From Actinomycetales bacterium (GTDB taxonomy: Bacteria; Actinomycetota; Actinomycetes; Mycobacteriales; Micromonosporaceae): a stretch of DNA of 64,000 bases. Under the pieces are notes generated by a model. The model was not told the origin of the DNA, ran no database searches, and saw only the letters and a list, made by a program, of their open reading frames with translations. Location of the stretch: positions 124,001 to 188,000 of the forward strand of contig PKFB01000080.1 of the NCBI GenBank assembly GCA_002919305.1, read 5' to 3'. Both the position numbers and the translations under genes were made by a program. Below, piece by piece: positions 1 through 64,000 of this stretch. Positions within the stretch are counted from its first letter, which is position 1. The number at the start of each line of letters is the position of its first letter.

Positions 1-80
1 CGAACGAGCCGGGCAGTCGTGCCTCGACCGGACGCCGCCGTGCGCCAGGCTCCGGCGGCGAGCAGCTGACCCTCACCGGG

Positions 81-902
81 ATGCCCACCAAGCTTTTTGT
101 CTGTACACCGAGCAAGCTGGCGGCGTATGAAGACTGTCCCCGCCGGTATCGATACGCCTATGTGGACCGTCCCAGCCCGCCCAAGGGGCCGCCGTGGGCT
201 CACAACTCTCTCGGGGCAAGCGTCCACAACGCGTTGCGGACGTACTTGTCGCTGGAGCCGTCCCGGCGGGACTCCGCCGCCTTAACCGCGGCCCTGCGAA
301 GCGCCTGGGTGTCGGAGGGGTATCGGGACGTCGAGCAGCAGCGCGCCGTCTACCACCGGGCGTTGGAGTGGCTCCGAGCGTATGTCGCCACGCTCGACCC
401 TCATTTCGAGCCGGCCGCGTTAGAGCGGGTTGTCGCCGCGCGTACCTCGGTGTTGGCGTTGTCCGGTCGGGTGGACCGCATCGACGACCGAGGCGACCAG
501 ATGGTGATCGTGGACTACAAGACCGGCCGCGCTGAACTCACCTCGGATGACGCGCGCGGTTCCCGCGCTCTGGCCCTGTACGCGTACGCCACGGCACGGA
601 CGCTACACCGCCGTTGTCAGCGGGTGGAGCTGCACCATCTGCCCACCGGCACGGTGGCTGCTCATGAGCACACCGAGGAGTCCTTGGCCAGACACCTAGC
701 ACGGGCTGAACAGACAGCGCGGGACATTCAAGCGGCGGAACACGCGGTCGCTACCGGCGTCGATCCGGATGAGGCGTTTCCCACCAGGCCGGGTCCGTTG
801 TGCTCCTGGTGTGACTGGCGGCGGAGCTGCCCGGTCGGCGCGCAGGCCCCCGAACGGGAGCCGTGGGCGGCGGTCGCCTCGCTGGAGACCGGAGCCGGAT
901 GA
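81..902 (+). CDS. RecB-family PD-(D/E)XK exonuclease
   Basis: Stand-alone RecB/AddB-type nuclease, expected to act on DNA ends in repair. The signature is split across the protein: Cys19 in the N-terminal TPSKLAAYEDCPRRY segment, the catalytic VDYKTGR motif at residues 144-150 (Asp145 and Lys147), and Cys241, Cys244 and Cys250 in CSWCDWRRSCP. The four Cys match the iron-sulfur cluster that closes AddB/RecB-type nuclease domains. At 273 aa it is the usual size for the actinobacterial single-domain form. The ATG at 81 has no clear ribosome binding site and the frame stays open to the left edge of the window, so the true start may lie upstream and the gene may be cut. It converges with katA. Confidence 0.85.
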   Translation: MPTKLFVCTPSKLAAYEDCPRRYRYAYVDRPSPPKGPPWAHNSLGASVHNALRTYLSLEPSRRDSAALTAALRSAWVSEGYRDVEQQRAVYHRALEWLRAYVATLDPHFEPAALERVVAARTSVLALSGRVDRIDDRGDQMVIVDYKTGRAELTSDDARGSRALALYAYATARTLHRRCQRVELHHLPTGTVAAHEHTEESLARHLARAEQTARDIQAAEHAVATGVDPDEAFPTRPGPLCSWCDWRRSCPVGAQAPEREPWAAVASLETGAG

Positions 903-960
903 GGCGTCAAGACGCCCTTCGGCTCTGGTGACGCGGCGTACGGCATCGGCATAGAGCGGC

Positions 961-998
961 CGGTGGCGCGGCCGCACCTGGAGTCGACCGCGCCACCG
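961..998. terminator. Hairpin between recB-like gene and katA
   Basis: Perfect 11-bp inverted repeat (961-971 with 988-998, loop of 16 nt) followed by TTGTTG. It sits in the gap between two convergent genes, so it may serve both strands. Confidence 0.55.
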
Positions 999-1027
999 TT
1001 GTTGACGTAGGAACGAGACCAAAGCGG

Positions 1028-2479
1028 TCAGAGACCGGTCACACCCTTGGCGATGGTGTCACCGAGTTCCTTGTCGATGTTGCGCCAGTACTCGAGCGCC
1101 CGCTCCAGCACCGGTGAGGTGACACCGTTGCGCAGAGAACCGATGACGTTCTCAGCCAGGCGGCTCCGCGCCGCGTCGTCCATGACCTCGCGTACCAGCG
1201 TGCCGGCCTGACCGAAGTCGTCGTCCTCCGGGTGGAGTTCGGCGGCGGCCCGCACCATGTCACCCGAGACGGCCCAGGTCAGGTCCTCACCGAGCTGTTC
1301 GTCGGCGACCGGCCCGCCGAAGGAGTTCGGCGAGTAGACCGGCTGGTTCCCGGAGTGGTGGTAACGCATCGGACCGTCGAAGGTGTAGGTGTGTACCGGT
1401 ACCTTCGGCTGGTTGACCGGGAGCTGGTTGTAGTTCGGGCCGATCCGGTAGCGGTGGGTGTCGGCGTAGGCGAACATGCGGCCCAGCAGCATCTTGTCTG
1501 GGGAGACGCCGATACCCGGAACCAGGTTGGAGGGCTCGAACGCCGCCTGCTCGATCTCGGCGAAGAAGTTTGAGGGGTTGCGGTCCAGTACCAGGCGTCC
1601 GACCTTGATCAACGGGTAGTCGCCGTGTGGCCAGACCTTGGTCAGGTCGAACGGGTTGAACCGGTAGCTCGGGGCGTCCTCGTACGGCATCACCTGGACG
1701 TACAGGGTCCAGGAGGGGTACTCGCCACGACTGATCGCGGTGAACAGGTCACGTCGGTGGAAGTCGGGGTCCTCCGCCACCATCGCCTTAGCTTCGGCGT
1801 CGGTGAAGCACTCGATCCCCTGGTCGGTCTTGAAGTGGTACTTGATCCAGAACTTCTCACCGGCGGCGTTGGCCCACATGAAGGTGTGAGAGCCGTAACC
1901 GTTCATGTGACGCCAGGTACGAGGCGTACCGCGGTCGCCGAACAGCCAGGTCACCTGGTGCGCCGACTCAGGGTTGAGGGTCCAGAAGTCCCACTGCATG
2001 TTGTTGTCCCGGACCCCGATGTCAGGCAGCCGCTTCTGAGACCGGATGAAGTGCGGGAACTTCATGGGGTCCCGGATGAAGAAGATCGGGGTGTTGTTGC
2101 CCACCAGGTCGTAGTTGCCCTGGGTGGTGTAGAACTTGATCGCGAAGCCCCGAGGGTCACGCACCGTGTCGGCCGAGCCCTGCTCACCGGCGACGGTGGA
2201 GAAACGCACCAACACCTCGGTCCGGACACCCGGCTGGAACAGCGCAGCCTTGGTGAACTGGCTGACGTCTTCGGTGGTCTCGAAGAACCCGAAAGCGCCC
2301 CCACCCTTGGCGTGCACGTTGCGCTCCGGCACACGTTCGCGGTTGAAGTGCGCCATCTGCTGAATGAAGTGGTGGTCGTGCAGCAGGATGGGGCCGTTGC
2401 GGCCCACCGAAAGCGAAAACGCGTCGCTAGGGGCGGGCGCACCGGTCTCAGTCGTTGAGAGCGGAGGACGCTCTGTCAT
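1028..2479 (-). CDS. katA: Monofunctional heme catalase KatA
   Basis: Clade-type small-subunit catalase that disproportionates hydrogen peroxide in the cytoplasm. Visible are the distal-side segment [18 protein letters not shown] with the catalytic His near residue 56, and the proximal heme-ligand segment [12 protein letters not shown] with its Tyr. Length from the chosen start is 483 aa, normal for the family. I chose the ATG at 2479 because AAAGGAG lies 8 nt upstream; an upstream in-frame ATG at 2515 would overlap the end of furA and has no such site. The gene lies 13 bp behind furA on the same strand, so the pair is a peroxide-responsive operon of the FurA-catalase kind known in actinomycetes. 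Confidence 0.95.
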
Positions 2480-2492
2480 ACGGGTTTCTCCT

Positions 2493-2924
2493 TTAAGCGC
2501 CGTCATCATCGTCAACAGTACGCTGACAGGCCGGGCAGAGGCCCCAAAATGTCACTTCCGCCTCGTCGACGAGAAACCCGTGCGTATCCGATGGATCCAG
2601 GCAGGGTGCCTGACCAACGGCGCAATCGACATCGGCGATGCTGCCGCAGCCACGACACACCACATGGTGATGGTTGTCCCCCACCCGGGCCTCGTACAGA
2701 GCAGGACTGCCGGCCGGCTCGACGCGGCGCGCCAGCCCTACCCGGCACAAGGCGGCGAGAACGTCGTACACCGCCTGGGTGGAGACCGAATCGAGACGGT
2801 TACGCACTCTACGAGTAATCTCGTCGACCTCCATGTGACCGCCTTCAGCGAGAACGGTCAGGACGGCGAGCCGTGGTCGCGTCACACGCAAGCCACGGGA
2901 GCGGAGCAACTGCTCGCCTGTCAT
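2493..2924 (-). CDS. furA: Fur-family peroxide regulator FurA/CatR
   Basis: A 143-aa Fur-superfamily repressor. It has an N-terminal winged helix ([15 protein letters not shown] onward), a HHH-containing metal-binding stretch ([11 protein letters not shown]), and two Cys pairs (CRGCG and CPAC) expected to hold structural zinc. The gene sits immediately upstream of katA, the typical arrangement in which oxidised FurA releases its own promoter and that of the catalase. The start ATG at 2924 follows GAGGTG at good spacing. An inverted repeat at 2941-2965 just upstream is the likely autoregulatory site. Assignment to FurA rather than Zur or another Fur paralogue rests on the katA linkage. Confidence 0.88.
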
Positions 2925-2940
2925 GCGATCACCTCAACAT

Positions 2941-2965
2941 GTTTTCTGGAATGAGTCAAGAAAAC
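2941..2965 (-). promoter_or_regulatory. Probable FurA operator
   Basis: GTTTTCT (2941-2947) and AGAAAAC (2959-2965) form a perfect 7-bp inverted repeat with an 11-bp spacer, centred about 30 bp upstream of the furA ATG. On the minus strand the spacer contains TTGACT, a good -35 element, so a repressor bound here would cover the promoter. The link to FurA is inferred from position. Confidence 0.5.
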
Positions 2966-3318
2966 AAGGGGTACGAACGACATGCGACGGGTATCCCAGC
3001 GGGGCCCCTGGCATCCGTGCCGGCGCCTCGGTCACAGCGCACTGAGCTGACGGTCGTACCTGGCGTCTTCGCCACTACCAGTGTGCACACCTGAACTCAC
3101 CGCGCTACCCCCGGCTGTTGTTCCGGACCGTCCGGGTTCGGTCGGTGTTCCCGACCAGACCCGATGTGTGGCGAGTCGGGACCTCCTCTGAAGGCCGGTG
3201 ATACCGGTGATATCGGTCATCAGAGCGCCCGTTATTGCCCCAGATCGGCTCCACCGCCGTGTGTTGAACCGAACATCGAGAACACACGTGCCTGTGAACG
3301 GGAACGAAAGGAGGCGCT
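2966..3318. other. Intergenic region between furA and DUF2231 gene
   Basis: About 350 bp between divergent genes. It holds no ORF with a ribosome binding site. Short direct repeats of CCGGTGATA near 3197-3215 are visible. I see nothing else I can support. Confidence 0.4.
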
Positions 3319-3810
3319 GTGTTCGAGGAGTTCCTGGGGCTGCCGGCTCATCCGTTGCTGGTGCACGCGGCGGTCGTGTTGGTTCCGCTGTTGAGCGTGG
3401 TCAGCGTGGTGTACGCGCTTGCGCCCGCACTCCGCTCCAAACTCACCTGGGCCCTGGTCGCTTTGGCGGTTGTCACACCCGTCGCGGTGTGGCTCGCGGG
3501 GCGCAGTGGTGAGGCGTTCGAGAGCAGGCTGGCCAGCCGTGGCATGTTGATGCCCGAGCTGGCGGTGGCGGTCGATGAACATCAAAACCTGGCGAACACG
3601 CTGTTGTGGTGGACTCTGGCGTTGAGTGCGGCGGCGTTGCTGGTGGTGGCCCTGCACAACGCTACGCAGGCGGGGCGCTCGCTGCCCGTGCCGTCCACCG
3701 TGGTCGCGGTACTGGGTGCCCTTGTCGTCCTCGGGCTCGGCCTGGTGAGCACCTGGTACATCTACCGCACAGGCCACACCGGTGCCGAGATGGTCTGGGA
3801 CGGGCTGTGA
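3319..3810 (+). CDS. DUF2231 four-helix membrane protein
   Basis: A 163-aa integral membrane protein with four hydrophobic segments, at about residues 13-32, 38-56, 92-112 and 120-143. The N-terminal PAHPLLVHA, a mid-protein EHQNLANT and the C-terminal GHTGAEMVW carry His residues at positions typical of the DUF2231 family, which is suspected to bind heme or metal but has no settled function. GTG start with AAAGGAGG 5 nt upstream. It is followed 25 bp later by the P450 gene on the same strand, so the two could be co-transcribed. Confidence 0.8.
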   Translation: MFEEFLGLPAHPLLVHAAVVLVPLLSVVSVVYALAPALRSKLTWALVALAVVTPVAVWLAGRSGEAFESRLASRGMLMPELAVAVDEHQNLANTLLWWTLALSAAALLVVALHNATQAGRSLPVPSTVVAVLGALVVLGLGLVSTWYIYRTGHTGAEMVWDGL

Positions 3811-3835
3811 CGGCGCAGCCCTATACCGTGACGGC

Positions 3836-5008
3836 ATGACAGTCGCCGAGAGCTCTCTGTTCTCGAATTGGATCGGACCCGGCCCCTCCGACCCGGGGGT
3901 GACGCGGGTGGGGGATCAGTGGCTGGTCACGCGACACGCCCTGGTGCGCCAGGTGCTCGCCGATCCCGCCTCCTTCGCCCCAGATAACGCGCTCGACGCG
4001 GTGACTCCGCTGTCGGTGCCGGCCCTACGGATTTTGGTGCGGTACGGATTCCGGCTACCGCCCACTCTGGCCAACAACGGCACCCCCAGCCATCCCGCGC
4101 TCCGCGGCATCGTGGCCGACGCGTTGCACCCTCACCGGGTGGCCGCGCAGCGTGACTGGCTCACCGGGGTGGTGCGGCGGAGAGTGGTGACGATCACCGC
4201 GAGCCTGCGGGCCGGCGACCCGGTCGATCTGGACGCCGCGGTATCCCGTGACCTTCCGCTGGCGGTCCTGGGTCGGCTGGTGGATCTGCCCTCGGACGAG
4301 GTCGCTGTGGTCAAGCGTTTCTCGGCGGCGGCGTTGGAGCTGTTCTGGGCGCCTCTGACGCCCCAACGCCAACAGGAACTGGCCACTGTGGTCGGCCAGT
4401 ACTACGCCAGGTTGCGACGCTTCGCTGAGACCGCGTCGGGTTTGGTGAGCACCCTGCGGGAGTACGCGCTGAGCAACGGCCTGAGCATGGACGAGGTGGT
4501 GGGGGTCCTGTTCTTCCTTCTGGTGGCCGGACAGGAGACCACCTCACAGTTCCTCACCCTCCTGATGCGTCGCCTCATCGCCGAACCCGAACTGCCCGCC
4601 GCCCTCAGCGCCGGTCGCGTGTCCGTCGAGGATGTGGTGGAAGAAGGACTGCGGCTGGAGCCACCCATCGTCACCTGGCGGCGGGTCACCACCCGGGATG
4701 TCGTCCTGGGAGGCGTCCCGATCCCCGCCGGCGCCAGCGTCCTGTTGGGACTGGCCCGAGCCGGTCGAGACGAGACCGTGGTCGCTGAACCGCACCGCTT
4801 CATCCCCGGTCAACGGGGCTCACGGCGACACCTGGCCTTCGGAGCCGGCGCCCACCGTTGCCTGGGTGCTCAGTTGGCCCGGATGGAGGCTACGGTGGTG
4901 ATCTCCGAGTTGGCGCCGGTGCTGCGGCGCTGCCGGGTCATCGCCGAGCCGACCTTTCCCCCGAACCTGTCGTTCCGGATGCCCGACCGGCTCGTCGTGA
5001 CCTGGTGA
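3836..5008 (+). CDS. Cytochrome P450
   Basis: A soluble bacterial P450 of 390 aa. In order: I-helix oxygen-binding motif AGQETT, K-helix EGLR (ExxR), and the heme-thiolate loop FGAGAHRCLG with the Cys ligand. An acidic residue precedes the Thr pair as expected for a working monooxygenase. The substrate is unknown. No ferredoxin or reductase gene is adjacent. It converges with bioF, so a role like Bacillus BioI in making pimelate is conceivable but unsupported: there is no acyl-carrier partner and the gene is on the opposite strand. The ATG at 3836 is preferred over an ATG at 3782 that lies inside the DUF2231 gene. Confidence 0.9.
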   Translation: MTVAESSLFSNWIGPGPSDPGVTRVGDQWLVTRHALVRQVLADPASFAPDNALDAVTPLSVPALRILVRYGFRLPPTLANNGTPSHPALRGIVADALHPHRVAAQRDWLTGVVRRRVVTITASLRAGDPVDLDAAVSRDLPLAVLGRLVDLPSDEVAVVKRFSAAALELFWAPLTPQRQQELATVVGQYYARLRRFAETASGLVSTLREYALSNGLSMDEVVGVLFFLLVAGQETTSQFLTLLMRRLIAEPELPAALSAGRVSVEDVVEEGLRLEPPIVTWRRVTTRDVVLGGVPIPAGASVLLGLARAGRDETVVAEPHRFIPGQRGSRRHLAFGAGAHRCLGAQLARMEATVVISELAPVLRRCRVIAEPTFPPNLSFRMPDRLVVTW

Positions 5009-5024
5009 GGCCACCGAACCGGCG

Positions 5025-5046
5025 GACCCGTCGGATCCGGCGGGTC
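5025..5046. terminator. Hairpin between P450 gene and bioF
   Basis: GACCCG (5025-5030) pairs with CGGGTC (5041-5046), with a self-complementary CGGATCCG inside the loop. It touches the bioF stop codon and lies in a convergent gap of 36 bp. There is no T-run, so it is only a moderate call. Confidence 0.4.
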
Positions 5047-6229
5047 AGGACCGGTCAGGCACGGTTTCGGGGGCGGTGGGTGGTGAGGGAGCCCGGTCGA
5101 CCGGAGCGGTGGCGATGATGGTCTCCAGCGCTCGCTCGAAGTCATCCTGGGCAACTCCTGCGTTGATGGTGAGTCGCAGTCGAGAACGCCCGTCTGGAGT
5201 GGACGGGGGTCGGAAGCAACCGACCGCGACTCCTCGCTGTCGGCACGCCTCCGCCCACGCCACGGCGCCGGCGGCGTCCGGTGCCAGCACCGAGATCACC
5301 CCGGCCGCCGGGGCGCTGACCAGCAACCCTGCTTCCCGTAGCCGGCGCGCCGCCCAGCCGGCCCGCTCGCGAAGCAGGGCTCGCGCTTCGGAGGCCTTCT
5401 GGGCGATCCGCAACGCCGCCAGGGCCCCCGCCACGACCGCCGGCGGTGGGGCGGTGTCGTAGATGAAGGTCCGCCCGGTGTCGATCAGGTGCCGGATGAG
5501 CGGCTCAGGGCCGGCGACGACGCCACCGGCGGCTCCCAGCGCCTTGGACAGGGTCGCGGTCACCACCACGTCAGGCTCACCGGCCAGCCCGGCCGCTACC
5601 ACGCCTCCTGAACCGCGCGGCCCCAGCACCCCCAGCCCGTGGGCGTCATCCACCACCAGCAGTGCTCCGGCTAACCGGCAAACCTGGTGCAGCTCACGCA
5701 GCGGCGCGAGGTCACCGTCCACCGAATACACCGACTCGGTCACCACCACCGCCGGTCGCCCCGGCTCGAGCGCCGAGGCGACCGCCTCGGGAGAGGCGTG
5801 GGGGACCACCACGGTTGACGCCCCCGCCAACCGGCAGGCATCCACCAGGGAGGCGTGCGCGTGCGCATCCAGCACCAGCAGGGTCCGGGGTCCGCACAAC
5901 GCGCGGATCACCCCCAGGTTAGCCAGGTAACCGGAGGAGAACACCAACGCCGCCTGACAGCCCAGGGTCTGAGCGAGCGCGGCCTCCAGGGCGGCGTGTG
6001 CCGCGGTGGAGCCGCGTACCAGTCGAGATCCCGTCGCGCCCAGCCCGTAATCGGCCAGCGCCTGCCGGGCCGCCTCCAGCACCGCCGGATGCCGCGACAG
6101 CCCCAGGTAGTCATTGCCCGCCAGATCCACGACCGCGTCCTGGGGCTGACGCGCGACCAGGCGCCGCGTCAGCCCGGCCTTCGCACGCAACGCGGCCTTC
6201 CGCTGCAGAGTGGCCAACCAGCCGGTCAC
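5045..6229 (-). CDS. bioF: 8-amino-7-oxononanoate synthase BioF
   Basis: PLP-dependent alpha-oxoamine synthase that condenses pimeloyl-ACP/CoA with alanine, the first committed step of biotin ring assembly. It shows the family substrate-entry motif DLAGNDYLGLSRHP near the N terminus, VVDDAHGLGVLGPRG in the middle, and TLSKALGAAGG with the PLP-binding Lys. 394 aa, full length. The GTG start overlaps the bioA stop codon by 4 bp (GTGA), so it is translationally coupled to bioA. Confidence 0.93.
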   Translation of the reverse strand: MTGWLATLQRKAALRAKAGLTRRLVARQPQDAVVDLAGNDYLGLSRHPAVLEAARQALADYGLGATGSRLVRGSTAAHAALEAALAQTLGCQAALVFSSGYLANLGVIRALCGPRTLLVLDAHAHASLVDACRLAGASTVVVPHASPEAVASALEPGRPAVVVTESVYSVDGDLAPLRELHQVCRLAGALLVVDDAHGLGVLGPRGSGGVVAAGLAGEPDVVVTATLSKALGAAGGVVAGPEPLIRHLIDTGRTFIYDTAPPPAVVAGALAALRIAQKASEARALLRERAGWAARRLREAGLLVSAPAAGVISVLAPDAAGAVAWAEACRQRGVAVGCFRPPSTPDGRSRLRLTINAGVAQDDFERALETIIATAPVDRAPSPPTAPETVPDRS

Positions 6230-7551
6230 GCCACCACCTCGTCGATCGCCTCAGCGAGGGCGGTGACCAGCAGCTCGGTCTCCGCCTCCTCGAGCGTCAG
6301 CGGCGGCATCAGAACCACCACATCCCCCAACGGACGCAGCCACACCCCGCGGCGGCGAGCCGCCTGACACACCGCGAACCCGGTCCGCTCACCGCGCGAG
6401 TGGACCTCTACCCCCGTCATGGTGCCGATCCGGCGTACCTCCACCACACCGGGATGCGACTGCAAGGGCGCCAGCAGCGCGCCCAACCGCTCTCCCAAGC
6501 GGGCCGCCTGACCGACCAGGTCCCGCTCTACCGCCAGCTGAAGGTTGGCGTTAGCCGCGGCGCAGCACACCGGGTTGGCGGTGTAGGTGTGGCCGTGGAA
6601 GAAGGTGCGTCCACTGGCGGGCGTCCCCAAAAACGCCTGGTAGACCTCATCGGTTGTCAGCACCGCCGACAGCGGCAGATAACCGCCGGTCAGGCCTTTG
6701 CCGCAGGTGAGCAGGTCTGGGACAACGCCGGCGTGCTCACAGGCCCACATCCGTCCGGTACGGCCGATCCCGGTGGCGACCTCGTCACAAATCAGCAGCG
6801 CGCCGTGGGCGTCGGCGATCCGTCGGCAGGCCCGCAGGAAGTCGGCGTGGTAGGTCAACATGCCGGCGGCGGCCTGCACCATCGGCTCCACCACCAGGGC
6901 GCACACCTCGTGTCCCCGGTTGGCCATGACCTTCTCCAGCTCCGTGATCACCTCGGCGGCGCGTTCGGCGGGAGACTGGCCTGGCGAGCGTACACCCGGG
7001 GAGGGCACCGCCAAGGTCGACAGCAGGATCGGTCGGTAGGTGGCGTGGAACAGCTCGATTCCCCCGACGCTCACCGCGCCCAGGGTGTCTCCGTGATACG
7101 CCTCCGCCAGGTGCAGGAACAGCGGCCGGAATTGTCCACGCTGGAGGGCGCTCTGGTACGCCATCTTGAGCGCGACCTCGACGGCAGAGGAGCCATCCCC
7201 GGCGTAGAACACCTTGGACAACGTGGGGCCGGTTCCGGTGGGGGCCAGGGACAGCAGGCGCTCTGCCAGTTCGATACCGGGAACGTGGGTAGCACCCAGG
7301 AACGTCGAATGATCCAAAATGGACAATTGGCGTACAATCGCCTCATTGATTTCTGGCGTGCCGTGCCCGAAGGTCGTGGTCCATAGCGACGACACGCCGT
7401 CCAGGTAGCGGCGACCATCCACGTCGTACAGCCAGGGGCCTTCCGCCCGTGCCACGACGGTCGGTTCGTCGTCGAGCCACAGTGAGTGCTGGGTGAACGG
7501 ATGCCAGACGGCGCGCGCGTCGCGTTCCCACCACCGCTGACTTTCGGACAT
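6226..7551 (-). CDS. bioA: Adenosylmethionine-8-amino-7-oxononanoate transaminase BioA
   Basis: Class III aminotransferase that uses S-adenosylmethionine as amino donor to make 7,8-diaminopelargonate. Key features are the N-terminal VWHPFTQ substrate-binding motif typical of BioA, DEVATGIGRTG with the PLP-contacting Asp, and TCGKGLTGGYLP with the Lys that forms the Schiff base. About 441 aa. I take the ATG at 7551 as start because GGAAGG is 8 nt upstream; the GTG at 7557 is too close to that site. First gene of a bioA-bioF operon that diverges from bioB. No bioD follows. Confidence 0.93.
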   Translation of the reverse strand: MSESQRWWERDARAVWHPFTQHSLWLDDEPTVVARAEGPWLYDVDGRRYLDGVSSLWTTTFGHGTPEINEAIVRQLSILDHSTFLGATHVPGIELAERLLSLAPTGTGPTLSKVFYAGDGSSAVEVALKMAYQSALQRGQFRPLFLHLAEAYHGDTLGAVSVGGIELFHATYRPILLSTLAVPSPGVRSPGQSPAERAAEVITELEKVMANRGHEVCALVVEPMVQAAAGMLTYHADFLRACRRIADAHGALLICDEVATGIGRTGRMWACEHAGVVPDLLTCGKGLTGGYLPLSAVLTTDEVYQAFLGTPASGRTFFHGHTYTANPVCCAAANANLQLAVERDLVGQAARLGERLGALLAPLQSHPGVVEVRRIGTMTGVEVHSRGERTGFAVCQAARRRGVWLRPLGDVVVLMPPLTLEEAETELLVTALAEAIDEVVA

Positions 7552-7628
7552 CTTCACGCCTTCCGTTCTTCTCGTGAGATCCTTAACCGGGTCCGTTGGA
7601 GACTACCCACATATTCAGTTGTAGGGTT

Positions 7629-7659
7629 ACTCCACCTTGGAGTGAGGTTCGGACCTCAC
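7629..7659. promoter_or_regulatory. Twin inverted repeats in the bioA-bioB intergenic region
   Basis: Two adjacent perfect inverted repeats lie between the divergent bioA and bioB genes: ACTCCA/TGGAGT with a 3-nt centre at 7629-7643, then GTGAGGT/ACCTCAC with a 4-nt centre at 7642-7659. They are about 90 bp upstream of bioB. They could be operators for a biotin regulator or hairpins in the bioB leader. They do not match the TGAAC-type BioQ box I know from corynebacteria and mycobacteria. Confidence 0.35.
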
Positions 7660-7750
7660 CCGGAACCGGTCGGGATTCCCAGGTGAGGGCCTGAATCGGG
7701 CTCCCACGGCGGAACTTTGGGCTGAAACGGACGTCAGACGGGAGGCGTTG

Positions 7751-8746
7751 GTGGCCGATATCCTCACGCGCGCCAGGCGCGAAGTGCTCGAAGCCGGACA
7801 GGGTCTGGATCCCGACGGCGTCCTGGAGGTGCTCCGGCTGCCCGACGATCGGATCCCTGAGCTGCTCGAGCTCGCCCACCAGGTGCGAATGCGGTGGTGC
7901 GGCCCAGAGGTCGAGGTGGAGGGCATCGTGTCCCTCAAGACCGGTGGCTGCCCCGAGGACTGCCACTTCTGCTCCCAGTCCGGGCTGTTTGAATCCCCCG
8001 TGCGTTCCGTCTGGCTGGACATTCCAGCCTTGGTGGAGGCCGCCCGACAGACCGCCGCTACCGGCGCCACCGAGTTCTGCATCGTCGCCGCGGTCCGTGG
8101 CCCCGACGCCCGGCTTATGAAGCAACTTCGGGAAGGCGTCGCCGCGATACGGGAGGCCGTGGACATCAACATCGCCGCCAGCTTGGGCATCCTCACCCGT
8201 GAACAGGTTGATGAGCTGGTGGAGATCGGAATCCACCGTTACAACCACAACCTGGAGACCGCGCGCTCCTTCTTCCCTACGGTGGTTACCACCCACACCT
8301 GGGAGGAGCGCTGGGAGACCCTGCGCATGGTCCGGGACTCCGGGATGGAGGTCTGCTGCGGCGGCATCCTCGGGCTGGGAGAGACGCTCGAACAACGCGC
8401 GGAGTTCGCCGGTCAACTCGCCGAGCTCGACCCGCACGAAGTCCCGTTGAACTTCCTCAACCCCCGTCCGGGGACCCCGCTGGCCGACGCGCCGCCGGTG
8501 CCGGCGCGGGACGCGCTGCGGGCTATCGGCGCTTTCCGACTTGCGCTGCCACGCACCATCCTGCGGTTCGCCGGTGGTCGGGAGATCACATTGGGGGATC
8601 TGGGGACCCGGGACGGTCTGCTCGGTGGAATCAACGCGATCATCGTGGGCAACTACCTGACCACGCTGGGACGGCCGGCCGAGCAGGATCTGCAGCTGCT
8701 CGCCGAATTGCAGATGCCCATCAAGGCGCTCAACGCCACCTTGTGA
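7751..8746 (+). CDS. bioB: Biotin synthase BioB
   Basis: Radical SAM enzyme that inserts sulfur into dethiobiotin. The CPEDCHFC motif (C-x3-C-x2-C) for the [4Fe-4S] cluster is at about residues 65-72. Downstream are [16 protein letters not shown] and [14 protein letters not shown], all typical of BioB. The GTG at 7751 has GGGAGG 5 nt upstream; a TTG at 7748 in the same frame is too close to it. 331 aa. The next gene is bsaP, the auxiliary protein that mycobacterial-type BioB enzymes need. Confidence 0.95.
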
Positions 8747-8806
8747 CCCCAGCGGCTGGACTGCGATCCGTTCACCTCACCTGAGCCGGCGTGCACGGAG
8801 GAAGTT

Positions 8807-9052
8807 GTGACGACGATCGATCCGGAGGCGGCAGACCAGGAACAACCAGCAGGGTCGGCTTCAACCGCCGCGCCGTGGTGCGACCGGTGTGGTGGAGCGC
8901 TGGCTGAGGGGGGTCACGAGGTCTGTGTGGCGGCTCGGCGTCTGGAGCCGCCCCGGTACTGTTCGCGGTGTCGTCGGCGCATGAAGGTCCAGGTACTCCC
9001 GGCCGGGTGGCGGGCCTCCTGCGTCGTCCACGGCGATATCCATTCCACCTGA
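8807..9052 (+). CDS. bsaP: Biotin synthase auxiliary protein BsaP
   Basis: An 81-aa Cys-rich protein directly downstream of bioB. It has CDRCG, a lone Cys in [13 protein letters not shown] and a final Cys followed by VVHGD. This matches the small protein downstream of bioB in mycobacteria and other actinomycetes that was shown to be required for biotin synthase activity, probably by supporting its iron-sulfur chemistry. GTG start with a GGAGGAAG site just upstream. The 60-bp gap from bioB suggests one transcript. Recognition is by size, Cys pattern and position. Confidence 0.85.
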
Positions 9053-9244
9053 GTCGCTTCCCCTGAGGCGCTCTTCCTGAGGGGCGCTTCCTGAGCCGCC
9101 TCGGAGCGGGCGCCCAGCGCTCTCAACCGCGCCATCGGAAGGCTGACCCGCGCCTCGGGCCGTCATGGGTGGGGCGCCACCGGCCGTGGCGAGCCGCGTG
9201 ACACGCCCGAAACCGCATGACCGCCGAGCGAGGCGACAACGCGG

Positions 9245-9631
9245 TCAGCTGATGATGCGGGCGCACAGGATGAATATCAGGACCAGTCCGATGGCGGCGG
9301 CCATGATGCCGACGCCTCGGGTGATCGTCAGAGCCTGTTGTTCGGCCTCGTCGATGGCCTCCTGATCCTGCGGCGGCAGCTGACGGGGCGGGATCGGTTC
9401 AACCACCGTGGGCGGACGCCAGCCGGGTGGCGGAGGGGCCGTGGGCGGCGGCCCGGTATAGACGACTGGTTCAGGGGCGGGCGACGGAGGAGCGGGGGCC
9501 GCCAGGGGCACCTCGCCCTCCGCGGGGCGGCGCCATACCGCATCCGGATCCGCCTCGTGCGTATGGTCGCTGGGGGTAGGCTCCCGCGGCGCCGGATCGT
9601 GTTGGTTGGCCGGCTGGTTCGGCTCACTCAC
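9245..9631 (-). CDS. Proline-rich protein with C-terminal membrane anchor
   Basis: A 128-aa protein of unknown function. The first 80 residues are rich in Pro, Ala and Glu (VYTGPPPTAPPPPGWRPP), followed by a short polar stretch and one transmembrane helix at the C terminus (TRGVGIMAAAIGLVLIFIL). Such tail-anchored proline-rich proteins are common in actinomycetes. The start is uncertain: GTG at 9631 (SEPNQPANQ) fits best, ATG at 9652 is possible, and longer readings run into the helicase gene. No strong ribosome binding site is seen. Confidence 0.6.
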   Translation of the reverse strand: MSEPNQPANQHDPAPREPTPSDHTHEADPDAVWRRPAEGEVPLAAPAPPSPAPEPVVYTGPPPTAPPPPGWRPPTVVEPIPPRQLPPQDQEAIDEAEQQALTITRGVGIMAAAIGLVLIFILCARIIS

Positions 9632-9717
9632 GCGAACGACGCTACCAACCATCTGGTAGCGACCATGCGCCGCAGCCTTTGGTGTTTTGCGTGACTTGTC
9701 GTGCAAAGCCGAGCGCC

Positions 9718-11547
9718 TCACTCGGAGGCGGGGGTGATCCGCCGGCGACGCCGCCGCCGTCGGGTCGGGTTGGAGGCATCCAGCTCCACATCGGTCTGCC
9801 AACCACTGGTTCGGGCCTCATCGGTGTCGCTGGACGCGTGCGGTGAAGCCAGCTCCGTCATGACCTGCACGGCGTCCGCCGGCCGCGCGGCATCCGTTGC
9901 CGAGGAGGCGGGCGCGATGTCAGCGTGCGGATCGGGGGTACCCGCGCTGGCTTCCCCCGTGGTATCGGAGGCGTTGCCTCCCTCACCGGAGCCGAGCCGG
10001 CGTCGACGACGCCGACGAACCCTCTCACCCGGTTGACTTGACGCCTCCTGACCGGACGGCCGCCCGGTGTTGGGAGCCGACCCCTTTCCGCGTCCCCTGG
10101 TGCGGGACCGCCGCCGGCGGCGACGCGGTTCGATGTCCTCCTCGGCCTCGGCCGCTAGCCCTGCACGGATCCGTTGCTCACTGGGCAGCGTCGCGGAGGC
10201 GCTCTCCGGGATGCGGAGATCGTCGTAGAGGTGCCGGGAGGTGTGGTATGTCTCGACCGGCTCGGGAACGCCGAGGCCGAGCGCCTTGTCGATCAGACGC
10301 CAGCGGGGCAGCTCCTCCCAGTCGACGAACGTCACCGCCACCCCAGCGGCGCCGGCTCGGCCGGTACGCCCGATCCGGTGAACGTAGGTTTCGGCGTCTT
10401 CGGGGCAGTCGTAGTTGATGACGTGCGTGACGCCACTGACGTCCAAGCCTCGCGCCGCCACATCGGTGGCGACCAGAATGTCGATCTTCCCCGTGCGGAA
10501 GGCGCGCAACGCCCGTTCCCGGGCGCCCTGTCCCAGGTCCCCGTGAACCGCGGCGACGGCGAACCCACGGAAGTCCAGCTCGTCGGCGACCCTCTGGGCG
10601 GTCCGCTTGGTGCGGCAGAACACCATCGCCAGACCGCGGTCCTTGGCCTGTAGCGCCCGCACCAGCACCTCGATCCGGTTCAGGTTATGGGTGCGGTAGA
10701 TGTACTGCTCGGTCGACGGACTGGGCCCGGTGGCCGCCAAGTGGTCGGCGTGGATGGTGACCGGATTTCGGAGGAAACGCCGGGACAACGCCACGATCGG
10801 ATCCGGCATGGTGGCCGAGAACAGCATGGTTTGACGCCGCTCGGGCAGCATGGCCAGGATCTTTTCTACATCGTCCAAAAAGCCCAGGTCGAGCATCCGG
10901 TCGGCCTCGTCCAGCACCAGCATGCTCACCGCGTCGAGCTGCAGATGGCCGGAGTCAGCCAGATCCAACAGCCGACCCGGCGTTCCCACGACCAGATCAA
11001 CCCCGGCGCGCAGGGCTTTGATCTGCGGTTCATACGCTACGCCGCCATAGACCGGAAGGACGCGGACCCGGCGCCGGCTCCCCGCCGTCGCCAGATCGCG
11101 CGCCACCTGAAGTCCAAGCTCTCGAGTAGGGACGACGACCAGCGCCTGGGGGCGACCGTCCGCGCCTTCGTCGGGGCCGAGAAGCCGCTGCAGGATCGGG
11201 ATGCCGAACCCGAGTGTCTTACCGGTGCCGGTCGGCGCCTGCCCGATGACATCGGCGCCGCGCAGCAGGATGGGGATGGCGTACTCCTGAATGGCGAACG
11301 CCCGGGTAATACCGACCGCTTCGAGCGCGGCGACGGTCTCCTCGCGTACTCCCAGGTCCCGAAAAGTAGGGCTGTCGGGTCGGATGGGTGCGCCGGCCCT
11401 CAGTCCGTTGGCCATCGGCTGGGTGGTCTTTCGGTTGTTGGCTTCCGACTCGGGCGCGTCATCGGAGTGGGAGGCGTTCGTTACGTCCGGAGTGTTGTGG
11501 TGTGAGGTCCGGTTTTCCTCCAGGGTCTCTTCATCCCTATGGAGCAT
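9718..11547 (-). CDS. DEAD-box RNA helicase
   Basis: ATP-dependent RNA helicase of about 609 aa, probably acting in ribosome assembly or RNA turnover. Motifs in order: Q-motif region (TFRDLGVREETVAAL ... FAIQEYAIP), Walker A APTGTGKT, PTREL, DEADRMLDLGF, SATMP, VATDVAARGLDV and HRIGRTGRAG. The C-terminal third is low complexity with Arg-rich blocks (RRRRRRSRTRGRGKG), an RNA-binding tail. I place the start at the ATG at 11547, with AAAGGGA just upstream; a longer frame to 11724 lacks a ribosome binding site. The N-terminal 50 residues are polar and His/Asn rich. Confidence 0.92.
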   Translation of the reverse strand: MLHRDEETLEENRTSHHNTPDVTNASHSDDAPESEANNRKTTQPMANGLRAGAPIRPDSPTFRDLGVREETVAALEAVGITRAFAIQEYAIPILLRGADVIGQAPTGTGKTLGFGIPILQRLLGPDEGADGRPQALVVVPTRELGLQVARDLATAGSRRRVRVLPVYGGVAYEPQIKALRAGVDLVVGTPGRLLDLADSGHLQLDAVSMLVLDEADRMLDLGFLDDVEKILAMLPERRQTMLFSATMPDPIVALSRRFLRNPVTIHADHLAATGPSPSTEQYIYRTHNLNRIEVLVRALQAKDRGLAMVFCRTKRTAQRVADELDFRGFAVAAVHGDLGQGARERALRAFRTGKIDILVATDVAARGLDVSGVTHVINYDCPEDAETYVHRIGRTGRAGAAGVAVTFVDWEELPRWRLIDKALGLGVPEPVETYHTSRHLYDDLRIPESASATLPSEQRIRAGLAAEAEEDIEPRRRRRRSRTRGRGKGSAPNTGRPSGQEASSQPGERVRRRRRRRLGSGEGGNASDTTGEASAGTPDPHADIAPASSATDAARPADAVQVMTELASPHASSDTDEARTSGWQTDVELDASNPTRRRRRRRRITPASE

Positions 11548-11861
11548 TTCGTCCCTTTGGGTGTTGTGATGCAGTGTGGTGTCCCTCTCTGACGTTGGCG
11601 CGTCCGGTCGTTGCCCACCAGGTGGAACTCCACATGCGAAGCTCCCGCCACACACGGCCCTCGGGCCGCGGGCTCGCCGCTGGCGGACCGGCAGCGTTCC
11701 CCACCGATATGGCTGGCACGGCAACAGCTGGCTCAGCCGAACGGTTGGCGCGCAGGTACGCGCCGTTCATTACGGGGTCACTCACCCCGCGTGCTGAACC
11801 CATGGTACGCGGCCGACACACGATCGGGGTATGGACTGCGCCCGAGCGGTAACCTGCGCAG
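11548..11861. other. Divergent promoter region
   Basis: 314 bp between the helicase gene and the ferritin-like gene. It holds a small hairpin, CGGGGT (11773-11778) with ACCCCG (11784-11789). No convincing small gene is visible; the promoters of both flanking genes must lie here. Confidence 0.4.
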
Positions 11862-12671
11862 GTGTCTGATTCTCACTCTGATTCATCCCACCCTGATCCA
11901 GCTAAGGCTGCGCTGGACGGTACCGCAGGAAGTGGTACCGAAGGCTCTGGTTCGGAATCCCTGGATTCTCCGGACGCGGGATCCGTTGAGCCGCTCGATA
12001 CTGAATCTGGTGCCCCCGTCGATTACGTGCCCAGCACGGAAGCCGTCATCGACCTGTTGGGCGTACTGGCGTATGGGCAGCTGGTGGCTTTCGACCGCAT
12101 GGCGGCTGACGCGCGACTAGCTCCCGATCTGCGTCGGCGGGCGGTGCTCTCTGAGATGGCTGCCGCCGAGATCGCCCATTACCAACGACTCGTCCGGCGC
12201 ATCCGCCAGTTGGGGGCTGAACCGGAGGAGGTGATGCAGTCCTACGTGGCCGCGTTCGAGGCCTACCACGACCAAACGCAACCCCGTGACTGGCTGGAGG
12301 CGCTGGTTAAGGCCTATGTCGGTGACGGGATCGCGGATGACTTTTACCGTGAGATGGCGCGGTTCCTCGTATCGCCAGATCGGGAACTGGTGTTGGAAGT
12401 CCTCCACGACACGCGGTACTCCGATCTCGCGGCCGCCGAGATCAAAACCGCCATCGCGGCGGATCCCAAGATCGCCAACCGCTTGGCCTTGTGGGCCCGG
12501 CGCCTAGTGGGGGAGGCGTTGACCCAGGCACAGCGGGTCGGCGCCGAACGTGACGCTCTTACCAGGATGATCGTGGAGAGCTCAGGCGACATCGCGGGGG
12601 TAGCCGCACTCATCAAACGCCTCACCACGGCGCATACCGCGCGGATGACCGCTATCGGCCTGAACAACTGA
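11862..12671 (+). CDS. Ferritin-like protein related to tRNA hydroxylase MiaE
   Basis: A 269-aa protein with a polar, Ser/Asp-rich N-terminal tail of about 55 residues and a four-helix bundle behind it. EMAAAEIAHYQRL contains the Glu-x-x-His pair of a ferritin-like di-iron site, and AAAEIKTAI in the second half provides further candidate Glu ligands. The family is annotated as ferritin-like or tRNA-(ms2io6A)-hydroxylase-like; in actinomycetes it sits next to the same helicase and DUF3107 genes, but the reaction is unproven. GTG start. Confidence 0.75.
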   Translation: MSDSHSDSSHPDPAKAALDGTAGSGTEGSGSESLDSPDAGSVEPLDTESGAPVDYVPSTEAVIDLLGVLAYGQLVAFDRMAADARLAPDLRRRAVLSEMAAAEIAHYQRLVRRIRQLGAEPEEVMQSYVAAFEAYHDQTQPRDWLEALVKAYVGDGIADDFYREMARFLVSPDRELVLEVLHDTRYSDLAAAEIKTAIAADPKIANRLALWARRLVGEALTQAQRVGAERDALTRMIVESSGDIAGVAALIKRLTTAHTARMTAIGLNN

Positions 12672-12700
12672 GGCTGTTCGTTTAAACAAGCGACAGCGAG

Positions 12701-12731
12701 GGGCCGGTCCCGCGTGAGGCGGGATCGGCCC
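12701..12731. terminator. Bidirectional terminator hairpin
   Basis: Stem 12701-12713 with 12719-12731 (13 bp including one G-T pair, 5-nt loop) between two convergent genes. Strong hairpin without a long T-run. Confidence 0.6.
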
Positions 12732-12763
12732 TGCGGATCGGGAGGATCGCTGAGGAAGATCGC

Positions 12764-12991
12764 TCAGGTGGCGGTGAAGCCAACCGGCCGGGGTCCCTGC
12801 TCGGCGATCTCCACATAGGCGACCTTGTCCACGGGGACGATGACCCGGCGCCCCTTCTCGTCCTCCAGCGAGAGCACTCCTGCCTTGGAGCTGATCGCGT
12901 CCGTCACCGCTTGTTCGATTTCCTTCGGTGACTGACTGCTCTCCAGCACCAGTTCGCGGGTTGCGAACTGTACGCCGATCTTGACCTCCAC
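12764..12991 (-). CDS. DUF3107 family protein
   Basis: A 75-aa actinobacterial protein. Beginning MEVKIGVQFATRELVLES and ending in VDKVAYVEIAEQ, it reads as a small beta-alpha fold with a charged central helix (SPKEIEQAVTDAI). The family is conserved next to the helicase and ferritin-like genes across actinomycetes; its function is unknown. ATG start with GAGGCGAC upstream. Confidence 0.88.
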   Translation of the reverse strand: MEVKIGVQFATRELVLESSQSPKEIEQAVTDAISSKAGVLSLEDEKGRRVIVPVDKVAYVEIAEQGPRPVGFTAT

Positions 12992-13030
12992 GTCGCCTCC
13001 TCGGCAGGCTGATGAACCGTCCCTAGAAGG

Positions 13031-13705
13031 CTAACTGGCCTCATGACCGGTTTGGGGTAGGGGAGCGGGGTGGGTCGGGCTCGGTTCGGACTGCAGCGGG
13101 AAGCTGGCGATGCCCCGCCAGGCCAGCGTCGCCAACAGGCTTATGGCCTCCTCTTTGGGAATCGTCCGGCCACTGGCCAGCCAGAAGCGGGCGCCCACCT
13201 CGGCGGCGCCGGTGAGACCGACCGCCAACAGCTCGGCACGCTGGCGGCTCACACCAGTGTCCGCCATGATCGTTTCGGTGATCGCCTCGATGCAGCTGCG
13301 TTCGGCTCGCGCCATCCGTTCCCGAACCGCGGGGTCGTTACGCAGATCGGATTCGAAGACCAACCGGAACGCCTCGCCGTTGCCGTCGACGAAGTCGAAG
13401 TAGGCTCGCATGGCGGCGTCGACCCGGGTTTTGTTGTCGGTGGTGGAGGCCATGGCCGCGCGGACTTTCTCCACGAGGGCGTCGCAGTGAGTGTCCAGCA
13501 GCGCCAGGTAGAGATCGAGTTTGCCGGGGAAATGCTGGTACAGCACAGGCTTGCTGACTCCCGCCCGCTCGGCGATGTCATCCATGGCGGCGGCGTGATA
13601 GCCCTGCGCCACGAAGACTTCCTGTGCCGCGGCGAGGAGTTGCTTGCGCCGGGCCGAACGGGGCAGACGTGTCGGTCGTCCGTCCGTCTGCGTCACGCCG
13701 GTCAT
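13031..13705 (-). CDS. TetR-family transcriptional regulator
   Basis: A 224-aa regulator. The N-terminal helix-turn-helix is clear (QEVFVAQGYHAAAMDDIAE, then AGVSKPVLYQHFPGK), followed by an all-helical ligand-binding region with no recognisable ligand motif. The start at 13705 is chosen because AGGAGG lies 7 nt upstream. Its position upstream of DUF3107 suggests a housekeeping regulator. Targets are unknown, and no perfect operator is seen in its own upstream region. Confidence 0.88.
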   Translation of the reverse strand: MTGVTQTDGRPTRLPRSARRKQLLAAAQEVFVAQGYHAAAMDDIAERAGVSKPVLYQHFPGKLDLYLALLDTHCDALVEKVRAAMASTTDNKTRVDAAMRAYFDFVDGNGEAFRLVFESDLRNDPAVRERMARAERSCIEAITETIMADTGVSRQRAELLAVGLTGAAEVGARFWLASGRTIPKEEAISLLATLAWRGIASFPLQSEPSPTHPAPLPQTGHEAS

Positions 13706-13881
13706 CGGCAACCTCCTCTTCATCACACGGCCACTACCCGCTGTTGGGCGAGCGTAGTCCAGCCTTCCCCGCTCGACGGTACAAGCGTTGTCCAGCTGTC
13801 TTGAAAGGCGGCAGGTGGCCACCTATCGCGCATGGTGCCCACCACGGTAGCCTCCCGCCATACGTGATCGAGGAGCGTGCG

Positions 13882-15765
13882 GTGTCTGAAGCAGGAGGGC
13901 GTGGCCCCCAAACCAAGCCTGGGGGTACCCCAGGGTGGGAGCCTCACCAGTCCGACCAGCCCGATTCCTGGCGGCCGGTGCCCGCCCAGCGGTTCGGTGA
14001 ACCCTCAATCGAGGGAGGAGCCGACAGACGTCAAAAGAACGAGGAAGAACCCAGACGGTCGTTGTTCCCGGCGGATGCCGATCCCAGGAGCATCGCCGCC
14101 GACATGCTGCGGCGCATCGGGGACACTCAGGATTTCAGTAAGCCGGACTGGACCCGGTCCACCCCGATGGCTCCGTCCCCGGTGTTGCCGTACGACGCTC
14201 CACCACCCCCGTCGTACGGGCCATCTCTTCCCGGCTCCTCACCCGCCTCGTACGGACAGACCTCGTACGGCCAGACCGCCTCGTACGGAGCACCTGCGTC
14301 CGCCCCTGCGCCGTGGGCACCCTCACCGCCGTCGCCGCCCGGCCCACGGACCTCGGAGCCTGCCTACAAGACCCGGGAGGGGGAACGGGGGACTGCCGCC
14401 TCGGACATCGCCGACGCGGTCGCGGGACGTCGCGCGGCCGAGGTGGGTGTCCCATCCCCGGCAACCGTTCCGTCCCGGAGCGAACCCGAAGGACAGACGG
14501 CTCCGTCTGACGAGAAGCCCGAGGAAGGACGAGAACCGGAGCCCGAGTCCCGAGCGCGTACCTCCGAGGCCCGACCGGTCATCCCGACTCTGGGTGAACG
14601 CCTGGCACGCAGGATGGGCAGGGAGCTGCGTCGTCACGGGGACGACTCGGCCGAGGCAGCTCTGACCGAGTCGGCTCTGACCGAGTCAGGACGCGAGGAG
14701 CGGAGTGAGCAACCCGCCCCACCGACCTTCTCGGCTCAGGTGGGAGACCCGACGCAAAGGCCAGTGGTGGCTGAGGCGTTCCCCACGAGGCCGCGGCATA
14801 GCCGCCGGGCCGCTCCCGAGCAGCGGGACGCCGGGGAGACAGGGAGTGCGAAGGCAACCGGAGGCGCGACGAACTCGACCGATGGCTGGACGGGGACCGA
14901 CGTGTCCCCACCGTTGCCTCCGACCCTGGCGGACCGCATCGATATTCCCGCGATGCTCGCGGCGGTGCGGGATGTCCCCGGTGTTCGAGGCGCTGAACTG
15001 CGGACACGACCGGATGGAGAACGCACATTGCGTCTGGAATTGGAGGATTCGGCCGATCCTGCTACGGTTAGTAACGCTGTGGCGCGTCTTCTTGAGGACC
15101 GTCTTGGTATGACGGCCCCCCCTTCCCAGATCGAACGGTCAGCGACCGGAGCGCTCGGCCGCGTCCGAGGACGCGACTGGAGCGGCGGGGCACACGCCGA
15201 CAGCGACTCGGCACAGCCGCAGAGCCGGCTCGGTATATCCGGAACTGGGCGACACGGGCTTGAGCCCGACGTCCAGACCTCTGAGGGGGCCTCGCGACGC
15301 CGGTCGTCCTACCACGATTCCTCTCGCGCTTCCCGTCACAGCAAGGAAGCAACCGGTGCCGAGAGCTCTAAAGGCCGGTTCCGGATTGAGCAGGTGCAGG
15401 TGGTTCAGGCTGGGCTGGAATGCGCGGTTGAGGTCGGCTTGGCCTATAACGGCACCCGGGCCGTGGGGCGTTCGGCAGGGCCGGCGGTGGAGTCTCAACT
15501 GTTGCGGGCGGCGGCCGCCGCCACGCTAGAGGCGGTGACCGCGCTGCTGGCGGGCCGGGTGCGAGGCGCCGTGGAGTACGCGGGTGTGGTCTCGACTGGG
15601 CACACCCCGGTCGCCCTTGTGGTGCTCATCCTGATGACCGCCTCCACCATGGAGCGCCACGTGGGCGCCGCTGAGGTGACCGATGAGGCGCCACACGCGG
15701 TGGTACGGGCGACTTTGTCCGCGTTGAACCGGCGCTTGGAGGCCTTGGTCGATGAACAGGAGTGA
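13882..15765 (+). CDS. Large actinobacterial protein of unknown function
   Basis: About 627 aa. The N-terminal half is low complexity, with Pro/Ser-rich sequence and a short SYGQTSYGQTASYG repeat near residues 110-135, then charged segments. An alpha-beta segment (RIDIPAMLAAVRDVPGVRG) lies around residues 350-420. The last 130 residues are the conserved part: a sheet-rich region (KGRFRIEQVQVVQAGLECAVEV) and helices, reminiscent of small regulatory domains. No signal peptide or membrane helix is seen. The GTG at 13882 has GAGGAG 8 nt upstream. I do not recognise a function. Its C-terminal domain overlaps no other gene, and the alpha/beta hydrolase gene follows within 20 bp. Confidence 0.7.
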   Translation: MSEAGGRGPQTKPGGTPGWEPHQSDQPDSWRPVPAQRFGEPSIEGGADRRQKNEEEPRRSLFPADADPRSIAADMLRRIGDTQDFSKPDWTRSTPMAPSPVLPYDAPPPPSYGPSLPGSSPASYGQTSYGQTASYGAPASAPAPWAPSPPSPPGPRTSEPAYKTREGERGTAASDIADAVAGRRAAEVGVPSPATVPSRSEPEGQTAPSDEKPEEGREPEPESRARTSEARPVIPTLGERLARRMGRELRRHGDDSAEAALTESALTESGREERSEQPAPPTFSAQVGDPTQRPVVAEAFPTRPRHSRRAAPEQRDAGETGSAKATGGATNSTDGWTGTDVSPPLPPTLADRIDIPAMLAAVRDVPGVRGAELRTRPDGERTLRLELEDSADPATVSNAVARLLEDRLGMTAPPSQIERSATGALGRVRGRDWSGGAHADSDSAQPQSRLGISGTGRHGLEPDVQTSEGASRRRSSYHDSSRASRHSKEATGAESSKGRFRIEQVQVVQAGLECAVEVGLAYNGTRAVGRSAGPAVESQLLRAAAAATLEAVTALLAGRVRGAVEYAGVVSTGHTPVALVVLILMTASTMERHVGAAEVTDEAPHAVVRATLSALNRRLEALVDEQE

Positions 15766-15783
15766 ACGCCGGGCGTCCTAAGG

Positions 15784-16815
15784 GTGACAGATAGATCACA
15801 GTGGCTTGTCAAGGAGGGGATCCATAATGCAGAGATGAAGCGGGCGAGATTGGTCCCTGAGGACGCGATCCCCGAGCGCGCCGAACTCCCCGCTCCCTGG
15901 CCAGGCGAGGAGGTGCTTATCGGCGGCCGGAGGACGTTTCTGCGTATGACACCGTCCACCGCGCCAGACGCTGAACCGGCGCTGTACATCCACGGTCTGG
16001 GAGGATCATCCCAGAACTGGACGGATGTGGCCGATCTGCTGTCGGATCGACTGATCGGGTACGCGCCGGACTTGGCAGGTTTCGGGCGTAGTGATCCACC
16101 TGAGCGGTATACGTTGGCCGCACTTTCCACCCAGATCATCCAAGTGATCGAACATATTGGACGTGGGCCGGTCCACTTGTTCGGGAACTCCCTGGGTGGA
16201 GTGGTTGCCGTCCGGGTGGCGGCCACTCGTCCCGACCTGGTTCGAACCCTCACATTGATCTCACCTGCGATGCCGTTCATCGATCCGCGTTGGTCGGTGC
16301 AAAGCAGGTTCGTCCCTTTCCTCTTCTTCCCACGGGTGGACCGGCTCGCGGAACGGCGACTGTCCCAGCTGCCTCCCGAGAAGGTGGCCTGGCTGATGAC
16401 CAGCCAGTGCTGGGCCGATCCGTACCGGATGCCGCCACGGAGAATGGCCGAGGCGATTGAGGAGGCGGCCCGGCGGCGGCAGGTCCCGTGGAATACAGCC
16501 GCCTACGTGCGGACATTCCGAGGACTGATCAGCAGTTTCCTGCGTGCCTACCTCCCGGGACGAGATTCCCTGTGGCGCCTTGCGGCCCAAGTCAGCGCGC
16601 CTACCCTGGTGATCTGGGGACGTCAGGACCGGATGATCAACGTCCGACTGGCCCCCCGGGTGGGACGGGCGATCCCCGATAGCCGACTGCTCATCGTGGA
16701 CCGGGTCGGCCACACCCCCCAGATGGAGGTGCCTCGTATCGTCGCTCGAGCATTCCTGGGAATGCTGGAGGAGATCGAGACGGACAGTCGGGATACAGCC
16801 GCCCTATCGGCCTAA
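15784..16815 (+). CDS. Alpha/beta hydrolase
   Basis: A 343-aa serine hydrolase fold protein. YIHGLGGSSQNW provides the oxyanion region, GNSLGG the nucleophile elbow Ser, GRQDRMI the Asp and VGHTPQME the His, so the catalytic triad is complete. A helical cap lies between the Ser and Asp motifs. The substrate is unknown. The start is uncertain: GTG at 15784 gives the longest protein, while the ATG at 15835 begins closer to where homologous sequences usually start; AAGGAGGGG lies between them. An intrinsic terminator follows. Confidence 0.85.
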   Translation: MTDRSQWLVKEGIHNAEMKRARLVPEDAIPERAELPAPWPGEEVLIGGRRTFLRMTPSTAPDAEPALYIHGLGGSSQNWTDVADLLSDRLIGYAPDLAGFGRSDPPERYTLAALSTQIIQVIEHIGRGPVHLFGNSLGGVVAVRVAATRPDLVRTLTLISPAMPFIDPRWSVQSRFVPFLFFPRVDRLAERRLSQLPPEKVAWLMTSQCWADPYRMPPRRMAEAIEEAARRRQVPWNTAAYVRTFRGLISSFLRAYLPGRDSLWRLAAQVSAPTLVIWGRQDRMINVRLAPRVGRAIPDSRLLIVDRVGHTPQMEVPRIVARAFLGMLEEIETDSRDTAALSA

Positions 16816-16849
16816 AACCGACCCTTGAAACCGATGGGTTGACAGGGGT

Positions 16850-16883
16850 GCGAGGTTGCCTCTGGTGAGAAGCCTCGCTTTTT
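16850..16883 (+). terminator. Intrinsic terminator after alpha/beta hydrolase gene
   Basis: GCGAGG (16850-16855) pairs with CCTCGC (16873-16878) and is followed directly by five T residues. Wobble pairs extend the stem inward. Confidence 0.8.
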
Positions 16884-16934
16884 GACGGGGTTCCCGCATC
16901 TGACCGTCAGCCAGCATGCAAAGCTGATGACGAT

Positions 16935-17870
16935 ATGGCTGACTCAACCGATGCGAGGCCCCCACGCCACCAGAGGCAACGAAGCACCCCTGGGACGGCG
17001 GGGCCTGTTCCGGGAGAAAGCCATGGGCCGCGTATGGCGGCGCGTTATCAACGGCGTCTAGAACGACTCGCCGCCGCGCGTCGTCGTCGCCGTCGGATTG
17101 TGGTGACGCTTGTGGTGGTCGCCACCCTGGTGCTTGGGATTGCTGTGGTCCGCGGTGGCCTGAACAACCCCCAACAGACGGCTTTGGAACCGACGCCTCG
17201 CCTCTCTGAGACCAGGCCAGCATCGGGAGGCACCTCCACCGCGCCCTCAGTCGCGCCTTCTCCTTCTGCCACCTCGGCGTCCCCGACGCCGGTGGTCCCA
17301 CCCCAGAGCGGCTCCGGGGACTTCGTCACCGCACCGGGCGAGAGCCCGGTGCTCGGATTCGCCGGGGAGTTGCTGCGGTATCGCGTACAGGTGGAACTGC
17401 TGGACTCCGCTCCGGTCTTCGACCCCGAGGAGTTCGCCGCGATGGTCGACGCCACGCTCGGGGATCCGCGCAGCTGGATCGCTGGTGGCACGGTGCGGTT
17501 CCAACGGACAGCTACCGAGCCGTGGGATTTCACGGTCTACCTGGCGACCCCGGACACCGTCGACGTGTTGTGTGCCGGGGTCAACACGAACGGGTACACC
17601 TCATGCCGGAACGGCGATCGGGTCGTGATCAATCTGGCCCGGTGGCTGCTCGCGGTGGAGCACTGGGACTCCGACCTGACGACGTACCGGCAGTATGTGA
17701 TCAACCACGAAGTGGGGCATCGGCTGGGGGAACGCCACCAGCGGTGTCCCGGTCCGGGACAGCCGGCACCGGTGATGCAGCAGCAGACTCTGACGCTGGC
17801 GGAATGCCACGGCAATGCTTGGCCTTACATCAATGGTGAGGAGTACAGCGGAGAGCTGGGCTCCTACTGA
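16935..17870 (+). CDS. DUF3152 membrane-anchored metzincin-like protein
   Basis: A 311-aa protein with a basic N-terminal cytoplasmic segment, one transmembrane helix (RIVVTLVVVATLVLGIAVV, about residues 54-72), a Ser/Thr/Pro-rich linker and an extracytoplasmic domain. The domain has HEVGHRLGERH, the extended zinc motif HExxHxxGxxH of metzincin peptidases, and Cys pairs likely to form disulfides. DUF3152 proteins are widespread in actinomycetes with no known substrate. The intact catalytic Glu argues for activity. Confidence 0.88.
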   Translation: MADSTDARPPRHQRQRSTPGTAGPVPGESHGPRMAARYQRRLERLAAARRRRRRIVVTLVVVATLVLGIAVVRGGLNNPQQTALEPTPRLSETRPASGGTSTAPSVAPSPSATSASPTPVVPPQSGSGDFVTAPGESPVLGFAGELLRYRVQVELLDSAPVFDPEEFAAMVDATLGDPRSWIAGGTVRFQRTATEPWDFTVYLATPDTVDVLCAGVNTNGYTSCRNGDRVVINLARWLLAVEHWDSDLTTYRQYVINHEVGHRLGERHQRCPGPGQPAPVMQQQTLTLAECHGNAWPYINGEEYSGELGSY

Positions 17871-18024
17871 CCCCGCGGCCGCGGCGGGGCGGTCGATCCA
17901 GTGATGGACTTCGATCGCTAGAAGTTACTCCGTCGAGGACACGCGGGTGGTCGACGTCACCGACGACGCGATCACCGACGGGGCACAATTGCGTTGAGCA
18001 GAAGCTGGAGCGAAAGGCAGTACC

Positions 18025-19203
18025 GTGACTCTGCCCCCACTAGTAGCCCCCGCACCCGAATTGACCGTTGACGAGATTCGGCGGTACTCAAGGCACCTGA
18101 TCATCCCCGATGTGGGTGTTGAGGGGCAAAAACGGCTCAAGAACGCCAAGGTGCTCTGTGTGGGCGCTGGCGGACTGGGCTCCCCGGCCTTGATGTACCT
18201 GGCCGCGGCCGGTGTGGGGACGCTCGGCGTGATCGACTTCGATGTGGTCGATGAATCCAACCTGCAGCGTCAGGTGATCCACGGTCAGGACGACATCGGT
18301 CGTCCCAAGGTCGAGTCGGCCCGCGACGCCGTTGCTCGGATCAACCCGTACGTGAACTTCCGCGTCCACAACACCAGCCTGACGCGGGACAACGTGATGG
18401 AGATCTTCGCCGACTACGACCTGATCGTGGACGGCACCGACAACTTCGCCACCCGTTACATGGTCAATGACGCCTGCGTCCTGCTGGGCAAGCCCTACGT
18501 GTGGGGTTCGATCTACCGCTTTGACGGGCAGGCGAGTGTCTTCTGGGCCGAGCACGGTCCGTGCTACCGCTGCCTGTACCCGGAGCCGCCACCGCCCGGC
18601 ATGGTTCCCTCCTGCGCCGAGGGTGGCGTTCTGGGGGTGCTGTGCGCCTCCATCGGCTCTATCCAGGTCACCGAGGCGATCAAGCTCATCACCGGGATCG
18701 GGGAACCGCTGGTGGGGCGGGTGATGATCTACGACGCCTTGGAGATGACCTACCGTTCGATCAAGGTGCGTAAGGATCCCGCCTGCCCGTTGTGCGGTGA
18801 GAACCCAACCATCACTGAGCTGATCGACTACGAAGAGTTCTGCGGTGTGATCTCTGACGAGGCCGCCGAGGCAGCCCGGGACTCCACGATCACCGCCACC
18901 GAGTTGAAGGAGTGGATGGACACCGGCAAGGACTTCCTGCTGGTGGACGTGCGGGAGCCCGCCGAGTACGAGATCGTGCGGATCCCTGGTTCGGTGCTCA
19001 TCCCCAAGGGGGAGATCCTCTCGGGCGAGGCGCTGTCGCGACTGCCGCAGGACCGGCAGATCGTCCTGCACTGCAAGTCCGGTGCCCGCTCCGCCGAGGC
19101 ACTTGCCGCGCTGAAGGCGGCCGGGTTCCGCGACGCCGTCCATGTGCAGGGCGGTGTGCTGGCCTGGGTCAACCAGGTCGACCCAAGTCTGCCCACCTAC
19201 TGA
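18025..19203 (+). CDS. moeZ: Adenylyltransferase/sulfurtransferase MoeZ
   Basis: A 392-aa ThiF/MoeB-rhodanese fusion. The N-terminal domain has the ATP loop VGAGGLGSPALMYL, Cys pairs for structural zinc (CYRCL and CPLCGE) and the SCAEGGVLG loop. The C-terminal rhodanese domain has LVDVREPAEYE and the active Cys in HCKSGARSAE. In mycobacteria MoeZ adenylates and thiolates the C-termini of sulfur carriers such as MoaD2 and CysO for molybdopterin and cysteine synthesis. The molybdenum hydroxylase genes at 21.5-24.1 kb would need the cofactor. GTG start. Confidence 0.95.
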   Translation: MTLPPLVAPAPELTVDEIRRYSRHLIIPDVGVEGQKRLKNAKVLCVGAGGLGSPALMYLAAAGVGTLGVIDFDVVDESNLQRQVIHGQDDIGRPKVESARDAVARINPYVNFRVHNTSLTRDNVMEIFADYDLIVDGTDNFATRYMVNDACVLLGKPYVWGSIYRFDGQASVFWAEHGPCYRCLYPEPPPPGMVPSCAEGGVLGVLCASIGSIQVTEAIKLITGIGEPLVGRVMIYDALEMTYRSIKVRKDPACPLCGENPTITELIDYEEFCGVISDEAAEAARDSTITATELKEWMDTGKDFLLVDVREPAEYEIVRIPGSVLIPKGEILSGEALSRLPQDRQIVLHCKSGARSAEALAALKAAGFRDAVHVQGGVLAWVNQVDPSLPTY

Positions 19204-19241
19204 TCAGACTGTTTGACTGATCAGACTGTCTGATCGGACTG
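19201..19241 (+). repeat. Short tandem repeat at the end of moeZ
   Basis: TGATCAGACTGT occurs at 19201-19212 and again at 19218-19229, with a partial third copy (TGATCGGACTG) at 19231-19241. The first copy begins at the moeZ stop codon. Confidence 0.8.
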
Positions 19242-19277
19242 CGCAGTCGGGGTTCTGACCGGTTCCGCTGAGCTGTA

Positions 19278-19309
19278 CGCCGGAGGTCACGTGTCCGTGG
19301 CCTCCGGCG
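19278..19309 (+). terminator. Terminator after moeZ
   Basis: Stem of 13 bp: 19278-19290 with 19297-19309 (one wobble pair), loop of 6 nt, followed by GTTGTGTTC. Confidence 0.7.
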
Positions 19310-19344
19310 GTTGTGTTCAGGGGCCGGCTTTTTAAGGTGCTGGC

Positions 19345-19656
19345 GTGCCGAACGAGGAATACATCGAGGCGGTACTCACGCTCGTGGAGCGGATTCCTCC
19401 TGGGCGGGTGATGTCATACGGCGCCGTGGCCGAGTGGGTACGGGAGCGGTGTGGCCGTGGCTCGGCTCGCACCGTCGGGAACGTGATGGCTCGCTACGGT
19501 GGGGGCGTGCCCTGGCACCGGGTGGTGGCGGCCAATGGCCGACTCCAACCCGGCCTTGAGGAACGGGCACGGCGGCTCCTGACCGCCGAAGGCGTCCCCT
19601 TCCGGGGCGAGCGGGTCGATATGGCGCGTGCCCAATGGTGGCCCGAGGAGCCGTGA
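19345..19656 (+). CDS. Alkyltransferase-like protein (MGMT family, no acceptor Cys)
   Basis: A 103-aa protein with only the DNA-binding domain of O6-alkylguanine alkyltransferases. The helix-turn-helix segment GRVMSYGAVAEWV and ARTVGNVMARYG are present, but the active-site PCHR is PWHR here, so Trp replaces the methyl-accepting Cys. This is the hallmark of ATL proteins, which flag alkylated guanine for nucleotide excision repair instead of removing the alkyl group. GTG start. It lies behind the moeZ terminator and converges with the next gene. Confidence 0.88.
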   Translation: MPNEEYIEAVLTLVERIPPGRVMSYGAVAEWVRERCGRGSARTVGNVMARYGGGVPWHRVVAANGRLQPGLEERARRLLTAEGVPFRGERVDMARAQWWPEEP

Positions 19657-19670
19657 CCGGGCGTGCAGCG

Positions 19671-21110
19671 TCACAGCACCAGGCCCACACCACCGCGTCG
19701 AGGATCCCCCGCTGCGCCGCCTTGGCCTACGGCGCTGGCGCCACCGAAGTAGTGGTCGAATTCGCGCCAGCGGTGGACCTTGTACCCGGCGTTTTCTAAA
19801 ACGGCCAGCTGTTCCGGTGGGACGCCGGGCTCGGCGTGGACGGTTCGGCCGACCACGTGAAAGCGCGGGCGCGCGACGGCGTCATACGGGTTGAGCCCGT
19901 CGACAAACACGCCGATGAGGGTGTGTACCAACGCGGTCCTGATGCGGGAAGCGCCGGCGGCCCCAGCCGCCAGTAGCAGACTTCCGGGTTGCGGTCCGGA
20001 TGTCACCACCAGGGGGCACATCATGCTCGACATGCGCATGCCGGGCCGAATCTCGGAGCTGATCAGCTCCCCCTCGCCGAGCATGGAGTTCAGGTGAATA
20101 CCCAGGCCGGGGACCCACACTCCGGCGCCCAGACCGAGGGTGGTGGTAACGACGCAGGCGTTACCCTCGGGGTCCACCACCGCGGTGTTGGTGGTGTCGC
20201 CGAGGCGATGCGCGGCGTAAGAACGAAGCGCGTCGGCCACGATGACGGCGCGGTCCCGGGGAGAGTGAGAGGCGAGATCTGAGATCGCCTGCAGAGTGTC
20301 GATCGTTCGATTGAGATCGGTCCGCCCGTATACCCAGGTTCCGGCGAAGTGTGCCCGCGTCACCGGCGGCTCCAGCACACGGTAGGCGGCCAGGTCCGTC
20401 ACACTGAGCGCGCCGCCGCCCGCGTCAACCGTCTCAGCGATCCGTTGGCCGATCGTCCCGGTGTAGAAAACGTCGGGGCCTTCCTCCGCGAGTAAAGCCA
20501 AGGCCCGGTCCAGACCGGGGTGGTGAACCAGTTCTCCACCGCTGAGCAGCTGACCTTGGGGAGCGTAGATCGCGGCTCCCTCTCCGTAGGTCATGGCGGG
20601 GGCCAGATAGGTCAATGCCCGCGCGTGTTCGGCGAGCATGATCACCCCGGTGCGTGCGACGTCAACGGCGGGGCTCACCACCGTGTGCCAGGGCAGACGT
20701 CCCCAGCGGGCGTGGATCTCTCCGAGGCCGGCGGGTACGCCCGGTACGGCGGCGCTGGGTGCGCCAATGGCGTACTGTAACGGGATATCGCCGAACTTGA
20801 CCGCGACCGGTGTCATGGCCGCGGGGGCGCGGCCGTCCAAGCCTGGAACCGCGACGAAGAAGTCCAGGCAGGTCACGGTCCCACTCGCCGCCTCGTAGTA
20901 GGTGGCGAATCCGCCACCTGCGATCCCGGTCATGATGCTCTCGGCGACACAGCTGGCGAGGACAGCCGCCACCGCCGCGTCGGCCGCCGAGCCGCCCTTT
21001 GTGAGAATCCGCAGTCCTACTTCGGCGGTCACCGGGTGTCCAGCGGCGATGCCGGCGGGGAGGTCTACCACGTCGCGGGACGGGCCGGTGACCGTCACAG
21101 TCCATGTCAC
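19671..21110 (-). CDS. Gamma-glutamyltransferase family protein
   Basis: Ntn-hydrolase of 479 aa. AGHPVTAEVGLRILTKGGSAADAAVA opens the family fold, and TTNTAVVDPEGNA near residue 305 has the Thr at which the precursor normally cleaves itself. GAAGASRIRTALV matches the substrate pocket region. It is shorter than the usual 550-600 aa and has no signal peptide, unlike secreted enzymes, so it may be a cytoplasmic paralogue or acylase-like member acting on another gamma-glutamyl compound. GTG start without a clear ribosome binding site; a leaderless transcript is possible. Confidence 0.82.
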   Translation of the reverse strand: MTWTVTVTGPSRDVVDLPAGIAAGHPVTAEVGLRILTKGGSAADAAVAAVLASCVAESIMTGIAGGGFATYYEAASGTVTCLDFFVAVPGLDGRAPAAMTPVAVKFGDIPLQYAIGAPSAAVPGVPAGLGEIHARWGRLPWHTVVSPAVDVARTGVIMLAEHARALTYLAPAMTYGEGAAIYAPQGQLLSGGELVHHPGLDRALALLAEEGPDVFYTGTIGQRIAETVDAGGGALSVTDLAAYRVLEPPVTRAHFAGTWVYGRTDLNRTIDTLQAISDLASHSPRDRAVIVADALRSYAAHRLGDTTNTAVVDPEGNACVVTTTLGLGAGVWVPGLGIHLNSMLGEGELISSEIRPGMRMSSMMCPLVVTSGPQPGSLLLAAGAAGASRIRTALVHTLIGVFVDGLNPYDAVARPRFHVVGRTVHAEPGVPPEQLAVLENAGYKVHRWREFDHYFGGASAVGQGGAAGDPRRGGVGLVL

Positions 21111-21479
21111 GGGGCGCAGCGTACGTCTTCTTTGCGGTGTGTAGGGACAGTCGTGTAAGGCACGATAACCCGGATTTTAGAGAGAACGACGGATAGATCG
21201 GATAGACCTGGAAGACGAGGGTGCGACGGGGAGTGCGGCCGCGGTCCCGGCCGGGGTGTCGCCGGGGTGTCGTCGCGTCGGTGTTGAGCCTGTGGTCTTG
21301 GTGTCCGGCGGGCTCAGTATGTGTACGAAATCCGCATAAAGCCATGAATGGCCTCATCGAGGCTGTAGGGATTATGCCCGGTTATCAACATCACTGGCGT
21401 TGGTAATCAAGAAAATTCTGGAACAGTTGACTTCTAGCGTTCTTAACCGGTTTTTCATATCCTTGTCCATATTCTGGGA
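21111..21479. other. Intergenic region before the molybdenum hydroxylase genes
   Basis: About 370 bp between divergent genes. The right half (21340-21480) is clearly richer in A and T than its surroundings and contains TTGACT at 21427-21432 and TATTCT at 21470-21475. No small ORF with a ribosome binding site is seen. Confidence 0.4.
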
Positions 21480-21998
21480 ATGAGTCGTCCTGCCGCTGGC
21501 GTGGTAGCCGCGGTTGAGGATGAGGAGTTGATGAGGGTGCAAATCCGAGTAAATCGTCGCCTGGTCGAGGTGTCGGCACCAGATGACACCCCGCTGTTAT
21601 GGGTGCTGCGGGATCATCTCGGGCTGACAGGACCGAAATACGGATGCGGCATCGGAGCATGTGGCGCCTGTACCAGCCTCCGAGCCGGGCAACCCATCCG
21701 AACCTGTGTGGTGTCGCTCGCCGAGGTCGGTGACGCGGAGATCACCACGATCGAAGGGCTCTCAGACAACGGCGATCATCCTGTGCAGCAGGCCTGGAAG
21801 GAGCTGGATGTTCCCCAGTGCGGTTACTGCCAGGCCGGCCAAATCATGACCACGGTGGCGCTGCTGGCCCGCAATCCCCATCCCACAGACGAGGACATCG
21901 ATGAGGCGCTATCGGGTCAGGTGTGTCGCTGCGGCACCTATCAGCGAATCCGGGCGGCCGTGCACCGCGCTGCTGAACTAGCGGAGGAGGAGCGGTGA
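21480..21998 (+). CDS. [2Fe-2S] subunit of a molybdenum hydroxylase (IorA/CoxS type)
   Basis: A 172-aa two-cluster ferredoxin subunit of the xanthine oxidase superfamily. The plant-type cluster is held by [11 protein letters not shown] plus a Cys in RTCVVSL, and the second cluster by QCGYCQAG and [10 protein letters not shown]. It passes electrons out of the molybdenum subunit encoded next. The ATG at 21480 gives the longest protein. The ATG at 21531 ([10 protein letters not shown]) follows GAGGAG closely and may be the true start, because a TATTCT element ends only 4 nt before the first ATG. Overlaps the next gene by 4 bp. Confidence 0.9.
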
Positions 21999-24061
21999 CG
22001 ATCACCATGAGTCGCCGCGCCGTACTCGGCGCGGCCGGAGGAGCGCTGGTCCTCACGGTGAGCGTGGCGGATGAGGCGATGTCCATGTCGGAGCGGCAGG
22101 CGTCTTTTACTCCCAATGTTTACATTGAACTGTTGCCGGACGGCGTCACTCAGCTCACCGTGCCACGTACCGAAATAGGCCAGGGGGTGCGGACATCCCT
22201 GGCGATGCTGCTGGCTGAGGAGCTGGCGGTGCCGTTCTCCACCGTGCGGGTGCGAATCGCAGACCTGGACGTCCGGTACGGCTCCCAGATGACCGCCGGG
22301 TCACTGAGCGTCCGGAGCCTGTTCGACCCGCTGCGTCGGGCCGGGGCCACCGCGCGGGCGGTGCTGATCGCGGCTGCGGCGCGGCGGTGGGGGGTGTCTC
22401 CGGACTCCTGTTACGCGGTCGACGGCCAGGTGCGTCACCCGCAACGGGGCTCCCTGCCCTACCAGAGCTTGCTCGCCGAGGCGGCGACAATCGACCCGTC
22501 GACGGTGCCCGTGAGGCTGTTGCCTCGCGAACAGTGGCGGATCCTCGGGCGGCCGCAGCGCCGGGTTGACACCCATGACGTGGTCACCGGCGCGCTGCGG
22601 TACGGCATGGACCTGCAGATCCCGGGCACTCTTGTCGCCGTGGTGGCCCGACCACCCACCTTGGACGCCACCGTGGCCTCGGTGGATGACCGGGCGGCCC
22701 GTGCGGTTCCGGGGGTACGGAACGTCGTGACTATCCCCTCCGGGGTGGCGGTGATCGCCACCGACACCGCGACCGCGTTACGCGCGCGCGACCTGTTGAC
22801 CATCACCTGGAACCAACCCCGGCTCAACGCCGACAGCCGGACCTGGCGCCAGGAGCTGATGGCGGCGGCTCCCGAACCCACACAGATTCCCAGCGGCGGT
22901 GAGGTTTTCCGGGCCACCTACCAGATGCCGATGTTGGCCTGCTCCCCCATGGAGCCGAGTAACGCCACCGCGCACGTTCGGCCTGACGGGACGGTGGAGA
23001 TCTGGACAGGGTCACAGAATCCCGCCGATGCCCGAGACCGGGCCGTTGCGACCACCGGCCGACCTTCGTCACGGATCACCGTGCACGTCATGCCGACCGG
23101 CGGTGGATTCGGCGGCAAGCTCTTTGACAGAGCGGCCGAGGAGGCCGTCCGGCTGTCAGCGGTCACCGGCACCCCGGTGCGAGTGATGTGGACCCGTCAG
23201 GACGAGACGCGTCACTGTCTGGCGCGGCCCGCCTCCGCTCACACCATGGTGGCCGTTCTCGACGGCTCCGGTACCCCGATCTGGCGGCACCATGGAGTGG
23301 CCACCTGGCCGCTGACGGTTATGCCGTTCCTCAACGAGCAGTTCATCCTCCAGGACGGCAACCATTTCCCCTACAGCGTCCCCGGTAACGTACGGCTGGC
23401 GCTCTGTCCCGCGCCGTTACCCACCGGGTTCTTCAGGTCTGTCTACAGTGGGCAGTTTGTGCCGGCAGAGGAGTTGTTCCTCACCGCGGTGGCCCACCGG
23501 CGTGGACGGGATCCGCTGCAGCTACGCCTGGACCTGCTTCGGAATTCTGAGCAGGCGAGGCTCCGGCGCTGTATCGAGGAGGTGGCCGAGGCCGCGGTAT
23601 GGCGAAACGTGGTCGGGACCGGTCGGGGCATGGGGATTGGCTGTATGGACAACTATGGTTCGCGGATCGCCGTGATCGCCGACGTTAGCGTTTCGCCGAC
23701 GGACGGGCTGCGTGTCCACCGGTTGTTCGTAGCGGTCGATGTCGGCGTCGTCGTCAACCCGCTGGGGGTGGAGGCTCAGGTGCAGGGAGCCGCCGTGGAC
23801 GCGATCTCCATCGCCGCCGGGGCACAGCTGACGGTACGCCAGGGCGCGATCGAGCAGAGTAGCTTCCGGGACTACCCCTGGCTGCGGATGGACCGGATGC
23901 CCGAGATCCAGGTGACCATTGTGGAGCCAGGGGAGTCGACCCCGGTGGGTGGTGTCGGCGAGCTGGCGCTACCGGCCACATTGGCCGCGGTGGGCGGCGC
24001 GGTCCATGCCGCTACCGGAGTCGCCCCCACCGGTATCCCATATCTCAACCGCCGCGACTGA
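21995..24061 (+). CDS. Molybdopterin subunit of a xanthine dehydrogenase-family enzyme (IorB-like)
   Basis: A 688-aa molybdenum-cytosine-dinucleotide subunit. The N terminus carries SRRAVLGAAGGALVLTVSVA, an arginine pair plus hydrophobic stretch like a twin-arginine signal. Later, PTGGGFGGKLFDRAAEEA binds the cofactor, and GGVGELALPATLAA near the C terminus has the Glu that acts as catalytic base in the family. The two-gene form without an FAD subunit, with a Tat-like leader, is typical of isoquinoline 1-oxidoreductase and related membrane-linked aldehyde or heterocycle dehydrogenases. The true substrate is unknown. GTG start coupled to the upstream gene. Confidence 0.88.
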   Translation: MTITMSRRAVLGAAGGALVLTVSVADEAMSMSERQASFTPNVYIELLPDGVTQLTVPRTEIGQGVRTSLAMLLAEELAVPFSTVRVRIADLDVRYGSQMTAGSLSVRSLFDPLRRAGATARAVLIAAAARRWGVSPDSCYAVDGQVRHPQRGSLPYQSLLAEAATIDPSTVPVRLLPREQWRILGRPQRRVDTHDVVTGALRYGMDLQIPGTLVAVVARPPTLDATVASVDDRAARAVPGVRNVVTIPSGVAVIATDTATALRARDLLTITWNQPRLNADSRTWRQELMAAAPEPTQIPSGGEVFRATYQMPMLACSPMEPSNATAHVRPDGTVEIWTGSQNPADARDRAVATTGRPSSRITVHVMPTGGGFGGKLFDRAAEEAVRLSAVTGTPVRVMWTRQDETRHCLARPASAHTMVAVLDGSGTPIWRHHGVATWPLTVMPFLNEQFILQDGNHFPYSVPGNVRLALCPAPLPTGFFRSVYSGQFVPAEELFLTAVAHRRGRDPLQLRLDLLRNSEQARLRRCIEEVAEAAVWRNVVGTGRGMGIGCMDNYGSRIAVIADVSVSPTDGLRVHRLFVAVDVGVVVNPLGVEAQVQGAAVDAISIAAGAQLTVRQGAIEQSSFRDYPWLRMDRMPEIQVTIVEPGESTPVGGVGELALPATLAAVGGAVHAATGVAPTGIPYLNRRD

Positions 24062-24218
24062 TCCCCTCATCGCCCGCGCGCTTTCCTTAAGGCAAGCGTC
24101 GGCGCCGCGGGCGTTTCCAGGGAGTGATTCCGCACGGGCGTACACGATAAGGACGATAAAGAGAGGGAGGACAAGGTCAGGTCGGTGAGTCGACGTCGCC
24201 ATCGCGGCCGGCCGTGAT

Positions 24219-27200
24219 GTGATGACGGACGTGAATCCAGAGTCGACCGCACCAGGGGGAGGGGAGGACGCCCCAGGATCGGTCCTATCTGGATATCAAG
24301 GGGCCGCCGGATATCACCGGCATGGTGGATATCACCGCGCCGCCGAAACGGCCTCACGCCAAGGAGCTGGTGACGGCGGGGGTATGACGGCCCTGCGGGC
24401 GGGGCACCCCGCGACCCCACGCAGCCCGGAAACGGCCGGAGCGGACACGGTGGACGGAGCAAACCGCGTGGGACACCGTCCAGAGCCACGGCGGCGGCCC
24501 GGCCCTGACTATCAACTGGTGCGACGCCCGGTCGCTTGTCCCACCCTTCACCTCGATCCCGAGCAACGCGCGGTGGTGGCGCACACCGACGGTCCACTGT
24601 TGGTCCTCGGTGGACCAGGGACGGGAAAGACCACCACCTTGGTGGAGGCGGTCACGGCCCGGATCGAGGAGGGGGTGGACCCCGATCGGGTTCTCGTGCT
24701 CACCTTTGACCGGCGCGGCGCCAATCAGCTGCGGACCCGCATCGCTGCGCGGATCGGGCGTACCATCGCCGAACCTGCTGTCCGGACATTCCACGCCTAC
24801 GCCTTTGGGGTCCTGCGCCGCCTGGCCAGCCGGCGGGATGATCTGGCGCCACGCCTGCTGAGCGGACCTGAGCAGGACATGGTGATCCGCGAGCTGATCG
24901 CCGGTGGTGACCCCAACTCCTGGCCCCACGAGCTGCGTCCGGCCCTGCGAGCCCGAGGCTTCGCCGCTGAGCTGCGTGATCTGATGATGCGTGCGGCTGA
25001 GCGCGGGGTGTGGCCGGCCCAGCTCGCCGAGTGGGGGCGCCTGCTGAGGCGGGAGGACTGGGTCGCCGCCGCCCGGTTCGCCGTGGAGTACACCGATGTG
25101 CTCGCGCTGCGGGACGCCACCGCCACTGGAACCGTGGCCTACGACCCGGCGGAGCTGCTGCGGGTCGCCACGGTCAGCCTGACCGCCGATCCTGAAGCAC
25201 TCGCCTTAGAGCAGGAGCACGCCCGCTACGTCTACGTCGACGAGTTCCACGACACCGACCCGGCGCAGTGGGAGCTGCTGGAGCTGGTGGCCGGGGGCGG
25301 CCGGCACCTGGTGGTCTTCGGTGATCCCGACTCCGCCATCTTCACTTTCCGGGGTGCTGAACCCAGCGGTGTCTACGACTTCCCACACCGGTTCCGGACG
25401 GTGCGGGGGGAGATGGCTCCCAGTGTGGTGTTGCCCACCCGCTGGCGCTCCTCCCATGAGGTGATCGTCGCGACCGGGCGGGTCGCTGCCCGGTTACGCG
25501 GCCCGGCTCGGCAGCGTCACGCCCGTCCGGCCCCCGATGCCCCCGCCGGTCACGTCGAGATTCAGCTTTTCCGGTCGGTCACCCAGGAGGCCGCGTACCT
25601 GGCCCATCGCCTGCGAGCCGCGCACCTGCTGGAAGGTGTGCCCTGGTCCCGGATGGCGGTCCTGCTGCGCTCCACCGTGCGGGCGCTCGGCCCGATCCAG
25701 CGAGCGCTTCAACAGGCCGGGGTGCCGGTGGAGATCGGCGCCGAGGACCTACCGCTGTCCGCACAACCGGCGGTCCGGCCACTGCTGACCCTGCTGCGGT
25801 GCGCCCTGCAGCCACAGACGCTGGATGAGGAGAAGACGGTCGCGCTGCTGCACTCCCCCCTGGGGGGAGCCGATCCGTTTGCCGAACGTCGGCTTCGGCA
25901 AGGGCTACGGGCCATCGCATTACGCGCCGGGGATCGCAGACCCTCGGGCGTCCTGCTTACCGAGGCCCTGCTGGACCCCACGGAACTAGCGGCCATCGAC
26001 AACCGGTGGGCCGAACCCCTGCGTCGCGTCGCCACGCTGTTGAAGCTGGCCCGGGACACCGCTGCCCGCCCCGGCGCCACGGTGGAGGACGTGTTGTGGG
26101 AGGTGTGGCAGGCCAGCGGCCTGCAGGAGGCCTGGACAGCCGAGAGTGCCGCCGGTGGGCCACGCGGCGCGGCGGCCGATCGCGACCTGGACGCGGTAAT
26201 GGCGTTGTTCGACGCGGCGGCCCGTTTCGCGACCCGGCTCCCCGGCGCCGGCCCAGAGGTCTTTTTGGACTATGTGGAGGGGCAGCAGATCCCCGCTGAT
26301 TCGCTCGCCCCCACCGCCCAGCTCGGCGAGGCGGTCCGCATCATGACGGCCCACTCCGCCAAAGGGCAGGAATGGGATCTGGTCGCGATCGCCGGTGTTC
26401 AAGAAGGCGTCTGGCCCGATTTGAGGCTGCGCGGCAGCCTGCTTGGTTCAGAACTGCTCGTTGATTACGCCGCCGGGCGCACCGCGGGCGACGCTGATGA
26501 TCCCTACGGTGTGGTGGACCGGGTGTCCGCCCAATTGGATGAGGAACGCCGGCTGTTCTACATGGCCGCCAGCCGGGCCCGTCACACCCTTGTGGTCACT
26601 GCGGTCGCCTCGGGCGACGGTGAGGAGCAGCCCAGCCGGTTCCTTGACGAGCTGGCGGCACCGACCGACCCTGACCAGGCGCCCACTATGCGGCCGCCCG
26701 CGCAGCTGCCCCGCGCCCTCACGCTTCCGGCGTTGGTGGCGGAGTTGCGTACCGTCGTCACCGACAGCACCGCCTCGCCCAGCAGGCGCCGGGTGGCCGC
26801 GGCTCAGCTGGCCCGACTCGCCGCCGCTGGGGTGCCCGGTGCCCATCCGGACGATTGGTGGGGGATGCGGCCGTTGTCGGATAACCGGCCGCTGGCCGGC
26901 CCTGGGGAACGGGTGGAGGTCTCCCCATCGGTGGTGGAGCAGGTGCACCGGTGTGGACTGCGCTGGCTCCTGGAGCGACACGGCGGCTCCCGCCCTCCGG
27001 GGGCAGACCAGACCGTGGGCAATCTGGTCCACGCCGCCGCCGCGGCGATCAGCCGCCCCGGCCAGCCCGCCGATACCCAGGCGCTCTACCGTTACCTGGA
27101 TGAACACTGGGGCGTGGTGGAGGTCGCCGCGCGCTGGGAAGCTGGGCGGAAACGGAGTCAAGCCGAGGAGATGGTCAAACGGCTGACCAGTTGGCTCGCG

Positions 27201-27695
27201 GCCAACCCGCGTCGTTTGATCGCCGCCGAACAAGGCTTCCGGGCCCGGCTGACCGACTCCGATCCGGTAATTGAGATCACCGGAAAGGCAGACCGGATCG
27301 AGCTGGACGGCGCCGGCCGTCTGGTGGTTATCGACTTCAAGACCGGCAAAAGCATCCCTACCGACGAAGAGGTCGCCCGCCACGCACAGCTGGGGACCTA
27401 CCAGTTGGCGATCGCCTACGGCGGCCTGGAGGATCTGCCCGGTGTACCGCCGTCGGCGCCCCCGGGCGGCGCCATCCTGGTCCAGTTGGGCAAGAACCGC
27501 AAGGACGGCCCGGAACAGCACCAGCCCGCACTGGCCGACAGCGATGACCCGGACTGGGCGGAGCGGATGGTACGCGGAGCGGCCGCGGCGATGGCGGCGG
27601 GTAGCTTCAACGCGGTGGTCAACCCGGGCTGCGCCACATGCGCGGTCCGCACCTCATGCCCGGTCAACGAGCAGGGCCGGCAGGTTACGCAATGA
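24219..27695 (+). CDS. adnA: AdnA, helicase-nuclease subunit
   Basis: First subunit of the AdnAB double-strand-break resection machine of actinobacteria. About 1158 aa: a low-complexity N terminus (about 100 residues with GYQG and GYHR repeats), a UvrD-type motor with Walker A GGPGTGKT and DEFHD, then a RecB-type nuclease with VIDFKTGK near residue 1037 and an iron-sulfur type Cys set ending CATCAVRTSCP. The nuclease with Cys cluster marks AdnA rather than AdnB. Gene order adnA-adnB matches mycobacteria. The start is uncertain: GTG 24219 and ATG 24222 are adjacent, and later starts would remove part of the repetitive N terminus. Confidence 0.9.
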   Translation: MMTDVNPESTAPGGGEDAPGSVLSGYQGAAGYHRHGGYHRAAETASRQGAGDGGGMTALRAGHPATPRSPETAGADTVDGANRVGHRPEPRRRPGPDYQLVRRPVACPTLHLDPEQRAVVAHTDGPLLVLGGPGTGKTTTLVEAVTARIEEGVDPDRVLVLTFDRRGANQLRTRIAARIGRTIAEPAVRTFHAYAFGVLRRLASRRDDLAPRLLSGPEQDMVIRELIAGGDPNSWPHELRPALRARGFAAELRDLMMRAAERGVWPAQLAEWGRLLRREDWVAAARFAVEYTDVLALRDATATGTVAYDPAELLRVATVSLTADPEALALEQEHARYVYVDEFHDTDPAQWELLELVAGGGRHLVVFGDPDSAIFTFRGAEPSGVYDFPHRFRTVRGEMAPSVVLPTRWRSSHEVIVATGRVAARLRGPARQRHARPAPDAPAGHVEIQLFRSVTQEAAYLAHRLRAAHLLEGVPWSRMAVLLRSTVRALGPIQRALQQAGVPVEIGAEDLPLSAQPAVRPLLTLLRCALQPQTLDEEKTVALLHSPLGGADPFAERRLRQGLRAIALRAGDRRPSGVLLTEALLDPTELAAIDNRWAEPLRRVATLLKLARDTAARPGATVEDVLWEVWQASGLQEAWTAESAAGGPRGAAADRDLDAVMALFDAAARFATRLPGAGPEVFLDYVEGQQIPADSLAPTAQLGEAVRIMTAHSAKGQEWDLVAIAGVQEGVWPDLRLRGSLLGSELLVDYAAGRTAGDADDPYGVVDRVSAQLDEERRLFYMAASRARHTLVVTAVASGDGEEQPSRFLDELAAPTDPDQAPTMRPPAQLPRALTLPALVAELRTVVTDSTASPSRRRVAAAQLARLAAAGVPGAHPDDWWGMRPLSDNRPLAGPGERVEVSPSVVEQVHRCGLRWLLERHGGSRPPGADQTVGNLVHAAAAAISRPGQPADTQALYRYLDEHWGVVEVAARWEAGRKRSQAEEMVKRLTSWLAANPRRLIAAEQGFRARLTDSDPVIEITGKADRIELDGAGRLVVIDFKTGKSIPTDEEVARHAQLGTYQLAIAYGGLEDLPGVPPSAPPGGAILVQLGKNRKDGPEQHQPALADSDDPDWAERMVRGAAAAMAAGSFNAVVNPGCATCAVRTSCPVNEQGRQVTQ

Positions 27696-30600
27696 CCCAA
27701 CAGCTGTCACGCGCGCTCCCGCGGCGTACCCCAGTCTTCTCACCGCAGGCGTTGGCCAGCATCCTCCGCCTGCCCGAGCCCACCGAACAGCAGAGCCGGA
27801 TCATCGCCGCCGGCATGGAGCCGCTCCTGGTGGTGGCGGGTGCGGGGTCCGGCAAGACAGAGACCATGGCGGCGCGTGTGGTGTACCTGGTCGCCAACGG
27901 GTTCGTACGCCCTGAGCAGGTGCTGGGGTTGACGTTCACCCGCAAGGCGGCCGGGGAGCTGACCCGGCGGATCCGGGAACGGCTCGGACAGTTGGCCCGC
28001 AGTCCCGACTTCGCCGACCGGCGAGGGGAGGGGCTGCTGGGGGAGCCAACGGTGCTCACATACCACGCGTACGCGGCCCGGGTAGCGGCCGAGCATGGGC
28101 TGCGTGCCGGGTTCGAGCCAAGCACCCGCCTGCTCACCGAGGCCGCCTGCTGGCAGCTGGCCGACTCTGTGGTGCGTAGCTACGAGGGCGACATGTCCTA
28201 TGTCGACCTCTCACCGGCCACCGTCACCCGGGTGGTGTTGGAGCTGGCCGGGGATCTGGCTGAACACCTGCGTACCACGGAGGAGTTGGCCGACTTCACG
28301 GAGCGGTTCTGCGCCGAGGTGGAAGAACGCGACGGCACCCTGTATCGGAAGGTGGCCGACGTGTTGGCCCGGCAGCGGGCGCGGGCGCAGATTCTGCCGT
28401 TGGTGGAGGCGTACAACGCCCGCAAGCGAGCTATGGAGGCGATGGATTTCGCTGACCAGATGGCGCGGGCGGCGCTGCTGGCCCGGGATCACCCTGCGGT
28501 GGGGGCGATCGAACGGGACCGGTACCGGGTGGTGTTGCTGGATGAGTATCAGGACACCAGCCACGCCCAGGTGGTGCTGCTGAGATCGCTGTTCGGGGGT
28601 GGGCACCCGGTGACGGCGGTCGGTGACCCCTGCCAGTCGATCTATGCGTGGCGGGGCGCCAGCGCCGATACGTTGCGCCGTTTCCCTGAGGACTTCCCGA
28701 GCGGGTCCGGCGTACCCGCTCCGGTCCTGCCGCTGACGGTGAGTTGGCGTAACCGCCCGGAGATCCTGCGGGTGGCCAACGGAATCTCGCAGCCTTTGCG
28801 GGATCAGGGCCATCAGGTCGGTGAGCTTCGGTCGCCTCCCGGGCGACCTCCGGTGACCGGGCCGGTGGTACGCGTCGCGCTGCACGCCACCGTCACCGAC
28901 GAGGCGGAGTGGATCGCGGAGCGGATCGAGGAGGCCTGGCGACAGGCGCGCCGTCGATCGGGTGCCCCGGTGGGCACCGACGAGGCGAACACACCGCCCC
29001 CTCCCACCACGGCGGTGCTGGTACGCGGACGCCGACAGATCCCCCCGCTCCAGGCGGCGTTGCGGGCCCGTGGCCTGCCGGTGGAGGTGGTCGGACTCGG
29101 CGGACTGCTGGACACGCCCGAGGTGCGGGAGATCGTCAGCACGCTCCAGGTGCTGGCCGACCCCACCGCGGGAGCCGCCCTACAACGGTTGTTGACCGGA
29201 CCGCGGTGGCGGTTGGGGCCACGGGACCTGGTGGCGCTGTATCGCCGCTCTCGCCAGCTGGCCAAGCAGCGGCGGCGCGACACCGACCAGGAAGCAGTCC
29301 CCCACCGGCTGGACGAGGCCACCCTGACCGAAGCGTTGGACGATCTCGGGCCGCCCGAGGAGTACTCGGTGGAGGGATACCGACGACTGTCGGCCCTCGC
29401 GCGGGAGCTGCGTGGCCTGTGGTCCCGGATGGATCAGTCCTTGCCGGACCTGATCGCCGATGTCGAACGCACCCTCGGGTTGGATGTGGAGGTCGCTGTC
29501 CGGCCCGGTCAGGCGGCGGCGCTGGCCAGGGGGCATCTGGACGCGTTCGCCGATGTCGCTGCCCAGTTCGCCGCTGAGGCCGAGGCGCCGACCCTGTCGT
29601 CGTTCCTGGCCTTCCTGGACGCGGCGGAGCGTTCCGAGCGCGGACTGGAACCCGGCCATGTGGAGGTCACCGAAGGCGCGGTCCAGGTGCTGACCATCCA
29701 CGCCGCCAAGGGATTGGAATGGGACATCGTGGCGGTGGCCGGGATGTCGGACGGGGTGTTCCCGCCGCGACAGACCACCAGCCATTGGCTCACCCAACCG
29801 GGAACGTTGCCGTTCCCCCTGCGAGGCGACGCGGCCGGCCTGCCGGAGTTGTCTTTGGAGCAGGCCCGGGACCAGCGTGAGATCCGCGACGCAGTGGAGG
29901 AGTTCGAGCAACGCTGGCGGGAGCATGACCGCCGGGAGGAGCGGCGACTGGCGTACGTGGCGGTGACCCGGCCACGTCGCCTGCTGCTGTGCTCCGGGTA
30001 CTGGTGGGACGGTGTCGCCCGCCGCCCGCGCGGCCCGTCGGAGTTCCTGTCTGAGGTGCGTGACCACTGTCTGGCCGGAGCCGGCCAGGTCGACGTGTGG
30101 GTGCCAGAACCCGACAAGAACGCGCAGAACCCGATGCTGGCCCACCCGCCTCGGGCGGTCTGGCCCCAGGATCCGCTCGGGGAGCGGCGCGGCGAGCTGG
30201 AGGCCGCCGCGGCGTTGGTGCACTCCGAACTTAACCTGCTCCTCGGCAACCACGGCGCGTTGTCGCAACGGTATGGACCAGACTCTCCAAACCATCCGCG
30301 GGAGCCCCAGGGGGACGGGCCACAGGAAAACCCGCAGGAGGAAGCCGCACGGCAGGCCGAGGAGGAGGAAGCGCGGCGCTGGGCTTATGAGGTGGATCTG
30401 CTGTTGGCCGAGCGTGCCCGGAAGCGCCCCGGTCCGATGCAGGTGGGGATACCGCAGCAGCTGACCGTTTCCCAGTTGGTGCGGTTGCGTCAGGACCCCG
30501 AACAACTGGCCCGACACATCCGCCGCCCGTTGCCGATGCCGCCCGCGCCGCACACTCGCCGGGGCACCGCCTTCCATCAGTGGCTGGAACGCCGGTGGGG

Positions 30601-31084
30601 GGCGCAGTGGTTGGTGGATATCGACGATCTGCCCGGTGCGGCGGACGAGGGTGCCGCCGGTGATGAGCAGTTGGAGGCGTTGCAGGCGGCGTTCCTGGCC
30701 AGTCCGTGGGCCACGCGCGTACCCGTGCGCGTGGAGGTGCCGTTCCTGACTGTGCTGAGCGGTGTCGTGGTGCGGGGCCGCATGGACGCGGTCTTCGCCA
30801 CCGACGACGGCGGGTACGAAGTGATCGACTGGAAGACCGGTGTGCTCCCGGACGCCGAGGAGTTGAAAGCGGCGGCGGTGCAGTTGGCGGTCTACCGACT
30901 GGCCTGGGCCGAATTGGCCGGGGTGTCCCCTGACCGGGTACGCGCGGGGTTCCATTACGTCCGGGAAGGGATCACGGTCTGGCCCGATGAGCTGCCAGAC
31001 ATGCGGGAGTTGGAAGCGCTGGTCGGCGGTATCCCGGTGGTGCCCGTGGCGGAGCCGCCGAGCCCGGATGCGGCGGGGGAGTGA
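27692..31084 (+). CDS. adnB: AdnB, helicase-nuclease subunit
   Basis: Second AdnAB subunit, 1130 aa. Walker A VAGAGSGKTETMAARVVYL, LTFTRKAAGEL, VLLDEYQDTSHAQ, and HAAKGLEWD in the second RecA domain show an intact lead motor. The C-terminal nuclease has VIDWKTGVLPDAEEL near residue 1045 but no Cys cluster, as expected for AdnB. The ATG at 27692 overlaps the adnA stop codon (ATGA), giving tight 1:1 coupling; the longer upstream frame lies inside adnA. A charged Glu/Arg insertion near residues 870-910 is specific to this protein or its close relatives. Confidence 0.93.
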   Translation: MTQQLSRALPRRTPVFSPQALASILRLPEPTEQQSRIIAAGMEPLLVVAGAGSGKTETMAARVVYLVANGFVRPEQVLGLTFTRKAAGELTRRIRERLGQLARSPDFADRRGEGLLGEPTVLTYHAYAARVAAEHGLRAGFEPSTRLLTEAACWQLADSVVRSYEGDMSYVDLSPATVTRVVLELAGDLAEHLRTTEELADFTERFCAEVEERDGTLYRKVADVLARQRARAQILPLVEAYNARKRAMEAMDFADQMARAALLARDHPAVGAIERDRYRVVLLDEYQDTSHAQVVLLRSLFGGGHPVTAVGDPCQSIYAWRGASADTLRRFPEDFPSGSGVPAPVLPLTVSWRNRPEILRVANGISQPLRDQGHQVGELRSPPGRPPVTGPVVRVALHATVTDEAEWIAERIEEAWRQARRRSGAPVGTDEANTPPPPTTAVLVRGRRQIPPLQAALRARGLPVEVVGLGGLLDTPEVREIVSTLQVLADPTAGAALQRLLTGPRWRLGPRDLVALYRRSRQLAKQRRRDTDQEAVPHRLDEATLTEALDDLGPPEEYSVEGYRRLSALARELRGLWSRMDQSLPDLIADVERTLGLDVEVAVRPGQAAALARGHLDAFADVAAQFAAEAEAPTLSSFLAFLDAAERSERGLEPGHVEVTEGAVQVLTIHAAKGLEWDIVAVAGMSDGVFPPRQTTSHWLTQPGTLPFPLRGDAAGLPELSLEQARDQREIRDAVEEFEQRWREHDRREERRLAYVAVTRPRRLLLCSGYWWDGVARRPRGPSEFLSEVRDHCLAGAGQVDVWVPEPDKNAQNPMLAHPPRAVWPQDPLGERRGELEAAAALVHSELNLLLGNHGALSQRYGPDSPNHPREPQGDGPQENPQEEAARQAEEEEARRWAYEVDLLLAERARKRPGPMQVGIPQQLTVSQLVRLRQDPEQLARHIRRPLPMPPAPHTRRGTAFHQWLERRWGAQWLVDIDDLPGAADEGAAGDEQLEALQAAFLASPWATRVPVRVEVPFLTVLSGVVVRGRMDAVFATDDGGYEVIDWKTGVLPDAEELKAAAVQLAVYRLAWAELAGVSPDRVRAGFHYVREGITVWPDELPDMRELEALVGGIPVVPVAEPPSPDAAGE

Positions 31085-31644
31085 AGCGGCGCGATTACGC
31101 ACCGTTGCTCGCTGGGGCGGCTCCTTGTTGAACCTATTTTCAGGAGCGCGTCAGTAGCGCGCCTCTTTCAAAACCCGATTCTCCCCCCGATTCTCCGTGT
31201 GCTGTGATCGCGGCGAAACAGAACGCGCTGAGGATAACGGACTCGCAACTTTACGTGATATCTCGAGGAATTCTTTGAGCATTTCTCAGCGTTTTTTGAT
31301 GATCCGGACCGTGTCGGGAGAAGGGGTGGTGGAAGCGACGAGCCGGTCGGGTGCAGAAGCCGAACGGCACACAGGAAGTCCTGCTTGGACCCGTGCCGTT
31401 CGGCGATCGACGCAGATACACGCTCCGGCGTGGTGCTACGCGCGGTAGTGATCCATTCGTAATCGGCGTGTGTCAGGCAGGGGACACTTTATGAGGGGTA
31501 TTTATGTCAGCCTCGGACACGCCGTGCCGGATACCGTGCGGCCATCGCACGGTAGCACCGCCGGTCAAGCCGCACACCCCGCGTAGGGAACCGGCGAATC
31601 TCCTCAGTCGTCCATGACACTGAACAGCCTGAGAGAGGATCACG
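31085..31644. other. Intergenic region after adnB
   Basis: 560 bp with no convincing gene. It holds the long inverted repeat at 31359-31404. The region around 31190-31300 is lower in GC than its surroundings. Confidence 0.45.
31359..31404. repeat. 12-bp inverted repeat with nested hairpin
   Basis: GCCGAACGGCAC (31359-31370) is the exact reverse complement of 31393-31404. Inside the 22-nt loop, CAGGA (31372-31376) pairs with TCCTG (31379-31383). No T-run follows, so a simple terminator is unlikely. Confidence 0.75.
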
Positions 31645-31869
31645 ATGGGTAAGGGCGCGGCAACCCTGGCGGGATTACGGGAGATTGGGTTGGTCGTGGT
31701 GGTGGCCCTTATCGGCCTCGCTCTGGCCTTTGCGGTGATTCTCGTGCCGTGGTCCAGCGCCATTCAGCCCAAGCCCTCCACTCAGATCGCGGACGTGACA
31801 TCTCCTGAGGACAGTTGGCTGTCCCACAGACACCGACATGCGGAGATCGCCAGCCGAAGCCGGATGTGA
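31645..31869 (+). CDS. Small single-pass membrane protein
   Basis: A 74-aa protein with a short polar N terminus, one strong transmembrane helix (residues 15-35, IGLVVVVALIGLALAFAVIL) and a soluble tail. ATG start with GAGAGAGGATC upstream. The function is unknown. The helix and ribosome binding site support a real gene; the last 25 residues look unconserved and could be read past a once shorter end. Confidence 0.5.
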   Translation: MGKGAATLAGLREIGLVVVVALIGLALAFAVILVPWSSAIQPKPSTQIADVTSPEDSWLSHRHRHAEIASRSRM

Positions 31870-31991
31870 AGCCGCGTGGCCTGCGCCCGGTGGCTGGTTG
31901 ACTTCACGGTCTGCTGATGCGAACGCCCGGTACCGTGCTAGCTGATGAGCGTTTCTTGTGCCGCGTGGACCGACCTGGCGAGTGAGCGTCG

Positions 31992-32984
31992 ATGATCGAG
32001 CAGACCACACCCGAGCAGTCTGTCTGGGCGCGATCATCCGCCGACGATGTGTCGTTCATCGTGCCTCCCGTGCGGCCTCACGCCTCTCACGCTTCGGAAC
32101 CTGGGACTTCGGCGTCGACCGCTAGCGCTTCCTCGACCTCGACGCCGCGCCGGCTCAGCGTCGGCCTTTTCGCCTCAGAAGAGGAAAAGGAGGGTATACC
32201 GTCCCTTTCCTCCCTCATAGGGGGCGGTATGCCGAGCCAGCGCAGGATGCTGATGTGGTTCGGCGCCGCGGCGGGTGTGATCGTGGTCGTCGGCCTCGTG
32301 ATCGTGCTTGTCCTAACGCTGGCCGGGACCTTTGGCGGGGAACGCGCCTTAGGCGGTAACGGTCAGGAGGCGCCGCCCGAGGATTACGCCCCACCGTTGG
32401 CGCGGCTGTGTCCACCCCCCAGTGAGGCCCCCGCCCCCGAGAACCTGCAGCCGCCGGCGGTACCGCCTGGGCCGCGGACTGTTGATCACGATGCCGGTAT
32501 CTCCTACGCCCAGTACGGCGACCCGTGGCAGCCCTGGCAGGACAACTGGACCGCGGGTGAATTGGAGGTGCAGTACCGGGTCGGTCAGCACTTCATCACC
32601 GAGGTGTACCCCGGAGGTACGTACCACGCGTCGATCTTGTCTGGTTCAGTTCCCGCCACCGTGAATGACGGCATGCAGCTGGATCTGGAATGTGCCGGAA
32701 AACAGGTGGTCGCCGATGTGCGGGTTTCGTACTACCCACAGCCCAACGAGATGGAGACCATCCGCTCCGAGCTGACCACCTTGGGCGGGCGGCCGGCGTG
32801 GGTCAGCGTGTTCCGGCTGTATTTCAATGAGCCCGGGCTGACCGCTACCGATGAGTTGGTGGCGGTGGCGACCATTGATGTCGGCTCTCCCGAGGCCGCC
32901 GTACTGTATGTGTCGATCCCCGGTACGCACCGGGAGTTCGACTGGGTCGTTGAGGATGTGCTCGCCTCGGTCCGGCCGCTGTGA
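31992..32984 (+). CDS. Membrane-anchored protein of unknown function
   Basis: A 330-aa protein: Ser/Thr-rich cytoplasmic N terminus, one transmembrane helix (about residues 86-112, MWFGAAAGVIVVVGLVIVLV), a Pro-rich linker and an extracytoplasmic domain of about 190 residues with two Cys likely to pair. The domain begins HDAGISYAQYGDPWQPW and ends REFDWVVEDVLASVRPL. This layout is common in actinomycetes but the domain has no known activity. No lipobox or catalytic motif is seen. Confidence 0.75.
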   Translation: MIEQTTPEQSVWARSSADDVSFIVPPVRPHASHASEPGTSASTASASSTSTPRRLSVGLFASEEEKEGIPSLSSLIGGGMPSQRRMLMWFGAAAGVIVVVGLVIVLVLTLAGTFGGERALGGNGQEAPPEDYAPPLARLCPPPSEAPAPENLQPPAVPPGPRTVDHDAGISYAQYGDPWQPWQDNWTAGELEVQYRVGQHFITEVYPGGTYHASILSGSVPATVNDGMQLDLECAGKQVVADVRVSYYPQPNEMETIRSELTTLGGRPAWVSVFRLYFNEPGLTATDELVAVATIDVGSPEAAVLYVSIPGTHREFDWVVEDVLASVRPL

Positions 32985-33437
32985 CGCCCAGTGCCCTCTC
33001 GTCGATCCCGTCGGCGACGGGAAGACCGGGTTTCACCACCGATCAGAGACGGTGATCGGCCCGATCGTCCGATCGGTTGAGTGGGCGTGATGGGCCGGGC
33101 ACGCCCTGTGGTGTGACAGACGACACTGAGACGGTGGAGCGCGGTGGGCAGGACCATGGCTGATCTTGGTCATGGCGGATCTTGGCGGGTCTGGTACGCG
33201 GGCAGCCCAGCCACAGAATCTCGGCAGCGTGAAATCGCACCCGATCAGGACATGCCGCTGGTCGGGTACGAGTTGGTACACGGCCTCTGTGAGGAGATCA
33301 GTCGGGCGAAGGTTGGTGATATCTCCGTCTTCCCGGCGCTCCCGGAGGTATCGGGTTCGACCCCGATGAGCTGTGGCGACGCCCCCGGAGACGATGACGT
33401 GGCCGAGACAACGGCGAATACCCGTTAGGGTCAATAG
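32985..33437. other. Intergenic region with doubtful small ORF
   Basis: 450 bp. A 6-bp hairpin CCCGTC/GACGGG (33007-33021) follows the previous gene and may end its transcript weakly. A 94-codon plus-strand frame at 33144-33428 lacks a ribosome binding site and family resemblance, so I do not call it as a gene. Confidence 0.4.
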
Positions 33438-34748
33438 GTGGCTCGTCGCAGTATGAGAATTCCGGCTACCCGGTTCCCGGTCGAGCGGTTCACGCTGTCC
33501 AACGGTCTACGGGTCGTGATCGCCCCGGACCGTAGCGCCCCCGTCGTGGGCGTGGCCGTCGTCTACGACGTCGGTATTCGCTCCGAACCGGAGGGACGGA
33601 CCGGCTTCGCTCACCTCTTTGAGCATCTGATGTTCCAAGGCTCGGAGAACCTGGAGAAGCTGGCCCACTTCCGCTACGTCCAGGGATCGGGTGGCACCTT
33701 CAACGGCTCCACCCATCTGGACTACACCGACTACTACGAACTGCTTCCAGCCAACGCCTTGGAGCGGGCGCTGTTCCTGGAGGCCGACCGGATGCGCAGC
33801 CCTCGGATCACCGAGGAGAACCTCCGCAACCAGATCGACGTGGTTAAGGAGGAGATCCGGGTCAACGTGCTCAACCGGCCCTACGGCGGGTTCCCCTGGC
33901 TGCGGCTTCCACCGGTCATGTTCGACACCTTCCCCAACGCACATGACGGGTACGGCTCCTTTGAGGACCTGGAGTCGGCCACTGTGGAGGACGCCCAGGA
34001 CTTCTTCAACCGCTACTACGCGGCCAGCAACGCGGTACTCACCGTCGGCGGTGACGTGGACGTGGAGACGGCCATTCAGCTGGTCGAGCGCCACTTCGGG
34101 GACATCGAGGCCCGCCCCGCGCCGCCTCGGCCGAACTTCGATGAGCCGGATCTGGACGCCGAGCGGCGGTCGGCCTACACCGACCCGCATGCGCCGCTGC
34201 CCGCCGTGGCGGCCGCGTGGCGCGTACCCGATCCAATCGCTGAATTCGAGGCGTACCTGCCCTATGTGGTCCTGGCCGAGGTACTGACCGACGGGGACGC
34301 CTCACGCCTGGTACGGCGCCTGGTCCTCACCGATCGCAGCGCAAGCAGCGTGGGAGGCTACATCGGGTTCATGGGGGAACCGTTCGAGGTGCGTAACCCC
34401 ACCGCGCTGCTGCTGCAGGCGCACCTGCCCCCGGACGGTGACGTGGATAAGGTGCTACGCACGGTCGACGAGGAATTGGAGCGGCTGGCCACCGACGGAT
34501 TGGAGCCTGAGGAGCTGGAGCGGGTGCAGGCCCGGATGGCCACCCATCTGTTGCGGGAGAACGATTCGGTGCTGGGTCGGTGCCTACAGATGGCGGTACT
34601 GGAGCAGCAGCGGGGTGACGCAGGCCTGTTGGGTGAGCTGCCCCGCCTGATCAGTGAGGTCACTGAGGAACAGATCGTCGCGGCCGCGGCCACGCTGCGG
34701 CCTGAGCGGCGTGCGTCGGTCGAGGTCCAGCCAGGAGGCAAGCTGTGA
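33438..34748 (+). CDS. M16 zinc peptidase, catalytic subunit
   Basis: A 436-aa insulinase-family peptidase. The inverted zinc motif HxxEH is present as HLFEH near residue 55, and the EENLRNQIDVVKEEIR helix near residue 125 supplies the third ligand Glu. It contains two of the four homologous M16 domains, so it should pair with the next gene product to close a proteolytic chamber. GTG at 33438 or ATG at 33453 could start it. The 3-prime end overlaps the next gene by 4 bp. Confidence 0.9.
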   Translation: MARRSMRIPATRFPVERFTLSNGLRVVIAPDRSAPVVGVAVVYDVGIRSEPEGRTGFAHLFEHLMFQGSENLEKLAHFRYVQGSGGTFNGSTHLDYTDYYELLPANALERALFLEADRMRSPRITEENLRNQIDVVKEEIRVNVLNRPYGGFPWLRLPPVMFDTFPNAHDGYGSFEDLESATVEDAQDFFNRYYAASNAVLTVGGDVDVETAIQLVERHFGDIEARPAPPRPNFDEPDLDAERRSAYTDPHAPLPAVAAAWRVPDPIAEFEAYLPYVVLAEVLTDGDASRLVRRLVLTDRSASSVGGYIGFMGEPFEVRNPTALLLQAHLPPDGDVDKVLRTVDEELERLATDGLEPEELERVQARMATHLLRENDSVLGRCLQMAVLEQQRGDAGLLGELPRLISEVTEEQIVAAAATLRPERRASVEVQPGGKL

Positions 34749-36064
34749 GCCCGCGTCCCGTCCCCGACCTGCTGCCAGCGACGCAGTTGCGGCTGCCCGC
34801 GTCCGAGGAGCGGACCCTGGCCAACGGATTGACGATTATCGCGGTACACCGCCCCGCGGTTCCGTTGGTTGAACTGCGCCTGCGCATTCCGTTTGCACGG
34901 GCGAACCTGCCTCGGGCCAGCCTGCTAGGGCAAACCCTGCTGTCCGGGACCGAGACGATGTCCACGGTGGACATCGCCGCTGAGCTGCAGAAAGTCGGTG
35001 GCGCCCTGTCGGCCGGAGTGGACCCGGACCGCTTGGTGATCTCCGGTAACAGCTTGGTCAGCGGCCTGGATCGACTGTTGGAGATCCTCGCCGAGGTGCT
35101 CACCGGCGCGACGTACCCGGCGCAGGAGGTGGCCACCGAGCGGGATCGGCTCGCCGACCGGATCCGGGTGGCCCTGACGCAGCCGGCGCACATCGCGCGC
35201 AGCGCCCTGCTGCGCCGGATGTACGGCCGGCATCCGTACGCGGTGCAGACGCCGCGGCCGGAGCAGGTGCTCGCGGTCCGGCCCGGGAATCTGCGCAGTC
35301 TACACGCCGAACGGGTACGCCCGCTGGGCGCGACTTTGGTGCTGGTGGGGGACATCACCCCCGCCAAGGCGCTGGATTCGGCGGAGAAGGCGCTGTCCAG
35401 CTGGAACGGCAGCGGCAAGACGGTGGAGCTGCCGCCGGTGCCGCCGCTGAAATCCGGGCCGATCACCCTGGTCGACCGGCCGGGTTCGGTGCAGTCGTCG
35501 CTGCGGCTGGCCTTCACCGGGGTTGGGCGGTCGCACCCCGATCACGCCGCGCTGCAGTTGGCCAACCTGGTCTTCGGTGGCTACTTCTCATCCCGCCTGG
35601 TGGAGAACATCCGCGAGGATAAGGGGTACACCTACTCACCCCACGCCGTCATCGAACACTCGGTGGCCGGCACCGCGTTGGTGGTCTCCGCCGACGTCGC
35701 CACCGAGGTCACAGCGCCGGCGCTGCTGGAGACGTGGTACGAGCTGGGCCGGATCGCCTCCACACCCCCCACCCAGGAGGAGCTGGAGCAGGCACGGCAG
35801 TACGCGTTGGGCACCCTGCAGTTGGGGATCGCAACGCAGGCCGGCTTGGCCGGGCTGGTGTCGAATCTGGCAGGCTTCGGCCTGCGGCTGGACTGGCTGG
35901 CCGAGCACCGTCGACAACTGATGGAGGCGACGCTGGATGACGTGTTCGCGGCCGCGAGCCGTTACCTGGCCCCGGCGCGGGGGGTAACGATCGTCGTGGG
36001 GGACGCGAGCCAGGTCGAGCAGCCGCTGCGCCTGTTCGGTGAGGTCACCCTCGCCTCTCACTAA
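34745..36064 (+). CDS. M16 peptidase-like partner subunit without zinc site
   Basis: A 439-aa M16-fold protein. At the position of HxxEH it reads ARANLPRASLLGQTLLSG, so the zinc ligands are gone, while the C-terminal domain keeps the Arg/Tyr substrate-binding region (SSRLVENIREDKGYTYSP). Such active/inactive pairs form heterodimers, as in mitochondrial processing peptidase and bacterial paired M16 enzymes. GTG start overlapping the upstream stop, so equal amounts of both subunits are likely. A terminator-like hairpin follows. Confidence 0.88.
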   Translation: MSPRPVPDLLPATQLRLPASEERTLANGLTIIAVHRPAVPLVELRLRIPFARANLPRASLLGQTLLSGTETMSTVDIAAELQKVGGALSAGVDPDRLVISGNSLVSGLDRLLEILAEVLTGATYPAQEVATERDRLADRIRVALTQPAHIARSALLRRMYGRHPYAVQTPRPEQVLAVRPGNLRSLHAERVRPLGATLVLVGDITPAKALDSAEKALSSWNGSGKTVELPPVPPLKSGPITLVDRPGSVQSSLRLAFTGVGRSHPDHAALQLANLVFGGYFSSRLVENIREDKGYTYSPHAVIEHSVAGTALVVSADVATEVTAPALLETWYELGRIASTPPTQEELEQARQYALGTLQLGIATQAGLAGLVSNLAGFGLRLDWLAEHRRQLMEATLDDVFAAASRYLAPARGVTIVVGDASQVEQPLRLFGEVTLASH

Positions 36065-36089
36065 CACTGACCCAACTGAAAACGAGCAA

Positions 36090-36136
36090 CACCGGTGACG
36101 GCCCGGGCTCACAGGCCACCGTGGCCGTCACCGGTG
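36090..36136 (+). terminator. Hairpin after the M16 gene pair
   Basis: 14-bp perfect stem (36090-36103 with 36123-36136) with a 19-nt loop. No T-run; it separates the M16 operon from the Nudix gene. Confidence 0.5.
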
Positions 36137-36181
36137 ATGGGGTCGGTTGTCCGGCTTGCTGGAGATGAGCGGAGGATCGTG

Positions 36182-37132
36182 ATGACGATCACGGGCGGTG
36201 AATCAGTGCCGCCACGTGGTGGTTACGGTGGTTTGGTGTCCATACCCACCGCATCTCGTCCTGGCCCGACGCTGTCTCGAAGCACGATCGACCGGGCCGC
36301 TCACCATCGCTCTGATCCCGAATGGCTCGCCGCCGCCTGGCGGCGTGGACGAGTCTTGATCATTTCCCAGGGAAAGGCGCTGGTCACTGGTGATCCGCCG
36401 CGGCTGTTGTTCGTCACTCCCGACCAGGCCCCGGACAACGAGCGGTTGTTCCTGGGGTTGGATGTCGACCAGACGCCATACTTCGCGGTCGAAGGGGAAC
36501 TGCCCACCATCGCGGGGGCGCGGCCGGCGTCGCTGTTCGAGGTGGGACACCTGGTCGATGACCGTGACGCGGGCCTGTTGACGACCGCCATAGCACTGAT
36601 CAACTGGCACGCGCGGGCCGCGTACGACCCGGTCACCGGAGCGCCCACGGTGGTGGGGAACGGTGGGTGGACCCGGCAACCCCCGGATGGGGGACCGGTC
36701 AGCTGGCCCCGGACCGACCCCGCTGTGATCATGCTGGTGCATGACGGGGTGGCCGGACCTCAGGGGCGGTGCCTGCTGGGGCGTCAGGCCGCCTGGCCAC
36801 CCGGCCGCTACTCATGCCTGGCCGGGTTCGTCGAGCCCGGGGAGTCGGCGGAGGCCGCGGTGGCGCGGGAGGTGGCCGAGGAAGTCGGGATCGCGGTTCG
36901 GGATATCCGGTACGTGGCCAGCCAGCCCTGGCCGTTCCCTGGCTCGTTGATGTTGGGGTTCACGGCGGTGGGAGACCCGTCCTCCCCACTTGTGGTCGAC
37001 GGCATGGAGCTCGCCGAGGCCGGCTGGTACAGCCGTGAAGAGCTGAGTGGACCGAACGGGCCCCGGTTACCTCCACCCGCCTCTATCGCCCGGTACATCA
37101 TCGACGGTTGGTTGAGCGGGAACGCGTCGTAA
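36182..37132 (+). CDS. nudC: NudC-like Nudix hydrolase lacking the zinc ribbon
   Basis: A 316-aa protein of the NADH pyrophosphatase family, which cleaves NAD(H) and can remove NAD caps from RNA. The Nudix box GFVEPGESAEAAVAREVAEEVG is complete and the family signature SQPWPFPGSLMLGF is present. The four Cys of the usual zinc ribbon are absent: the segment before PRTDPAVIML reads DPVTGAPTVVGNGGW. The ATG at 36182 has GGAGG 7 nt upstream and is preferred over an ATG at 36095 that lies inside the preceding hairpin. Homodimer stability in the family depends in part on zinc, so the loss is notable. Confidence 0.87.
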   Translation: MTITGGESVPPRGGYGGLVSIPTASRPGPTLSRSTIDRAAHHRSDPEWLAAAWRRGRVLIISQGKALVTGDPPRLLFVTPDQAPDNERLFLGLDVDQTPYFAVEGELPTIAGARPASLFEVGHLVDDRDAGLLTTAIALINWHARAAYDPVTGAPTVVGNGGWTRQPPDGGPVSWPRTDPAVIMLVHDGVAGPQGRCLLGRQAAWPPGRYSCLAGFVEPGESAEAAVAREVAEEVGIAVRDIRYVASQPWPFPGSLMLGFTAVGDPSSPLVVDGMELAEAGWYSREELSGPNGPRLPPPASIARYIIDGWLSGNAS

Positions 37133-37211
37133 CGGTCGGATTAGCTACTGACAAGCTGATTCCGACCGTGCACGATGACATACTCCTGTCCCCGCGTACC
37201 GAGGAAGCCCC

Positions 37212-38645
37212 ATGTCACAACCCGGCTGGTCTGGATCCCCGTCTCCAGTGCCCCTTCCACCGGGTTACCCGCATTCTTCCCACCCGTATTCGGGGCCTGA
37301 CGCGCCGCTTCCCCCGTTGAAGCGTCGGACCGTCTGGTTACTGCTGGCGTTATCGGCGCTCCTGCTGGTGGCGGGTGGTGTCGCTGGGGCGCCCCTGTTC
37401 GTGCCCGACGTCCAGTACACCTTTCACGCCGGGACCGGCCCCACCGCGGCCGGGCCGGCCAGGATCGAACCCACAGGGCCGGTCCCCGATGTCCCCACCG
37501 ACCCTGCCAACCCTGACAGCGCGGTCGACGCGATCCTCCTCCGCCGTACCCGGGCGGTGCTCACGCAGGATCGCGAGCTGTTCCTCGCCGACCTGGACAG
37601 CAGTGACCCGGAGTTTGTCCGTCGCCAGGAGAGGGTTTTTGACAACCTCACCTCGTTACCTTTTGGAGAGTTCGCGTTCCGGAGGCAGGACGGCTCCTAC
37701 CCGCAGCTTGCGCGGGAGAGCGGCCTGCCTCGGGCGTACGCACCTCGGGTGACCATCGAGTACGCCTTCGAAGGGTTTGATCAGGGAACGATCGCCGCTC
37801 CGTGGGTTCCCCTGTTCGCGTGGCGGGGAAACCGCTGGGTCATCGCCGGTGAAGCCTCCGGGGATCAGCTACCAGACGGCACCGGAGCCCAGGTGTGGGA
37901 CGTGTCCCCGATCCTGGCCCTGAGTTCGGAGGACGTGCTGCTGATCGTTTCGGAGGGACAGGCGAACACCCGGGCGTTGCTGGACAGGGCACAGCAGGCC
38001 ACCGAGACCGTCCAAGAGTTTCGCCAGGACGGCTGGTCAGGCAGGGTCGTGATGATCGCGGTGGACGACACCCTGGTCTACAACTCGTTCTGGGGCAGGA
38101 ACGAGACGCCTCCTGCGGATGTCGCCGCGATCGCCGTCGAGATGTTCGACGGGGTCTGGGAGTGGAGCGATCCGGTGACCCTGACCGAGACCGGTTACCG
38201 CATCATCCTCAACCCCGACGCTTTCCGGGAGGTGAGCAGAGCGTCGTCTCTGCTGCTGGTGCACGAGATCACCCACGTGGCGTTGGGGCCGATATCAACT
38301 TTTACGACTCCAGTGTGGATCGCTGAGGGGATCGCGGAGTATGTCGCGCTGGAGGAAGAGCCGGTCGAGGAGTGGATCTGGCCAGTGCGGCAGGCGATCG
38401 AGGACGGACGACTGCCGTCGCGATTACCTGATGGCCAGCGTTTTTATGACGAACCAGATATCAACTACACCATCGGCTGGTTAGCGTGCCGCTACATCGC
38501 CTCTGAATATGGGGAGCCGACTTTACTGGACTACTACGAACGGTTAGGGACCGAGCACGTGAACACGGCCACCGAGGAGGTCCTGGGGACGAGCTACGAC
38601 CAGCTCACCGACGCCATCTTTGACTACATCTACTCACTAGTGTGA
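37212..38645 (+). CDS. Membrane-anchored gluzincin-like peptidase
   Basis: A 477-aa protein with a Pro-rich cytoplasmic tail, one transmembrane helix (about residues 41-58, LLLALSALLLVAGGVAGA) and a large extracytoplasmic part. Near residue 352 it has HEITHVAL, and 17 residues on WIAEGIAEYVA, together the HExxH plus EGxAEY pattern of gluzincin peptidases (peptidase MA-like). The substrate is unknown. ATG start with GAGGAAG upstream. The next, small membrane gene overlaps its stop codon, which suggests a functional pair. Confidence 0.8.
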   Translation: MSQPGWSGSPSPVPLPPGYPHSSHPYSGPDAPLPPLKRRTVWLLLALSALLLVAGGVAGAPLFVPDVQYTFHAGTGPTAAGPARIEPTGPVPDVPTDPANPDSAVDAILLRRTRAVLTQDRELFLADLDSSDPEFVRRQERVFDNLTSLPFGEFAFRRQDGSYPQLARESGLPRAYAPRVTIEYAFEGFDQGTIAAPWVPLFAWRGNRWVIAGEASGDQLPDGTGAQVWDVSPILALSSEDVLLIVSEGQANTRALLDRAQQATETVQEFRQDGWSGRVVMIAVDDTLVYNSFWGRNETPPADVAAIAVEMFDGVWEWSDPVTLTETGYRIILNPDAFREVSRASSLLLVHEITHVALGPISTFTTPVWIAEGIAEYVALEEEPVEEWIWPVRQAIEDGRLPSRLPDGQRFYDEPDINYTIGWLACRYIASEYGEPTLLDYYERLGTEHVNTATEEVLGTSYDQLTDAIFDYIYSLV

Positions 38646-38896
38646 GGGAGAGACACCCCCCGTCCCCCGATGCCTCAACCTCGCCATCTTTGAGCGAGAC
38701 AACTCCGCCTCACAGTCTGGAGGGATCACCGTTGGCGTCGCCTGGTGGCGACGGGAGCGACGGTGAGCTACCGGTGATCGGACTGGCGGTGGGTGGTATA
38801 GCGCTGCTGGGCGGTGGCATGGTCGTGGCCGGCACCGCGTTACGGATGATCCGGCGACGGGGCCCGGAGAGTCCGGATGAGGCGACGCGGCCATAG
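38642..38896 (+). CDS. Small tail-anchored protein coupled to the gluzincin-like gene
   Basis: An 84-aa protein with a polar Ser/Pro-rich N terminus and no signal peptide. It ends with ELPVIG, a Gly-rich hydrophobic helix and RMIRRRG. The LPVIG-helix-Arg layout copies a cell-wall sorting signal, but with Ile where LPxTG needs Thr. GTG start overlapping the upstream stop by 4 bp (GTGA). The function is unknown; it may hold the peptidase at the membrane. A strong terminator follows. Confidence 0.65.
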   Translation: MRERHPPSPDASTSPSLSETTPPHSLEGSPLASPGGDGSDGELPVIGLAVGGIALLGGGMVVAGTALRMIRRRGPESPDEATRP

Positions 38897-38973
38897 CGGG
38901 CTAAGCGGACCGATCCGCAGAGTAGATAGCAAAAGAGCAGAGGGCAAAGGAGACAGCTCAGCTGACTAGAACC

Positions 38974-39016
38974 ACACCGAGGGCGCGGATCACACGGTCC
39001 GCGCCCTCGGTGTTTT
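38974..39016 (+). terminator. Strong intrinsic terminator
   Basis: Perfect 16-bp stem (38974-38989 with 38998-39013), 8-nt loop, ending in TGTTTTCG. It ends the gluzincin-like operon. Confidence 0.9.
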
Positions 39017-39167
39017 CGATGTTCAGGACACTGTCTAGGACACCCAAAAACCGTGATGACGCACGGGTGTGCCGCGCCTCGGGTGCTCTCTTGGCCGCGA
39101 CATGCCAGAACGCATGGGTACGCGGCTCAGGTGCGTGATGCCGTGACGGGCGCCCCCGCGCGTACCG

Positions 39168-39416
39168 TCAGCTCGCGTTGGCCTGCGCCAGGTGCTGGCG
39201 CACGTCGACGATGGTCGGGTTGGTCATTGTGGTCCCGTCAGGGAACCGGACCGTCGGCACCGTCTGGTTACCACCGTTGACGCTCATGACGAACTCCGCG
39301 GCGGCTGGATCTTGTTCGATGTCCACCTCGGTGTAGGCGATCCCCTCCCGGTCCAGTTGGCTTTTGAGCCGGCGGCAGTAGCCGCACCACGGTGTGGAGT
39401 AGACCGTCAACGCCAT
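39168..39416 (-). CDS. mrx1: Mycoredoxin (glutaredoxin-like)
   Basis: An 82-aa thioredoxin-fold protein with the active-site WCGYC at residues 10-14, the cis-Pro segment TVPTVRFPDG and a C-terminal helix. This size and motif match mycoredoxin-1, which reduces mixed disulfides with mycothiol. The ATG at 39416 has AAGGAGG 6 nt upstream; a longer frame to 39491 lacks one. Divergent from uvrD2, the same arrangement as in many actinomycetes. Confidence 0.9.
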   Translation of the reverse strand: MALTVYSTPWCGYCRRLKSQLDREGIAYTEVDIEQDPAAAEFVMSVNGGNQTVPTVRFPDGTTMTNPTIVDVRQHLAQANAS

Positions 39417-39553
39417 CGGTGCCTCCTTGAGCGACCTGTGAAGATACGCGCTTGACGCTAGCGCCATTGTTGAGCGGGTCATCCGTGACATGCCGGTCTG
39501 GGATTCCCACCCAGTGGTGTCAACAACATGTCCCCCTGGGAAGATGCCCGGCT

Positions 39554-41710
39554 GTGGCGAGTGACTCAGCAGCCCTCGAGCGGGTCCTGGCCGGGCTCGA
39601 TGCCGAGCAGCAGCGGGTGGTGACCGCGCCGGCCGGTCCGGTGTGTGTCCTGGCCGGCGCCGGGACGGGGAAGACGCGTGCCATCACCCACCGGATCGCC
39701 TACCGCTCCTTGAGAGGTCAGATCCGGCCGGAGCATGTGTTGGCGGTGACGTTCACCGCCCGGGCAGCGGGGGAGTTGCGGGATCGGCTCGCCAAGCTAG
39801 GGGTGCCGGGGGTGCAGGCCCGCACCTTCCACGCGGCGGCGGCGCGGCAGCTGCGGTACTTCGCGCCCCGCCTGCTGGACGGCCGTCCATTGCCGGAGGT
39901 CGTGGAGACCAAAGCGCGTTTTGTGACGCAGGCGGCGGCCAAGGTGGGGCTCCGGTCCGCTGATCGGGATCTGGCTCGGGACCTGGCCAGCGAGATTGAG
40001 TGGGCTAAGGCCACTTTGGTGCAACCGGAGGGGTACGCGGAGGCGGCGGCCCGCGCCGGTCGGGAACCCCCGCTGGAGGCTGAGACCGTCGCCGCGGTGT
40101 ACGCGGAGTACGAACGGGTCAAGAGCGCAGCGGGCGTGATGGATTTCGAGGACCTGCTGCGAGGAGCGATCTGGGCCATTGAGGAGCACCCGGATGTGGC
40201 CGCACAGATTCGCGCCCAGTACCGCCATTTCGTGGTTGATGAGTATCAGGACGTCAACCCGGTTCAGCAACGTCTGCTGGAGGCGTGGTTGGGGCAGCGG
40301 CGGGATATCACCGTGGTCGGCGACGCCAGTCAAACGATCTACTCATTTACCGGGGCCTCGTCGCGGTATCTGCTGGAATTCCCACGCCGTTACCCCGACG
40401 CCGTCGTTGTCCGTCTGACGCGCGACTACCGTTCCACGCCTGAGGTGGTGGAGCTCGCTAACACCGTCATCAGCGCGTCACGCGGCCCTGAGGCGCGGGT
40501 GCGGCTGGCCTTGACAGGACAGCGCCCCTCAGGGCCGCCGCCGATCGTGCGTACCTTCCCGGATGAACCGGCTGAGGCGGCGGCGGTCGCCGCCCAGTGC
40601 GCGACCCTGGTGGCTCAGGGAAGGCCTCCTAGCCAGATCGCGGTGCTGTTTCGGACCAACGCCCAGTCGGCGATCTATGAGGAGGCGCTCGCCGACGCGG
40701 GGGTGCCGTATGTGGTGCGGGGCGCCGAACGATTTTTTGACAGACCAGAGGTACGCCGGGCGATGACGGCGATTCGCGCCGCTGTCGCCAGTACCGATCC
40801 CGCTGTACCGCTGCCCGAGGCGGTCATAGGGGCGTTGCGGGCGGTGGGGTGGCATCCGGACCAGCCCGCGTCGGGAGGGGCAGCGCGGGAAAGCTGGGAG
40901 GCGTTGGCGGCCCTGGTCAGGTTGGCCGATGACTTCGTGGCCGCCTCTGAAGCCGCCGAATCCGCTGGTGTCGCCGGTGCGAGCCCAGGAAGCTGGGGTA
41001 CGCCGTTGGAGCGGTTCCACGCTGAATTGCTCAGACGCGCCGCTGCCCAGCACGTGCCGACCCTGGAGGGGGTGACCCTGGCGTCGTTGCATGCCGCGAA
41101 AGGGTTGGAGTGGGACGTGGTGTTCCTGGTCGGGCTGGTGGACGGCACTATTCCGGTCTCCTACGCCCGGACTCTGGCCAATGTGGAGGAAGAGCGGCGC
41201 CTGTTGTATGTCGGTATCACCCGAGCACGGGAGGTGCTCTGGCTGTCGTGGGCCGCGGCTCGTTCTCCGGGCGGTCGTCAACGCCGGCCGTGTCGTTTTC
41301 TGCCCATGCTGGATCCCAGCTTCACCAGAAGAACCCCGGCTGCCGTGGGGGAAACGGGGGGCAAAAGAGGACGCAGCGTGCGTGGGCTGAGAATGATGTC
41401 CTGCCGGGTCTGCGGAACCACTCTGACCGATGGTGTGGCACGCAAGCTGGGGCGTTGTGTGGACTGCCCCTCTGATATCGACGAGGAGCTATATGACCGG
41501 CTGCGTCGATGGCGTGCCCGAGTAGCCGGTGAACAGCGGGTTCCGGCGTATGTCGTCTTCACCGACGCGACCTTGACGGCGTTAGCCGAACGGCGTCCAG
41601 AGCGTACTGAGGAGTTGGTGGCGATCCCCGGGATTGGGCCGCGCAAGCTCGAACAGTACGGTGACGCGGTACTGGCGTTGATTCAGGGAGCAGATCCTGA
41701 CGATCTGTAA
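39554..41710 (+). CDS. uvrD2: Superfamily I DNA helicase UvrD2
   Basis: A 718-aa helicase. The motor has AGAGTGKTRAITHRI, VTFTARAAGEL, VDEYQDVNPVQQ, GDASQTIYSFTGA and HAAKGLEWD. The C-terminal part has the tetracysteine motif CRVCG...CVDCP near residue 617 and then an HRDC domain (ending PGIGPRKLEQYGDAVLALI). This tetracysteine-HRDC tail is the mark of actinobacterial UvrD2. The GTG at 39554 is preferred; an upstream ATG at 39452 would overlap the mycoredoxin promoter region. Confidence 0.93.
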   Translation: MASDSAALERVLAGLDAEQQRVVTAPAGPVCVLAGAGTGKTRAITHRIAYRSLRGQIRPEHVLAVTFTARAAGELRDRLAKLGVPGVQARTFHAAAARQLRYFAPRLLDGRPLPEVVETKARFVTQAAAKVGLRSADRDLARDLASEIEWAKATLVQPEGYAEAAARAGREPPLEAETVAAVYAEYERVKSAAGVMDFEDLLRGAIWAIEEHPDVAAQIRAQYRHFVVDEYQDVNPVQQRLLEAWLGQRRDITVVGDASQTIYSFTGASSRYLLEFPRRYPDAVVVRLTRDYRSTPEVVELANTVISASRGPEARVRLALTGQRPSGPPPIVRTFPDEPAEAAAVAAQCATLVAQGRPPSQIAVLFRTNAQSAIYEEALADAGVPYVVRGAERFFDRPEVRRAMTAIRAAVASTDPAVPLPEAVIGALRAVGWHPDQPASGGAARESWEALAALVRLADDFVAASEAAESAGVAGASPGSWGTPLERFHAELLRRAAAQHVPTLEGVTLASLHAAKGLEWDVVFLVGLVDGTIPVSYARTLANVEEERRLLYVGITRAREVLWLSWAAARSPGGRQRRPCRFLPMLDPSFTRRTPAAVGETGGKRGRSVRGLRMMSCRVCGTTLTDGVARKLGRCVDCPSDIDEELYDRLRRWRARVAGEQRVPAYVVFTDATLTALAERRPERTEELVAIPGIGPRKLEQYGDAVLALIQGADPDDL

Positions 41711-41764
41711 CTGTGTCGTCGCCAGCCGTTCTTATATGAACTGTCAGATGACTTCCACAACAGG

Positions 41765-41808
41765 TTTAGAAAAATACGTTGCTCTCCTGTGAGCGGGAGG
41801 CATAGCCT
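41765..41808 (+). promoter_or_regulatory. WhiB7-type promoter of whiB7
   Basis: An A/T-rich block (41765-41776) stands three bases before TTGCTC (-35, 41779-41784), then an 18-bp spacer and TAGCCT (-10, 41803-41808). An A/T-rich stretch just upstream of the -35 is the feature recognised by WhiB7 with the housekeeping sigma factor, so this is a candidate autoregulated promoter. It predicts a leader of nearly 600 nt. Confidence 0.55.
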
Positions 41809-41900
41809 CAGGGAACGGATGCGGCGCCTTCGGCGCTGACCTCGATTCATGTCCGTCGATGGGTAACCACGGCGCTGGAGAAGGGCAGGAGGTGAGAACG

Positions 41901-42272
41901 GTGACCACAGCAATCGCACTTGTTGAGCAACCGTTCTCCGGGCTGTCCGCTCTCCGCGTCCAGGCACAGCTGACCACCGTGCTTTCCGGTGAGGCCCTTC
42001 TCAAAGCAGCCGCTCGGAGGCTGCTGGCAGCAGCGGCAGCACCGGTGGCACGGGCAGCGAAAGAGCTCCGATTTGAAGGGTGCGGTGCGCTCAAAGCACG
42101 ACCGTTCGCTCGAATCGGAATTGAAGCCCGTAACCGTAAGCAGACCCTCGATCAGGCCACGAATCGTGCCCTCCCAGTAATCGAGAGCACCCCGGAGACC
42201 CCTGAAATCGTCGTTTTGTCGTACCGGACCGATTACATGGGCGGAGTCCCACCTCGAGGAAGACCGGCGTAA
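41901..42272 (+). CDS. Upstream ORF in the whiB7 leader
   Basis: A 123-codon frame starting at GTG 41901, with AGGAGG 7 nt upstream, and ending 32 nt before the terminator stem that precedes whiB7. The predicted product is Ala/Leu-rich, then basic, and shows no known domain. Regulation of whiB7 by ribosome stalling on a leader ORF is established in mycobacteria and streptomycetes. I infer that this frame plays that role; its length is unusual for a leader peptide. A five-codon ORF also occurs at 41849-41866. Confidence 0.5.
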   Translation: MTTAIALVEQPFSGLSALRVQAQLTTVLSGEALLKAAARRLLAAAAAPVARAAKELRFEGCGALKARPFARIGIEARNRKQTLDQATNRALPVIESTPETPEIVVLSYRTDYMGGVPPRGRPA

Positions 42273-42340
42273 AAACGGCCATTCGGCCAGTCGGCTCACC
42301 TCGAGGCCGCGGACCCCGACTCCGGGATCCGCGGCCTTTT
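42252..42340 (+). promoter_or_regulatory. whiB7 attenuator (terminator and competing hairpin)
   Basis: The terminator is AGGCCGCGGA (42304-42313) paired with TCCGCGGCCT (42328-42337), extended inward by three C-G pairs and followed by TTTT. A self-complementary CCTCGAGG occurs inside the end of the upstream ORF (42252-42259) and again at 42299-42306, where it overlaps the base of the terminator stem. Pairing of the two copies would block the terminator base. A ribosome finishing the upstream ORF would cover the first copy and favour termination. Confidence 0.7.
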
Positions 42341-42395
42341 GCATGACCAGCGTGGTTTCACCAGACCAGAGGATCGAGACCGAGGAAGGAACGAG

Positions 42396-42779
42396 GTGAC
42401 CGGGACGATGAACCTGGCCGTGGCTCCCTTCGGCGGACTCGCCGCCGAGGGAGTCGAGCTGCCCTGCCGGCAGTACGACCCGGATCTGTGGTTCGCAGAC
42501 TCTCCGGCTGAGTTGGAGATCGCCAAGGCGATCTGCGGCGAATGCCCGCTGCGGTTGGAGTGCCTGGCCGGCGCCGTTGAGCGGCGTGAGCCCTGGGGTG
42601 TCTGGGGCGGCGAGATCTTCGAGCGCGGTGTGGTGGTGCCGCGGAAGCGGCCGCGGGGACGTCCTCGTAAGGAGGACGCCGCTCGGGACGCGATCGCCCG
42701 GGTTGAGGTGACCGTTCGGACCGAGCAGCTGTTGAAGAACACCCGCCCGATCGATGTGCACGGAGAGGACGCGGCCTGA
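42396..42779 (+). CDS. whiB7: WhiB7 antibiotic-resistance regulator
   Basis: WhiB-family iron-sulfur transcription factor. Cluster ligands: LPCRQYD, then CGECPLRLEC; the turn GVWGGE follows; and the C-terminal AT-hook KRPRGRPRKED identifies WhiB7 among the paralogues. It works with the primary sigma factor to switch on ribosome-protection, methyltransferase and efflux genes under translation inhibitors. The GTG at 42396 has AGGAAGGA 5 nt upstream; an in-frame ATG at 42408 is the alternative. The linkage uvrD2-whiB7 is conserved in actinomycetes. Confidence 0.9.
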   Translation: MTGTMNLAVAPFGGLAAEGVELPCRQYDPDLWFADSPAELEIAKAICGECPLRLECLAGAVERREPWGVWGGEIFERGVVVPRKRPRGRPRKEDAARDAIARVEVTVRTEQLLKNTRPIDVHGEDAA

Positions 42780-43009
42780 TGTACGCCCTACCAGCAGTAG
42801 CGGCGCGTGAACCGCGCCCTGTCATAGCACACCAGTACCCGGATATCACTGACGTTCGTGGATATGGGAGTAACGCCTTGTATCTGATCAATGAAGCGCT
42901 TGCGAGAGCGCGAATGTCCGAGGACACGCAGCGGCGAGAACCCAAAGTACGGGGCGCCTTATGGATCACCGCCGCGGTGCGGCGCCGCGAGCGGGAACAG
43001 CGGAGCTGA
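42779..43009 (+). CDS. Small basic protein downstream of whiB7
   Basis: A 76-aa protein whose ATG overlaps the whiB7 stop (TGATG), so translation is probably coupled. The second half is a charged helix (YLINEALARARMSED, then RRREREQRS). I recognise no family; short Arg-rich helices of this sort are often found after whiB genes. No separate ribosome binding site. Confidence 0.5.
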   Translation: MYALPAVAAREPRPVIAHQYPDITDVRGYGSNALYLINEALARARMSEDTQRREPKVRGALWITAAVRRREREQRS

Positions 43010-43409
43010 GTTTAACGCCCTGATCCGCCGACGGAAGCCGGGAGCGTCACGTAGAGCAAGCCGGTGTGAACGCTGTGATCAGCGCCGGAATAAGGCGTGA
43101 AGACAGCTTTAAAAGCATCGGGTGACGCCCCGGCCCAAGGGGAATTTAGTCCATAAAGGACTGAACACTGGCTGACGCGTCAGCGTGCGAATGTCACGCT
43201 GACGCGTCGCTGGTTTCGGGGTGGTTTCAACGAGATTTCGAACGCAAGCTGTCGGTTTTTCAGAGGATGGCGATCACTGACGAAGCTGTCGTGGATCGGA
43301 TACAACAACCCCCTAACCTGCACCCGTAACGGGGAGGCGTAGCGTAACGTCTCCAAGGTAGGGGTGAGACGGACATCACTCACCCGGTATCGGTGACAGG
43401 GGAGCAGGT
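43010..43409. other. Intergenic region with several palindromes
   Basis: 400 bp without a supported gene. It holds a small hairpin AGTCC/GGACT (43148-43162) and the larger repeat at 43174-43208. The promoter of the next gene should lie between 43210 and 43400. Confidence 0.45.
43174..43208. repeat. 14-bp inverted repeat built from two TGACGCGTCA palindromes
   Basis: 43174-43187 is the exact reverse complement of 43195-43208, with a 7-nt loop. The 10-bp palindrome TGACGCGTCA lies at 43173-43182 and recurs with one mismatch at 43200-43209, 27 bp apart. This suits either an RNA hairpin or two sites for a dimeric regulator. Confidence 0.75.
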
Positions 43410-43613
43410 GTGAACACTCGTACCGAGGAACGGGATCGGATCGAGGACGAGAGCCTGGGAGCGGTGTGCGTCTCGTGTGGCCTTGTCGTGGCCGACGTAC
43501 CGCTCATCTGGACCCGACAGGTGGGGCGCCACGGTCCCGAATGGCTCTGCGACAACTGCACCCGTGAAAACCTGAGCGCTATCGAGGGCAAACTCGACGA
43601 AATCTGGTGGTGA
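43410..43613 (+). CDS. Small zinc-ribbon protein
   Basis: A 67-aa protein with CVSCG and CDNC pairs 33 residues apart, a likely zinc ribbon, and the conserved ending SAIEGKLDEIWW. Small proteins of this pattern occur throughout actinomycetes with no assigned function. GTG start with GGGGAGC upstream. It stands alone, converging with the ABC1 kinase gene. Confidence 0.75.
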   Translation: MNTRTEERDRIEDESLGAVCVSCGLVVADVPLIWTRQVGRHGPEWLCDNCTRENLSAIEGKLDEIWW

Positions 43614-43670
43614 ACGGAGTATGACCCCGTCACTACTCCGCGAACCCTGAGATCGTGACGGGTACCCGGC

Positions 43671-44981
43671 TCAGCCAGCGAATCCGGGTACCCACCGCTC
43701 CACCACCGCGCGGTAGGGAGCCTTGGCCTCCAGCTGGCACAGCACCCCGATGGACCCCAAGGTCACCCGGTGCACCAGCAGGTACGCCGGGGGCAGGTTG
43801 AGATTCCTGCTGAATTGGTAGGCCGGGCTGCGTGGCGCGGTCAGCCGGACCGCCTCATGACGCAGCCAGGAGCGGCTGAACCGGAACTCGTCACGGGCGA
43901 TCGGCTCCAGCATGGGCAGCAGGAAGTCCAGGAGCGCTTCGGCGTCGACCTCAAGATCCGGTTTGATGAATCCCTCTTGCCGCAGCCCGTCGAGCACGGC
44001 TGTTGCTTCACCAGCCAGGGCCAGCCGGGTCAGGCGCCCGATCGGCTCGGGGAGGCCTCCCGGCAGCCGTGCGACCGCTCCGAAGTCGAATACCCCTAAC
44101 CGCCCGTCCGGGAGCATACGGAAATTACCGGGATGAGGATCGGCGTGGAGCAGGCCAGCCAGTGCGGGAGCGGAGAAGTGCAAGGTGGCCAGCAACAGGC
44201 CGGCCCGGTCCCGCTCCTCTTGGGTGCCGGAAGCGATGACTTTCGATAACGGCGTGCCGTCCATCCATTCGGTCACTAGGACCTTCGGGGAAGCGGCGAC
44301 CACCGCCGGGATCGCGATCTCGCTGCTGTCGGCGTACGCCTTCACAAAGGCCTGTTGCGTGCGGGCCTCTAACTCGTAGTCCAACTCCTCGTTGAGGCGT
44401 TCGCGTAGCTCCGCGATCAGTGGTTTGATCTCCAGCGCAGGCTGGATCACGCGGAACAGCAGCGTGGCCTTGCTGAGCTGGTTGAGGTCGGCCAACAGGG
44501 CCTCTCCCGCGCCGGGGTACTGCACCTTCACGGCGACTTCGCGACCGTCCCGCCACACCGCCCGGTGAACCTGGCCGATACTGGCCGCGGCCGCCGGTGT
44601 GTCGTCGAAGTCGGCGAACCGGCGACGCCATCGTGGGCCGAGTTCAGCGGCGAGCACCTTGTGCACGGTGGCGGCCGGCAGGGCGGGTGCGGCGTCCTGG
44701 AGTTTGGTCAGGGCCGCCCGATACGGGGCGGCGATGTGCTCGGGGAGGGCCGCCTCGAAGACGGATAACGCCTGGCCCAACTTCATGGCGCCGCCCTTGA
44801 GTTGACCCAGCACGCTGAACAGCTGCTCAGCTGTGCGCTGCTGAATCTCGGCCGTGATGGCCTCGGGGGCCAGACCGGTGACTCGTTTACCGAGACCGAG
44901 CGCGGCTCGGCCAGCGAAGCCCAGCGGGAGTGAAGCCAGTTTCACCGTACGTGATACGGCCCAGCGGGGGATGTCGGTCAC
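43671..44981 (-). CDS. ABC1/UbiB-family atypical kinase
   Basis: A 436-aa protein of the AarF/ABC1/UbiB family. The diagnostic N-terminal LKGGAMKLGQ (KxGQ motif) is followed by AAASIGQVHRA (Ala-rich loop), VAVKVQYPG with the catalytic Lys, a Glu-rich ELRERLNEELDY helix, HADPHPGNF and VFDFGAVARLP. Members act as ATPases linked to isoprenoid-lipid or quinone metabolism. No quinone genes are near, so the exact role here is open. The ThiF-like gene lies upstream on the same strand. Confidence 0.9.
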   Translation of the reverse strand: MTDIPRWAVSRTVKLASLPLGFAGRAALGLGKRVTGLAPEAITAEIQQRTAEQLFSVLGQLKGGAMKLGQALSVFEAALPEHIAAPYRAALTKLQDAAPALPAATVHKVLAAELGPRWRRRFADFDDTPAAAASIGQVHRAVWRDGREVAVKVQYPGAGEALLADLNQLSKATLLFRVIQPALEIKPLIAELRERLNEELDYELEARTQQAFVKAYADSSEIAIPAVVAASPKVLVTEWMDGTPLSKVIASGTQEERDRAGLLLATLHFSAPALAGLLHADPHPGNFRMLPDGRLGVFDFGAVARLPGGLPEPIGRLTRLALAGEATAVLDGLRQEGFIKPDLEVDAEALLDFLLPMLEPIARDEFRFSRSWLRHEAVRLTAPRSPAYQFSRNLNLPPAYLLVHRVTLGSIGVLCQLEAKAPYRAVVERWVPGFAG

Positions 44982-45090
44982 GCGCTCATTCTCCTCGGAT
45001 CGAGCGGTAGCTGGATCCCACGGTATCCGACTATTCCCGGGTTACCCGGATGGTTTTCTCCAATCAAGATCAATTTGTTGGGTTGACGTT

Positions 45091-46191
45091 TCAGCAGGCA
45101 TGACGGCGCGGGCGGATCAGGCAGCGGCAGCGGGGATGCGGTGTCCAACTGCGTCGGCGGATCCGGCCGGGACCCCGCAGCTCCAGGGTGCCGCCCATTG
45201 TCTCCGGCTCTCCGCCGTCGAGGTAGTACAAGGCCTGCATGACGGTCAGTGCGGCTCCCGCGGTGACTACCCCGACCTCGCCGGGCTCGGGTCGCTCCGG
45301 TGTCGTGGCGAGCTGGGCAGCCAGCAGCGGCCAGGCCGGGTCCCGGTCCTGTCGATGCAGGTCAACACACTGCAGACAGGTGGTGCGTCCAGGTTCAACC
45401 AGCGGACCCACCACGACGGTGCCGTCGCGCAGCCACGCCGTCAGATGCGGCTGTCGCCGCAGCGCGTACGTCGTCGCCGCCAGTGGCGCCGGACGGGGCG
45501 TACCCAGGAAGATCACCAGGTCGACGCGTTCCGTCCCCACCGCACACACCTTGGTATCGGGCGCCGCGCGGAGCACCGCGTCCTGGGCGGCCAACAACCG
45601 TGACCGGCCTTCGTCGCCGGGCAACAGACCGCCCACCGCGTGGTCACCGATCGCGGCACGGCCCGGGATCTCCAGCTCCACCCGGCCCACACCCGCGGCG
45701 GCCAGGAGCGCGGCCACCGGGGCGACCATGCGGCCGCGGCCGCATACGCGTACCCGACTGTGATGCCGATTGACGAGCACAGAAGCCGGTGAGCGATCGT
45801 GCGTTCGGTCCGACGAGGCTGGGGCGCCCAGGGAGCGGTTACGGAGCGCGAGGCCAGCGAGCTCTGGTTCCAGGCGGCGGCGTTTGCCCTCTGGCAGGCG
45901 GTGGGCGATCACCGCAGCGGGATCGAACAACAGGCCGGCCGACCGCAACAGCCGCAGCAGCCGGTCCGTGACGGAGGTGGGGATCCCGAGCTGAGCCGCC
46001 TCCTGGTGGATCTGAGGTTCGGTTCGGGTGCCGTCCATCAGGTCAAGCAGCCGGATCTCGGCGAAGTCACCGAACTCCAGCACGACCGCGTGGGACGGAT
46101 CGACGCCGAATTGCACGGTACGCGTGTGCCGCCACAGTCGCACCAACCATGGTGGAAGAAATATCCGCTTCATGGAGGATGACGGTCTCAT
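45091..46191 (-). CDS. ThiF-like / TOMM-type leader-binding protein
   Basis: About 366 aa. The N-terminal 110 residues resemble a small winged or RiPP-recognition-type region (VVLEFGDFAEIRLLDLMDGTR). The rest looks like an E1/ThiF fold with a degraded nucleotide loop (VCGRGRMVAPVAALLAAAGVG) and zinc Cys in CLQCVDLH and CRCL. Actinomycetes carry this single-copy gene at this place; it is often labelled TOMM precursor leader-binding or cyclodehydratase-like. No precursor peptide or dehydrogenase is near. Starts at 46191 or 46173 are both possible; neither has a good ribosome binding site. Confidence 0.7.
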   Translation of the reverse strand: MRPSSSMKRIFLPPWLVRLWRHTRTVQFGVDPSHAVVLEFGDFAEIRLLDLMDGTRTEPQIHQEAAQLGIPTSVTDRLLRLLRSAGLLFDPAAVIAHRLPEGKRRRLEPELAGLALRNRSLGAPASSDRTHDRSPASVLVNRHHSRVRVCGRGRMVAPVAALLAAAGVGRVELEIPGRAAIGDHAVGGLLPGDEGRSRLLAAQDAVLRAAPDTKVCAVGTERVDLVIFLGTPRPAPLAATTYALRRQPHLTAWLRDGTVVVGPLVEPGRTTCLQCVDLHRQDRDPAWPLLAAQLATTPERPEPGEVGVVTAGAALTVMQALYYLDGGEPETMGGTLELRGPGRIRRRSWTPHPRCRCLIRPRRHAC

Positions 46192-46213
46192 CCATATATG
46201 CGAAGAGTCGTGG

Positions 46214-46285
46214 TTGTCCACAGCTGCGGTGGGATATCCACAGCCCGTCCCCAGGTTGTCCACAGGATTGGGCTAGTTATCCACA
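46214..46285 (+). promoter_or_regulatory. Array of four DnaA boxes
   Basis: TTGTCCACA at 46214-46222, ATATCCACA at 46234-46242, TTGTCCACA at 46256-46264 and TTATCCACA at 46277-46285. All are on the plus strand and start 20, 22 and 21 bp apart, close to two helical turns. TTGTCCACA is the usual actinobacterial DnaA box. They stand just upstream of the ThiF-like gene. Confidence 0.8.
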
Positions 46286-46466
46286 ACTCGACGTCGCCAT
46301 TGTCGGATATGCGACAAAGGTGATGGTGGCCTCGATGGGTAGCGCGGGCCGAAACGGCGATGTGGGCTGGATGTGGGGTTCGTCGGCTGGTCATGGCCAG
46401 GGTGAAAAAGCCGGTGGGGCGACGCGTCGCGTCGCCCCACCGGTCAGACGGTCGAGAAGCGGCGGC

Positions 46467-46619
46467 TCACGCCTTGCCGAGGATTCGGTTCATCTTGGTG
46501 CCACAGACCGGACATGTCCCTTTGGCCATTCGGCGTCCGGAGTCGCTCACCGCGACCTCGCCCTGGAAGTCGCGCTTCTCCTTGCACTTCACGCAGTAGC
46601 CGTTATAGGTCTCGGCCAC
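46467..46619 (-). CDS. DUF5679 zinc-ribbon protein
   Basis: A 50-aa protein: CVKC near the N terminus and CPVCGTKMNRILGKA at the C terminus, a four-Cys zinc ribbon. DUF5679 proteins are near-universal in actinomycetes, function unknown. The GTG at 46619 has GAGGAGG 5 nt upstream; the longer frame to 46706 has none. Confidence 0.88.
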   Translation of the reverse strand: MAETYNGYCVKCKEKRDFQGEVAVSDSGRRMAKGTCPVCGTKMNRILGKA

Positions 46620-47109
46620 GATTCCTCCTCTGTCTATCCGGCACGAAACGCGCAGGTTGTGAACTTCGTCCGTAACGAGCTCGTGAACTGAGCTGTAGTC
46701 AGTCACAGACGTGGGTCGTCGTCTCGCGGACCCTACCCAGGGCGTACCCGGTCTCCCTCACTCCTCGTCAGAGCTGTGAGGAACCAAACCCGGACCGGGA
46801 CTGATCGCTCTTTTGATAAGCGATCGCGTATATTGCCCCTAATCTGGACATAGCTCCCCCGACCTGCCGGGAACCCGTCGCCTTCCCCGCGCTCCGGCTT
46901 CGCGGCAGGGTCGGGGGTCTCCGCGGTGTCTGCCGGGACACCGGTGCAGACGCTAAGCAGCCCACCATCCCCCGGTCAACACGACATGCCTGATGAGCAG
47001 GCACATTACCCAGGCTGACGACGGCTACTCATGGCTTATCAGTAACAAAGCGGCGTAATCCGAAGGTCGACCCTGCCGCCTACAGGCCTCTGCCGGATAG
47101 CGTTCGAAC
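46620..47109. other. Intergenic region between divergent genes
   Basis: 490 bp. It includes an inverted repeat GATCGCT (46803-46809) / AGCGATC (46819-46825) directly followed by an A/T-rich TATATT. That is compatible with an operator next to a promoter. No small gene with a ribosome binding site is seen. Confidence 0.4.
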
Positions 47110-47679
47110 GTGGTGGGCAAGCCAGTTCCGGACCCGGTCATCGAGGTACGGCGCAGCGCCAAGCGTCGCCGTACCGTCTCGGCCTACCGGGAGGGAGATC
47201 GTGTGGTGGTCCTGATCCCCGCACGCTTCACCGAGGCCGAGGAGCGCGAGTGGGTCGACCGTATGCTCGAGCGACTCGCGGCCCGGGAACGACGTAGTAG
47301 ACCTGGTGATGACGACCTGTTGGTTCGAGCACGGCGGTTGGGGCGCAAATACTTCCCTGATCATCCCGACGCCCAGCCGGTGAGCGTGCGGTGGGTTGGT
47401 AACCAGCGAGGACGGTGGGGGTCGTGCACCCCTGTGGACCGGACCATCCGATTGTCGGATCGGCTGCAGGGAATGCCCGACTGGGTTATCGACTACGTGC
47501 TGCTGCACGAATTAGCGCACCTGATCGTGGTTGGCCACGGGCGGGACTTCTGGGAACTTCTCAAGCGCTACCCTCGTACCGAACGCGCCCGCGGCTACCT
47601 GGAAGGAGTCGCGGCCGCCGCCGGACTGGATCTACGCGAGGATCTGCCCCCAGACGCCGGGCCACCCGAAGGTGAGTAA
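47110..47679 (+). CDS. YgjP/M48-like metallopeptidase
   Basis: A 189-aa protein. The conserved RWGSCTP segment precedes VLLHELAHLIVVGHGRDFWELL, the extended zinc site HExxH plus a distal His typical of YgjP (WLM-like) peptidases. Soluble, no signal peptide. In actinomycetes it accompanies the DUF2064-like gene, which here overlaps its stop codon (TAATG). The substrate is unknown. GTG start at 47110; a second GTG follows directly. Confidence 0.85.
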   Translation: MVGKPVPDPVIEVRRSAKRRRTVSAYREGDRVVVLIPARFTEAEEREWVDRMLERLAARERRSRPGDDDLLVRARRLGRKYFPDHPDAQPVSVRWVGNQRGRWGSCTPVDRTIRLSDRLQGMPDWVIDYVLLHELAHLIVVGHGRDFWELLKRYPRTERARGYLEGVAAAAGLDLREDLPPDAGPPEGE

Positions 47680-48284
47680 TGACGCGATGTGTGGCGGTCC
47701 TACTCGGACCCGCACAGTGGGTACCCCCTGGAGTCGCACCCGCGCGATGGCGTCGTGCGGTGCTTGAGGACGTGGTGGATCTATTGGCGCCCCTGGCCGA
47801 GGTGGAAACCGCGGTGGTGACGACCGAGGCGGACCGCCCCCTGGCTGAGGCGGTCATCTGGCCGGGGATGCGGGTGTATGTCGTCGACGTGGCTACCCCG
47901 CTGTCCGCGCTGCGGCATCTCGCTCAGGAAGGGTACGCCCAAGCGGCGATCCTGGCCGCGGACGCCCCTGATCTGCCCTCCATGCTGGTAGGGAAGCTGC
48001 TGCGGCCGTTAGGGCGGCGTCAAGCCGCGGCCGCTCCCGATATCGGAGCCGAGCGGGGCCTGCTGGGCCTGGCTGCCGTGCTGCCTCCACCCGAATGGCT
48101 CATCCAGGCCGATCCCACTCTGGAAGAGGCCACTGTGCCGGAGCTGCGTCGCGCCGCCCGGAAGCCGGGTGTGGTGGCCGAAGCGATGGGCTGGTACCGG
48201 CTGCGCGGACCGGAGGCCTTCAGGCGACTCGATCCCGCCCTGGAAGGCTGGGAGGCGACTCGTGCTCTCCTGTCTGGAGTGTAG
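47679..48284 (+). CDS. DUF2064/nucleotidyltransferase-like protein
   Basis: A 201-aa protein with a Rossmann-like core: VAVLLGPAQWVPPG at the start and AAILAADAPDLPSMLVGKLLRPL in the middle, the latter resembling the DAPDLP motif of glycosyl/nucleotidyltransferase-A-fold proteins of the DUF2064 group. The usual N-terminal P-loop-like signature is weak, so catalytic ability is unclear. Coupled to the metallopeptidase gene by a 1-nt overlap. Confidence 0.6.
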   Translation: MTRCVAVLLGPAQWVPPGVAPARWRRAVLEDVVDLLAPLAEVETAVVTTEADRPLAEAVIWPGMRVYVVDVATPLSALRHLAQEGYAQAAILAADAPDLPSMLVGKLLRPLGRRQAAAAPDIGAERGLLGLAAVLPPPEWLIQADPTLEEATVPELRRAARKPGVVAEAMGWYRLRGPEAFRRLDPALEGWEATRALLSGV

Positions 48285-48367
48285 TTAATCGTGAAGAAAA
48301 TCAAGAAGCGCGCGGTATTCGACTTTACGTAACGTTATTGGGTGCGTGCTGTTCGTACACTGCCCCT

Positions 48368-48712
48368 GTGATAAATCAACGCGCTCGATACCGTGCGGCG
48401 GCCGCCTTCAGCGCCTTAGCGATGGGTTTGGCCCTCCTCTCCGCCTGTGGTGGGGAGGGGAGCGAAACGAGCTGTGACCTTAACTCCTGCGAGATCACCT
48501 TCGATCGTGGCGTGGAGGCCAACGCCAATGTGCTGGGAGTTGAGGTGACTTTGGTGGGGATTGAAAACGACATGGTCACCTTAGAGGTCGCCGGTCAGCG
48601 GGTGAGCATCCCGATGGACGGCTCCACCGAAGTCGGCGGCTTCCAGGTGACGATCCAAGAGGTCACCCAAGACAACGTGGTCGTACAGATCAGCAGCGGG
48701 GGTGGGGAGTGA
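48368..48712 (+). CDS. Small lipoprotein
   Basis: A 114-aa secreted lipoprotein: basic start (INQRARYRAAA), hydrophobic segment, then the lipobox LLSAC with the acylated Cys near residue 27. The mature part is small and beta-rich (ANVLGVEVTLVGIEND, VTIQEVTQDNVVVQIS) with one Cys pair. The function is unknown. TACACT at 48356-48361 ends 6 nt before the GTG, so the transcript may be leaderless. Confidence 0.75.
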   Translation: MINQRARYRAAAAFSALAMGLALLSACGGEGSETSCDLNSCEITFDRGVEANANVLGVEVTLVGIENDMVTLEVAGQRVSIPMDGSTEVGGFQVTIQEVTQDNVVVQISSGGGE

Positions 48713-48721
48713 CCAGGCGTG

Positions 48722-48745
48722 GATATGGGGACCGATATGGGGACC
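48722..48745 (+). repeat. 12-bp tandem duplication
   Basis: GATATGGGGACC occurs twice in direct succession, 48722-48733 and 48734-48745, just past the lipoprotein stop. Confidence 0.85.
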
Positions 48746-48786
48746 GGGGCAGCGGGACCGGACCGTCGATCCCGGCACCCCGGTCC
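48741..48786. terminator. Long-loop inverted repeat between convergent genes
   Basis: GGACCGGGG (48741-48749) pairs with CCCCGGTCC (48778-48786), and GGGA/TCCC pairs inside. It lies between the lipoprotein gene and the convergent DUF2342 gene. Confidence 0.45.
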
Positions 48787-48832
48787 TGACGTCTGGCTCT
48801 GACGTCTGGGTATGACGTCTGGTCCTGACGTC
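48787..48832 (+). repeat. 13-bp tandem repeat, four units
   Basis: TGACGTCTGG at 48787, 48800 and 48813, and TGACGTC at 48826: a strict 13-bp period. Each unit holds the palindrome GACGTC. Confidence 0.85.
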
Positions 48833-48848
48833 GTGGTTCCGGCTTCCC

Positions 48849-50177
48849 TCAGCCCTCGGTCCCCTTGTCCCGGGTCTCCGGGTCGTCGCCCTCCCCAGAA
48901 CCGGAGTTGTTCTCGGGGGAACCGCTGTGGCCGGACGTGCCCTCCTCGGGCTCATCGTTCATCTTGAGCACGCTGAAATCCAGGCCTTCCAGCCCGCTGC
49001 CTGCGGAGTGCGCGAACCCGTGCGGATCGGCGAAGTCATCGCTGCTGGGGAGCAGGTCGGGGTGCTCCCACAACGCGTCGCGTCCTTCGACCCCGCGTAC
49101 CTCGCTGAGGGCCTGCCACACCGCCGCGGCCTCCCGCAACCGGCGAGGACGCAACTCCAGTCCGACCAGGGTGGCGAAGGTTTCCTCAGCCGGGCCTCCC
49201 GCGGCGCGCCGCCGCCGGAACGCCTCGGCCAGCCGTACCGCGTTAGGCAGGCGGTTAGCCACCGCCTGGTCCACGACATGGGTGACCCAGCCCTCGACCA
49301 ACGCCAGGATGGTCTCCAGACGGGCGAGCGCGGCCTTCTGCGCTGGTGTGTCCTCGGGGGCGAACACCCCCTCGATGTTGAGTTCCTGCATCGTCTCTGG
49401 ACGCATCGGGTCCAGCTTGCCGAACAGGTCCTCCACCACCGCTTGGTTGACCTTGATGCCGCCCGCGTAGGTCTCCACCGCCGCCAGAATGTGGCTCTTC
49501 AACCACGGCACGTGTTCAAAGAGGCGCTGATGAGCGGCCTCCCGCAGCGCGACGTAGAGCCGGACCTCTTCCTCATCGATCTCCAAGCCCTGGCTGTACG
49601 CCCGGACATTAGCCGGGAGGAGCGCCGCGGTGGCCGACGGACCCAGCGGCAGGCCAATGTCGCTACTGGCCAGCACCTCACCGGCCAGGGAGGCCAGGGC
49701 CTGCCCCAGTTGGCCCCCGAACAACGCCCCGCCGACCGTGCTCATCATGCTGGTCATCGGGCCGAGCTGCCCACGCAGCTGCTCGGGCACCAGGCTGGTC
49801 ATAGCGTCGACCATGTGTCCGGCCACCGGATCACACAGCTTCTGCCAGACCGGCAGTGTGAATTTCACCCACTCCTGGCGGGTCCAGGCCACGGTGGTTC
49901 GGATTCCGGAGGGAAGCCCGGTCACCGGCTCCAACCACAGATCGGCCAGGCGCAGAGCGTCGGCGACCGCGTCCTGGTCGCGACCGGTCGTGGCTGGATC
50001 ATCGCCACGCACCTGTGTCACCGCAATCTGCTGGGCCAACTCCCAGTTGACCGGCCCAGAACCCGGTGCGGTGAAAAGGCGCTGAAGCTGGGCGATGAAT
50101 TGAGCCATCTGCTGCGGATTGTTGGGATCGGGTACACCTCCACCGGGGAGACTGAACCCAAAGGGAATATCGGTCAT
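48849..50177 (-). CDS. DUF2342 zinc-dependent metalloprotease family protein
   Basis: A 442-aa soluble protein. It starts MTDIPFGFSLPGGG, has long helices, and carries REAAHQRLFEHVPWLKSH in the middle, the conserved His/Glu segment of the DUF2342 family (annotated as zinc-dependent metalloprotease or F420-associated). The C terminus is acidic and disordered. The ATG at 50177 has GGAG 6 nt upstream. It diverges from the YlbL-type protease gene, the usual actinobacterial order. Confidence 0.85.
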   Translation of the reverse strand: MTDIPFGFSLPGGGVPDPNNPQQMAQFIAQLQRLFTAPGSGPVNWELAQQIAVTQVRGDDPATTGRDQDAVADALRLADLWLEPVTGLPSGIRTTVAWTRQEWVKFTLPVWQKLCDPVAGHMVDAMTSLVPEQLRGQLGPMTSMMSTVGGALFGGQLGQALASLAGEVLASSDIGLPLGPSATAALLPANVRAYSQGLEIDEEEVRLYVALREAAHQRLFEHVPWLKSHILAAVETYAGGIKVNQAVVEDLFGKLDPMRPETMQELNIEGVFAPEDTPAQKAALARLETILALVEGWVTHVVDQAVANRLPNAVRLAEAFRRRRAAGGPAEETFATLVGLELRPRRLREAAAVWQALSEVRGVEGRDALWEHPDLLPSSDDFADPHGFAHSAGSGLEGLDFSVLKMNDEPEEGTSGHSGSPENNSGSGEGDDPETRDKGTEG

Positions 50178-50309
50178 GGCGTTCTCCGGACCTGCCTCAT
50201 TGTCCCCACGGTACGCGACCGCGACGATCGTCCGCCTGCCGTCATCGTTGCGCTTCCAGCGAACAGGTGCCACGCAGCCGCGTGGCCGACCGCGGTTAGG
50301 CTCGCCTTC

Positions 50310-51317
50310 ATGAAACGTCGCGGGTGGACCGTTGCGGTCGGTGCGGTGTTGGTCGCTGTCCTCACTTGGTTGGTCCTGCGGTTGGAGGTGCCATATGTGA
50401 TCTTCAAACCGGGGCCCACTGAGGATGTGTTGGGAAACTACGACGGCGAGCCGATCATCCGTGTTGACGGCGCCGAGGAAACCTCCTCGGATGGTCAACT
50501 GCGGTTGGTGACCGTCTCGGTGTACAGCGACCCTACCCTTCTCGATGTTCTGTATTCATGGGTAATCGATGACGAGTCGGTCCTGCCGCGGGAATTCGTG
50601 TATCCCCCCGACCGGACCGAGGAGGAGATCGAGCAGGAGAACGCCGCCCAGTTCACCGCCTCCCAGGACAGCGCCGAAACCGCGGCCCTGCGGGAGCTGG
50701 GATGCGAGGTCCACGTCATGGTCACCGGGGTTCGGGAGGGATCACCGGCGCAGGAGGTGCTGCGCGCCGGTGACGAGCTCCTCACCGTCGATGACGAAGC
50801 GGTCACCTCGGTGAACCGGCTGCGGACCCTGCTCGAGACTGAACCGGACCGACCTCACCAGATCGGTTATCTGCGCGACGGCCAGGAGCACATCGTTGAG
50901 GTGACGCCGGGGGAGAGCACCCTGCTGGATCTGGAGTTGGAGCAGGAACAGCCGTGCCAGTACGACGTCGAGTTCGATATCTCTGACATCGGAGGCCCGT
51001 CCGCTGGGCTGATGTTCGCACTGGGGATCATCGACCACGTCGATCCAGAGGATCTCACCGGTGGTTACGTGGTGGCCGGCACCGGGGAGATCAACGATGA
51101 CGGCGAGGTCGGCCCGATCGGGGGTATCCCCCAGAAGCTGGTCGGGGCTCGACGAGACGGCGCCACCGTCTTCCTCACCCCCGAAGCCAACTGTGCTGAG
51201 GCGGTCGCCAACGCGGTGGACGGCCTGATGCTGGTGTCGGTCGCCACCCTGGACGACGCACTCGACGCGTTGGAGGACCTACGGGAAGGACGGCAGCCAC
51301 CACTGTGTGCCGCCTGA
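50310..51317 (+). CDS. YlbL-type PDZ and Lon-domain serine protease
   Basis: A 335-aa membrane protease: one N-terminal transmembrane helix (WTVAVGAVLVAVLTWLVLRL), a PDZ domain (VTGVREGSPAQEVLRAGDELLTVDD) and a Lon-like S16 domain. The catalytic Ser sits in GGPSAGLMFALGI and the Lys in GIPQKLVGARRDG, so the Ser-Lys dyad is complete. ATG at 50310. The same frame runs upstream as an antisense shadow of DUF2342 and should not be read as part of the protein. Confidence 0.92.
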   Translation: MKRRGWTVAVGAVLVAVLTWLVLRLEVPYVIFKPGPTEDVLGNYDGEPIIRVDGAEETSSDGQLRLVTVSVYSDPTLLDVLYSWVIDDESVLPREFVYPPDRTEEEIEQENAAQFTASQDSAETAALRELGCEVHVMVTGVREGSPAQEVLRAGDELLTVDDEAVTSVNRLRTLLETEPDRPHQIGYLRDGQEHIVEVTPGESTLLDLELEQEQPCQYDVEFDISDIGGPSAGLMFALGIIDHVDPEDLTGGYVVAGTGEINDDGEVGPIGGIPQKLVGARRDGATVFLTPEANCAEAVANAVDGLMLVSVATLDDALDALEDLREGRQPPLCAA

Positions 51318-51631
51318 CAGGCCCCGAACCATCCGACGCGCACCGGGTCACGACATGACAACACTGAGACACCACTGGCTGAGACGCCATTAACTCGACG
51401 CCATTAACTCGACACCATTAACTCGGTGCCTCGGCGTACCCCGCCCCGACGGGAACCCCGCCTTAAAGGAGGTTTCGGGGAGTACGCCCCGCCTGTTTCC
51501 ACCGCCGTCCCCCTGTCCGAGGGACGTCGATACCGGGTGCGTAACCAGAACCTGGCAGAATCAGCCACGTACTCTGGACGCCTAGCGTGAACAGGGTCGC
51601 ATCCGCGGCCCGATGACCCTGGGAGTCGTCC
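51318..51631. other. Intergenic region with tandem repeat
   Basis: 314 bp between the protease and UPF0182 genes. It contains the 14-bp triplicated repeat at 51383-51424. No gene is seen. Confidence 0.5.
51383..51424 (+). repeat. 14-bp tandem repeat, three units
   Basis: GACGCCATTAACTC at 51383-51396 and 51397-51410, then GACACCATTAACTC at 51411-51424. Confidence 0.9.
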
Positions 51632-54600
51632 GTGGTAATGCGAACCCCCCTGCCACGCGTGAGTCGACGCGGGCGGGTCGTAGTCGGGATCATCATCGCT
51701 GCCCTGATCCTGTTGATACTGTCCAGCTCAGTCGTGGACCTGCTGGTGGCCTGGCTGTGGTACGACGAGGTCGGCTACACCGAGGTCTTCAGCACGGTGT
51801 TGAACACCCGAGCGCTGCTTTTCGCGGTGTTCGGCGGCGCAATGGGCCTGTGGATAGCCGGAAACCTCTACCTCGCGTACCGGCTCAGACCCCAGCTGCG
51901 GCCCCACTCTCCTGAGCAGCAGAACCTCGAACGCTACCGGATGAGGATCACCCCTCACATCGGCCTGTACATCACCCTGGCCGCGGTGTTGGTGGGGTTG
52001 GTCGCCGGGCTGTCAGCGCAGGGGCGCTGGGAGCAGTGGCTACTGTTCCGCAACTCCCAGGAATTCGGCCGAGGAGATCCACAGTTCAACGTCGACATCG
52101 GCTTCTACATCTTTGAGTACCCGTTCTGGCGCTACCTGCTGAGCGTGGGCTTCACCGCGGTCGTCGTCGCGGTCCTGGGCGCGCTGTTCGTGCATTACCT
52201 CTACGGCGGGGTGCGGCTGCAGGGCGCTGGAGACCGGATGACCGCCGCCGCCCGCGCGCACTTGTCCGTGCTGGTTGCCTTGTTCGTCCTGCTCAAAGCG
52301 GTCGCCTACTACTTCGACCGGTTCGGGCTGGTCTTGGAGGGCAACTCCAGCATCGGGCTCAACGGCGCCGGGTACGCCGACGTCAATGCGCTGCTGGTCG
52401 CCAAGGAGATCCTCATCTGGATCGCGATCATCGTGGCCGTAGCGGTGATCGTGCTGTCCAACTTCGTGGTCCGGAACCTGCTCGCCCCTGGGGTAGCGCT
52501 GGCGCTGGTCGTGATCTCCGCCATCGCGATCGGCGGGGTGTACCCGTGGGCGGTCCAGACCTTCCAGGTCAACCCCAACCAGCGAGACCTTGAGGCCGAG
52601 TACATCGCGCGCTCTATCCAGGAGACCCGCTACGCGTACGGTCTCTACGGCGACAGGTACATCCGGCAGACCTACCGGGCCACCAACACCACCCCGCCAC
52701 AGAGTCTCGCTGAGGACACCGTCACGCAGGAGAGTATCCGGCTGCTGGACCCCAACGTGGTGGCCGACACCTACACCGAGCTGCAGCAGGTACGCGGGTT
52801 CTACGACTTCAACGAGCAGCTCGATATAGACCGCTACGAGGTCGCGCCCGGGGAAGTGCGGGACTACGTCGTCGGGGTCCGAGAGCTCAACCCCAATGAG
52901 CTGGAAGGCAACCAAAGGGACTGGCAGAACCGCCACACCGTCTTCACCCACGGCTACGGCTTCGTGGCCGCCCCCGCCAACCGGATCTGCTCCCGTAGCG
53001 GAGGCCCGTACTTCGTCTCCGGTTTCCTCGCCAGCGAGGAGGAGGCCCCGGAGGATGTGGAGGGGGAGGCCCAACAGGCCCAGCAGGGTGGCGAGTGCGC
53101 AGCCTCCCAGGAAGAGGAGATCTTCGAGGTTGAGCGCCCGCAGATCTACTTCGGGGAGCTGAGCACCGACTACTCCATCGTCGGTGCCCCCGAGGGTGCG
53201 TCGCCCCGCGAGTTCGACCGGCCCACCGCGACGGCGGACGGTGACGCGAGCGAGCAGATCAACATCACCTACGACGGCGAGGGAGGCGTCCCGGTCAACA
53301 CCATGGCCCGGCGGCTCCTGTTCGCCCTCTACTTCTGGGAGACCAACTTCCTGCTGGCGGATGTGTTCAACGAGGAATCCCGGGTTCTGTACAACCGGCA
53401 GCCTCGGGAGCGGGTTCAGGACGTGGCGCCGTTCCTCACCGTGGACGGGGACCCCTACCCCGCGGTGATCAACGGCCGGATCGTGTGGATTCTCGACGGA
53501 TACACCACCGCGTCGACCTTCCCGTACTCGGAGAGCGTCAACCTCGAAGAAGCCGCCAGTGACGCGTTGACGGGCACCGGCACCACCGCCCAGGCCGAGC
53601 AGAACATCAACTACATCCGCAACTCTGTGAAGGCCACCGTCGACGCCTACGACGGCACCGTGACCCTGTACGAGTGGGATGAGACCGACCCGGTGCTGCG
53701 GGCCTGGGACCAGGCGTTCGGCGGCATCATCGTCGACAAGGAAGACATCCCTGAGGAGCTGGCCGCGCACTTCCGCTACCCCGAGGACCTGTTCAAGGTG
53801 CAGCGGGACATCCTGGTGCGGTTCCACGTGACCGACCCGCAGGAGTTCTTCGGTCAGCAGGACTTCTGGGAGGTGCCAGCAGACCCGACCCAGGACGGCA
53901 ACGCCGCCCAGCCCCCGTACTACCTGCTCAGCCGGTTCACGCCGAACCAGGAAGAAGAGGTCTTCCAGCTCACCGCCGCGGTCACCGCGCGTAACCGGGA
54001 GAACCTCGCCGCGCTCATCACCGGCTACTACGAGGACAACGAGCCGCGTCTGGAGGTCCTTGAGCTGCCGGGGAACACCCCGATCCTGGGGCCTGCCCAG
54101 GTCCAACAGCAGATAGACAGCTACCCCGACTTCACACGGGACCGCTCACAGTTCCAGGCCTCCCAGACCGTGGTGTACGGCAACCTGCTCACCTTGCCGG
54201 TGGGCGACGGGCTGCTCTACGTCGAGCCCATCTACCTGCGCAGCAACGACCCAGACGGCAGTTATCCACTGCTGCAGCGGGTGCTGCTCGTCTACGGCGA
54301 GTACGTCTCCTACGCCCCCAACCTTCAGGAGGCCATCCAGAACCTCCTGGAGGCCGCCGCGAGGGGTGAGCCACCGGCCACGGAGGAACCCGCGCCGGAT
54401 GAGGAGGAACCACCCGCCTCACCCAGCCCGGATACGTCTCAGACGCCATCCCCACCGCCGCCGGCGGCGGACGGGGTAGACCCAGAGGTCGCCGCGGCCG
54501 TGGCGGCTATCGACCAGGCCTTGGAGGACCTGCGCCGAGCCCAGGAATCCGGCGACTTCGAGGCCTACGGTCGCGCCCTGGCCGACCTGGAGCGGGCCGT

Positions 54601-54682
54601 GCAGGCCTTCGAGGAGGCCACCGGCGGCCAGGCACCTCCGGTGAGCAGTCCACCACCGGTGTCGCCGACACCGCAGAGTTAA
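51632..54682 (+). CDS. UPF0182 family giant membrane protein
   Basis: A 1016-aa protein. The first 310 residues hold about seven transmembrane helices (first near residues 15-37), followed by a large extracytoplasmic domain typical of UPF0182 (AQQAQQG acidic insertion, then NTMARRLLFALYFWETNFLL and NGRIVWILDGYT). The last 90 residues are acidic, Pro-rich and partly helical. Universal in actinomycetes, function unknown. GTG at 51632; ATG at 51638 is equally possible. A strong terminator follows. Confidence 0.93.
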   Translation: MVMRTPLPRVSRRGRVVVGIIIAALILLILSSSVVDLLVAWLWYDEVGYTEVFSTVLNTRALLFAVFGGAMGLWIAGNLYLAYRLRPQLRPHSPEQQNLERYRMRITPHIGLYITLAAVLVGLVAGLSAQGRWEQWLLFRNSQEFGRGDPQFNVDIGFYIFEYPFWRYLLSVGFTAVVVAVLGALFVHYLYGGVRLQGAGDRMTAAARAHLSVLVALFVLLKAVAYYFDRFGLVLEGNSSIGLNGAGYADVNALLVAKEILIWIAIIVAVAVIVLSNFVVRNLLAPGVALALVVISAIAIGGVYPWAVQTFQVNPNQRDLEAEYIARSIQETRYAYGLYGDRYIRQTYRATNTTPPQSLAEDTVTQESIRLLDPNVVADTYTELQQVRGFYDFNEQLDIDRYEVAPGEVRDYVVGVRELNPNELEGNQRDWQNRHTVFTHGYGFVAAPANRICSRSGGPYFVSGFLASEEEAPEDVEGEAQQAQQGGECAASQEEEIFEVERPQIYFGELSTDYSIVGAPEGASPREFDRPTATADGDASEQINITYDGEGGVPVNTMARRLLFALYFWETNFLLADVFNEESRVLYNRQPRERVQDVAPFLTVDGDPYPAVINGRIVWILDGYTTASTFPYSESVNLEEAASDALTGTGTTAQAEQNINYIRNSVKATVDAYDGTVTLYEWDETDPVLRAWDQAFGGIIVDKEDIPEELAAHFRYPEDLFKVQRDILVRFHVTDPQEFFGQQDFWEVPADPTQDGNAAQPPYYLLSRFTPNQEEEVFQLTAAVTARNRENLAALITGYYEDNEPRLEVLELPGNTPILGPAQVQQQIDSYPDFTRDRSQFQASQTVVYGNLLTLPVGDGLLYVEPIYLRSNDPDGSYPLLQRVLLVYGEYVSYAPNLQEAIQNLLEAAARGEPPATEEPAPDEEEPPASPSPDTSQTPSPPPPAADGVDPEVAAAVAAIDQALEDLRRAQESGDFEAYGRALADLERAVQAFEEATGGQAPPVSSPPPVSPTPQS

Positions 54683-54700
54683 CCGTCGACTCCGCCGTTC

Positions 54701-54751
54701 AACGCCGGGGCGGCCACCTGTCCCCACCAGCGGGCTGGCCGCCCCGGCGTT
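54701..54751 (+). terminator. Terminator after UPF0182 gene
   Basis: 16-bp perfect stem (54701-54716 with 54736-54751), 19-nt loop, ending TTCGTCTT. Confidence 0.75.
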
Positions 54752-54968
54752 CGTCTTGACGGCGCCCGCCACGCCTGCCACAAGATTTTCGGCTCGACGC
54801 TCAAGACGCAGCCGGCGCCATCCCTGCGGGTTTGGATCATGATCCAGATCACGTACGCGGCGTGACGGGCGTACCCCACCGGATCGGGGTGGCATACCGG
54901 AACAATCCCCGCACAGTGGGGGTATTTATCGGTATGAACGAACACGAAGTGCAGGGGCGACCCCCGAT

Positions 54969-54997
54969 TTGGATGATCGAACAGGACGCGCTACAGT
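54969..54997 (+). promoter_or_regulatory. Promoter of the initiator tRNA gene
   Basis: TTGGAT (54969-54974), 17-bp spacer, TACAGT (54992-54997). The predicted transcription start falls about 6 bp before the tRNA. A 14-bp palindrome TGGATCATGATCCA lies further upstream at 54833-54846. Confidence 0.75.
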
Positions 54998-55009
54998 AGT
55001 TCCCGTCGA

Positions 55010-55083
55010 CGCGGGGTGGAGCAGCTCGGTAGCTCGCTGGGCTCATAACCCAGAGGTCGCAGGTTCAAATCCTGCCCCCGCTA
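55010..55083 (+). tRNA. Initiator tRNA-fMet (CAT)
   Basis: 74 nt, CCA not encoded. The acceptor stem GCGGGG/CCCCGC is complete but position 1 (C) faces T at position 72, leaving the unpaired end used by initiator tRNAs. The anticodon stem has the three consecutive G-C pairs (GGG/CCC) flanking CTCATAA that bind the ribosomal P site. The T arm GCAGG TTCAAAT CCTGC is intact. It closely resembles the Streptomyces initiator tRNA. Confidence 0.96.
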
Positions 55084-55091
55084 CTAGGTCG

Positions 55092-55121
55092 AACGGCCCC
55101 GGAGGAAACTCCGGGGTCGTT
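55092..55121 (+). terminator. tRNA terminator
   Basis: 13-bp stem (55092-55104 with 55109-55121, one G-T pair), GAAA loop, running into GTTTG. Confidence 0.85.
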
Positions 55122-55563
55122 TGCTATGCCCTGCCGCGATCGGCACCTTTCTTACGGTCGGTAAGACCACGCATGCTCAGCCGCCGCTGGCGGCTGAGGA
55201 ACCCGCTCACGGACCGGGGAGAGGGAAACGTGGGCATCCCTGGCCCTCGCGCGTACCCCTTGGGCTTCGGGTGCCTTCAGGCCGCCTGGTCGAGGGCGAT
55301 GAGGCGGTGCCGGGGAAGACAACCTTTGGCTTCTGGGGGTTCCGGCCTGCCCGTACCCCGGGCACCTCCTATTGGAGACAGGAGGGAAGTTACGGCCGTG
55401 CGGGTGCGTGTGGCGTGTGACGGGCCTGGCGATCCTGACGGGCCTGGCGACCCTAGGGACGCGAAGGGGATCCCGACAAGGACCAGAGGGCTATCTAGGG
55501 CCGCCGGTGCGCGTCGCTCCCTTCAGTCCGGTCACTCCACCAGGCCACCGGTGACCGCGACCG
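55122..55563. other. Gene-free stretch after the tRNA
   Basis: About 440 bp with no frame that resembles a protein. It holds an 18-bp imperfect tandem duplication at 55420-55455 (units start GACGGGCCTGGCGA). It may be remnant DNA at the edge of an inserted region. I saw no copy of the tRNA 3-prime end nearby. Confidence 0.4.
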
Positions 55564-56041
55564 TCACAGGTACGGTTGGGGAAGGGGCGTGACGAGATAG
55601 GACTCCTGGATCCGATCAAGCTCTGGATCGTCAGCGGGAGTCGCGTACTCTTTCCCTTCTGAGTCGAACATGACCGGCTGACCCTTCAAACGCTGCAGGA
55701 TGATCCGCTCGCCATTGTGGGCGAGTGTGGCCCCGTCCTCAGGACGATCGTGGAAGAACGCGAGAATCGCACGGATCATGTCCAGAACAGCTCGATAGCG
55801 GTCATCGCGACTCAGGTTAGGGAACCGGAAAGTTGCGCTAGTTATTTCTACATCGCCAAACAACTCGATATCTCTCGTCGAGATTTTCCTCGATCGGGTC
55901 GACGGCGGTGAGGAGTACGATATCGCCGCGACGTGCGACATTATCTCCAATGACTTCGCAATTCAGTTGCCTGACGAAATATTCGATGATCTCCTGAGCG
56001 GAGAGTGTCGTGGCTGTCTGAAAATCGTACTCTAGTGCCAC
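55564..56041 (-). pseudogene. SitI3-type immunity protein gene, frameshifted
   Basis: Two frames join into one protein of about 160 aa. The first (GTG 56041, MALEYDFQTATTLSAQEIIEYF...DPIEENLDE) and the second (from about 55890: RDIELFGDVEITSATFRFPN...AHNGERIILQRLKGQ, stop at 55564) resemble the start and end of SitI3-family immunity proteins. The break lies about 55870-55895 and needs one extra base or two missing bases. It begins 22 nt after the toxin gene with a GAGGAGG site, so it was the immunity gene of that toxin. The DNA here is lower in GC than the core chromosome. Confidence 0.6.
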
Positions 56042-56062
56042 CTCTTGGTTTTCCTCCTCGTC

Positions 56063-56817
56063 TCAAGGGTATAGGTCAATGACTCGACTGTTTCTAACTA
56101 GCTTCGCCCCTCGTAGACCTGATATGGGGTGAGTGTGAAGGTGGTTTATAATTTGTTGTAGGGTAACTGAGGTATCTGTCAGATTAAGGATTAATCGCTC
56201 TGCTTAACCCTTGCGAACTTTCCTGCTCGGGACCTTTCTGATCTGACCTGCGTTTGTGCTTTTATCTGGGGTGTAACAATCCCAATAATTTCCTGTGATG
56301 AGATAGTCGGGATTTGTGTCGTTCGGTCTTCCTGACGGATCCTGGATGACGTCGTAGCCGTTGCGGGCGAGTAGCAGCGCGTTTTCGTTCTCGCGGCGTA
56401 GTCCTCGATCATCCCTACTTGTAGGGTGAGCTTTCTTGGCGGATCCACTCGGTAGACGGCCAGGGGCATACGGCAGAGTGGGGCGGGTACGCCCGGCCAC
56501 GCTGACCTGGATCGCCTGGGGTGCGGGGCCGGTGCCGACAGCTGTGGTGGTCGCCTGGCCGGTGATGACCGCCAGGTAGCTTTCCAGCTTCACCGTAGCC
56601 GACTGCAGCAGCAGGATCGCCTTGTCAACGAGGCGTTGCCGGTGCTGCGGGCGGCTACCGCAGCGGCGGGCCTGTCGTGGGTCGAGCCGGCGGTGATCTG
56701 TCGCAGCCGCTGCACCGCGCGTTCCCCATGGGCGTGGTGGGCCTGTAGTTGTGCCACGGGAAGTTGATCCAGCACGTTTCGAATGGCGGCGACCAGTTCC
56801 TGAAGCGCGCTGCTCAC
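56063..56817 (-). pseudogene. Polymorphic toxin with CdiA-type tRNA nuclease domain, inactivated
   Basis: GTG at 56817 with AAGGAG upstream. The N-terminal 90 residues form helices (SSALQELVAAIRNVLDQLP, AVQRLRQITAGS, LVDKAILLLQSATVKLESYL) like the ESX/WXG-type lead domains of actinobacterial toxins. The C-terminal domain (RRENENALLLARNGYDVIQD, NPDYLITGNYWDCYTPD, AERLILNLTDTS, GAKLVRNSRVIDLYP) matches the CdiA C-terminal tRNA nuclease fold. Two lesions break it: a one-base deletion near 56632-56633, and a TAA at 56204-56206 where the family has Gln (CAA to TAA). Reading resumes in frame to the TGA at 56063. Confidence 0.7.
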
Positions 56818-56856
56818 CGCGTCTCCTTCTTGCTACACATCAGAGGCCGACGGGTT

Positions 56857-57119
56857 TTAAAGCTCGGTGACGTACGCGGTGCACTCTTCAATGGCGGCCT
56901 GCCAAGCGGTTACCGCGCCTACTCCAAGGCCTGCCCGCCCGCAGTGAGATCGGCTAAGCCCGTTATCGCGTCGGCATGGCGGCTGCCGGTCAGCACGGCC
57001 GCCATCGTCCCGGCCAGATGATCGACCCGCTACTGGCAGGCGGCTATCTCAGTAACTGGTCGCTGGTACGCCACATCGGATACCGCGCTCTTGATTGCGG
57101 CGATACTAGCGATACTCAC
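56857..57119 (-). pseudogene. Small ESX-like partner gene, inactivated
   Basis: GTG at 57119 with GAGGGG upstream: SIASIAAIKSAVSDVAYQ, then RVDHLAGTMAAVLTGSRHAD, then VGAVTAWQAAIEECTAYVTEL to a TAA at 56857. It would make a helical protein of about 88 aa like those encoded just before actinobacterial polymorphic toxins. An in-frame TAG (from a CAG, about residue 30) and a one-base deletion in a G run (about 56922) break it. Assignment rests on helical pattern and place. Confidence 0.45.
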
Positions 57120-57791
57120 CGCCCCTCACCATATTTGGCTTACCGGAAGATAGCGGAAAAGATAGCAGGTGGGCGGGACAAGCGGAATCTATAATTCTGC
57201 TCGGGAAGCGATCAGACGACTGAGGTAGCTAATGAGCCTGTGGCGCGGTTACGAAGCATGCGCCTATGAACACGTCATAAGGACGGCAGGAGGGAACGCG
57301 AGGCGACGGTCAGCTCGCTGTGCCTCTTCCAGATCAGGACAGCTGTATCTGGTTCTTCCGGACTGATCATGGACGGACAGACTGAGGCGGTAGGGTACTC
57401 ATCGTTCGTATGAGTTCAGTCTCAGCTGTGAATGATCCTTCAGAAATATACGCCGTGATGCCGCCACCTGACCGTCATCGATACCGAACGGTCTGGTTTC
57501 CGCGAAAACGCGTATGCCCTGAAGCGCAGCTGATTTCGGCGATGAGAGCACTGGGCCTTTACGCTTACTTGACCCGTCGCGTCCCTAAAAGGCGCCGCTG
57601 GATGTCCGCAGTGCGAAGCGGCTATGCGTTACGCGGGGAGAGCAGGGTCGGGGATGAGGAGGTGGCAACGTCCTTCTCACGCATGTGTCCTTCTCACGCA
57701 TGTGCCGGCATGGGAGTACGCGGCGGCGCAGCGGTGCTGCAGTGGTTAGCAACGGCAAGGTCGCCCGAGGCTGTGGCTGGTGGGCGGAGTG
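57120..57791. other. Gene-poor stretch with short tandem repeat
   Basis: 670 bp. A 137-codon frame at 57410-57823 has no ribosome binding site or family resemblance. TCCTTCTCACGCATGTG is duplicated in tandem at 57671-57687 and 57688-57704 and lies inside that frame. Nothing else can be supported. Confidence 0.4.
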
Positions 57792-57932
57792 CTACTTGCC
57801 TGTGCGGCGGACGAGTCTGTTGAACAGCTGCTTTGCTCTCCGCTGGTTCTCAGGCTTGGCGGCCTGCCGACGCACGATCTGCACGGCCGTGGCGGCGAGC
57901 CCAGCCTTCAAGGCTCCCTTGAACAACCCCAT
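57792..57932 (-). CDS. Small basic conserved protein
   Basis: A 46-aa protein: a hydrophobic first helix (MGLFKGALKAGLAATAVQIV) followed by a basic helix (RRQAAKPENQRRAKQLFNRL). ATG with GGGAGGAG 4-5 nt upstream. Proteins of this size and pattern occur in actinomycetes, function unknown; the amphipathic, basic character suggests membrane or nucleic-acid contact. Confidence 0.6.
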   Translation of the reverse strand: MGLFKGALKAGLAATAVQIVRRQAAKPENQRRAKQLFNRLVRRTGK

Positions 57933-58351
57933 GATCTCCTCCCCACACGGTGTTTCGCGGGAGTCTGGTGCCCGTTTTCGAAGCGTTCTAACCCCATGGG
58001 CGGGCAAAGCATGTGTGATAAGTGGGGATTTCACATGATCTGGGATAAAGATTCTGGTTATCTCTGATTGTGCGAAGAGTGAAGAGGAGCGGCGCTGGCG
58101 GCTCACACCGTCGGATCGCGTCGTGCATGGCCAGAGTCCCATCCTCGCCGTAGCCGCAGTCACCTCGACGGCTCTCTGCCTCAATCCGAGACACGGCCGT
58201 GCCTTATTGCAATAGATTGGCAACTGCATAAGTATGGTGATTAGAGACGTGGTGTCATCCGGTCGCGGACTGACTATCAACCGTGTTGTGTCGATACATG
58301 GCGCTATGTCATGCATACGCCGCTGCGTTCTTGCTCTGGAGGGAACCGTTC
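57933..58351. other. Divergent promoter region before sodA
   Basis: About 420 bp. The A/T-richer part at 58200-58250 probably holds the sodA promoter (TTGGCA and TAAGTAT are visible), but I cannot fix its elements. Confidence 0.35.
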
Positions 58352-58969
58352 GTGAGCACATACACGCTGCCTGAGCTGCCCTATGACTACGCGGCTCTGG
58401 AGCCGCACATCAGCGGAGAGATCTTGGAGCTACACCACGACAAGCACCACGCCGCGTACGTCAAAGGCGCCAACGAGACCTTGGAGCGGATCGCCGAGGC
58501 GCGCGAGAAGGGGGACTTCTCCAGCCTGGTGGGGCTCGAGAAGACGCTTGCCTTCAACGTCTCCGGCCACGTGCTGCACAGCCTGTACTGGCAGAACATG
58601 TCTCCGGATGGCGGCGGTCGTCCCGAGGGGGAGCTGGCCGAGGCGATCAACGAGCACTTCGGATCGTTCGAGCGGTTCCACGCCCAGATGTCGGCGGCCA
58701 CGACGGCGGTGCAGGGATCTGGATGGGGAGTGCTCTCCTATGAGCCAACCAGTCAGCGGTTGATCGTGGAGCAGGTCTACGACCACCACGGGAACGTCGG
58801 AGTCGGTTCGGTGCCGCTGCTGGCCTTCGACGCTTGGGAGCACGCCTACTACCTGCAGTACCGCAATGTTCGGGCGGACTTCGTCAAGGCGATGTGGGAG
58901 GTCGTCAACTGGCCGGATGTCGCCGCCCGTTACGTCGCCGCCCGCGCCCAGCATCGGTCAGGCGATTGA
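58352..58969 (+). CDS. sodA: Superoxide dismutase (Fe/Mn type)
   Basis: A 205-aa cytoplasmic enzyme. Metal ligands: His in [12 protein letters not shown], His in [15 protein letters not shown], and Asp/His in [11 protein letters not shown]. The [11 protein letters not shown] segment is the conserved core. Mn or Fe use cannot be decided reliably. The GTG at 58352 with GGAGGG 9 nt upstream is the start; the frame extending to 58283 is not supported. The following small gene begins 1 nt after its stop. Confidence 0.95.
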
Positions 58970-58970
58970 G

Positions 58971-59270
58971 GTGAGTACGCCCGGTCGCGATGAGGTCCTC
59001 GCCGCCGTCCTGCCGCCGGCGTTGGAGTTGACGGCGGCTTTCGCGCTCTCGTCTGATGATCCTTTGGCTGGGGCGACGTTGTACTGGGAGACGGTACGCC
59101 GGATTGTGGAGGAGGCTCTCAGGGACGCCGATCCGTCCCGTGCCATCGCCGAGTTGCTTTTCGGGCTGTCGGCCCTGGCCGCCATCTTGTTGGACGAGCT
59201 GGCCGCGAGTACCGGCCGGGATCGGGGCGAGGTGTTGACCACACTGCAGCGTACGTATCTGGCCGGTTGA
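58971..59270 (+). CDS. Small helical protein downstream of sodA
   Basis: A 99-aa acidic protein starting STPGRDEVLAAVLPPALEL, predicted to be mostly helical, with Ala/Leu-rich helices (ELLFGLSALAAILLDELAA). No known motif. GTG start 1 nt after the sodA stop points to translational coupling. The function is unknown. Confidence 0.6.
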   Translation: MSTPGRDEVLAAVLPPALELTAAFALSSDDPLAGATLYWETVRRIVEEALRDADPSRAIAELLFGLSALAAILLDELAASTGRDRGEVLTTLQRTYLAG

Positions 59271-59446
59271 GTCACCGCAGCCCGACGCGATCAACTGGGC
59301 GCTTTGATTCGGGAACGCCGCCTCGGCGCGTGCTGGCGGCTCGCGAACACAGGTGGTGAATGTGGCGTACCCCGTGACCAGGGCTTTGGTGTGACCGCGA
59401 GCTCTGATCACGGGGTGACGCATGACGGTGAGGCTGCCCGGTGAGG

Positions 59447-60958
59447 TCAGTGGATCAGCGCCGGTTCGCTGGTCTCCTCACGCCGAGGCACTCCCGAGCG
59501 GAGCAGCAGACCGCACAGCAGGGCACCGACGGCGAAGATGCCGGCCGACCACAGGAACGCGACGTCGTAGCTGTGCAGCAGGGACTGCGTCACCACCTCG
59601 GGGGTGGGCGTCCGGCCCACCAGGTAGTCAGAGGCGGCCTGCGCAGCCAGGGTGTTCAGCAACGCGGTCCCCATGGAGCCACCCACCTGCTGAGAAGTGT
59701 TGACCGTGGCGGAGGCGACCCCGGCGTCCGAGGGTTCCACCCCTAAGGTCGCGCCATTCATAGCGGGTGCCATGACCAGGCCGAAGCCGATTCCGGCGAT
59801 GACCAGTGGGGGCAGGACATGGCTGACGTAGGAGCTGTCGGCGTCGAGCCAGGTCATCCACACCATGCAGGCGGCCGCGATCAGCAGGCCCAGCACCACC
59901 AGCGGGCGGGAACCGATACGGGGAAGCAGGGCCGCCGTCGCGGTGGTCGCGGAGAGCATGATCGCCATGGCCATGGGCATGAAGGCCAGGCCGGTGCGAA
60001 TCGGGGAGTATTGGAGGATGATCTGCAGGTAGTAGGTGAGGAACAGGAACACCCCGAACATGCCGGCGCCGATGACGAAGACGGCCAGGTAGGAGCCGGC
60101 GCGGTCCCGGTGGAGCAGGATGCGGGGCGGGAGCAGCGGGTGTGCCACGACGGTCTGCAGCCACCAGAAGATCGCTAGGAACACACCGGCGGCGACCAGG
60201 AAACCCCAGGACATGGGGTCGCTCCAGCCGTATGTCTCGACGTTGGAGAAGCCGTACACGAGGGCGAACAGGCCAGCCGAGACGGTGATTACGCCGGGGA
60301 TGTCGAGCTTGGGTCGGACCGCCGGCCGGTTCTGGCTTAGCAGCGCCAGGCCGCCGAGGACGGCGACGAAGGCGATCGGCACGTTGACGTGCAGGCACCA
60401 ACGCCAGGAGGCGTACTCGGTGAGGACCCCGCCCAGCAGCAGACCGATGGCGCCTCCAGAGCCGGCGATCGCGCCGTAGATACCGAACGCCTTGCCACGT
60501 TCGGCAGGGTCGGTGAAGGTGGTGGTCAGCAGGGAGAGCGCGGCGGGGGCGAGCAAGGCACCGAAGACGCCCTGCAAGGCACGGGCGATGATCAACAGGG
60601 CGAAGCCGTTGGCGATACCCCCTAAAGCGGAGGCGGCGGCGAAGCCAATCAACCCCACAATGAATGTGGTTTTGCGGCCGACCACGTCCGCGATACGGCC
60701 ACCCAGCAGAAGCAGGCTGCCGAAGGCCAGGGCGTACGCGGTGATGACCCACTGACGGTCGCTGTCAGTGAAGCCGAGGTCCATCTGAACGGTGGGTAAG
60801 GCGATATTCACGATGGTGGCGTCGAGAACCACCATGAGCTGAGCGAGGCCGAGGACCGCCAGGCTGAGCCAACGCCGCGCGTGGTGTGGATCGCGGGCTT
60901 CGGGGGTCGAAGGGCCTGGGGTGGCGCGTACATGCGCAGGGGTGGTCGTTGACGTCAT
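59447..60958 (-). CDS. MFS drug exporter, DHA2 (EmrB/QacA) family
   Basis: A 503-aa proton-driven efflux pump with 14 predicted transmembrane helices. Motif D1 LDATIVNIALP is in the first helix, motif A GRIADVVGRK in the first cytoplasmic loop and motif C GSGGAIGLLLGG in the fifth helix. The divergent TetR gene and the operator between them indicate drug-inducible expression. The substrate is unknown. ATG at 60958. Confidence 0.93.
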   Translation of the reverse strand: MTSTTTPAHVRATPGPSTPEARDPHHARRWLSLAVLGLAQLMVVLDATIVNIALPTVQMDLGFTDSDRQWVITAYALAFGSLLLLGGRIADVVGRKTTFIVGLIGFAAASALGGIANGFALLIIARALQGVFGALLAPAALSLLTTTFTDPAERGKAFGIYGAIAGSGGAIGLLLGGVLTEYASWRWCLHVNVPIAFVAVLGGLALLSQNRPAVRPKLDIPGVITVSAGLFALVYGFSNVETYGWSDPMSWGFLVAAGVFLAIFWWLQTVVAHPLLPPRILLHRDRAGSYLAVFVIGAGMFGVFLFLTYYLQIILQYSPIRTGLAFMPMAMAIMLSATTATAALLPRIGSRPLVVLGLLIAAACMVWMTWLDADSSYVSHVLPPLVIAGIGFGLVMAPAMNGATLGVEPSDAGVASATVNTSQQVGGSMGTALLNTLAAQAASDYLVGRTPTPEVVTQSLLHSYDVAFLWSAGIFAVGALLCGLLLRSGVPRREETSEPALIH

Positions 60959-61014
60959 GCGCGTCCTTCCATAAGAGGAGATCCCGTCTCCGTTTCCGGT
61001 GCCACAATAGCATT

Positions 61015-61037
61015 AAGCGGAGGTGGCACCTCCGCTT
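61015..61037. promoter_or_regulatory. TetR operator between efflux and regulator genes
   Basis: Perfect 10-bp arms AAGCGGAGGT (61015-61024) and ACCTCCGCTT (61028-61037) around a 3-bp centre. On the plus side, TAGAAT at 61041-61046 ends 6 nt before the TetR ATG, so that message may be leaderless. The repeat would block both promoters. Confidence 0.85.
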
Positions 61038-61052
61038 GGTTAGAATGGTCAT

Positions 61053-61763
61053 ATGCCCTGGTCGGATACCCCGCCCTCCCGGCCGTTGCGCCGAGACGCC
61101 GAGCGCAACCTCCAGCGCATCCTCGCCACCGCCAGACGGGTATTCGCCGCACGTGGCTTGGGGGCCACCCTCGATGACATCGCCGCTGCCGCTGGTGTGG
61201 GGGTCGGGACGGTCTACCGGCGGTTTCCGAACAAGAAGGCGTTGCTCAAGGCGCTTTTCGGCAACAAGATCCGGGAGTTGGTGGAGATCGCCCAAGAGGC
61301 CCTTCAGCAGCCGAGCGGGTGGCAGGGGCTGTGTTTCTTCTTGGAGCGCGCGCACGCTGTGCAGGCTCAGGACCGCGGGCTGCGGCAAATGTTGATGTGT
61401 GACCGGGACGAGGGGGACCAGGCGAGTCAGACCCAGAGGGAGTTGGGGCCGCTGGTGGCCGACTTGATCCGTCGCGCCCAAGCCGAGGGGGCGCTCCGAT
61501 CAGATCTGACCGCCACCGACATTCCGCTGATTGCGGTCATGATCAGCGGGATCATGGATCAGTGCAGTGCCGTCAAACCGGAACTGTGGCGCCGCTACCT
61601 GACCATCATCCTGGATGGACTGCGGGCCACACGCGACGCTGCCACTCCTTTAACGGTCGATCCGCTCACCGAGGAGCAGATCGAACGCGTCATGGGTCAG
61701 GGCGCGCCATGCGCTGGACACGGCGATCGAGGAGCCAAGACCGATACGACCAGCAGACCATAG
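61053..61763 (+). CDS. TetR-family repressor of the adjacent efflux gene
   Basis: A 236-aa regulator. Helix-turn-helix: ARRVFAARGLGATLDDIAAA, then AGVGVGTVYRRFPNKKALL. The C-terminal domain is helical and ligand-binding. Divergent orientation to the exporter plus the 23-bp inverted repeat between them make local repression, including autoregulation, the likely role. The last 20 residues (GDRGAKTDTTSRP) look unordered. Confidence 0.9.
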   Translation: MPWSDTPPSRPLRRDAERNLQRILATARRVFAARGLGATLDDIAAAAGVGVGTVYRRFPNKKALLKALFGNKIRELVEIAQEALQQPSGWQGLCFFLERAHAVQAQDRGLRQMLMCDRDEGDQASQTQRELGPLVADLIRRAQAEGALRSDLTATDIPLIAVMISGIMDQCSAVKPELWRRYLTIILDGLRATRDAATPLTVDPLTEEQIERVMGQGAPCAGHGDRGAKTDTTSRP

Positions 61764-61887
61764 GCTGCGATCGCAGGACACACGGTACGCCGTGAGCTAT
61801 GCGACCGCCCGTGCGTCACCACCCGGCGTGCGGGTGCCCTCGGGGACAGGTTTGCACCGGAGTGGTCAAGCCGTGGGAGCAGCGCAT

Positions 61888-62235
61888 TCACCCATCGAAC
61901 AGAGCCTGGATCGCCTCGCGTACCCGCTGCATGGTGGCGCCGGTGACGATGCCCACCGGCTCACCGCAGGGCCAGGTGCGGGTGAGGCGTTCGATATCCA
62001 CCGAGCCGCCTAACGGATCGGCGTCGACTAACGCGATCCGATACGGCGGAGCGTCCAGGGAGCCGTGCCGGATCGGAACCACCCAAGGGGTGTGTGTCTT
62101 GTTGTGGGCGTCACCGCTCACCACTAACACCCGGTAGCGACCGTCCGTTGTGATGTGGTCGTATATCTCACCTTGTCTTATTACTCGAACCCGGTCGGTA
62201 GCCGGTGTCCGTCGGTCCCGTGTGCCCTGTCCCAT
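61888..62235 (-). CDS. MazF/PemK-like toxin, start codon doubtful
   Basis: The core reads IRQGEIYDHITTDGRYRVLVVSGD, then WVVPIRHG and a C-terminal REAIQALFDG, as in small MazF/PemK mRNA-interferase relatives. The family normally starts a few residues before RQGEIY, at a start codon overlapping the antitoxin stop. At that place (62179-62181) the codon is ATA, within TAATA where TAATG is expected. The only ATG in frame is at 62235 inside the antitoxin remnant. Thus expression is probably lost or poor. It follows a broken antitoxin gene. Confidence 0.5.
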   Translation of the reverse strand: MGQGTRDRRTPATDRVRVIRQGEIYDHITTDGRYRVLVVSGDAHNKTHTPWVVPIRHGSLDAPPYRIALVDADPLGGSVDIERLTRTWPCGEPVGIVTGATMQRVREAIQALFDG

Positions 62236-62449
62236 ATCCGCATCGCCTCGGCATCGCCCGCTGCGCGGTTGAATTCCTATAACGTCGGGCGGTATCCGCT
62301 ATGGTGGCGGCTCGGATCACTCGCGTTATCCAGGCCGACACGTTCAGGCCAACCACGTGTGTCCGTGTTTTCGCCGTCGTGATAACGGCCTGAGCGAGTG
62401 AGGCTGTGATGTCGGTTATAGCCGTACTGGTGACGGTAATCATGTCCAC
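62181..62449 (-). pseudogene. Antitoxin gene of the MazF-like pair, frameshifted
   Basis: GTG 62449 or ATG 62443. The frame NVSAWITRVIRAATIADTARRYR breaks at 62276-62277, where a G run is one base short; the neighbouring frame continues EFNRAAGDAEAMRIWDRAHG to a TAA at 62181. Joined, this looks like a short antitoxin with an N-terminal DNA-binding region (NVSAW-type) and an acidic tail that blocks the toxin. It overlaps the toxin start, the usual order of such pairs. Confidence 0.5.
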
Positions 62450-62603
62450 CGGGTGCCCGCCAGTCGCCGGTTTTCCGGGGTGTCCGGTCGTATCTTCTCC
62501 GGTTACGGGGTAGGGAAGCGGGAATCATGGGGCACCGTGTTCTTCTTTCCGTGATCGCGTAGCTGCATACGGTCACATTCTGATCGATATCCGAAGCACA
62601 TAA

Positions 62604-62622
62604 AAGGGGATAAATTCCCCTT
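62604..62622 (-). terminator. Intrinsic terminator of the methyltransferase gene
   Basis: AAGGGGA (62604-62610) pairs with TCCCCTT (62616-62622), 5-nt loop. Read on the minus strand the stem is followed by TTTTA. It starts 5 bp past the stop codon. Confidence 0.8.
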
Positions 62623-62626
62623 GACG

Positions 62627-63229
62627 TCAAGCTCCGGAAGCAGAACGCGACCGTCGGGCGAAGTAGATCACCGCCGGTGGAATGTTACGCCATATTGCTC
62701 GGCTTACCACGACTTCCTCGAAAGCACGTTCCAAACGGGCGTGGAAACGCCGTGCCGGCGGTGTCCAACGGGCATGGATGTAGGCGAAAGTCGTGAACGT
62801 AGCGTGGGGAGACAGGACCTGAGTGACTCCCCTCATGATGGCGTCCTGTGTTTTTTGGGGGAATGCCGCCCAGGGAAGCCCACTGATGACGACATCAACC
62901 TGTGCGATCCCCCGTTCGGCCAATAGGGCAGGCAGCGTCGCCGCGTCGGCTTCCACGACGTCCACTTCTGGATAGCGGGAACGCAACCAGGCGGTGAAGC
63001 GCGGGTTGAGCTCCACGGCCACGTGCCGGCCGCGTCCCTTCAGACGTTCTTGGATCACGCGAGTGAAGGAGCCAGTGCCAGGGCCGAGTTCGACCACCAC
63101 CGGATCGCCGCGTTCAGGAATCGGCGCGGTGATCTCCCGCGCTAACCGGTGAGAACTGGGCGCCACCGCGCCTACTCGCAGTGGATCCCGGACGAATTCT
63201 CGAAGAAACGCGCCGATCTGACTCCCCAT
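62627..63229 (-). CDS. SAM-dependent methyltransferase, PmtA-like
   Basis: A 200-aa Rossmann-fold methyltransferase. The lead segment FVRDPLRVGAVAPSSHRLAREI precedes motif I VVELGPGTGSFT; GADAATLPALLAERG-like acidic loop and VDVVISGLPWAAFP follow as motifs II-IV. The N-terminal RVGAVAPSS pattern is typical of small phospholipid N-methyltransferase (PmtA)-type and rRNA-methyltransferase-like enzymes, so the substrate may be a lipid. ATG at 63229. Confidence 0.78.
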   Translation of the reverse strand: MGSQIGAFLREFVRDPLRVGAVAPSSHRLAREITAPIPERGDPVVVELGPGTGSFTRVIQERLKGRGRHVAVELNPRFTAWLRSRYPEVDVVEADAATLPALLAERGIAQVDVVISGLPWAAFPQKTQDAIMRGVTQVLSPHATFTTFAYIHARWTPPARRFHARLERAFEEVVVSRAIWRNIPPAVIYFARRSRSASGA

Positions 63230-63256
63230 GGGCGATGAGGGTAACGATGCCCTCTC

Positions 63257-63778
63257 TCAGTGGTGAGCGGGGACCGTCGTCAATCGCTGGAGCAGGGTGT
63301 CGGTGAAGGCGTCCAAGTCACTGGGGCCGCGGGAGGTGATCAGATTTCCGTCCTCCACCACTGCGGCGTCGGTCCAGCGAGCACCAGCGTTGATCAGGTC
63401 GGTCCGCACCGACGGATACGACGTGACCTGCCGGCCACGCAACACATCGGCCTCGACCAGCAACCACGGACCGTGACATACCGCCGCGACCGGTTTACCG
63501 GCGCGTGTGATCTGTCGGGTCAGTTCGACGATCTGTGGATCGGTACGCAGTTTGTCAGGGGAGTACCCGCCGGGGATCACCAGCGCGTCCACATCCTCCG
63601 GAGTAATCTCCTGGGCGCTGAACTCGGTGGTGAATGTCCCGCCCTGCTTACCGGTGACCGTTCCTCGCTCCTGGCCGATGACCATGACCTGATGCCCGGA
63701 GTCCCGTAGTTTCCGGTAGGGCACCTCGAATTCAGAGTCCTCGACCATGTCGCCGATGATGAACGCCACCGTGGCCAT
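63257..63778 (-). CDS. DJ-1/PfpI family protein
   Basis: A 173-aa class I glutamine-amidotransferase-like protein of the PfpI/DJ-1 group. The nucleophile elbow is AAVCHGPWLL (Cys followed by His), with an acidic residue at EDSEFEVPYRKL positioned as in PfpI. Members act as glyoxalase, deglycase or protease in stress. GGGAGG stands 9 nt before the ATG at 63778; the longer frame has no site. 27 bp upstream of the methyltransferase gene on the same strand, so likely co-transcribed. Confidence 0.88.
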   Translation of the reverse strand: MATVAFIIGDMVEDSEFEVPYRKLRDSGHQVMVIGQERGTVTGKQGGTFTTEFSAQEITPEDVDALVIPGGYSPDKLRTDPQIVELTRQITRAGKPVAAVCHGPWLLVEADVLRGRQVTSYPSVRTDLINAGARWTDAAVVEDGNLITSRGPSDLDAFTDTLLQRLTTVPAHH

Positions 63779-63948
63779 GGGAAACGCCTCCCTCACTGTG
63801 GTCCGGGTGTTCTCCACCCCCTTCCCAGTCAGGCGCTCCCGCTAACGCCGGCGCTCGTGTGGGTTTTCTCGAAGAAGGGTTATCCGCTCCGTCGAGGGGC
63901 GTTCGCAGGCCTGTCAGGCCTTGCCAGAGCGGTATTCCGGCGCAGCCC

Positions 63949-64000
63949 TCACCAGGGCGGTAGCCCGGTGCGCAGTCGCGCGTTCTCAGCACGAAGCTGA
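63949..64000 (-). CDS. C-terminal end of a coiled-coil protein, cut by the window
   Basis: In one minus-strand frame the last codons read QLRAENARLRTGLPPW followed by TGA at 63949-63951. A Leu-x6-Leu heptad of Glu/Arg/Asn is a coiled-coil signature. Only 16 residues are visible, so the call is tentative. Confidence 0.3.
   Translation of the reverse strand, partial: QLRAENARLRTGLPPW

Follow-up and report, generated by a model that had tools for sequence, protein, structure and literature searches.

The whiB7 locus and its leader

The window, which is the whole 64,000-nucleotide stretch of Micromonosporaceae DNA analysed here, belongs to an assembly of 4.94 Mb and carries a whiB7 gene preceded by a long leader. 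The whiB7 product matches Pfam PF02467 (E 6e-15) and bears an RPRGRPRK motif at its C-terminus. WhiB matches were found in all 61 genomes searched, with 73% identity for the best non-self match. A UvrD-like helicase gene with an HRDC domain ends at 41710 upstream of whiB7, and a gene near the macrolide-binding ATPase MABP-1 lies on the opposite strand downstream, past a few small ORFs. The best NCBIfam match of the latter gene is MABP-1 itself at 506.7 bits, below the 800-bit cut-off of that family, and the gene is likely a member of the whiB7 neighbourhood. The arrangement of UvrD-like helicase, whiB7 and MABP-1-like genes is the usual whiB7 neighbourhood in mycobacteria. A small ORF of 76 aa (42779-43009, + strand) begins inside the whiB7 stop codon with a TGATG overlap and is possibly translationally coupled to whiB7. 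It has no match in Pfam or NCBIfam; about 15 related loci show weak similarity to it, and in several cases the similar sequence lies directly downstream of whiB7. The features of the locus are as follows.

41771..41808, + strand: probable whiB7 promoter, with AT-rich element AAAATACG, -35 TTGCTC (41779-41784), 18-nt spacer and -10 TAGCCT (41803-41808)
41901..42272, + strand: upstream ORF (uORF), GTG start, 123 codons, stop TAA at 42270-42272
42252..42259, + strand: copy 1, predicted antiterminator 5' arm, CCTCGAGG, codons CCT CGA GG
42260..42298, + strand: inner hairpin between copies 1 and 2, including the uORF stop codon
42299..42306, + strand: copy 2, predicted antiterminator 3' arm, CCTCGAGG, whose final four bases, GAGG, double as the base of the terminator stem
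42303..42340, + strand: Rho-independent terminator, GAGGCCGCGGA...TCCGCGGCCTT, tail TTTT
42396..42779, + strand: whiB7, start GTG 42396 or ATG 42408, WhiB domain and C-terminal RGRPRK AT-hook-like motif
43671-44981, - strand: ABC1-type kinase-like protein (PF03109, E 9e-56), near whiB7

The leader extends for ~580 nt from the predicted transcription start (~41815) to the whiB7 GTG. A Shine-Dalgarno sequence, AGGAGGTGA, at ~41887-41895 stands ahead of the GTG of the uORF, and copy 1 occupies the codons CCT CGA GG(A) near the uORF end, shortly before the TAA. As the first-pass annotation had noticed, the same palindrome is found in the last codons of the uORF and at the terminator base; the two copies are perfect palindromes in the window genome, 47 bp apart from start to start. 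The terminator is a GC-rich hairpin with its 5' arm at 42303-42313, its 3' arm at 42328-42338 and the T-run TTTT at 42337-42340. Its position agrees with the earlier description, which placed it 56 nt before the whiB7 GTG; measured from the end of the T-run, the distance is 55 nt. The T-run is short in the window genome, and the terminator was not listed by a simple terminator scan. Searches against Rfam gave no match up to E 1 in 40000-44500 and no gathering-score match in the three loci searched.

Conservation of the promoter, the uORF and the paired octamers

A DNA search with 41730-42420 as the query matched the leader in 180 of 200 Micromonosporaceae genomes. Most of the matches span only query positions 512-609 (window 42241-42338), which run from the last uORF codons through both octamers to the terminator. 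The comparisons below use 93 distinct leaders, chosen as those with a findable octamer pair (at least 7 of 8 pairs), a choice under which nearly all leaders of the family qualify and several leaders of other families of the order do not. Dinucleotide shuffles gave a chance of 0.00075 for an exact 8-nt complement of copy 2 within 92 nt upstream and of 0.032 for any 8-mer of the terminator 5' region. These estimates are irrelevant, since the block is matched across the family and the complementarity is kept in nearly all of the leaders.

Comparisons of the leaders showed a promoter pattern (AT-run, TTG, 16-19 nt, TANNNT) upstream of the uORF in 89 of 93, vs. 1 in shuffles, with a -10 end that is mostly (C/T)ATAGCCT. 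In these leaders, as in the window, the AT-rich element followed by the TTGC -35 and the TAGCCT -10 is as expected for a promoter autoregulated by WhiB7. The AT-rich element lies beside the -35 as in promoters of the autoregulated type. Nearly all other leaders hold an in-frame ORF, usually with a start preceded by a Shine-Dalgarno sequence, that ends in G-(V/I)-P-P-R-G-R-P-V-stop. Conservation of the uORF product is limited to this C-terminus; a tblastn search of relatives with the protein body gave no match beyond the last ~25 residues. An unconserved body joined to a conserved C-terminus is expected of a regulatory uORF rather than of a protein gene. The uORF end (42252-42272) also contains PRGRP, the same five residues as in the AT-hook-like motif RPRGRPRK of WhiB7 (about 42640-42685). 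The PRGRP-bearing end is conserved in most leaders, and the likeness to WhiB7 is probably a coincidence of the reading frame of CCTCGAGG.

The octamers are fully complementary (all 8 pairs, with G-U allowed) in 91 of the 93 leaders and have a single mismatch in the other two. Nine leaders, six in the family and three outside it, carry the compensated non-palindromic pair CCTCGAAG/CTTCGAGG, one leader carries the compensated pair CCTCGAGA/TCTCGAGG, and G-U intermediates occur in others. Pair 7 is G-C in 81 leaders, A-U in 9 and G-U in 3, with no broken A-C seen, and pair 8 has one compensated A-U; the covarying sites are thus few, two of the eight octamer pairs. In an alignment of 20 leaders, deliberately enriched for variant leaders so that its counts show direction rather than frequency, 99.4% of cells pair, vs. 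96.4% in shuffles and 35-59% with the partner slid by 1-3 columns, and 8 cells are changed on both sides, vs. 2.9 in the shuffle comparison. A WhiB7 tree, with too few columns, is too poorly resolved to count independent compensations well. Complementarity and compensatory changes support the proposal of the first-pass annotation that the two copies can pair. The annotation had pointed to relatives that keep the terminator as the place to look for a loss of complementarity; within the family the complementarity is retained, again with compensatory changes. Its further idea of a coupling by two identical palindromes is not supported, as nine leaders use the non-palindromic CCTCGAAG/CTTCGAGG. 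Since compensated non-palindromic versions occur, pairing and not palindromicity is what is conserved: selection acts on complementarity, and the palindromic form is incidental.

The same pairs bear on whether the octamers could be operator sites in DNA, bound by a repressor or an activator. Such sites would account for two perfect palindromes 47 bp apart in the window, and for palindromic copies in most leaders. However, CCTCGAAG/CTTCGAGG and CCTCGAGA/TCTCGAGG are non-palindromic yet mutually complementary, and the spacing of the copies varies (a spacer of 28-40 nt) other than by helical turns. The operator reading is highly improbable and was rejected on the strength of the non-palindromic compensated pairs.

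Copy 1 is also restrained at the codon level. Its codons CCT and CGA are each present in 82 of the 83 family leaders; in the window genes, for which the 31 long ORFs served as the codon usage reference, CCT makes up 10% of Pro codons and CGA 9.6% of Arg codons. Unlike these near-invariant codons, the codons flanking copy 1 use several synonymous third bases. Copy 1 is constrained as RNA, beyond the peptide alone. The Arg codon after the palindrome (42261-42263, alignment columns 39-41) is AGA or AGG in 69 of the 83 family leaders, two codons that account for only 2% and 4% of Arg codons in the same 31 ORFs; pairing does not obviously explain the preference. It could be proposed that copy 1 is kept for the encoded C-terminal peptide GVPPRGRPV, for example for nascent-chain arrest, with the pairing to copy 2 secondary. 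The last nine residues are indeed all that is conserved of the product, and the PP motif and the rare AGA/AGG codons could slow a ribosome. However, the rare CCT and CGA are fixed synonymously, and where Gly at the palindrome has become Ser or Arg, copy 2 carries a matching change. Conservation mainly for the peptide is very unlikely.

Nor do these data fit a hairpin that simply ends transcription, such as that of the UvrD-like helicase gene or read-through transcription, with no regulatory role for the repeated octamer. The helicase gene does end upstream of the leader and GC-rich hairpins are common, but a conserved promoter and uORF stand between helicase and hairpin, and copy 1 shows conservation of synonymous sites as well as covariation with copy 2. 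We consider this explanation scarcely credible.

The inner hairpin folds in 93 of 93 leaders despite differing sequence, with a median of -12.2 kcal/mol, a median of 10 bp and a median z of -3.0 vs. mononucleotide shuffles. The terminator stem pairs are kept in 91-93 of the 93 leaders, two of which have compensated CCGTGG/CCACGG versions. When the exact octamer pattern was searched for across the class, most hits outside the family fell in apparently unrelated coding sequence, with the exception of a few look-alike leaders (G232, G233, G273); because of such hits the pattern alone is no measure of spread. Four whiB7 leaders from other families of the order (L065, L079, L082, L089) are without CCTCGAGG and have other complementary segments upstream and at the terminator base, such as GGCCGG with CCGGCC in L082. 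This suggests that the antiterminator sequence has been replaced clade by clade. Conserved antiterminators in sub-clades of actinomycetes are reportedly the subject of a 2022 abstract by Lee and colleagues.

Two predicted folds and the proposed switch

Folding of transcripts that end before the terminator 3' arm showed copy 1:copy 2 as the minimum-energy fold in 98% of the leaders, with a mean probability of 0.98. Masking of the uORF end, as by a ribosome, lets the terminator fold in essentially all leaders, with 99% of its pairs. For the full transcript of the window genome, a fold with all octamer pairs lies 0.6-1.3 kcal/mol above the best fold, the value varying with the segment folded, and the predicted ratio of the two states is ~50:50; over all leaders the median cost of complete copy pairing is 1.8 kcal/mol. 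Copy 2 overlaps the terminator stem by GAGG only, leaving ~4 bp that are truly exclusive, and the upper stem of the terminator is able to form in both states. With so few exclusive pairs and near-equal energies, the action would be kinetic or would proceed via the loss of the lowest terminator pairs. The models indicate that the switch probably acts on the lowest pairs beside the T-run, through folding order. The earlier picture of mutually exclusive hairpins, for which RNA folding was the suggested check, thus holds in part: two states are predicted and the folding supports a toggle between them, whereas complete exclusion of terminator closure gives way to a competition for ~4 bp at near-equal energies.

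A longer antiterminator reaching into the terminator 5' arm, through GCGG:CCGC or GUUCC:GGAAC, was also considered. Such an extension may exist but has poor support: its bases are conserved in many leaders, yet hardly any changes are compensated (a single leader for GCGG:CCGC, and one or two at individual GUUCC:GGAAC pairs). GCGG:CCGC has a low pairing probability (mean 0.30, median 0.02), and a full transcript constrained to form it loses ~8 kcal/mol.

In 78 of the 93 leaders the uORF stop codon lies 18 nt past the start of copy 1, and in 92 the distance is 18-27 nt. A terminating ribosome covers roughly 12-15 nt on either side of its P site. Thus, at a distance of 18 nt, a ribosome terminating at the stop codon would mask copy 1.

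The leader is very probably a ribosome-controlled transcription attenuator of whiB7, and the computation supports the attenuator reading put forward from the first inspection of the sequence. Its direct basis is the sequence, its conservation, the compensatory pairing, the position of the stop codon, the rare-codon constraint and the two predicted folds. RNA polymerase would start at ~41815 and transcribe the uORF. If the uORF is finished normally, the ribosome at the stop (42270-42272) would cover copy 1 and leave copy 2 free, GAGG of the free copy 2 would close the terminator base, and transcription would end near 42340. When an antibiotic or a shortage of amino acids inhibits translation, the ribosome would stall upstream or never load. 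Once copy 2 has been transcribed, and ahead of the terminator 3' arm, the uncovered copy 1 could then pair with it around the inner hairpin. This pairing would strip the terminator base and let the polymerase read through into whiB7, whose product would then activate its own promoter. The folding models agree with the earlier proposal that a stalled or absent ribosome frees copy 1 and with masking by a finishing ribosome; the ribosome effect, the read-through and the antibiotic induction are inferred from the folding together with published studies of relatives.

The main role of the copy 1:copy 2 hairpin might instead be to pause the polymerase and give the ribosome time to catch up, and not to compete directly with the terminator. 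The hairpin forms just ahead of the terminator and has only 4 bases in common with it, as a pause hairpin might. However, a leading ribosome would mask copy 1, so that the hairpin would form only with the ribosome lagging or absent, and published work on relatives is described as antitermination. A mainly pausing role is accordingly unlikely, and direct competition with the terminator is preferred. Within the attenuator, the uORF end GVPPRGRPV-stop, with its PP motif and the rare CGA and AGA/AGG codons, might be a slow or stall site that parks the ribosome on copy 1 and masks it until the polymerase clears the terminator. RNA pairing and the pace set by peptide and codons would then be selected jointly within the same ten codons. 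This is a tentative suggestion and on balance unlikely.

Relation to known attenuators

Conserved attenuation at the mycobacterial whiB7 uORF was shown in 2014 (PMC4128351). PMC10727445, which cites Lee et al. 2022 and Burian & Thompson 2018, describes actinobacterial whiB7 leaders as carrying a uORF and a terminator that attenuates transcription; when the ribosome stalls, an antiterminator hairpin arises from overlapping uORF and terminator sequences. A whiB7/wblC switch of the same design appears in PMC11550727 and is repeated in PMC13393426. The primary sources for the whiB7/wblC antiterminator, as summarised in these articles, are Lee, Lee & Roe 2022 (doi 10.1111/mmi.14834) and Burian & Thompson 2018 (doi 10.1111/mmi.13890). 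The coupling, which the first-pass annotation took to be undescribed, is thus already in the literature, as PMC10727445 and PMC11550727 make clear. The mechanism is published for whiB7/wblC, and the Micromonosporaceae leader is a further instance. The sequence evidence indicates that the published antitermination switch is present and under selection throughout the Micromonosporaceae, a family rich in antibiotic producers, and the exact base pairs are now defined and testable.

The window leader shares with whiB7/wblC attenuators the downstream whiB7 gene, a uORF with a ribosome-binding site in a long leader and an intervening Rho-independent terminator, together with an antiterminator of uORF and terminator sequence that is predicted from folding and conservation. 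With the Streptomyces/Mycobacterium whiB7/wblC attenuator the likeness covers the same gene, the uORF, the terminator just upstream and the antiterminator at the uORF/terminator overlap. Induction by ribosome stalling, reported for that attenuator, would by analogy be a further likeness, and the published signal is general translation stress. Unlike in other whiB7/wblC leaders, the CCTCGAGG octamer or its compensated forms and the inner hairpin belong to the Micromonosporaceae and some neighbours; elsewhere in the order, families have different antiterminator sequences or no visible equivalent. The resistance-gene attenuators lmo0919/rli53, vmlR and tiaA/are5sc (PMC11550727, PMC12421871) are alike in that uORF translation picks the terminator or the antiterminator, but they concern different genes with unrelated sequences, and the uORFs of Streptomyces tiaA/are5sc are much shorter. 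Attenuators of amino-acid biosynthesis such as ilvB1NC (PMC13236596) also choose between terminator and antiterminator by ribosome position. However, the stall in ilvB1NC is placed by a stretch of regulatory codons that specify the end-product amino acids, whereas no such stretch is evident in the whiB7 leader.

Follow-up and report, generated by a model that had tools for sequence, protein, structure and literature searches.

The question raised by this locus is why several DnaA boxes should stand in a row in front of a ThiF-like gene, away from any replication genes. In the window, meaning the whole 64,000-nucleotide stretch of actinomycete DNA analyzed here, four boxes lie on the plus strand between positions 46214 and 46285. 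The box closest to the gene and antisense to it, TTGTCCACA at 46214-46222 (+), lies near -48 to -40 relative to the predicted promoter. It is followed by ATATCCACA at 46234-46242 (+), an extra box with one mismatch that is absent from most relatives, by a second copy of TTGTCCACA at 46256-46264 (+), and by TTATCCACA at 46277-46285 (+), the farthest from the gene. The start-to-start periods of 20, 22, and 21 bp each correspond to about two helical turns. The original prediction of four near-perfect boxes on the same strand and 20 to 22 bp apart is thereby reproduced in position, strand, and period. Three of the four boxes match TTRTCCACA exactly and the fourth has one mismatch; compared with the Escherichia coli-type consensus TTWTNCACA, one box is exact and three carry one mismatch. 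The array sits in front of the ThiF-like gene, as predicted, in a 293-bp gap that extends from the stop codon of a DUF5679 gene (46467) to the ThiF-like start. The normal origin of replication, which the original prediction had also discounted, is ruled out by the gene context: the genes inspected near the array include no dnaA, dnaN, or gyr gene, and dnaN, recF, and the gyr genes are located on another contig together with a dnaA-dnaN box region that has its own boxes. A search of positions 44000-48000 for structured RNA gave no Rfam match.

Single near-boxes occur in the window at an ordinary count, with 19 observed versus 18 expected. When the window was simulated 150 times with a first-order model, at most two same-strand boxes fell within 72 bp, and a Poisson estimate gives ∼3e-5 same-strand clusters of four per 4.94-Mb genome. 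The array is nevertheless not unique but one of several box clusters in the source genome. The genome-wide count that had been proposed as a check, obtained like all genome-wide box counts here from pattern searches, returned 31 matches of the same-strand pair pattern at roughly 20 to 25 places, compared to none for the reversed control.

The ThiF-like gene occupies 45091-46173 (-) and encodes 360 amino acids from an ATG at 46173, a start placed by comparison with relatives and probably leaderless. The same comparison led to the rejection of the listed 390-residue open reading frame, whose start at 46263 would overlap the array. The assignment to ThiF is weak. The protein scores an E value of 0.033 with the Pfam ThiF model and 7.6e-07 with TIGR03882, the latter under the cutoff of the model; its resemblance to TOMM leader-peptide-binding proteins stays below the cutoff. 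A sequence search of the PDB with this protein yielded no significant match (MccB, E value of 0.22). Behind it, at 43671-44981 (-), lies a MABP-1-type gene for an ABC1 kinase-like protein, and gene order and strand suggest that the two genes are probably transcribed together. The ABC1 gene reaches 506 bits with the NCBIfam MABP-1 model, whose exception cutoff is 800. MABP-1 itself (Rv3197) is a macrolide binder whose expression is induced by erythromycin, and the passages on MABP-1 mention no link to DnaA (PMC6208485). The likeness to MABP-1 consists of the match to this model; the score lies under the exception cutoff, and drug binding by the protein encoded here is putative. The upstream neighbor is the DUF5679 gene at 46467-46619 (-), which has a GTG start and whose distance to the array varies. 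Near the ABC1 gene, a WhiB-family gene (42339-42779, +) encodes an RGRPRK AT-hook motif, as in WhiB7.

The absence of the array from close relatives had been set beforehand as a possible refutation; the array is present in them. The ThiF-like gene occurs in 56 of 61 relatives and in 171 of 197 genomes of the class. In most genomes of the same family, the array is conserved upstream of this gene in the same antisense orientation, mostly as three boxes with periods of 21 and 32 bp (31 to 32 bp for the longer one), which correspond to two and three helical turns. The source genome, read along the gene, shows periods of 21, 22, and 20 bp and is one turn longer overall, with one box more. A search for the exact triad TGTGGAYA-N13-TGTGGAYA-N24-TGTGGAYA gave a single copy per genome in 76 of the 201 family genomes and no copy for the reversed control, and 27 of the 30 triads fetched precede a ThiF-like gene on the same strand; since these loci share descent, such conservation counts, like those for the class-wide loci below, are not independent events. 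Two of the remaining three triads (L305 and L307) closely resemble same-genus triads that do precede the gene. Exceptions within the family are L273 and L274, which lack the boxes, and others that have two.

This conservation bears directly on the explanation that the array arose by chance or as a by-product of coding repeats, in which TATCCACAG reads YPQ. In-phase boxes do exist inside the murJ coding repeats of the source genome, but the array is intergenic, the 32-bp period is not a multiple of three, the chance expectation is minute, and the triad is conserved at one copy per genome. With its conserved triad and promoter spacing, the array refutes this origin, the probability of which is negligible.

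In genomes of other families, weak variants often replace the TTR half of the box, whereas the CTGTGGA core stays, and in many families a single box is left at the same promoter position. Families f8 and f31 keep a box at the ThiF-like promoter, the former resembling a Mycobacteriaceae metagenome-assembled genome (MAG) record; the named records of the Mycobacteriaceae MAG and of another actinomycete MAG show a matching layout. Genomes of the mycobacterial type have one box at this promoter. Some relatives have a second box cluster, which precedes the ThiF-like gene by an additional ∼500 to 650 bp and lies close to the distal side of the DUF5679 gene (L048:846-900, L057:843-863, and L063:867-931).

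The position of the boxes is tied to a promoter-like element. On the gene side of the nearest box, relatives have a TGACAGCGT-like sequence and, a few bases later, the ATG, an arrangement that reads as an extended -10 element with a leaderless start. The source genome carries a similar element, TGAGACCGT at 46182-46190 (-), 23 bp from the nearest box, for which a promoter function is predicted. Wherever both are found, 22 to 25 bp separate the end of the nearest box from the extended -10; the DUF5679 stop codon, in contrast, lies anywhere between 47 and 505 bp from the array among relatives. The TGTGGA core is present at the fixed spacing in 50 of 87 loci across the class, namely, 19 of 28 within the family and 31 of 59 outside it, the latter being the fairer test, as the offsets were picked after the family data were known. 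At other offsets, the core occurs in 0 to 1 of the 87 loci, and five control hexamers give none. Among nine family genomes, the layout of box and extended -10 falls at the ThiF gene in eight, with scattered single sites elsewhere, which makes this layout appear ThiF specific. A DnaA-regulated promoter is expected to have its boxes at a constant distance, and such a position is found here, the promoter itself being predicted. Many family members among L041-L059 and L284-L312 additionally have the inverted repeat GTGACA-N3-TGTCAC, which covers the predicted -10 and the ThiF-like start and may serve a second regulator as an operator. The copy in the source genome (46150-46200 region) is not clearly palindromic.

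Taken as a whole, the array probably serves the predicted ThiF-like promoter as an upstream regulatory element bound by DnaA. Several DnaA molecules would occupy the boxes along one face of the helix, the nearest at about -48 to -40, just above the -35 region, and the others at least two full turns farther upstream. Such an assembly could contact RNA polymerase at an extended -10 promoter that is probably leaderless. How strongly the ThiF-like gene is transcribed would then depend on the level of DnaA, its ATP state, or the local gene copy number; as judged from gene order, this control probably extends to the downstream ABC1 gene of the MABP-1 type. A position upstream of the -35 region is typical for activators. 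Activation is favored over repression because the boxes lie upstream of the putative -35 and -10 elements and not over them.

The original prediction had offered three functions for the array, of which the one acting locally on the ThiF-like gene has good comparative support from a conserved array locked to the -10 element. The other two, titration and reactivation of DnaA, come out weaker, and neither explains a distance that is fixed on the promoter side only. The Streptomyces DnaA-box trap and E. coli datA are clusters of strong boxes away from oriC, a description that also applies to the array. A site of this titrating or inactivating kind would absorb DnaA and delay initiation, with the neighboring gene incidental. 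The boxes of the array are strong and dense, many clusters exist genome-wide, and combined titration by all of them is plausible; on the other hand, the distance to the promoter is fixed and that to the upstream side is not, and the one box that many families keep at the same promoter position is too few for a sink. Unlike the trap and datA, the array is coupled to a putative promoter and reduced to one box in many families, and no effect on initiation is known for it. Titration as its function is accordingly rated as unlikely. A DARS-like site, which would exchange ADP for ATP on DnaA, is highly improbable. A conserved intergenic site with three to four boxes would suit it, but the DARS core consists of three boxes in mixed orientation at tight spacing, whereas the boxes here are all on the same strand with periods of 20 to 22 and 31 to 32 bp. 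The reduction to one box in many families and the coupling to the promoter speak against it as well. Neither function would need a fixed promoter spacing or survive the reduction to one box.

The assignment of DnaA as the binding protein draws on the boxes themselves. A DnaA-regulated promoter is expected to have boxes like those at the oriC of its own organism, and the boxes at the ThiF-like gene, at the oriC of the same genomes, and at competence genes have the 11-mer GTTRTCCACAG in common. Perfect boxes are more common at the ThiF-like gene (48 of 68) than in the region upstream of dnaN (56 of 295). The common 11-mer and the share of perfect boxes fit DnaA, short of proof. A site of the GTTRTCCACAG type is not known for any other factor. 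Control of the promoter, and perhaps of the competence genes too, by a regulator other than DnaA that recognizes a DnaA-box-like site with the core CTGTGGA is nonetheless conceivable, if rather unlikely. The persistence of CTGTGGA outside the family while the TTR half decays would agree with such a regulator, as would the boxes at competence genes, which, in contrast to oriC boxes, vary at positions 1 and 2 but seldom at the 3' end (Fisher P value of 4e-7). Against it, the boxes of the family are textbook DnaA boxes that have both flanking G positions in common with oriC boxes, and the 3'-end bias may simply mean that weak boxes are tolerated within oriC. A study combining DnaA IDAP-seq in Mycobacterium tuberculosis with ChIP-seq in Mycobacterium smegmatis names five strongest regions, and Rv3196 is not among them (PMC7738170). 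With the single box of the mycobacterial type, a weak or absent peak would neither contradict nor support the reading at the family level.

With DnaA as the probable binder, the locus is best read as a new target gene in a known class, DnaA-regulated promoters, with an unusually regular geometry. Such promoters outside oriC (dnaB, dnaA, nrd, and others) likewise have boxes upstream of a gene away from the origin, and the source genome itself has clusters at dnaB and nrdR. The present case differs in the gene concerned and in an antisense 21/32-bp array locked to a predicted extended -10. Binding of DnaA to dnaB and rpmH-dnaA in M. tuberculosis is recorded in the study cited above, as is an interaction site between Rv0010c and Rv0011c, intergenic and in front of a gene whose function is unclear (PMC7738170). 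The latter resembles the array in being an intergenic site of an actinomycete in front of a poorly understood gene; it differs as a palindrome of two boxes near oriC and is a separate locus. The ThiF-like promoter offers a specific candidate, found across the class, for transcriptional control by DnaA in actinomycetes; it lies close to a whiB7-like gene and to an ABC1 gene of the type that binds macrolides.

A second arrangement of boxes extends the question to DNA uptake. In relatives from the same order (L100-L189), a sense-strand pair of DnaA-box-like 9-mers, 17 to 19 bp apart, precedes comEA, ssd-tad, or yraN-yifB in 70 of 89 loci, compared to 1 antisense and 0 downstream controls. The pair is followed by a -10 element and a probable leaderless start, and the source genome has its own copies at C10:23817, C23:13903, and C2:118934. 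Beyond the order, the pair is rare, with 5 of 28 comEA loci, one of the five being from the same order. The one-mismatch boxes of these pairs deviate at positions 1 to 3 and not at the 3' end, unlike those of oriC, so a different binder is possible. It is proposed only tentatively, as something that may well prove otherwise, that DnaA directly controls a wider gene set in this order, comprising the ThiF-like and ABC1 genes via the phased antisense array and a DNA-uptake set (comEA-comEC, the ssd-tad pilus, and yraN-yifB-dprA) via the sense pair, which would tie the replication state to natural transformation. The open-access literature, to which the search was confined, yielded no description of DnaA boxes for either comEA or the Rv3196 region. 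If DnaA binds the competence pair, this would provide a first candidate for the regulator of natural competence in Actinomycetota; the pair is a more interesting lead than the array. For Micrococcus luteus, a 2026 paper describes the competence regulatory cascade as still to be identified (PMC12849477).

Box clusters in the source genome are also found at oriC, gyrA, dnaB, nrdR, a DUF4192 gene, comEA, yraN-yifB, and ssd-tad. Those upstream of dnaB (at least seven boxes), nrdR, gyrA, and the DUF4192 gene lie at L092:4028-4167, L089:3011-3051, L098:4025-4054, and L093:4492-4625, respectively. Within coding sequence, three boxes at 21-bp periods occur in the YPQ repeats of murJ (L091:5787-5837) and a GAF/GGDEF-like gene contains four at 12-bp periods (L086:3842-3886). 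Further pairs or arrays precede small genes of no assigned family at L095:5779-5806, L095:14626-14699, and L096:4270-4578, the first of these lying near a type VII secretion mycosin gene.
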